Source of the DNA: Hyperoplus lanceolatus
Lineage: Eukaryota; Chordata; Actinopteri; Uranoscopiformes; Ammodytidae
Assembly (NCBI GenBank): GCA_026929865.2
Contig: CM049408.1
Location: 1,798,001-1,862,000, forward strand
DNA: 64,000 nt
Direction: 5' to 3'
The notes beneath the pieces were generated by a model that ran no database searches, had not been told where the DNA came from, and worked only from the letters and a program-made list of their open reading frames with translations. Within the stretch, counting starts at the first letter, position 1, and every line of letters begins with the position of its first letter. Below are positions 1-64,000 of the stretch, one piece after another. The translations under genes were made by a program, and so were the position numbers.

Positions 1-2157
1 CATAAATTGGCAAAAAAGTGAACTCTTGTCTTTAACAGCAAATCTTGACTGATGCAGTTTAAAACAAATCTGGTCAGTATAAAGTATCTGGGCATTAAAT
101 TATCTAAAAACCCAAAGACACTTTTTAAGTTAAATTTTACAGAAAGATTGAACAAACTAAAGGAGAACATAGAGAAATGGAGAACACTACCGATCTCCCT
201 TATTGGCCGTGTAAACGCAGTAAAGATGGTTTCCCTGAGATTTCTGTATCTATTTCAGAATGTGCCAATTTACATTCCTAAATATTACTTTAAGTCAATT
301 GATTCCATTATAATGCCTTTCATTTGGGGATATAAAGCACATAGGATCTCAAAAGCCCACCTTCAGAAACCCAGGGAGCATGGCGGACTGGGGTTACCAT
401 GTTTTTTACATTATTATTGGGTTGCCAATGCTAGAGTCATGGTGTATTGGCAATTTACATATGAAAAAGATGTTAGATCTGAACTGCCTCCCTGGCTGGC
501 CTTTGAAAAAAGTCTGATGACCCCAAAAACTTCTCTTACTGCCCTCATTTTGTCTTCTCCCAGACCACCTGCCTCCTTTAGAGGAGACCACTTTACCCTG
601 TCCAACGGTCAGAGAATTTGGAACCAAATTAGGAAGGCCTGTGAACTACCAAGCACGACCATACATGCCCCACTTTGGCATAACCATGCCTTCCCCCCAT
701 CGTTCACAGATTCAGCATTCAGAGATTGGAGCCGGAAGGGAATAGTAACAGTAGAGGACCTTTAAATAAATGGCCAATTTGCTTCATTTGACCAGTTAGT
801 ATCAAAGTTTTCACTGTCGAAAGCTCAATTTTTCAGGTATCTACAGGTGAGGAACTATGTCAGACAGATTATACCATCCTTTGAGTCCCTGCCCGCAGAG
901 GATCCATTGTCTAAAACTTTGCTGGGCTCACCAGAAGCTAAAAACCTGATTTCATCTTTTGTGGGAATATTTTTAGATCGGCAGGACAAATCCACTTTAA
1001 AAATAAAGCAAGCTTGGGAAAAAGACTTAAACATTGGAATAACTGACGATGTCTGGAGGGAGCGCTAAAAAGCATAAAATCCTGCACTATAAACTCGAGG
1101 CTTCAGTTAATTCAATTCAAGGTCACACTTAGATTGCACTACTCTAAGGTTAAACTGCATGGCTTTTTCCCAAGCCTTTCACCTTTATGTAATAGGTTTA
1201 AGATTGCAGAGGGTACACTTGCGCACCATTTTTGGGAATGTCCAAATCTCTACAATTTTTGGTGTCTTTTATTTAAATGGTATTCTGATGTTTTGGATGT
1301 TCCCTTGGCTCCTGACCCGGAAACCGCAATGTTTTGCCATTCCACAGCCCTGGAAAGATTGGACCATGAAGCACGTATAATCATAATTTATGGTATGGTA
1401 ATCTCCAAAAGATGCATATTAAAACTTTCGAAATCCGACCTGGCCCCTCGGTTCGAGGATTGGCTGAAGGAAATGATGGGCATTTTGCATGAAGAGAAAT
1501 TGAGGTACGAGATGTCAGAACACCCCCACAGATTCTCCACTATATGGGGCCCAGTGCTCCAGCACTTAAGAAAATAGCTGTGTGAGGTTTGCCCCAGTTT
1601 TGTCTTTGTTTTAGCTTTGTTTCGTTTTCTGTTTATTTATAGCTTATTTTCTTACTAATTTTTTCTTATTTATTTATTTCACTTTTGTTTATGTGAGGGA
1701 GGGGGAGGGGTGTGTATGTAATATATGTACGACTGCAACTAACGATTATTTTATTTGCAATCAATTAAACCGATTATTGATTGATTGTTGAAATGATCGC
1801 CAACCATTTTGATAAACGATTAATAATTTTGAGATTTTTTTTCGGTAGAAAATGTCCAGGTTCTCTGATTTCAACTTCTCAAATGTGATCTTTTTCTGGT
1901 TTCTTTGGCCCTGTTATGACAGTGAACTGAGATGTCCATGTGTGTTGGACATTGCAATACATTTGAGGACGTCAACATGGGCTTGGAAAGGCTGATCGGC
2001 ATTTTTGACCGTTTTCTGACATTAGGCGGACCAAAACACTATTAGTTGCAGCTCTAATTTTGTGTGTTGATTTATTCTGTCTTTTGTTTCTATTTGTTTT
2101 ATGTTTGTATGTAAAGAAAATTGCCAAAAATCACCAAAATAAAAGGTTAAAAAAAAA
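1..2157 (+). mobile_element. L1-like LINE, 3' end (ORF2 C-terminus plus 3' UTR), degraded
   Basis: Seen: reading frames at 52-765, 847-1068 and 1134-1577 give one broken protein. It resembles the part of an L1/Tx1-clade ORF2 downstream of the polymerase palm, with the motifs PISLIGRVNAVKM, FIWGYKAHRISKAHLQKP and YYWVANARVMVYW. The same positions read PLAFSLIGRIHSIKM and YYWAANIRSLVYW in the better preserved copy at 29-33 kb. A stop after 765 and frame changes near 800 and 1075 show it is dead. An AT-rich 3' UTR follows 1577 and ends in an A-run near 2157; it is interrupted by a MITE (1728-2056). The 5' part, including endonuclease and YADD motif, lies outside the window or is lost. Confidence 0.8.
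1728..2056. mobile_element. hAT-like MITE, copy 1 of 3 (TAGRGCTGCAAC family)
   Basis: Starts TACGACTGCAACTAACGATT and ends GTTGCAGCTCTA, so the termini are inverted repeats. The centre (1850-2030) is closely similar to the copies at 19006-19364 and 36398-36760, for example the shared run ACATTTGAGGACGTCAACAT. It has no coding capacity. It sits inside the LINE 3' UTR and is therefore younger than that insertion. The flanking 8-mers agree only partly, so the target duplication is not clean here. Confidence 0.75.
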
Positions 2158-2336
2158 CTACAACAGCTACTAGAGAAATATCAGCAGTCAAAGAAAGATC
2201 AAAACTACCCTTATTGAAACTATAACCAAGATCACACTTTTTAACATGAAGGATAATACACAGGCCAACAACAAACAGACACAATAGATGTTTGTTGTTG
2301 CCGCATCAATGTGACTGAAAGCACCAAGGAACCTAC
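2158..2336. other. Sequence downstream (minus strand) of the ATP10A-like exon
   Basis: Nothing recognisable apart from the intron start (GTAGGT at 2336-2331). It lies between the donor and the LINE insertion and is best read as the beginning of an atp10 intron that continues left. Confidence 0.4.
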
Positions 2337-2731
2337 CTGCTGTAAACAGGGCAGGGCAGTGTGTTGACCAAACGATCGGACCTAAACCTGCAGTAGTCTT
2401 CCAACACATCCTTTAAGGCGGTCACTGACAGCACCAGTATGATAGGAGCCAGCGCTACCCCTGGCTGGAAGGCTTCTACCACCGGCACAAAGTTAAGACA
2501 AGCAATGAAGAGGAAGTAGACGTTGGCAAAGCGATGGAGCTGCTCAAACAGGTTCTTGGGTAGGAAGGAGAGCAGGGAATACTTTGTGGTTCGGATCTGG
2601 TTGTTCTTATAGCGCTCCAGTGGTTGTTTGAGTTCCTGGTCCTCTCTGGAGGAAGGTACCACTGTCCTCTTCTTCGTCTTCAGGTTCTTCTTGGTAGATT
2701 GAAGAGGGAACAGATCTTCCAAGCAATACAT
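2337..2731 (-). CDS. ATP10A-like P4-ATPase flippase, 5' coding exon (copy 1, 5' end only)
   Basis: Family role: class-5 P4-ATPases (ATP10) move phospholipids from the outer to the cytosolic leaflet of the plasma membrane or endosomes. Seen: about 131 codons from the ATG at 2731, with a basic N-terminal tail (about residues 13-45), the family motif [21 protein letters not shown]1 ([19 protein letters not shown]) and M2 ([20 protein letters not shown]). The exon ends CAG|GTAGGT at 2337 in phase 2. The FQPGVALAP stretch and the single exon through M1-M2 point to ATP10A rather than ATP10B or D. The actuator, P and N domains, with the DKTGT aspartate, would lie left of the window. An in-frame stop lies upstream near 2778. 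A donor-like GTAGGTGAG at 2792 and an AG at 2742 would give a 51-bp intron, too short to trust. The paralogous segment at 5406-6585 is discussed in the findings. Confidence 0.8.
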
Positions 2732-2819
2732 GAGTCCACTCCTACAGTTTGTGAAACTACTGTTCAGCTTTCCACTTTAAAGCCTCACCTACCGGCAGCT
2801 GTTGAGTTGTACTTTTAAT

Positions 2820-3412
2820 TCCGGGTTTATGCTGTCCCGTGATTCTAACAGATCATATGTGGACATTTCCCCCCCCCTGTCCCTTTCTAAGTAAAGACAA
2901 TATGCACGGCTGGCAGGTGAGGTGGAATAGTTAACTACCTTGGTGACAGAATTCCTGGCCACTCCTCTCAAAGGGCTCACTCATGCTGTAAAAATCAAGG
3001 TTCAAGTGTTTCTGCTTAAAAAGGGGATTATGTAATGAGAAAAGGAGGGCCAAAGAGCAGCAGCCAAGATTGTTGTGTCATAGAGATTTTCATGACGATC
3101 CTTCAAGATGTCTGTATGGATGTTGAAAAGGTAACGTGTAGATATATGGCGGCAGCTGAAAAGAGCCGGGCTCCTAAAGGGAGCTAAAGGTCTTTCAGTT
3201 TTTTTTTCACCCTGCTACAGTGTGCCATACCTGGATGAACAAAACTGTTCATACAGCATTTCAAAAGTCCCATATCTCTCCAGCCCCCACCCATAGACTC
3301 TGACAACTCTGCCTATAGGCATAGGGTGCGCCTGGAAGCTCTACTCATGTTCCCGTGATAACAGGTTTACTGATGTTCCCATTCTACAATTCCATATGTC
3401 CTATTACAGTTG
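2820..3412. other. Unassigned stretch between the ATP10A-like exon and the Tc1-like copy
   Basis: No convincing gene or repeat boundary. On the minus strand an open stretch (2793-2867) could encode a short peptide starting MSTYDLLESRD and ending at a donor-like GTAGGTGAG. This could be a 5' exon of the ATP10A-like transcript, but no family similarity supports it. Confidence 0.25.
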
Positions 3413-3546
3413 ATTTGGTTGACAAAAGTATCCGGTCACCTGCCTTGACTCGCATATTTTTTAAGTGACCCATTCCCGTCGGTCCACCCTTTGCTGCTAC
3501 ACCAGCTTCAACTCTTCTGTGAAGGCTTTCCACATGGTTTAGGTCA

Positions 3547-4541
3547 CAGTGGTTCTCAAACTATTTTTGTCATTCGCCACTTTGGAGGTGGGAATATTTT
3601 CGAGCCTCAGCGGTCCCTTATTGTGTCAACAAAATAGTAAAGAAATAGATCAGGCTTAAAAGTTTAAAATGTATTGTAATAAAATCAAATAATACAATTT
3701 AAGAACAGAGAAAATAGAAGCATCTGTGTCATTACTTTGCTATCTGAGCCAAATAAATTGTCAAAAATGATGAGCGAGTATGTGAGTCTTAGACCTGCAT
3801 TAGTGGCTGCATCGTTCATTTTTATTGATATCGATACCATTATCCAGTCTCTATAACGATCCGAGTCTTTATCGATACCACTATCGATACTTTTCTATTA
3901 TTTTGTTGAAAGAGAACTTGTATAATTACTTTAATTGCCTATCAGATGATCAGAGCTCAAGATAGGCCGTTAAACAGGTCATAATTCCATATTTACTATT
4001 TATTTTATATTGCTGAAAAAACTAGTTTTTCACCAAAACTATATTATTCAAGATTCTCGCCCACTTTTTTTTTCTTTGCTACATTTGAACACATCATGAT
4101 GACCTTTTATAGACATTTGCCTGATATTACCGAGCCGACCTGAACACAACACATTTGACACCGTTTTGACACTCTTTTTAAGCTAATTGTTCTATATCCT
4201 GCCGATTTTAACATGGATTTGAAAACTCGATAACTATTTTTAACTGACGGGATTTCTCCACCGTCTGGTTGTGTGATTACTGCCGCTGCTTTGAATGACT
4301 GTTGATGCGCACGGTGCCGACTCCAAACCCGATGCACATTGTCTGCAGCAGCAGCTCACGGACTTTTTTTTTTTAAACTAGACTGAGGCTGAGTTGAAGG
4401 AGTATTTCTTAAACTCAAGACCGTTGAAGGTAGGCCTACAACACTTTTATATGCAGTCTATGAAGAAAAGAGCCGAATCTCCGCTCTGAACTCAAAGACG
4501 AGCTACAACACGTTGCCTCATTGTGAGCCCAGCTGTATGAT

Positions 4542-4627
<86 letters not shown>

Positions 4628-5041
4628 TCAGCTCCTATCTCCTCACAAAGTGTGGAGAACAGGCGCTTTCATCGGTCAGGTTTTGATGAAATTGACCCCA
4701 ATCACAACCTCTGTCAAAACTTTGTTTAGTTCGGTGAATGACACAGTGTGTCCACTGTGTGTGTTGCACATCTGGCGCCACACTCTTTATCAGTGATTGC
4801 TCCTGGCCCGCGCGCAGAGCCGATGAGGTCGGTATCTGTTCTATCCACATTATTAAGGTTTGTACGTGTTATTTGAAGAAGGGAAATAGCAGGGGCTCTT
4901 CTTCACTCCTCCAACTCACGCTGGGAACCGGTAAAAAAAAAATATATAAAAATAAAATAAAAACTATGTTCCACGGATCTGGAAATATTTTCCTCCCGTT
5001 TGTTGCGCCCCACCTGTCATGTCTCTATTTGAGAACCACTG
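3547..5041. mobile_element. Non-autonomous hAT-like element inserted in the Tc1 copy
   Basis: Termini are CAGTGGTTCTCAAA (3547) and TTTGAGAACCACTG (5041), a perfect 14-bp inverted repeat of the CAG...CTG hAT type. Flanks are GTTTAGGT (3537-3544) and GTTTAGGA (5042-5049), an 8-bp duplication with one mismatch; two extra bases (CA, 3545-3546) lie between the left flank and the repeat. No transposase frame is visible. It contains the GT microsatellite at 4544-4626. Confidence 0.8.
4544..4626. repeat. (GT)n microsatellite
   Basis: About 41 uninterrupted GT dinucleotides inside the hAT-like insert. Open frames across it are repeat artefacts. Confidence 0.97.
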
Positions 5042-5329
5042 GTTTAGGAGTGTGTTTATGGGCATTTTTGACCATTCTTGAAAAGCGCATTTATGAGGTC
5101 ACACACTGATGTTGGAGGAGAAGGCCTGGCTCTCAGTCTCCGCTCTAAATCATCTCAAAGGTGTTCTATCAGGTTGAGGTCAGGACTCTGTGCAGGCCAG
5201 TCAAGTCCATCCACACCAAACTCTCTCATCCATGTCTATATGGACCTTGCTTTGTGCACTGGTGCATTGTCATGTTGGATTAGGGTTAGGGTTAGTGTAT
5301 CCTGAAGTGCTTTCCACTCAGTAAATACT

Positions 5330-5396
5330 GAATTAACTATGCCTAAGTACCTCATACAACCCCACTTCTAAAATACTGAACCATCCCTTCAATATG
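5330..5396. mobile_element. Right-end fragment of the MITE family seen at 47992-48600
   Basis: The stretch TATGCCTAAGTACCTCATAC through ACTGAACCATCCCTTCAA matches the right terminus of the 48-kb MITE (TATGCCTAGGTACCCCATAC through ACTGAACTATCCCTTTAA). The left end is missing. Confidence 0.6.
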
Positions 5397-5405
5397 TTGA
5401 CTCAC

Positions 5406-5600
5406 CCACAGAACACCTGCACTACATTCTTGTTGATCTTCTTATCGAAGCGGTGGCGTCTGTAATCCTCCAGCGCGTCTTTAAATGCGATGACAGTAAG
5501 AACAACCAGCAGAGGGATCATGGTGATTTCCTTCTGAAAGGCTTCAACCACTGGCACCCAGTTCAGTAGCACTAGGAACAGGAAGTAGAGGTTTGCAATC
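5406..5600 (-). CDS. atp10d: atp10d-like exon 2 (M1-M2)
   Basis: Acceptor CTTTCTTTGTAG ends at 5601 and donor TGTGG|GTGAGT starts at 5405. The 195 bases encode 65 residues covering M1 and M2. Confidence 0.75.
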
Positions 5601-6585
5601 CTACAAAGAAAGCATAAAGCAGCAGATGAGTAATTAGACACTGCAAATGTACAACAGGAGCTGTGGAACCAACAAAGCATTTTTAATGGTGTACTACCAG
5701 ACCAGCATGCATAGGGGTGGTAGGATGACCTAGAGGACAGGTGGCCGACGACCAGTAACCATGAGGTCGCTGGTTCAGCCCCCGGCACCGGACAGGAGGG
5801 TGTTGGTAGTAAAACTAGTTTAGGCTGGTGTTAGATCTACGGTGCCCACCATCTCTACCATTGTATCCCTGAGCAAGACACTTAACCCCAAACTGCTCCA
5901 TGGGTGCTGTTCTATTGCTGACCCTGTGCTCTGACCCCCTCCAAACCGTAAAACTTGAGAGGGCCCAGAGGGGATATGCAAAAAGCCACATTTCAATGTT
6001 GTTTGGTCCAGAGACCATTATAAGGTAGGTTGAAAAAAAAGTAGTTAAGTAGCTTAATAACACAATGCTAAACATCATGCATGGAATTCTCCATTTTACC
6101 AAAGTTGATTTATAAGTTGATAGGTCTGTTTGTTTGTTGTATCTCTTCTTCTCCTAGATGGAAATTAGCCCGAAACTAAATCTTGTACAAAACATCTCTT
6201 TGCATTGTATGAGTCAAATGTATTTTGTACACGGTCCTATAAAGAAAAAGAAAAATGTAAAAAATGGGTGCTACTGTCACAAGTAAGAATCTGACCTGTG
6301 GAACTGCTGGAAGAGGTTCATGGGGATGAAAGTCAACAGGCTGTACTTTGTAGTGCGGATGGCGTTGCTCTTAAAGCTTTTGGAGGTTGCCTTGTAGTCT
6401 TGTTGGTGTGGCCCATGGCGGGCCAACACCTTCCTCCTCTTGCCACTACCTCGGTGTGGGAGGCTGTGGGCTTCTGTGGAGCTTTTGTTGGGCAGAGCAG
6501 CAGCAGGGCTAGCGTACCAGCCCTGGCCTGGGTCTACCACCAGCAGCTGCCTGACCCGGTGCTGTACCCAGTGGAGACGCTCCAT
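5406..6585 (-). CDS. atp10d: ATP10D-like P4-ATPase flippase, first two coding exons (copy 2)
   Basis: Two minus-strand exons, 6585-6296 and 5600-5406, encode the N-terminus through M2 of a class-5 P4-ATPase (phospholipid flippase). The chosen ATG begins MERLHWVQHRVRQLL, similar in character to the ATP10D start. Then come a basic RGSGKRRKVLARH patch, the motif [21 protein letters not shown]1 ([20 protein letters not shown]) and M2 (TMIPLLVVLTVIAFKDALED). The exons join CACAG|GTCAG to TTTGTAG|G, restoring Arg before IANLYF; ATP10B and ATP10D are recalled to have an intron at this position. The last exon ends TGTGG|GTGAGT in phase 2. QKEITM and the position next to commd8 favour ATP10D. No exon for the next conserved block is seen between 5406 and the ATP10A-like exon at 2731. 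The gene may be truncated, or may splice over copy 1 to exons left of the window. The usual Ser-Arg at the exon end reads Cys-Gly. Confidence 0.75.
5694..5990 (+). mobile_element. tRNA-derived SINE remnant inside the atp10d-like intron
   Basis: A tRNA-like head with a B-box-like GTCGCTGGTTCAGCC (5765-5779) is followed by the body motif CCTGAGCAAGACACTTAACC, shared in kind with the SINE at 62884-63135. The tail (GGGATATGCAAAAAGCCACATT) is of the LINE-derived type. It splits the intron between the two atp10d-like exons. Confidence 0.65.
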
Positions 6586-6642
6586 CTCCCCCACACAACA
6601 CACCTCTGGCCTCCACCCTGGAACCTTCACAATGTCCACATC
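6296..6642 (-). CDS. atp10d: atp10d-like exon 1 (5' UTR part plus coding 6585-6296)
   Basis: Coding from the ATG at 6585 to the donor CACAG|GTCAGA at 6296. Upstream on the minus strand a pyrimidine-poor but plausible acceptor, TTTGCCCTGCAG, ends at 6643. If used, the exon would carry 57 bases of 5' UTR with a further 5' exon upstream. The frame stays open upstream to another ATG at 6657, which crosses that acceptor and is therefore not preferred. Confidence 0.6.
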
Positions 6643-6789
6643 CTGCAGGGCAAACACATGGAATCATTTGGTGTCCAAAAAACTTCAAGACTTCAAATTT
6701 CAAGACTTTCAAAAAACTTCTCAATCGACATCTGTTTACTAATACGTCTGTTACCTTCCATTGAGCAACCACTTTTTATTATGTTTTTA

Positions 6790-6915
6790 GTGTTCATTTA
6801 TTTTTCAGTCCTTGCTTGAGTTATTCTTTTCATCCCCCTGTATGTTTGTAAGGTGTCCTTGGGTTTCTCTAAAAGGCGCTATATAAAACCAATATATTAT
6901 TATTATTATTATTTA
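6790..6915 (+). mobile_element. LINE/SINE 3' tail with ATT repeat
   Basis: The sequence TAAGGTGTCCTTGGG...AAGGCGCTATATAAAACC followed by (ATT)n is a common L2-type 3' tail in fish. Only the tail is preserved. Confidence 0.5.
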
Positions 6916-7029
6916 GTTTTATTCTCTGTGTTTCATATTGAAATTAATCAAATGTTTAATGCTCAAAATAAGGATGCTCCTGATCCCAGCTAAAGGACAG
7001 ATTCAGGGTGAATTTCAGGAACACAATGT

Positions 7030-7145
7030 AATAAATAGGGCTGTCAAATTAACGTGTTCATTTCGATTAATTAATCACAGAAAAAATAACGCGTTAAAAA
7101 AAATTAACGCAGATTAATCGCACTTCTATAGTGCCCTTTGACCCG
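7030..7145. mobile_element. hAT-like terminal fragment (GGGCTGTCAAATTAACG family)
   Basis: Starts GGGCTGTCAAATTAACG and continues with alternating TTAAT/AACGCGTT motifs typical of subterminal hAT repeats. Only one end is seen. The stretch 7146-7390 holds nothing recognisable. Confidence 0.45.
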
Positions 7146-7393
7146 GTGCAAAAGGGTTGCTATGATAGCGCAGCTGCACCTGTAGCTTGCGGACACGGCC
7201 CGCATGTGATTAAAGAGTAAAGATAGAAGCAGGGGAAAGGGCCGAGGGCTCCATGGATGTGTTATGGGAAGCTTCAACTCTCAGTATCTCCCAATCTTCC
7301 TCTCACTTTTGTTTGCTAGCTGCCTCATCTCCCGTTTAAACAGACTCCCGCCCCATATCACTGTTCCCAGCCTATGCCTGCCTTTTTTCCTCG

Positions 7394-7394
7394 T

Positions 7395-7442
<48 letters not shown>

Positions 7443-7449
7443 GGGGGGG
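7394..7449. repeat. (GT)n microsatellite followed by a G-run
   Basis: About 23 GT units followed by nine G residues. Further imperfect GTGT tracts run to 7492. Confidence 0.9.
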
Positions 7450-7792
7450 TGGGTGGGTGCGTGTGTGCGTTGTGTTGCTGTGTGTGTGTGTCAGGTCGGA
7501 GGCTGGAGGTGTATGAAGCAGAGCAGAGTGAGAGTGCAGCCCGCTCAGTGACTCTCCGGTCTGGGTGCAGTGGTCGGTCCCTCAGTATATGTGTCAACAT
7601 TTTAGGTAATGAGAAGGACGATGGTGACTGAATCGGCATAGGTTATGCAAACCTGTGGCAGTGCAGCGCTATCTGTTGTGGGAGATAGACAGTCGTCATT
7701 TGGCCTGCTTATTTTTTTTGTGGTTTTAAGTAGAAAAGTTCCTAATTTTATTTCATGTAGACACTTGGCTGAGGGGAGTAGAGAGAAGTTAC

Positions 7793-7837
7793 GAGAGAGA
7801 GAGAGAAAAAGAGAGAGAGAGAAAAAGAGAGAGAGAG
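7793..7837. repeat. (GA)n-rich tract
   Basis: Imperfect GAGA repeats interrupted by AAAAA. Open frames across it have no family resemblance. Confidence 0.85.
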
Positions 7838-7889
7838 TGAGACAAAACAAAGAAACAAACGGTAGGCGATACACAGTATCAATATAAAA

Positions 7890-8110
7890 AGACATTTGAT
7901 TCTAACAAACGATCCTGGAGAATGTTTGTTGACAAATCACTTTTGTCAAAATCGATGAATATCTCCTCACGATCTGCTACCTGTCCGTGCTGTGTTAACA
8001 CCAGCTTTTTGACTCCACCGTTAACTACCGTGACTGCCACACACTTTACAGTTATGAGGCATCTGCTGTCACACAACGGGAGAGACTTGCTGTTGAACCA
8101 TTTCAACCAT
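7890..8110. mobile_element. Relative of the 20.7-kb TTAA MITE (fragment)
   Basis: CGATCCTGGAGAATGTTTGT at 7910-7929 is close to the terminal sequence of the 20709-20897 MITE (CGATTCTGGAGAATGTATGT), and GTTGACAAATCAC follows. No second end was found. Confidence 0.35.
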
Positions 8111-8712
8111 TGTTTTGCTTAAAACCTTATCATTTCCTTATCGTAACAATTCTGTAGTTGCCATGCAAAGATATCCAGGCTTTGCAAAATCATCCAATCA
8201 ACAATCTATTCATATAATTGGTGATCTGGTGCCAAACTGAAGATTGGTTGGCGAATCTTTGCAGTAAAATTGTGAAACGCTTCCACAATGATTCTGTGTG
8301 TTTGGTTCCAAGTCATTTCTTTTGAACAAGCACCAGACTGTCCCTCGCCCGTGTAAGCCTTCCTTCTCTTAAAACATGAATTCCCATCAACAGCTAGAGG
8401 CTAAAGTTTGAGCGCATGATGCTGCACAGAGCACACCTCCTCCTCTTCAGTATCACAAATGAATGAACAGTATTAACAACAGCAGAGAGGCGCAGCTGGG
8501 TCACATAAAGGCTACAGATGCCAACTCTGCCTCCCAAAGAAGAGCCGCTAAACAAATACCATATGCTGCATGTGTTATGTGCACTGTACATCTGAAAAGT
8601 CCATGCACTCACACTTGCATAATGTCCTACGTGTGCTAATTAGAGTTCATTATGAGCTTCATATTTTTTCTTGTGCTATCTAATCATTTCATTGTGTGCT
8701 TATGGATATTAC

Positions 8713-11667
8713 CAGGGGCGTTTCTAGGTCTCCAAAACATCCGGAGCTCAGCCCAAGAGGGAATAGGGTAGTGCTTTGTATACTTTATTGCGCATGCACA
8801 TTTTTTTCACAATGCTTTACCTAAATAAACAAAATAGGCAGGTAATTATAGCTTTAAATAGCTACCTGACTGCTGCTTATCCCCAAACATTTAAGGTTCC
8901 ATTCAAGTTATTTCATAGTAAAATGAATACAAGTGAGACAGACCTTACTACCCATATCAGGGGTGTCAAACTAATTTACACAAAGGGCCACTCTATGATA
9001 TGATAATCACACTAAGGGCCGACATGGAGTTTACTGAGATACCTTGTTTTCAATCCAAAAAGTAAAAACAACATACCCATGAATATATTGTATACAACCT
9101 GTGTACAGGGTCAAAGGCTAGGTTTAATTTCAACATTAAAGGGGGACAAATTTTAGGTGGGGGGTATGGGGGTGCTCCCCCAGAGATATTTGAGCGTCAA
9201 ACACTTAATTTCCTGCATTCTGGTGGATTTTTATTCATCTATCTGTGCCTTTTCTTTTCTTTTCTGTGGAGGAAAAGACAACATTCAGGTTCCTAAAGAA
9301 ACAACTAAAATAGAATAATGCAGTAAGGGTCTCAGGCATCCTGGATTTTTCAAAACTTTCTGCACATTCAAAACATATCACATGTTCTTTTTTAGGAATC
9401 AAACTCAGCACCAGTGACACTTTACATTGGTAATGTATGAGTCAAATGTATTTTGACACATACAATTACTCACAATAGCAGGCGGGGAGCTCACATCAGC
9501 ACTGATTCACCGTCCATCAGGATAGTACTCTTTCTACTCGCTTGCTTGTTCAATCTTTACATTCATTTTTGCTTTGCTCATTGGTTGCCGGTCTGTCCTC
9601 TTCCAGTTTTCCCTGGTCGTGACGAGACGGTGTGGATCTGGTCCCCCCTCCGGTAACATCTGAGAATGGACCATCAACGCAAAAGATGTTGCAGTGGTTA
9701 AGGACGCCACCTGGAGACGTGGGATGTAATCCCAGCGCTGGAAACCTTAGTTTTCCCTGGTGGAGACGAGACGGTGTGGATCCTCTGGCAGCATCTGAAG
9801 TCTTCCTGCATCCACACTATTCGCACTTTACTTAGTATTACCATGTAATCACCTGGTCAATGATTAAATTCCTTCATGATTTTCTCTACTTATGACATCT
9901 ATTGCAGTATGTCCGTCCTGGGAGAGGGATCCCTTACTCTGTCGACTCTCCCTGAGATTTCTTCAATTTTTTTATTCCCGGTAAAGGGTTTTTACTGGGA
10001 GTTTTTTCTCAGCCGAGCTAAGGGTGTAAGGGCAGGGTGTCCTATTGTATCATATTGTATCATATATCATATTGTATGAAATGTAAAGCCCACTGAGACA
10101 AATGTATTTGTGATTTTGGGCTATACAAATAAAACTGATTTGATTTGATTTGTAATGAAATGACAGCCACCATTGGAAATGAAAAAGGTGGGCAGCTAGC
10201 TAACGTTAGCTAGTTAGCTAAATTGTAACTTAAGGCAAAAGCTGGAAACAAATCATGTTAGCTTTCATCCTTAGACACTTGACACAATCAATCATCAATA
10301 TTGGCATGCTATTTAGCCTCATAGATTGGCCTTTTTACAGCCCACAGAAACATGGGGCTGTAAATAGGCCAATCTGACATATTTTCTTCAATGCAAGTTC
10401 ATCAATTCATCGCTTAAAATCTTGAGCAGTGGGACTTTCAACAGAAATTCCTAGCAGTCAGCTACACGAGTGTCCTAACCAACGGGAGCATGTGCGACGT
10501 GCGGATATGGCACAGGCTCTGCATGCAGCAAAAAAATAAATAAATTATTACTTTTTACACTCTGAAACTACCATAACAACACATATTGTAACAGTAAGAA
10601 TCCTGAAAGCTAGCCACACATTCCAGAACTAATGTCGGACTAGTAAAAGAATGATGGGGTTTGGTCAATTAAGCAAAGCAAATTTTCTAAACACTTGAAA
10701 GTAACTCAGAACAAAATACAAAATCAAATACAACATATTATAATTCAAAAGGTTTTCATAAGATTCAAATGACATATATAACCAGTTAGATTAGAACACA
10801 GTCTGGGGGTCAGAACACAGGACCCTTAGAGCCAGCTAGTGTCTGGGGGTCAAAGCATAGGAAAATCAGAACCAGCGAGAACAGCCTAGGACTCAGGAGA
10901 AGAACACAGGAGAAGACCCAACTGGATTATAACATCAGCCTGTCATACTCTACAACTAGGCTTACTCTACATTCCAGCCCTGAAGGTTACAGGGAAAGAT
11001 GAGAAGGTGCTCTTTCCGTGTGGTTGCCCCAAGTCGTCTTACTGGTGTATTTCCTTGGCATGATGGCTTTTCTACAATGTGTATGACATTAAAATAAAAC
11101 ATATGTCATGTAATATTACATTAAAATATGTTTAAGACTAAACTTAACTTGTGCCACTGTCTCACTTTCCCCCATAGCATGTGGCTCACTTTCCCCCACC
11201 ACCACAATTTGAGAAAAAACTACCTCTCTTAGCATTTCAGGCTAATCTTCAGTTATCAGCATCACATGGTTTCATATGTTGGTAGTTCATCAACACGTAT
11301 GATAGAAGTTTTTCTACGTGAATACATTTGCTTTGGCACAACAGTTGATTGAGTTGACAGCAAGAAAATGTACTTTTACATGCAAAATACCTATTTTGGT
11401 GAAAAAAACATGCTTACCACAGCACCATGAGGTCCTCTCTTTCAGGGCCAAGGGGAAATGAGAGGGGCTTGAAAACATATATCTCACATGACCACAAATG
11501 TTCTCTGTTGCCTAGATACAGGGGGTGGCTCACATTACCCGATGCCTCTGATTCCCCCGTTCTCCCCTATATATATATATATATTTTTTTTTACAAAAAA
11601 GATTTGGGGCTAATCAAATTATATCCGGGGCTTTAGCCACGAATAAAATAGCCTAGTGACGCCACTG
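8713..11667. mobile_element. Complete hAT-type element, 2.95 kb, with perfect 8-bp target duplication
   Basis: Left end CAGGGGCGTTTCTAGG and right end CCTAGTGACGCCACTG are imperfect inverted repeats. Both are flanked by the identical 8-mer GATATTAC (8705-8712 and 11668-11675), the hallmark of hAT integration. There is no long transposase frame, so it is non-autonomous or decayed. It carries an L2-like LINE 3' end (9490-10150) and, from 8960, a fragment starting CAGGGGTGTCAAACTAATTT that resembles another hAT terminus. A short stem-loop lies at 10323-10375 and a TA tract near 11568. Confidence 0.85.
9490..10150 (+). mobile_element. L2-like LINE 3' end, copy A
   Basis: From CTCACATCAGCACTG to the tail CTATACAAATAAAACTGATT this is nearly identical over about 660 bp to 58567-59224. 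It includes TCGACTCTCCCTGAGATTTC and the GGGAGTTTTTTCTCAGCCGA block typical of fish L2-type 3' UTRs. It is 5'-truncated and carries no reverse transcriptase. It sits wholly inside the hAT element. Confidence 0.75.
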
Positions 11668-11893
11668 GATATTACTATCCCTTATACTTCATGATTATTA
11701 TTATTATTATTCTGACACACGCTTCTACTCCCACAATTTAGCAGGACGTGCTAAATTTCTAAGCAATCCTCCACACGGTGGCGCTGTTATTAAGCCCCAA
11801 AGTTGACAGGCTCACAGCATTAGTCCTATTGACTTGAAATGAGTCACACAAGTCCAGGTGAAGGTGCTCAAGGTGAAAAGAGCCTCTTGGACC

Positions 11894-12864
11894 ATGTACA
11901 GTGGAGGAAAGAAGTATTTGATCCCTCACCGATTTTGTAAGTTTGCCCACTTACAATGAAATGAGCGGTCTATAATTTTAAAGCTAGGTTTATTTTAACA
12001 GTGATAGACAGAATATCAAAAAGAAAATCCAGAAAATCACATTAAAAAAAAGATAGAAATAATTTTGCATTTCATTGAGTGAAATAAGTATTTGATCCCC
12101 TACCAACCATAAAGAATTCTGGCTCCCACAGATTAATCCTCGTGCTTTAAAAAAGTATTCCTTATCTCAAATAGTTTCCTGTATAAAACACACCTGTCTC
12201 AACCAGTTACCTGTATAAAAGACACCTGTCCACAGAGTCAATAAATCAAACTCCAACATCTCCATCATGGGCAAGACCAAAGAGCTGTCTAAGGACATCA
12301 GGGACAAGATTGTAGACCTGCACAAGGTCGGAATAGACTACAAGACCATTGGCGAGAAGCATGGTGAGAAGGAGACAACTGTCGGTGCGATTATTCGAAA
12401 ATGAAAGAAACACAAAATGACCATCAATCTCCCTCGGTCTGGGGCTCCATGCAAGATCTCACCTCATGGGGTATCAATGATCATGAGAAAGGTGAGGGAT
12501 CAGCCCAGTTCTACACGGGAGGAGCTGTTTATGATCCCAAGGCAGCTGGGACCACAGTCACCAAGAAAACCATTGGTAACACACTATGCCGTAATGGATT
12601 GAAATCCTATAGTGCCCGTAAGGTCCCCCTGCTCAAGAAGGGACATGTACAGAACCGTCTGAAGTTTGCCAATGAACACCTTAACGACTCAGATAATGCT
12701 TGGGAGAAGGTGATGTGGTCAGAATAGAACAAAATCAAGTTCTTTAGTATCATAGTGACTCGCCATGCTTGGAGGAAGAGGAATTCTGACTATGACCCCA
12801 AGAACACCATCCCCACAGTCAAGCAGGGAGGTTGAAGCATTATGCTTTGGGGGTGTTTCTCTTC
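11894..12864 (+). mobile_element. Tc1-like transposon, 5' part with broken transposase
   Basis: A terminus-like TACAGTGGAGGAAAGAAGTA lies at 11896. A transposase start at 12268 reads [20 protein letters not shown], the Tc1 helix-turn-helix region. A stop follows at about 12403, then frames at 12417-12602 and 12401-12727 carry the linker ([11 protein letters not shown]) and the middle region (KKGHVQNRLKFANEH). At least two frameshifts and several stops show it is dead. It breaks off near 12864 at a different repeat. Confidence 0.8.
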
Positions 12865-12867
12865 TTA

Positions 12868-13090
12868 AGCCCAGTTCAGACCAAAGATTCACCTTGCAAC
12901 TCGCAACTCCTTGCGACGAGACGGTTGAGACGTTCTAAAACTGGACCTTGCGATTTGACATGTTGAATCTTCTGCGACGCATTGCAACGGCTTGCAACGC
13001 GCTGCAACGAGCAGTTCACACCGCTGCGATTTCTCCCCCACGACGTTCTAAAACCGTCTCGTCGCAAGCAGTTGTTGCAAGCGAAGGCTT
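12868..13090. mobile_element. MITE fragment with internal palindrome
   Basis: Begins CCCAGTTCAGACCAAAGATTC and has complementary arms CTTGCGACGAGACGGTT (12910-12926) and AACCGTCTCGTCGCAAG (13051-13067). It separates two Tc1-derived pieces from different families. Confidence 0.55.
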
Positions 13091-13099
13091 TGGAACAAA

Positions 13100-13370
13100 A
13101 TATGAAGTCTTATTCACTCTAATTTATTTAAATTTAAGTCTATCTGTTCCAATACTTTTGCTCACCTAAAAATGTGGTGTTCCTTTACAAAAAATGCTAT
13201 CTTCTCAGTTGTGTATCAGATCCAGATGTAAATACCTGGAAATGAAAGCTTAAATGTTGATCTATTGTCTCATATTCATATTTTGGTGTAAAACCCAAAT
13301 GTTTCCAGTCTACAGAAACAATAAAGGAATTGGCCTCAATGTTCCGATACTTATGGAGGGGACTGTATCA
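13100..13370 (+). mobile_element. Tc1-like transposon 3' end (second family)
   Basis: Ends ATGTTCCGATACTTATGGAGGGGACTGTA, a Tc1-type terminal inverted repeat different from the one at 11896. Only the 3' non-coding part remains. Confidence 0.6.
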
Positions 13371-14115
13371 CTGACATGGCTCGTTTTCCTTCAGTTATAT
13401 ACATGTATTCAAAACTACTCTCAGCATATTTCTGCAAAATTATTCGGCCATACATGTGCTATGACTTTCTACATAAATAATGTTAACACCAACACAGTAA
13501 CCTTGGCAACAACAACACTAATATATTTATAATAATACTATTTAACTTCTACTTTAGTTAAGAAAGGTCACATTTTACCTTAGAAAAAGGGGAATATACA
13601 GAAGCTTTCATTCGGGGAGGAGGCTTTTTTGAAACATTTCTTCTCTTTACATAATCTTGTTATTTTGGTCAGGTCCTCAGGCAGAAAAACCAGAAGTGAA
13701 ACAACCGAACATGTGAGCGCAACACTGTCAACAGCAGCAGATACGCCTTACGTAACATAACAATGCTTCATTCTAATGTGCACTCTGGTGTTTAAAATAG
13801 AATATGATAAGTTCTATTGAACTGTTGACAAGACTGATTCAAAAAGCATGACAGAAATACAATAGAAAATAAAAACCCATGAACCGAAGCTACACACTCA
13901 CAGTGAACAACATCTACCTTTGTGTTGTATTTCTTGAGTTAAATATGCCTTTTGTTTTCATTGCCAACATATGGTTTTTGCACAACTGATTAACCTATTA
14001 CAACTTGAGAGGTCTGCATGTTTCTCCTGTCCTTGTTGTTATTCTGGTCACCTCGGCAATGACTCAACAAGTGACATACCTTGGGGCCCAGCTGATATTA
14101 CTCTCCACTAATGGC
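13371..14115. other. Unassigned AT-rich intergenic stretch
   Basis: No gene, repeat boundary or RNA was recognised. Confidence 0.3.
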
Positions 14116-15560
14116 CAGGGGCCGGTTTCCCGATAACGTCATCTCTTAGCGAGCTACGAAGACTCCTACGTTATGACTTACCAAAGTTGTTTACCTCTGT
14201 AGTCGTGGTTCCCGAACGGTCTCTTAGGAGAAACACTCCTTACGTGGTACGTACACTGCTGAAATCGATTGCTCAGAGTTCGATTTTCCATTTCCTGCTT
14301 ATTTCATGCGAAGCTGCATGACAAGTCTTTGCGAATAAAAGATTACTAGAAATCCTTCTAAGCCGAAACATGTATTTAACACCTCTTGCTTTATAATCTA
14401 AGTATCTTTAAGAACAATAATCACGTTTCGTGGTGGGTCAGTAAGGAAACTGAAAGTAGATATAATATCGCCAATAGCCTATATCAATAAAAACAGACGG
14501 CCCAAACAGCGTCCAAATGAGCTAAAATCCTAATAATAAACAGTAACATGGCACACTTATTTTAAGGTAAGCATTAATTGATTATTCATTAATTTTTTCA
14601 CACGTTTACATGTTTTGAGACGGAGAATCCGACGCACTCTGCTGTCAGCTGAGCCGGCTCTGCGGAGCTGTCAGCCAGCTCAGCTGACAGCTCCGCAGTG
14701 CGATGGTTCTAGTGTTAACCTTGGTCGAACGTACTACCATAGCCTATACTGATTTAAAAAAGGTAGCCTAGGCTATAGAAAAATATAGAAACAGCGGAGG
14801 AGATTAAGATTGTTTCCAGCAATTATTTTCTTCATGAATGACTTGTGGCAGTTCCATGCGCAACAGGGATGTCACTCGTGTCCGTTTTACGCATGGTGCT
14901 TACGGAAGGATCTGTGGGGGTCTGTAGTAGCCTATCTCTGGCGATGCCACAGCGATCGCAGGGACTTCACTTGTCATTAAATGTATACATCTGACTGTAT
15001 TTCATATCAAAGGGACACAGCGATGACTATTAAATATCAAACTGATAAAAACGATCTGACTGTAGGTTATAGTGTATCACGTAGGCCTTATAAAGTATTT
15101 TCATATTGACGGACATCGCATCCAATCAGTTAATGCTGATTGTCAAGTCAGTTAGATGACTATGTACTTGTTCATATAGTTTGAACACTTTGTGAATCAG
15201 AGTGAATGGTATTCTACTAAAATATATAGCTTACTTTAAATGTGATATGTACGCTATATACAGTTATCATTTTTAACAGTTTGTCATTTAATACAGTCAT
15301 CGCTGTGTCTGTTTGATATGAAATACAGTCAGATTTATTAGTTAAATGACACAAGTGAGAGCTGAAACATCCCACGGTAGAGCTAAGAAGGCTCTGCGAG
15401 CGCTCCAGACCAACCTTACCAACGTATGACGTACGACAGAGATTCGTAGCGAAGAACGTTTCAGGAAACAGGCAAAACGTTAAGTAGGAACTCTACGTAG
15501 GGGTTACGAATGACGTAGCGTTAAGAAGGCTCTAAGAAGGCTTTGGGAAACCGGCCCCTG
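14116..15560. mobile_element. Inverted-repeat element with CAGGGGCCGGTTTCCC termini
   Basis: Left terminus CAGGGGCCGGTTTCCC (14116) and right terminus GGGAAACCGGCCCCTG (15560) are perfectly complementary over 16 bp. Sub-terminal ACGTA/ACGAAG motifs also repeat in inverted orientation. Length is 1445 bp with no transposase frame. A second inner inverted repeat pairs about 14969-15033 with about 15293-15363. The target duplication is unclear, so the superfamily is left open. Confidence 0.7.
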
Positions 15561-16074
15561 ATGAAGAATACTTCCAATCCATCCAGGTTTGTGAGAAGAG
15601 GTGGAGGAAGCAGAGCTGCTGACAAACAGACAGACAGAAGGAAATATAAAGAGTTTCTCTGTCTGCATCGACATGGGGAATGTGAGGGGAACAATATGGA
15701 GGAGCTCAGAGCGCTGATGAGCACACAGCACAGAGATACAGGAACGTATTCCAAACTCAAATGACCGCATCTGGATCATGTGAAATATAACATGGCTGTC
15801 TACAGGAAGCGACATAGCAGACTTTTCCCTGTGAGGAAGCTTAGATCCTTCAATTTGTTCAACAAGATGTTACATTATCTTCTTCAAGTCTGATGTGAGA
15901 AGTGTCATTTAGTGCAGCCATGTGTTGGAGCAGCAGCATCAGAGCCAGTGACTAAAACTGAACAAAGTGATAAAGAAGGCCGGCTCTGTGCTGTGGCTGA
16001 CCTGGAGTCAGTAGAGATTGTCGTGGAGAAGCTGCTGAAGATGGACAGTTCAACACAGCCACTGAACAGTCGAC

Positions 16075-16159
16075 TGGACAGACAGACATTACAGACAGAC
16101 AGACACTTCACAGCCTACTGGACAGACAGACAGACAGACAGACACTTCACAGCCTACTG

Positions 16160-16205
<46 letters not shown>

Positions 16206-16655
16206 GACTACACAACCTACTGCACAGACAGACAGACAGACAGACACTACACAACCTACTGCACAGACAGACAGACAGACACTACACAACCTACTGCACA
16301 GACAGACAGACAGACAGACACTACACAACCTACTGCACAGACAGACAGACAGAGACTACACAGCCTACTGCACAGACAGACAGACAGACAGTACACAGTC
16401 TACTGGACAAACAGACAGACACTTCACAGTCTACTAGACAAACAGACAGACACTTCACAGTCTACTAGACAGACAGACAGTTTACAGTCTACTGGACAGA
16501 CAGAGAGACACTACACAGTCTACTAGACAGACAGACACTTCACAGTCTACTAGACAGACAGACAGTTTACAGTCTACTGGACAGACAGAGAGACACTACA
16601 CAGTCTACTGGACAGACAGAGAGATAGACACTACACAGTCTACTGGACAGACAGA
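16075..16655 (+). repeat. GACA-rich minisatellite (higher-order tandem array)
   Basis: (GACA)n blocks alternate with variants of CACTACACAACCTACTG or CACTTCACAGTCTACT, giving units of roughly 30-45 bp. An open frame of 204 codons (15912-16526) runs through it because the unit lacks stops in that frame. There is no gene evidence. Confidence 0.9.
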
Positions 16656-16737
16656 CCTGGGAAAAGCTCTAATCAGCAAGACTCATTGAAAGCACATGGG
16701 TGGGTGTGTGCAGGTCCTTTAAACTATCTTTCTATAG

Positions 16738-17152
16738 CTTAGGGCCTGTGCACACCGAACCCGCTTTTTTGCAGTACAAGCGCTTGTCTGCAATGCATGC
16801 AGCGCGCATATTCAAAGTGCAGCCACTGGCATCTAAACATCCCCTGTGTCTCGCGTATATAGGCAGAGCGCTTAAATGAAAAATAGTTGAACTTTTGAAG
16901 AAAAGCGCTGCTTATCAACATCTCTTCTTTTCAAAGGTCCAGCTGTTGGTCCGCATTGAAAAAAACAATACAAAAAAAATGATGTATAATCTTTCCATGT
17001 TACTTTTTAAATAGTACACTTTGAATTATTTCTTAAATGTGTGTTCATTGTCAAAGTTAGAAACTAAATACTGCAAGCAGCTCAAGCATATTTATAATGC
17101 CAATGAATGAGATACATGACAGTTTCTATAAGACATTGTCATACAGAAATGT
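16738..17152. other. Unassigned stretch with a MITE-like left end
   Basis: AGGGCCTGTGCACACCGAAC at 16741 resembles a fish MITE terminus, but no opposite end was found. Nothing else was recognised. Confidence 0.3.
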
Positions 17153-17161
17153 TTCACAGCT

Positions 17162-17365
17162 GGGGGCTCCCTTAGCTCAGTTGGTAGGGCGTCCCCCCCC
17201 CCACCACCACCCCCCCCGGGCCGGGCCCAGCAGCAGACCCGGGTTCAATTCCCGCCTGTGGTCGTTCTCTACATGTCACTCCCCTCTCTGCCCCATTTCA
17301 CCTCTGTCTCTCTGCACTATCAATAAAGCATAAAAATGCCCAAAAAATATTTAAAAAAAAAAAAA
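17162..17365 (+). mobile_element. tRNA-derived SINE with target duplication
   Basis: A-box-like TTAGCTCAGTTGG (17172-17184) and B-box GGTTCAATTCC form an internal polymerase III promoter. They are followed by CTACATGTCACTCCCCTCTC, AATAAAGCATAAAAATGCCC and an A-rich tail. It is flanked by the identical 9-mer TTCACAGCT at 17153-17161 and 17366-17374. A C-rich expansion (about 17191-17218) disrupts the tRNA-like head. It is not a functional tRNA gene. Confidence 0.85.
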
Positions 17366-17711
17366 TTCACAGCTATCTATGAGAAATGATTTAACAGGGA
17401 AATAAAGGGTCAAAAGCTTTAAAAGGGGAACCCCAGAAAATAGCTATTGTTGTGAATGCTCAGGAGGAAAAGTTAAATGAATGCATGTGGCCAAAAGGAC
17501 ATGGGGTGGAATTAGAAGGACCTGTTGTCATTCAGTACATTTCACAACTGCAACTCCTCCCATCCAGTCTGGAAGGTAATCTGTCACCATGACAATCTCA
17601 GAGGGGAGAATGACAAAGAGCTTTTTCAACAAAGAGAAACATGTTCTGGGTGTGACAATGTAAATACACATAGGCTCGACTTGGGAGGGCCGCCCAGGTA
17701 GATTGAGACCC

Positions 17712-17800
17712 GCACAGCAGGGGTGGATTACCGCAAAGGAACACCGGGCACAGGCCCAGGGGCCCAAGGGGGCCCTAAGCCAGAGATACTGATAGTAACT
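17712..17800. mobile_element. hAT-like terminal fragment (AGGGGTGGATTACCGC)
   Basis: AGGGGTGGATTACCGC followed by GGGCACAGGCCCAGGGGCCC resembles a hAT terminus. The other end was not located, and 17801-18050 is otherwise blank. Confidence 0.35.
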
Positions 17801-18059
17801 TTTCATGTTGCATAGTCAAAGAGCTCAGTCACTCATGACAATAACAGGGTCCAAAAAGGAATAGCCTAAATATAAGGAAATAAATCATCATGGGCCCCTC
17901 AACTAGTAGGGGAGAAATACAAAAGCAAGTTAAAAACAACAGCATTAGTAGCTCTGTCTAAGGGCCTCCATGCACACTTACAGAAATAAGCTTACTATGT
18001 GTGAATTCTAAATTGTGTGAATCCCTCCAAGTCTTCACTTCAGTAGGCCTCTACATAAG

Positions 18060-18700
18060 ATCAGGACAGCTCCAACTTCCTCTGTCATCTGTGGTGGAGG
18101 AGTTTAAGGTAGCAAAGTGCAGAGTCATAATGACATACAGAGACTCCCAGGATGAACATGCAGGCATCCAAACATGATCAGGACGCAAGTGGGCAGCTGA
18201 CTCATCTGTTGCACAAGCCGAGAGTATGTTGAAGCTACGTGACATCATTGGAACGCCATGCATAGGAAGACAGGGTCTTGGACCTTCCCATGCCCAGAAA
18301 TGGGGGAAGGCTGGATCCAAGGACAAAAGGTCCATGATCCAGGAGGAAGTAAGGAACCTGGAGGAGGAAGGACGGAGGGCAAAAGCATTGGAGCTTGCAT
18401 CCCAGGGAGCATGGACCAAATGGGACTAAGAAGAAGATCACATGGGGAGATCTATGGCGATTGGAGCTTTTCCGCATTTCCTTCATGCTAAGATCGGTGT
18501 ATGACACACTCCCAACACCGACAAACTTGCACAAGTGGGGTCTGAGGGAGGACCCATTGTGCAAGCTTTGTGGAAGAAACAGGTGGCGCCATGACAAGGT
18601 GCTCATGACACTCACTAACATCCTGGAGCAGGAGAGACGCAAGAAACACCAACCACATGGGTAAGCAATACCATCAGTCAACTTTGTAAGGGAGGGACAA
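18060..18700 (+). mobile_element. Non-LTR retroelement ORF2 C-terminal fragment
   Basis: Plus-strand frames give IIGTPCIGRQGLG, then an acidic and basic helix-like segment, then WRLELFRISFMLRSVYDTLP and CKLCGRNRWRHDKVL. The arrangement of a Phe-Arg-Ile-rich motif, PTPTNLHKW, CxxC and WRHD is that of the region after the reverse transcriptase in some fish LINEs. A frame change near 18425 shows it is broken. The clade cannot be named safely. Confidence 0.55.
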
Positions 18701-19005
18701 AAGCCACAACAAGAAGCAATCTGCTGCAAAAGGCCCAATCATGGGAAGACTGCAATTCCCCCTGGTTGTCCAGACAAGTTTGTTACATAGTCCCAATGGT
18801 TAACAACAGCATTGATCTCTAACATAGATGTGCCACATGCCTAACCTAATCATCATGCTCAGCACATAGGTGAGATAAGACTGATAAGAACCACTCAAGC
18901 TACTGTATTTACCTATTATAGGATAAATATGTCTATAGAAAAAATTAATAGGAGTTAATATTGTTGATGACTTCTGTTCTTGTACACTTTAATAAAAATA
19001 AATTG

Positions 19006-19364
19006 TAGAGCTGCAAAGATTAATCGAATAATCGATTATTAATCAATTATTAAAATAATCTGCAACTATTTTGATAGTCGATTAATCGTTGAAACATTTT
19101 TTAATAAAAAATGTCCAAATTCTCCGTTTTCAGCTTCTCAAGTGTGAATATTTTCTGGTTTATTTAATCCTCCTATTACAGAAACTGAAATATTTGTGTT
19201 TTGGACATGACAATACATTTGAGGACGTCAACATAGACTTTGGAAAACTTAACTAAATGTTTCACTATTTTCTGACATTTTACGGACCAAACCACTAATC
19301 AATTAATCGAGAAAATAATTGACAGATTAATCGATTGTCAAAATAATCGTTAGTTGCAGCCCTA
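19006..19364. mobile_element. hAT-like MITE, copy 2 of 3 (TAGRGCTGCAAC family)
   Basis: Starts TAGAGCTGCAAAGATTAATC and ends AGTTGCAGCCCTA. Flanks are ATAAATTG (18998-19005) and GTAAATTG (19365-19372), an 8-bp target duplication with one mismatch. The body matches copies 1 and 3. Confidence 0.85.
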
Positions 19365-19436
19365 GTAAATTGCTTACTGTAGTCCACATGGGAGAGCCAT
19401 ATGCTAAACTAAGGAACTGACGAGGCAAAATCAAAA

Positions 19437-20018
19437 TTAAAGAGGACGCTTTTTGACTTTTATGACCTATATACGTTGTTATGATGATTCATAGTCATGC
19501 TTAACCATACTAAATTATCAAATAATGACTTACATGCATTTCGACGTATTCCCTGCTGACCGTCTGGGGTGTCTGTGCAGAGCACTAAACACTATTCTAG
19601 CCAGTCGAGAAGTCACGGTCTACCCTTTCATAATTTGTGACGTCGCATAAAACTTTGTGAAGTCACCACGCGGATGTTTCCATGTATGGTAATGCTGTCA
19701 CTTCCCTGTTCGCGTCTGCCTCGCGCCCTTATAGGTCCATGCTCGCGCTTCCCGCCACTGAAAGTGTTTCGGATGGAAGGTAACCAATCACAACGGAGTG
19801 GGGTTTGCAGGAGGGGGGGGGGGACGGGAGCGGAGATCGCCGAAGCACAGGCGGAGGGAGCGGAGATGCCCGAAGCACACACACCCAAGTGTTGACAGGA
19901 CGTGCTGGATCGCCAAAATCTACATAGTTTTTTGTGATGTGATTCGTGTCAGGTTGCTCTATAGCAGTGTAAAACAAGAAATTAAGACCAGAAAAGTAGT
20001 ATAATAGGTCCTCTTTAA
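19437..20018. mobile_element. TTAA-flanked MITE (AAGAGGAC ends)
   Basis: TTAAAGAGGAC at 19437 and GTCCTCTTTAA ending 20018 form short inverted termini, each with TTAA as in piggyBac- or Kolobok-type insertions. GC-rich open frames inside (19628-20106) resemble no family. Confidence 0.6.
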
Positions 20019-20708
20019 ACAAATTCACAGTTCCCGGAAAATATGAAAACTGGTAAGTGATACCCAACCCTATTTGAAACTCAGCAGACAATATTAAACA
20101 GGCCACCTATTCCAGTAAGCCTACAGTATATCCAGACACAGCTGCTATCACCTGTGCTGCACAGACCTAGAGGTTTGAATATTTCGTCTTAAAGGTTTGG
20201 ATCATGTAATTTTTATATATATTTGTATGATCTTTCTCAATACTGTGTGGAGAAGTGAACTTTAGAAACTCCCAGCCTGCCCTGTGCATGGCATCCTTCC
20301 TTACAGTAAATCCTACTTCCTTTTCTGATAATAACTGTTTCTAAACATGACTAAGAACAAACATGGGGAAGTGTAATCAGAGCTTGAGCCTACTTCAGTA
20401 GAAAAGAGCAAGTGTTTACCACACACTGCAATGAAATACACAACTTTGCAATAAGCAGTTCTTAAATGACCATTTGACTTTATACTTATACTCATATTGC
20501 GAGAGCTGTTTAATACCTGACCTGACTAAATAATATTTTGATAGGTGTGTTTAAACAAAAATGTCATGATGTTACACTTCTTTTAACTGTATGATCTTAA
20601 GTTAAGTTGAATGGTCAGGACATTTAACTTAGCATCACTATTGTGCTGGTGGTGATTGTGCTGGTGGTGATATTGTCTTTTGATGGATTAAGCAGAACAA
20701 TTTATTAT
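20019..20708. other. Unassigned intergenic stretch
   Basis: No gene or repeat boundary was recognised. A short imperfect duplication, TTGTGCTGGTGGTGAT, occurs twice at 20640-20672. Confidence 0.3.
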
Positions 20709-20897
20709 TTAACGGTGGGGTAAGCGATTCTGGAGAATGTATGTAAACCAAGCGGGCCCCCTTTTTACATTCCCTTTGTTTACATACCAGTTTACAGAGC
20801 CTAGTCTGTTTATTAACATATTTTTCAGCGCGCGCACACAAAGTACGGACAAGTATTTGTCAACAAACATTCTCTAGAATCGTTACCCCATCTTTAA
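20709..20897. mobile_element. Short TTAA MITE (GGGGTAA-CGATTC ends)
   Basis: TTAACGGTGGGGTAAGCGAT at the left pairs with ACGATTC...TTACCCC...TTAA at the right (ATTCTGGAGAATGT versus ACATTCTCTAGAAT). At 189 bp it has no coding capacity. Related end sequences occur near 7910 and 34048. Confidence 0.7.
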
Positions 20898-22950
20898 GAT
20901 AATGTCAAAGGAGGTGTGTAGAATATCATAACTATTATTGCTGAAAACAGGCGCAGGCTTTTAGAAAGCAGGTTGTTATGTCAGACACTGACATTACAAC
21001 CAAATGTAACAGTTGTAATGTGATTGAAGCCCTGTGAGCCATGTACCTGCTGCTATACAGGTAGCAGCCAGCACTCTGCTCCGCTCAGGGGATCCAGCAG
21101 ATGTTATCTGGCTGCAGGGATTTGCTCCCGTTCAGTCACTAGACATTACAGAAATCTAACACTGATGTGGTGCGATAAGGCCTGCTTCACTGTCACTGTT
21201 CCACTGTTGGATGGGTGGAGGTCAGTGCTGTGTGCGCTATAGTCAACTTCCTCCACAGCACACTGGGAAACCAATTTCATAAAAAGAAAAGTAAAAAAAG
21301 GGGGCTGAACATATTTTTGTTTTTGTTTAGTTATATTAATTTACTTCTGTTTTTTGTTTTTTGAATCTCTTCATTTCCTTTCTATGCATTGTGGTTGTAG
21401 TCAACACTGTTGATGTCATCATTATAGCTGCTGCTATGTTGGTGTGTTTTGTTGTCTATTGAAAAGCATTAAAATAAAATATGAAGAAAATATATTTTAA
21501 AACATGTCACAAATTTGGAAAAACACTATTAGGCCTACCTAAATAGCAATTGTATGTTATAGCCATTATATTTCAGTGGAACCTTTGGGCTAACACCTGC
21601 TACTCCACTTGCAAACAAATATGCAAACAAATATGGACGTGTCATATTACATATTATATTCTGTGTGAAAGAAAAAAAAATCCAGGTTTAAATACGGTGC
21701 TATTGTCACTATTTTGTAACCTAAATAACTCTTGTCGTCATTTATTAACAAACAACTGTCTTAAGTTGTCATAAACATGTGGATCTTTCAATCTCAATTA
21801 TTTATCCCAATGTCAGCATGGGCCAAGGAGCCTTGCACAAAATATGAACACACACCAACAACCAGATTATAAGAGTATGTGAAAAGTAGTGTCAGCATGC
21901 CTGTAGCCATGTAGGGTTTAATATGCCTATTGTTGCTTACTTTGCTGTAAAATAGATCAGGAACTAAAGTAGTTGGTCAGTTAACCAAAACCAGAACTTT
22001 CCTTATTGGCTGACTGAGTGCATTATTTCCAAGCAGCAGGTGGAAGCTAATACACTGGACAGTTATATTAGCCTGCCTGCTGGCTTTTTAGCACAGATGT
22101 ATCTGTTTTCTATACTAAATTATAACAGACAGACTGATATGTTCACTGCTGAAGGCTACTAGGATACTACACTAAACCAACAGACAGTAGGCCTATAGCC
22201 TAGGCTACAGTAGGCTGTTCGCCTCCAGATATCGCTACTGTTAGGGATGGACGTAGCGTAAACTGTTATAAGCAACGAATTAATCAACCCTCGACCAGCT
22301 TAGTCCACGGCAGACAGAGAGAGAGAGAGAGAGACAGAGAGACAGAGAGACAGACAAAAACGTACCTGGCAGTTTCTTTCCGTACGCGGTGAGTCTGTCG
22401 CTTTAGTGCAGCTTGATACTATTGGGACAGCCAGGGACTAAACACCAGCAGCAAGCAGCCCGCAGCACAAAGCAGGATGTCAATACTACCCACAGTAAAC
22501 CGGCTCTGTGACTGGTGTGTTTTCGTTCTCCTGTAGAGCGACTGCCGACAGAATTCCATAGACAAATGGTCTCATTTAAAATGTTGATCAGTATCAGCAA
22601 TAATTCGTAGCCTATTTAGGCGTAAATATAACGTATAAACGATTGGGTTATTGGATTAGCCTACATTCGGCAGCCATCATAAGTCTGGAAAATAACGTTT
22701 AACATTTTATAATTTACAATTGGTTCGAACTGCTAGATGACCCCAACTCCAACGCTCAAGGTTACACTGAATGAGTAGATCTAGATAAGGGGTTTGGGCT
22801 TGTCCCTACCATAGTATGGTCCCTACACGCAATGTAATAAACGGGACGACGGGATGTGACATTAATTTTAACGTCAAAACTTCGACATATTGAGTGTACA
22901 CGAAGATGTATTTATGTTATGTTCACACGCTGAGAATTCATTAGAGATTA
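20898..22950. other. Intergenic stretch upstream of commd8
   Basis: No coding exon was recognised. It contains a (GA)n tract at about 22316-22352. This is the flank between the divergently transcribed commd8 and atp10 loci. Confidence 0.35.
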
Positions 22951-22969
22951 AAAGGTTTTTTTTCCTATA

Positions 22970-23000
22970 TCACGTGAACGTGAATGATAGTATCACGTGA
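22970..23000 (+). promoter_or_regulatory. Paired palindromic E-boxes in the commd8 promoter
   Basis: TCACGTGA occurs at 22970-22977 and again at 22993-23000, spaced 23 bp and lying 40-70 bp before the commd8 start codon. The second reads ATCACGTGACC, close to the CLEAR/M-box consensus bound by TFEB/MITF, and is also compatible with USF. No TATA box is evident. Function is inferred. Confidence 0.55.
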
Positions 23001-23039
23001 CCGAAGTCAGCTGACCGACAGGCGGAACCAAATGAAAAC

Positions 23040-41282
<18,243 letters not shown>

Positions 41283-41303
<21 letters not shown>

Positions 41304-41500
41304 TGGAGAGAAGGTGGAGCGCTGATCCACAGCCACAGGAGACTTTTTCTCTCTTTCGGATTTCAAATCCTTTCCAGACTTTCATAACTCCTGTCCTTTG
41401 TAATTCTCTTGTGTATTAGTGAGGTTGAAAATTCACTTTGTTTTTGTGATGCAGTGTTTCATGATGATGAACATGCAAAATAAATGTTTATTTTCTGTTG
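41283..41500 (+). CDS. commd8: commd8 exon 5 (last six codons, stop and 3' UTR)
   Basis: After the acceptor ACACATGCAG the frame reads VVLQLK and stops TGA at 41301-41303. The 3' UTR holds AATAAA at 41479-41484 followed by a T/G-rich stretch, so cleavage is expected near 41500. Confidence 0.85.
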
Positions 41501-41541
41501 CATCTCATTGAATTAGTTTCCATTTATTTATGTCGTTAGCA

Positions 41542-41761
41542 TCATAGCATAATTGCCTAAATCATATTTACTCTACTTTTACTCTACATCTACTGTATTC
41601 TACATCTACTCTACTCTAAATCTATTTTCATTAGCCTAACAGCATAATTGCCTAAGTCATATTTTAAGGGTTATAGAGTAGGGTAAAGTAGATGTAGATG
41701 TAGAATAGGGGAGATGTAGAGTAAAAGTAGAGTAAATATGATTTAGGCAATTATGCTATGA
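41542..41761. repeat. Inverted repeat just downstream of commd8
   Basis: Left arm 41542-41590 (TCATAGCATAATTGCCTAAA...CTCTACATC) is the exact complement of 41713-41761 over about 49 bp. A second partial copy of the arm, GCATAATTGCCTAAGTCATA, lies in the spacer at 41641. The outline resembles a foldback MITE. Confidence 0.8.
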
Positions 41762-41884
41762 GGTTGGCATATAGTAGAATGAACAGGCACTAACTAGGAC
41801 TAGAAGGGTCTGCACTGCATTTCAAAGGTACATGGCTGCATTTATAAAGCGCTTTACACAGTTGTTACAGCTCATCTTTATTTC

Positions 41885-41990
41885 AATGGTTTAAGGACAG
41901 AGGGTAAGTTTCATATTGTTTACGGAATAAAAACACTGAGGGAAAAACTGGCTATTTGTGATATCGGTCTATATAAATAAAACATTTGAT
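41885..41990 (+). mobile_element. L2-like LINE 3' tail remnant
   Basis: AAGGACAGAGGGTAAG and TTTGTGATATCGGTCTATATAAATAAAA match the layout of the L2-type tails at 10 and 59 kb. Confidence 0.5.
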
Positions 41991-42233
41991 CTTACGCACT
42001 CACTCAAGCACTGATGGCAGCCAGCTACACACACTGTCTGACCGTCAGGGGCCGTTTGAGGTCTAGAGGCTGACGTCTTACTGGTAGGCCTACTAAAAAG
42101 AAAGCTGTTGGTTTAAAGTTAGTTGTTTTTTACAGTTTGCTTTTGAAGGCCAATGGAAGGAGATGTGTTCAGCAAAGCAATCAGGGACTGGATCACGGTC
42201 TGACTGTGTGTGTTTTCAAATCACATACTTTTT

Positions 42234-42316
42234 CTTTTTACTACACTACATACTAAAGTACAGAAACGTTTTAGTCTTTTTACTACACTACATACTAAAG
42301 TACAGAAACGTTTTAG
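42234..42316. repeat. Two-copy tandem duplication, about 41 bp
   Basis: CTTTTTACTACACTACATAC...CAGAAACGTTTTAG occurs twice back to back with no visible difference. Confidence 0.9.
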
Positions 42317-42439
42317 GGCCACAGGAGGGGGAACAAATCAGATAAGTAAGTTTTTTTTTTTTTCATTATGTATGTAAGAAATGTCAAGAATAAAGATGAA
42401 TACTCCAAAATGCTATTGGAGTTAGTGGGGTTGTTTATC

Positions 42440-42990
42440 AATTCAACATTTTTCTTTTCCGGAAATCAATTGTTAAAACATATAAAACAAATGATTTGCT
42501 AACTTTTCTATGTTCAAAAGTTTGTGAACCCTGAGCTGCATTGCTTAAACCAAGCAGGTAAACACAATCTGGTGGGCCAAATTGATTGATGAAATGGACC
42601 AATGTAATGAGAGATCTTTAGGGAAGAAATTGGGCGGCACTAGATAAAAAAGGAGATAAAACCAGGTCAGTTTAGGCTCACCAAAGTGAACCCATACAGG
42701 TCAGACATGCCAAAAGGGAAAGGAAATCTCAGAGGATCTCAGGAATAGAGTTGTGAAGTTGCACATTTGTATGTGTACAGCTATATATTAAATTCTAAAA
42801 AGTTGGAGCTCCATCGGTCCACCGTGAGGCACCGTGTTGGGGAACGCTCTGGCCGCTCCACTCGTTCTGAGCTTCAAACATTGACTCAGCGAGTAGCCTA
42901 TAATCATAAACAAAGGTTTGCCAATTGTTCGCTGGAGATCGCTTGGTATGCCTTTAAGGAAAAGTTTTCACTTCAATAAGCAGCAAAGAA
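42440..42990 (+). mobile_element. Tc1-like transposon remnant, N-terminal transposase part
   Basis: A weak start near 42707 reads MPKGK followed, after a one-base indel, by ISEDLRNRVVKLH. Then comes KLELHRSTVRHRVGERSG, the two helix-turn-helix pieces of a Tc1 transposase DNA-binding region. Heavily decayed. Confidence 0.5.
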
Positions 42991-44800
42991 AGCCATACTT
43001 ACTCAGGGCAAAAGGACAAATAAAAGAGAAGTAAGGTAATGGAATATAACAGAGGTCACAGCAGTCAGTGCCTCTGATGTGTAGTGTCCAGAATGGGGCC
43101 GTCCAGTTGATTAAACAGCCAGCTGTCTGATTAACAGTGGAAATGAGGCCAACTGCTGGCAGAGCCATGCTAAACGTCCTAATAACATTGCTTTGTCATC
43201 CAGAGACATGCTAACTGGAATAATGACATTCTCCTCCAGCCACCACACTTTACCTCCAGATCTTAACTCTATACTTACTATAAAAAGACAACGGCCTTTC
43301 CAGTCTGCACAGTACAGCTGGACGTACAAGATGCTGAGTCAGTGTGATCTCAATCAAAGCTGTTGGAGGAATCTTTGCATTTTTCTATTCTCAGAAAGAT
43401 GATCTTTAACAAGCGTTAACAAGAGTTTCACTTGGTTAAATGAAAAGTGAACTCATTTTATAATTGACAAGTAGGAACATATTCAAATGTTCTCCAATGT
43501 AAAGGCACATTAGGGTACTGTGAAAGGCACATACACATCTTGTGTTTTATCTACTGCCATAAGTACCCATTGCCCCATGAGTACCTGTAAGCCCTCGCTT
43601 CGCAGCAATATGGCCGCTGTGAGAAGTTCTGGGCTTGAGCCCTGAAATCTGTGGTGCACCAGTTCAGATGTTTATGGATTCTGACCTTTGACTGCATTGG
43701 ATGATTGGTGAATCTCACAGTTGTGTTGTACGTTACATTATATGCTGCTTATGTATGCCAAACGTAATTGGGAGAAAATGAAGTAGAGGTATAACGACAT
43801 CATTTAAACCATATGCTTACCTCCAAATCTCAGGTCAACAAGTAAAAAGCCTTAGTGCTTTGATCATCAGTCTAGAAGTATGGGATTAAAAACATCATTC
43901 ACATCTGAAAGAGAAGTTTCAAATGATTGAAACGGTGTTTGAAAACTTGACATCTTGTAAAAAGATTTTGCAACATTGAAAACATACAGTTTATAGTCAA
44001 ATGGCTGCAAAAAGGAATCTCTCAGAGAACACTGCAAATAATCACGTTACTCGTAAGCTCGCAAATGTGTGGTCAAATGTACACCCTACATTGTTTTTTA
44101 AAATAAAAATGTACCCTTTCCAAACATTTCTCATAATGAATGGACACCTGTTGTATGGCTAATGAAAGAATTGAATAAAATGCAAGCCTATGCAAGCAGC
44201 CTGTGGGACTGTTTAAGCGCAGAACATGGAGAACATACAACTCAAGAGGCTGACAAAGTTTAGAATGTTTATATCATATAGATAGATTCATAAAGCTTTA
44301 TACATGTTCTTCAATTATCTTGAACATAACCTTCTCCGTGTACAGCACAAGGTATCATGGCACAAGTTACCATGGCAGCACAAGTTTCCATGGCGATGTA
44401 ACAAGGTCAAATGTTGTAAACCAGTATGTGTCATTACACTGAAAACACATGAAGTTCCCACACTGAGCCAAAAGTCAAACCCAGTCTGTTAGTATCAGGT
44501 CTCTGTGGTGCAGAGGAGCTTGTGTGGATCAAGGTTCTACCTACCGTATTTAGCGACACATTGAAATGGCTCAACATCTTCTGGGATCCCATATTCTTCA
44601 CAAATGTTTTACAATTGACACGTATCTGTAATTTGATCAATATAATTTTGTTTTATACTAAAATGTTTTTTTTCTGTACACACATGCTATCTCCTGCATG
44701 GCTGGCATGTACCTTTGAGGAGGGATCCCTCCTTTGTTGCTCTCCCCCCCGAGTTCCTTCAAACCACTACATTTGGGGAGTTCTTCGTATTTTTCTGAAT
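42991..44800. other. Unassigned stretch between commd8 and gabrb1
   Basis: No gene, RNA or bounded repeat was recognised. Short direct repeats of ACAAG(G/T)TNCCATGGC occur near 44350-44400. Confidence 0.3.
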
Positions 44801-44801
44801 C

Positions 44802-45099
44802 CAGGGTTCCCACACATTTTAACCAACACATTTAAAAAAAAACATGAAATTATACCCAATATCCACACACTTCCCAGGCATTTATGTGGATAATACGCAA
44901 GCAGAAAATGTAAACAACAGTAATTCAAGGAACTATTTTGCATAAGGTTAGACATGTTTTGGAATATTTATGAGCATGTTTTAAACACTAGCAAAAATGT
45001 GTGTAAATTCAAAACTTTTCCAAAACTTTCAGTTCATTCCAAAACCATTTCTTTAAATGTCATAACTTTTCCATGAAAGTCATGACCGTGGGAACCCTG
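44802..45099. mobile_element. Short hAT-like MITE (CAGGGTTCCCAC ends)
   Basis: CAGGGTTCCCAC at the left and GTGGGAACCCTG at the right form 12-bp inverted ends around 298 bp. The 8-bp flanks do not match, so the duplication has decayed. Confidence 0.6.
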
Positions 45100-45238
45100 T
45101 ACGGAAGGCAGAGGCAACAACAATCAACTGTGTTATTTGTGATAGAGGGTTACTGTAAAATAAATAGACTTGGTACTTCAGCTGTGTTCCTCTTTATAAG
45201 TGATTTGCCTCTGATCCAACCGTTGTCCACAATCATTA

Positions 45239-45298
45239 CACTGAAAAAAATAAACACTGGATGAAGTTCATCCGATATCTATTTTTTTCAGTGTACAC
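45239..45298. repeat. Small foldback element
   Basis: TACACTGAAAAAAATA and TATTTTTTTCAGTGTA are complementary ends of a 60-bp palindromic unit with loop GGATGAAGTTCATCC, itself palindromic. Confidence 0.7.
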
Positions 45299-45949
45299 TT
45301 CTGCTCATCTCTTCTCATGGAGTTGATCCAGCTCAAGCTTTAAGCATTCCAAGTAGCTCAACTGTTCAGATGACTGTAATGTGCTGGTAAGAGAGCATAT
45401 GCTGAAACACATGGAATGGTATTGCCTCTAGTATATCCGATGTAAAAAAAAAACATTGTAGCAAATTAGCCTTGCGTGAGTTAAACAAATCTGAATTTGC
45501 AAGGTGACTATAAATGATCAACGTAAAAAGTATATTGTTTAACTTTGAACCACTTAGGCTCTGGTAGATGGAAAACATATCCCTGAATTGAATGTATTTT
45601 ATATGACATTCAGATTTTTTAACCTTTATACAGTGAATGTTTTATAAGCCCCTTTAATGAAAAGTTTATAAAACCCAGTTTCCTAACTGTGTCATCAGTT
45701 TGGAGGTTCATATGAAAAAAGAAAAAGAAAAACTCAACAGACAAACCAAAGGAAACCTATCTTACTTGTTAGGTTCTTAGAATTCAACAAAAAACACACC
45801 ATATCTGGAGTTGGTAGAGATGCCAGCAATTTTATTTAAACTTTAATCTTTGAGTCTTTATAAGTTTGGCACAAAGAATTAATATTTTCTGTTTTCTCCC
45901 CCCTTCTCCCCTCCCCCCTTGTACATGTCCATATTATGCTCATATTGTG

Positions 45950-45950
<1 letters not shown>

Positions 45951-46045
<95 letters not shown>
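45951..46045. repeat. (CA)n microsatellite
   Basis: About 47 CA units with one CG interruption, then a short CT tract. Confidence 0.96.
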
Positions 46046-46048
<3 letters not shown>

Positions 46049-47991
46049 CTCTCTCTCTTCTTTACACAGTGTGTTACGTTTGTCTGTAAACAAGCAGAAA
46101 GACACACTCAAACAAAACACAAGTATTCCATGTTCCACTTCAGAGCACATATGGAGCAGGAGAGAAAGAAGGTACAGTAATTATACACAAAAGGAGTGTA
46201 GCACATGTCCTCTTCCGCTCTCTCCAGCCTGTGGGCAAAGCGCTTGTTCAGAGCTCGTCCATTAGCTTGTCTGTTTGTCCACAGAAAAAAAAACATGTGT
46301 CCATCTGTCTTGCTCCGTTGTTGTCAAGGAAAGCCAAAGTTGCCATGTCCACAAACTGCACGGAAAAGGTCTTGGGGAGATTTTTTTTTTCAGCATTGAA
46401 TTCAAAAGATTGTCATTGTAATGCTGGAATGTCTTACTACAATCTACGCTTATATAATGGTACTGTACTTTAAAGCCTCAGAAAATATCTTAAATAGTCC
46501 TCGTCTGTCTCTGGTTCTCCTTGTTCTTCTTCTTCTTCTTCTAAAAAAAGTACAAGTTTGATTTTTGTTTTTTTTAAATTCTACTCACTAGATAGAAGTT
46601 TCAGTTAAACCCTGTGAAAATATTGAGATTCTTGGTAAAGGCACAATATTCAGCCATGAGGAGAGAGCACACTGCTACTATTGTGTCCTGTAGAAGCCTA
46701 TGGGTTTTGCTTTTTTTTTGTTTGTTTGTTTGCTTAAAGCCCTGATAAGACAAGCAATCCACATTTGTTTAACCATCAACTTGACGTTGCTATACTAAAA
46801 CATTTTTTTTCTGAAAGTGGGGGATCTTTTGAGAAAGAAAAAAAACATACCATGTTTCAAGCTTAGATTTAGTATCTGGTTCTTTTTTCCTATCTTTGTA
46901 GTTTCCACCATTCTGTTTATCAGTAACACTATCTAGTCGCTAACTCAGCTGTTGACTCCATTCTGTCAAACACTCAAGTGACCAGAGAAATAGAAAGAAT
47001 GCCACAACCACACAAGTGATCCCGCTTTTACAGTTTGCATAATAATGTCCATACCAAAGCCACAGCAACAGTCATTCCCTGTTTGCTTTGCCAGGGAACA
47101 GAGTACAGAGGAAACCAAATGAACTGTGCATCACTGAGACTCCTTAGTTTATGGGCTTAATAAATGCAGCAGCTTCAAACGTTAAACAATTAAACGACCA
47201 GAACACAAGGATGTTTGATAATGTGCCCGACATCAAGTGAATGTGGTTTAGAACAAGGAATTACACAAACACTCAAAGTGTCTCAGTCTACCTGTATGGG
47301 GTTTTAGCAGTAGACAACCACACAGGGTGCCTCTCCTGTCAATGATAAACTGCTGGAAGTGTTTGGACTAGGAGCAGCTCAGTATTATTAAAAAGAACGT
47401 TTCATTTGGACCATTTCGCACGTGCAATTTCAAACATTCAGTGTATGGTGTACGGTAAGGTGTAGAGCTCACGGTGCTGGTGTGCTTTACTTCCATGCTA
47501 TTAACCATCACCTCCTTACTAACTGGAACTCAGACCTTTCTCTAAGCCTGAACCATTATCTTGCCATGTGCAAATATTTTAGAAACAAATATTTTATTTG
47601 TAAAAACATATTGAACGTCATTTTCCAGTACTGAGATTGTTATCTAGCAACAAGGTTGGCTCATGAACAACAGTGATGCACTATGGATGAGTAGGACTAT
47701 TGCTCTCTAGCTGGATGAATCCTGGACCCAACCTCACCACCATGATGTAGAGGATAGATTATCTGCACGAGCCAGGGCCACGATCCCACCTTTCCCCTCT
47801 GGCCCGGGTCAGGCTTCTGTTTTATTAGTGTTAAAAGTTCCAACACTGCGCTCACTATGTGTCTCCTATATGGCCACACCGCCTTCAAGTGCCCTGATCC
47901 TCATCTCTCCACGCTGAGAGGAACCTGCTGCTGTGTGCTTCTGGTGTAAGCTGTGTTACATGCTCTCCTGCTTCTGTGTTTCACCGCTCAA

Positions 47992-48600
47992 TAAAGGGAT
48001 AGTTCAGCATTTTTGAAATGGGGATGTTTGAGGTACGTACGCGTAGTTAGTGTGTTACCTTATCACTTACCAGTCACTTGAGGGAGTTTGGGGGGGAAGT
48101 CGCGGTAGCAGAAGTCAGCCTTGTGATGGTTGCAGAGGGGGCCAGAAGAAATACTTTTTTCTCCACATATTTAAATGCAAACCTTAAACCTAAATATCCC
48201 TTAAATTGTACACTAAACTGAGTTGTTTTTCCACAGCTTTAGTTTGACCCCGGTCAGCATTGTTTTTTTGGTTTCTTGTGTCTCTTGAGTAATCCGCAGT
48301 AGCTCTAGAGTTGAGCAGCTGGTTGAATAAATGTAGAGCTATGTGGAGGCAGCTGTGGATAAAATATCAGTTAAGTGTACAATTGAACTAATACTTATGT
48401 TTTAACTTAGCATGTACAGTATACATGTGGAGAAAAACTTTTTACTTCCGGCCATGTCTGCAACATTTCACATGCTGACTACAGTGCCAACTCCCACAAA
48501 CTCCTTATAGTTACTGCACGCCATCTCCATAAGGTATCACACTTACTATGCCTAGGTACCCCATACCACCCCTCTTCAAAATACTGAACTATCCCTTTAA
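47992..48600. mobile_element. MITE with AAAGGGATAGTTCAG termini
   Basis: Left AAAGGGATAGTTCAGCATTT and right (complement) AAAGGGATAGTTCAGTATTT are inverted. TTAA is kept at the right and mutated at the left. At 609 bp it is non-coding. A right-end fragment of the same family is at 5330-5396. Confidence 0.75.
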
Positions 48601-50873
48601 GTTCATCTGAACAGATTTCTTCTGTCATTCAAACAACTTGGAATTGTGTTTTTAAATTTGAGTTATAGCAGCAAACTTACTAAAGATTGTTGGGCCCATT
48701 AATACGGTTAATGGAGTGGGCCAGGTTCCTTACAGAACACTGCCAGACTCGGGTTATGCTGGATTTTTTGGGCCCGATCTAAGCTCTACCATGGTGGCAC
48801 AGTCCGTTTCTGGTTCAAATACCACAAGGTCATGATCCAAACATGCTTACAACTGTACATGCCTGTGGGTGAGGGGAGAATGGTTTTGCTTTACACTGTA
48901 AATAACAGGGCCAAAGCATAAGAAGACCGTAACATGCTAGCAAACTGAAGTCATCGTGATGGGACACAAAATAATGCTCCCCGGCATGTCAACCAATGTC
49001 CAGGAATTGTTTGAGGGACATAAGGTCAAGTATATTAAATCAATCCTGTTGTTAACACCTTTGGATTCAATACAAATGCAGCATCCTTAGAACACAGGTC
49101 CGTTCATCAACCTTGGTAAAGTGCGTGGGTCAGCTTTAACAGTTCGTTCAGTGAAATAAATGTCCTCAACACACATACTACTGGACGGGAACGTTCATGG
49201 ACTTCCACACATGATGTGGGAAAAGGACAGCAGCTAGTTCCTTTCTTCTGCAGCAATTACACAAGCCTTATGTGATCAGGTGATCTACTGGAGATCAAGA
49301 TCTCTTTTGCAAGAGCAGAAAAGAGAAAGAGTGCAGCAGAGAAACCCAAAGGTAATTACTCTTCCTCTACAGTTTTCAAGACATTACACTTTGGTTTCCT
49401 GTCACTGTCATAAAGCTACGTCCTGTCTTCAGCACAATATTTGACATGTCAATATTGGGGCGATTCTGCAAAACCATGGATAACAATGACAATGTTTCTT
49501 TTACATCCAATGCCAATGCTATTTCTTTGCTTGGCAACTTTTGTACAGTTAAGAGTATGCGGATAGAATAAGGGAACTAAAAATACTCGGTAAAGGGTTT
49601 GGGAAAGATTAAGGTAAGGGTACAATAAAATATAGATGTAATTGCAGATCTGTAACAGAACACAAACTCTCCCGCATGCAAAAATCAGACTTGCTACATG
49701 CACATCCATGTCCCCCGACCTCTAGACACTAGCTTTCCACCTCACTATACACTGTTAAGGACACACTGCTTCCTGCATGGGCTCTGAACATAATTCATGC
49801 GGTGAGGACTCTTCAATATGGACATCGTTTACAGGGACATCCTACCGGCTGCTACATAACTTTGTGTGATGCATATTGCTGTTATCTCCTCTGAATATCC
49901 TCACCACTAGTTTACCTTCAAAACGATATGTTTGAACCTGACTGTAGTCCTGGAGCTGCAGACAATTTGAATGTGGGTCTTACAAATGATCCCTAGAATT
50001 GACTCCATAAGCCTTGATGCAAGCAACAAGGCAATCCACAAAAAAAATCTATTGGAGTATCATTGACCTTGTACTTGCCCTGTATTTATGTTACACATTG
50101 AGGCTGATGAAGGTCTATGCAATTCTAATAATATATGTACAGTATCTTAATCAATCTAAAAAAAGAATCTAATAATTCAGTAAAAGTCTGTAACAGCAGG
50201 TGTTTTCAGCACCAGCAGCGTGTTTTATCAGGGCTTGACATTTTGAATGTGATTTTTGAAAGTGGGTGACATCATTGGTCATTCTTTACCTGATTTCTTT
50301 GAAAGAAAATGACAGTTTACATGCTCAAAGACAGTGTGAGAATATTATAGGTACAAATCTGACCTTATTTTGTTTTTCGAGAAATCAGTGGAATTTCCAT
50401 TAACATCGTTCCTGTACTTATCTTAAATGCAATGATTGTTCGAAAGCATACAGTATAATGATTATAATACAGAGTGGCTCGGTAGAACCATGCAAAGCTG
50501 TTTTTTTTAGTTATTGTTTTTACAGAAATGAAAGCAAACAAATGAACTTCGATAAGAATAGTATGTGAAAACTGTTTTTGTGATTTGCTTGTTTTGCACT
50601 GGGCTTTTTTCTCTTGATTTCTAATGAGCAAATAAAAGTTGTGTTGCTTTGATATAGAAAAGTGAGATAACAGAAGGTAAGAAAAAAAAAGAACAACTCA
50701 AATATCATTGTCCATAATGTTGGAGTCACCAAAGTCTGTTTGGCAAGTTTGGACTTATAAATATACATCTTTAATGTGTCCTAAATTCCATATTATTTAT
50801 CTAGATCTATTTTGTGTGGATGAAAACCGCAAAAAGTGATAGGATTTTTAATAAATTGTACCTATCAAGGTGT

Positions 50874-50874
50874 T

Positions 50875-50909
<35 letters not shown>

Positions 50910-50928
50910 CTGTGTGTGTATATATCAT
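50874..50928. repeat. (GT)n/(AT)n compound microsatellite
   Basis: GTGTGT, then TATATA, then GTGTGTATATAT. Confidence 0.9.
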
Positions 50929-51087
50929 TTATTAAATTGTATTTACATTGAAAAGACATCCAGTCATTGTAAAACGGGATTTATTCAAACCGACTGAATG
51001 CTCCTCTTATTTTCATTTGCTGTACAAGACCTAGGTAGCTTTTCTAACAAATACTTAGCAGTGTGTGCTGCCGGACTGGACTCCATC

Positions 51088-63839
<12,752 letters not shown>

Positions 63840-64000
63840 TTATAATGGATAATACACATTATTATAAAATGGTTCATCTGAGCAGATTTAGAGTTTGCTT
63901 AGTGAAAGTGTTTAAGATTACAATAATAAGCCCAGTGTGAGCCCCCTCACAGCCTTATGTGTTCTGTGAAAAAGAAAACTGGAGAAAATCTGTGGGTGGC

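Follow-up and report, generated by a model that had tools for sequence, protein, structure and literature searches.

The analyzed window comprises 64,000 nt of contig C14 of Hyperoplus lanceolatus and harbors two 5′ ends of an ATP10 lipid flippase, both confirmed base for base on the minus strand at the positions given in a preliminary description. Both have open frames and GT/AG sites and, as stated there, close in phase 2. The two ends are differentiated by the entry-gate pair of their M1-M2 hairpin, at the position of Dnf1 G230-A231: copy 1 has N-W (NW module) and copy 2 has N-F (NF module). The locus contains the following features:

6296..6642, minus strand: copy 1 exon A, first half of the NW module (PF16209, splice-site scores, open frame)
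5406..5600, minus strand: copy 1 exon B, second half of the NW module (PF16209, splice-site scores, in-frame join)
2732..5405, minus strand: interval between the modules, predicted site of the copy 2 promoter (by inference only)
2337..2731, minus strand: copy 2, the single-exon NF module (PF16209, splice-site scores, in-frame join)
1..2336, minus strand: intronic sequence ahead of the shared body, whose first exon starts at C14:1797037
51088..51597, minus strand: ORF that contains the final coding exon of a GABRB1-like gene (best match human beta-1)

The coding part of exon A runs from the ATG at 6585 (context GGAGATGG) to 6296, encodes the cytosolic tail up to ...NLFQQFHR and ends in phase 2 at the donor CAG/GTCAGA. 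The exon likely begins at 6642, after a strong acceptor, and because the frame is open from this acceptor to the ATG, the true start could be further upstream. In the window, 4148 AGs and 3862 GTs were scored; the acceptor falls in the best 0.9% of the former and the donor in the best 0.8% of the latter. Exon B (5600-5406) encodes M1, the loop and M2 and closes in phase 2 at TGG/GTGAGT; its acceptor, like that of exon A, is in the top 1% of window AGs. Exon A matches PF16209 with E=5.7e-13 and exon B with E=2.8e-5, the latter falling under the curated cut-off when taken alone because the intron splits the domain. In a genome search, four of the eight candidates scored were matches; exon B was the sole NW-type match, and the other three were NF modules.

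Copy 2 takes M1, the loop and M2 together in one exon from the ATG at 2731 to 2337, with the phase 2 donor CAG/GTAGGT and a PF16209 match of E=1.6e-25. Its best upstream AG is only in the top 21% of the window, and in the absence of a strong acceptor just upstream it reads as a first exon. The ATG context is weak (CTCATGT), and no CpG island was found upstream (GC 0.45 and CpG o/e 0.32 over 500 bases); an island is also absent at the module on C8, and the upstream region of the module on C9 is richer (o/e 0.85). In a whole-genome search, copy 2 ranked itself first (1.5e-83), followed by two other ATP10 genes through their first exons (5.8e-39 and 6.2e-34), exon B (7.1e-14), a further match at 1.3e-6 and exon A (8.4e-6); the resemblance thus exceeds what chance would give. 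At the DNA level, the similarity between copy 2 and the other modules is confined to the exon, give or take a few bases.

The donors of exon A, exon B and copy 2 are all within the top 0.2-1% of window GTs. LINE-like ORF fragments lie on the plus strand within 1..2336, and an inverted body-exon fragment of 107 bases is found upstream of copy 1 at 7479-7585.

The shared ATP10D body

Leftward extension, which the preliminary description had suggested as a search for further ATP10 exons, yielded one set of downstream exons in 100 kb, not two. This single body consists of about 20 GT/AG exons at C14:1797037-1753002, and its first exon corresponds to window coordinate -963. A second set was not found in the 100 kb left of the window or in the window itself (tblastn, E<=1e-3, C14:1698001-1862000; ATP10A and ATP10D matches itemized, ATP10B matches counted only). 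The same search with ATP10A and ATP10D queries placed nothing but the modules inside the window, in agreement with the earlier statement that no later ATP10 exon lies between the copies. Both copies run in frame into the first body exon without a stop (...VFCGKQKAYIQQ and ...VYSRKQKAYIQQ), the junction reading VFCG-KQK from exon B and VYSR-KQK from copy 2.

The predicted body carries LDGETNL, LIPISLYVS and FSDKTGTLTENK, which hold the DGET, PISL and DKTGT motifs; the model covers the body up to its C-terminal tail and is open through the variable linker. The body groups with ATP10D at a bootstrap of 100% (200 replicates; 939 columns; six sequences, three of them human references), and a topology test with too few replicates rejected tree 2. 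A complete ATP10A orthologue sits on C9 (bootstrap 100), and ATP10B lies on C8 beside GABRB2. Six of 17 PF16209 matches in the genome were considered: four are ATP10 modules, and two, on C10, gave no ATP10 match.

The upstream neighbor on the same strand is the GABRB1-like gene, whose ORF matches human beta-1 at 6.8e-48, beta-2 at 1.6e-41 and beta-3 at 2.8e-38, which marks the block as the GABRB1 (ATP10D) block. As read from the sequence, the locus is a single ATP10D gene that has two alternative 5′ modules, not an ATP10A gene beside an ATP10D gene. The earlier proposal that ATP10A and ATP10D types are neighboring genes here was not borne out, since the body is ATP10D, with ATP10A on C9 and ATP10B on C8.

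Predicted use as alternative first modules

The two tandem modules ahead of one body are probably used as alternative first modules of ATP10D (probability about 0.7). An upstream promoter would give transcripts with exons A and B and thus the NW module; copy 2 would be skipped in these, given its lack of a strong acceptor. A second promoter between the modules would start transcripts in copy 2, which would splice directly to the body and supply the NF module. The two products would be identical from the A domain onward; the cytosolic tail and the entire M1-M2 hairpin would set them apart. The preliminary description had likewise envisaged alternative first modules on one body left of the window. 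The single downstream exon set in 100 kb and the two in-frame joins favor this part of its account. The equal phase, considered as proof of alternative splicing, was rejected: all three ATP10 genes found have equal phase after M2, so it is inherited and is not by itself evidence.

Besides the entry-gate pair, the modules differ in the lumenal loop, which reads FQKEITM in one and FQPGVAL in the other. According to a recent review (PMC12424579), substrate discrimination is located in TM1-4, the TM1 position of Dnf1 G230 is critical, and the basis of the difference between ATP10D (GlcCer only) and ATP10A (PC preferred) is called unclear. Exchange of the hairpin may shift the lipid choice, between an ATP10D-like glucosylceramide and an ATP10A-like phosphatidylcholine preference, and/or regulation. 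Promoter choice may set the form in a tissue-specific manner.

Constraint, rival readings and origin of the modules

Compared with one another, the genome's four modules differ at third positions in 43-56 of 86 codons and at second positions in 10-21 of 86 (plain counts). High divergence at third positions with conservation at second positions indicates that both modules are old and selected. Stops, frameshifts and lost splice sites are absent from either module. Relative rates are 10:14 for copy 2 against the C8 module (C9 module as outgroup) and 9:6 for copy 1 against human D (human B as outgroup). Under simulated neutral evolution, with indels set to 0.1 of the substitutions and 4000 runs for each point, an intact copy 2 survived to 0.05 and 0.1 substitutions/site in 9.5% and 0.95% of runs, respectively, compared with 4.7% and 0.1% for copy 1. 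These constraint tests consist of codon-position differences, relative rates and frame survival in one genome together with human proteins, and on this sequence evidence both modules are ancient and under constraint.

The relic reading raised for copy 2 in the preliminary description is accordingly disfavored by open frames, good donors and conserved second positions. In a more general form it holds that a single 5′ end is now in use, the other being an old alternative whose promoter has just been lost. The weak ATG context of copy 2 and its lack of a strong acceptor or CpG island would fit, as would the altered terminal R codon of copy 1, which ends in VFCG where each of the other six modules compared has a final R preceded by S, G or E. 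The sibling genes on C8 and C9, in each of which only one module was found, are likewise in line with losses there. Against this, every splice dinucleotide is present, neither module shows a raised rate, and neutral survival of an intact module falls to <=1% by 0.1 substitutions/site, so that a recent relic is unlikely. Far less probable is the possibility, also considered earlier, that a separate ATP10A gene lies here in tandem and that copy 2 is its truncated beginning: copy 2 is nearest in type to ATP10A modules, but there is only the one body in the window and 100 kb to its left, the ATP10A orthologue on C9 is complete, and outside the exon copy 2 has no detectable DNA similarity to the start of the C9 gene. 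This candidate was rejected on the first two grounds. A false joining of modules from different places in the assembly is just as improbable, as C14 spans 32.5 Mb, the 164 kb read contain 0 N, neither exon B nor copy 2 has an identical second copy in the genome searches, and the GABRB1 neighbor fits.

The ATP10B gene of H. lanceolatus on C8 carries an NF module, and the human ATP10B and ATP10D modules are taken to be of the NW type; by this comparison of sequences, module type does not track gene identity. In the phylogeny of the N-terminal segments, as proposed in the preliminary description, trees grouping modules by gene or making the copies sisters were rejected (AU p<0.006); the branch order within the NF and NW groups is weakly resolved, and copy 1 may be placed with D or with B. 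A recent tandem duplication of the module was discarded, with AU p of 0.005 and 0.0017 for two copies-as-sisters topologies and third positions differing in 50 of 86 codons. The module tree rooted with three P4 outgroups has weak support (41.5/49). Viral and prokaryote contigs, searched for stray relatives, gave 137 and 231 pattern matches, respectively, of which 0 were confirmed.

One model, given slightly less than even odds, is that the ancestral vertebrate ATP10, or at least the ATP10B/D ancestor, was two-headed with NF and NW modules, and that the GABA-receptor-block paralogues later sorted them: ATP10A would have kept NF, human ATP10B and ATP10D NW, the ATP10B of this fish NF, and its ATP10D both, as a natural lipid-specificity switch. 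A rather doubtful alternative, which is compatible with the two-module gene, is that the NF modules of ATP10D and/or ATP10B came from the fish's own ATP10A by gene conversion or copying. Trees with the C9 ATP10A module as sister were not rejected for the C8 module (AU p 0.52) or for copy 2 (0.26), with p 0.06 for both together. Copy 2 is also nearer to the C9 module (70.5% identity over 88 columns) than to the C8 module (61.4%), and the best module tree keeps copy 2 and the C8 module apart. Yet copy 2 and the C9 module differ at third positions in 56 of 86 codons and have no detectable flank similarity, so a transfer would have to be ancient; in addition, two transfers, or one predating the B/D split, would be required, and the cytosolic tail of copy 2 (RTVVP) is by eye nearer to human D/B (RIVVP, RVVFP) than to A.

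Known systems and significance for ATP10 flippases

To our knowledge, vertebrate ATP10A/B/D (class 5 P4-ATPase flippases) have been described with one M1-M2 module per gene. The H. lanceolatus gene resembles them in its body, which is orthologous to ATP10D and carries the family motifs, and in the canonical ATP10 N-terminus of each module, but has both module types where the others, as far as known, have one each. In teleosts, MITF has alternative first exons of which the ohnologues each kept one, and is thus alike in having alternative 5′ modules on one body that are partitioned between duplicates. The MITF ends alter the tail and expression, whereas in ATP10D the choice would exchange two membrane-spanning helices of the pump. 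The transporters NKCC2/SLC12A1 (exon 4 variants) and SLC25A3 (exon 3 variants) have alternative exons that encode a transmembrane segment, and the splice choice there similarly alters a membrane segment and hence substrate handling. These are mutually exclusive internal exons, in contrast to the alternative first modules, one-exon and two-exon, proposed here for a P-type ATPase.

Laboratory swaps of TM segments between Drs2 and Dnf1 placed substrate-discriminating residues in TM1-4 (as cited in the review PMC12424579). They likewise exchange TM segments between flippase types, but the ATP10D swap would be natural, restricted to TM1-2 and inside one gene. The two-module arrangement is not described in the titles or abstract openings of the papers found on teleost ATP10 or alternative P4 5′ ends, PMC12148042 among them.

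If the proposed use of the modules is true, the gene would provide a natural exchange of the substrate-gating hairpin on an otherwise identical lipid flippase, and its two isoforms, differing only in the hairpin part, would offer a direct test of the ATP10D versus ATP10A lipid preference. The fish and human ATP10B orthologues may differ in their M1-M2 module (NF on C8, NW in the human sequence), in which case function is not transferable between species by gene name alone. The findings suggest that the ATP10 paralogues came to differ through exon sorting as well as point mutation.

Two 5′ modules upstream of a single ATP10D body

The ATP10D gene at the window's left edge has a two-module 5′ end that is real and well preserved. 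Each module encodes the N-terminal cytosolic tail and the M1-loop-M2 segment of the flippase, and the body, consisting of the shared downstream exons, lies left of the window. Rereading of the minus strand found both 5′ ends where the preliminary description had placed them.

Exons of the two 5′ modules (window positions; basis in brackets)
6585 (ATG) to 6296 (last base), minus strand: copy 1, exon A (sequence reading, Pfam)
5600-5406, minus strand: copy 1, exon B (sequence reading, Pfam with a weak match)
2731 (ATG) to 2337 (last base), minus strand: copy 2, single exon (sequence reading, Pfam)

When joined, exons A and B hold 161 full codons plus two bases, with the intron placed after ...QFHR, and copy 2 holds 131 full codons plus two bases. 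Both frames are free of stops and end in phase 2, as had been described. The P4-ATPase N-terminal domain is found by Pfam in all three exons. Among solved structures, copy 2 matched 20 distinct sequences that are P4 flippases throughout, none of them named ATP10.

The leftward search for further ATP10 exons that had been proposed covered 100 kb and used human ATP10A, ATP10B, and ATP10D sequences as queries. It yielded a single body with exons from C14:1797037 to about 1753002 (C14 is the window's contig, on which the window spans 1798001-1862000), not a separate set for each copy. Body ranges of the query have one match each, save small overlaps and gaps, and the module range has two. Spliced alignment of the body gave 21 segments bordered by AG and GT, of which the final one reaches the query end; one of them, in a variable linker, is false and is the source of the only stop, and the correct join there is open. 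The reading frame of both modules continues without interruption at the start of the body, giving ...VQVFCG-KQKAYIQQCWQDV for copy 1 and ...CPVYSR-KQKAYIQQCWQDV for copy 2, each joined to the first body exon.

In the genome (806.7 Mb, 527 contigs), ATP10 bodies occur at three loci, namely on C14, at C9:5520830-5561648, and at C8:8753821-8772539. A tree of 939 common body columns groups them with human ATP10D, ATP10A, and ATP10B, respectively, in 100% of 200 bootstraps each. At each of the three loci, the ATP10 gene is preceded on its own strand by a gene for a GABA-A beta subunit (window 62514-63038, minus strand; C9:5477410; C8:8745272). The beta gene is closest to human beta-1 on C14 and to human beta-2 on C8, and in human, ATP10D, ATP10B, and ATP10A adjoin GABRB1, GABRB2, and GABRB3, respectively. 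Because body tree and neighboring genes agree, the window's edge holds an ATP10D gene and not an ATP10A-ATP10D pair. The earlier suggestion that both types stand side by side as genes is not supported, as the one body is ATP10D and the ATP10A orthologue is on C9. Six beta-type matches of at least 90% identity occur in the genome, three of them beyond the ATP10 loci (two on C13, one on C24). The genome's P4 N-terminal matches include none on C13 and a single one on C24, at a distance of 0.9 Mb from the beta-type match.

At window 7479-7585 (plus strand), some 0.9 kb upstream of copy 1 and beside a (GT)n tract, 107 bases repeat C14:1782458-1782564 in inverted orientation and with 100% identity. 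The copied stretch consists of an intron's (GT)n end and the beginning of an ATP10D body exon (RRLEVYEAEQSES...), and the copy resembles a recent templated insertion. LINE-like ORF fragments, recognized by eye, occupy the plus strand at 49-1577, within the intron to the left of copy 2, and again farther to the right at 27555-32511. The intron that separates exons A and B contains a dispersed repeat (5718-5999) with copies of 81-82% identity at C14:1777.6-1778.8 kb in the body region, and a repeat at 10548-11593 has copies of 91-93% identity near C14:1752 kb and at C14:1783.5-1786.0 kb.

Constraint on the modules and their probable alternative use

Comparison of the genome's four modules (copies 1 and 2 and the 5′ modules of the C9 and C8 genes) shows differences at third codon positions in 43-56 of 86 codons and at second positions in 10-21 of 86. 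The DNA similarity of copy 2 to other modules does not reach more than a few bases past the exon. Both patterns indicate that the copies are old and that both have been under purifying selection. It is possible that one module was lost very recently. In a simple neutral simulation of module survival (4000 runs per point), the share of runs that left copy 2 intact was 9.5% at 0.05 substitutions per site and 0.95% at 0.1; for copy 1, whose three splice dinucleotides were counted in, it was 4.7% and 0.1%. By sequence comparison, the relative rates of the modules are even, with 10:14 for copy 2 and the C8 module (outgroup C9) and 9:6 for copy 1 and human ATP10D (outgroup human ATP10B); the C14 and human ATP10D bodies give 110:71 with the latter outgroup.

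Alternative use of the two modules by ATP10D, to which we assign a probability of about 0.7, would most simply involve two promoters. This is suggested by the strong acceptors of exon A (top 0.9% of 4148 AGs) and exon B (top 1.0%) and by the unremarkable best AG just upstream of copy 2 (top 21%), as scored by a simple weight matrix. RNA from a distal promoter would comprise exons A and B, possibly preceded by another exon upstream, and would skip copy 2. A second promoter between the modules would give an RNA starting in copy 2. No CpG island lies in the 500 bases upstream of either module. Among the papers retrieved from an open-access library, no title or abstract opening describes a two-module ATP10 arrangement; an automatic genome annotation could already contain both isoforms.

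The products would have different cytosolic tails and different M1-loop-M2 segments. Where Dnf1 has G230-A231 (chain-coordinate numbering), the aligned residues are N-W in copy 1, an NW-type module, and N-F in copy 2, an NF-type module. A review places critical residues for substrate discrimination in TM1-4, lets TM1, 2, 4, and 6 take part in the entry site, ascribes to Gly or Gln at the Dnf1 G230-type TM1 site a strong effect on PS and GlcCer transport, and calls the basis of the difference between ATP10D (GlcCer only) and ATP10A (PC preferred) unclear (PMC12424579). Another article reports ATP10D to be a GlcCer flippase of the plasma membrane (PMC10910339). Given the site difference and the published role of TM1 in substrate selection, it is plausible that lipid choice would shift with the module.

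Module types at the three ATP10 loci

The NF type, N(V/I)YF...LNFVP..AFQP..AL, characterizes the modules of C9 and C8 as well as copy 2, each of them a single exon here, and the NW type, with LNW.P and EITM.PL, is found in the intron-split copy 1. Human ATP10A is of NF type, and human ATP10D and ATP10B are of NW type; the ATP10B sequence used agrees with published data in length and at 13/13 positions, none inside M1-M2, and the ATP10D sequence used agrees at E215. Over 88 columns, the C8 module shares 59-66% identity with the other NF modules and 44% with human ATP10B. Since the type motifs place its module with the NF group, C8 combines an ATP10B body with an NF module, unlike human ATP10B.

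The NF/NW split is recovered with an aLRT of 99.9 and an ultrafast bootstrap of 100 in the module tree, which is informative for this split and not for the root or the order within each type. Modules tracking their genes are rejected (delta lnL 49.6, AU p 0.0006 and 0.0002 in two runs), as are the C8 module as sister to human ATP10B (AU p 0.003) and copies 1 and 2 as sisters (AU p 0.005 and 0.0017). Not rejected is a sister position to the C9 ATP10A module for the C8 module (AU p 0.52) or copy 2 (AU p 0.26), or a grouping of both with it (AU p 0.06). A whole-genome search with exon B at E ≤ 0.1 (8 candidates scored) gave four matches, one being exon B and the others the three NF modules. By tblastn, no second module was found at C8 (from 8745501) or C9 (from 5515001), and the rest were chance-level matches.

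An ancestral two-headed ATP10 gene is a tentative reading, to which we give slightly less than even odds. The ATP10B orthologues, that of C8 and the human one, would differ in their M1-M2 hairpin.
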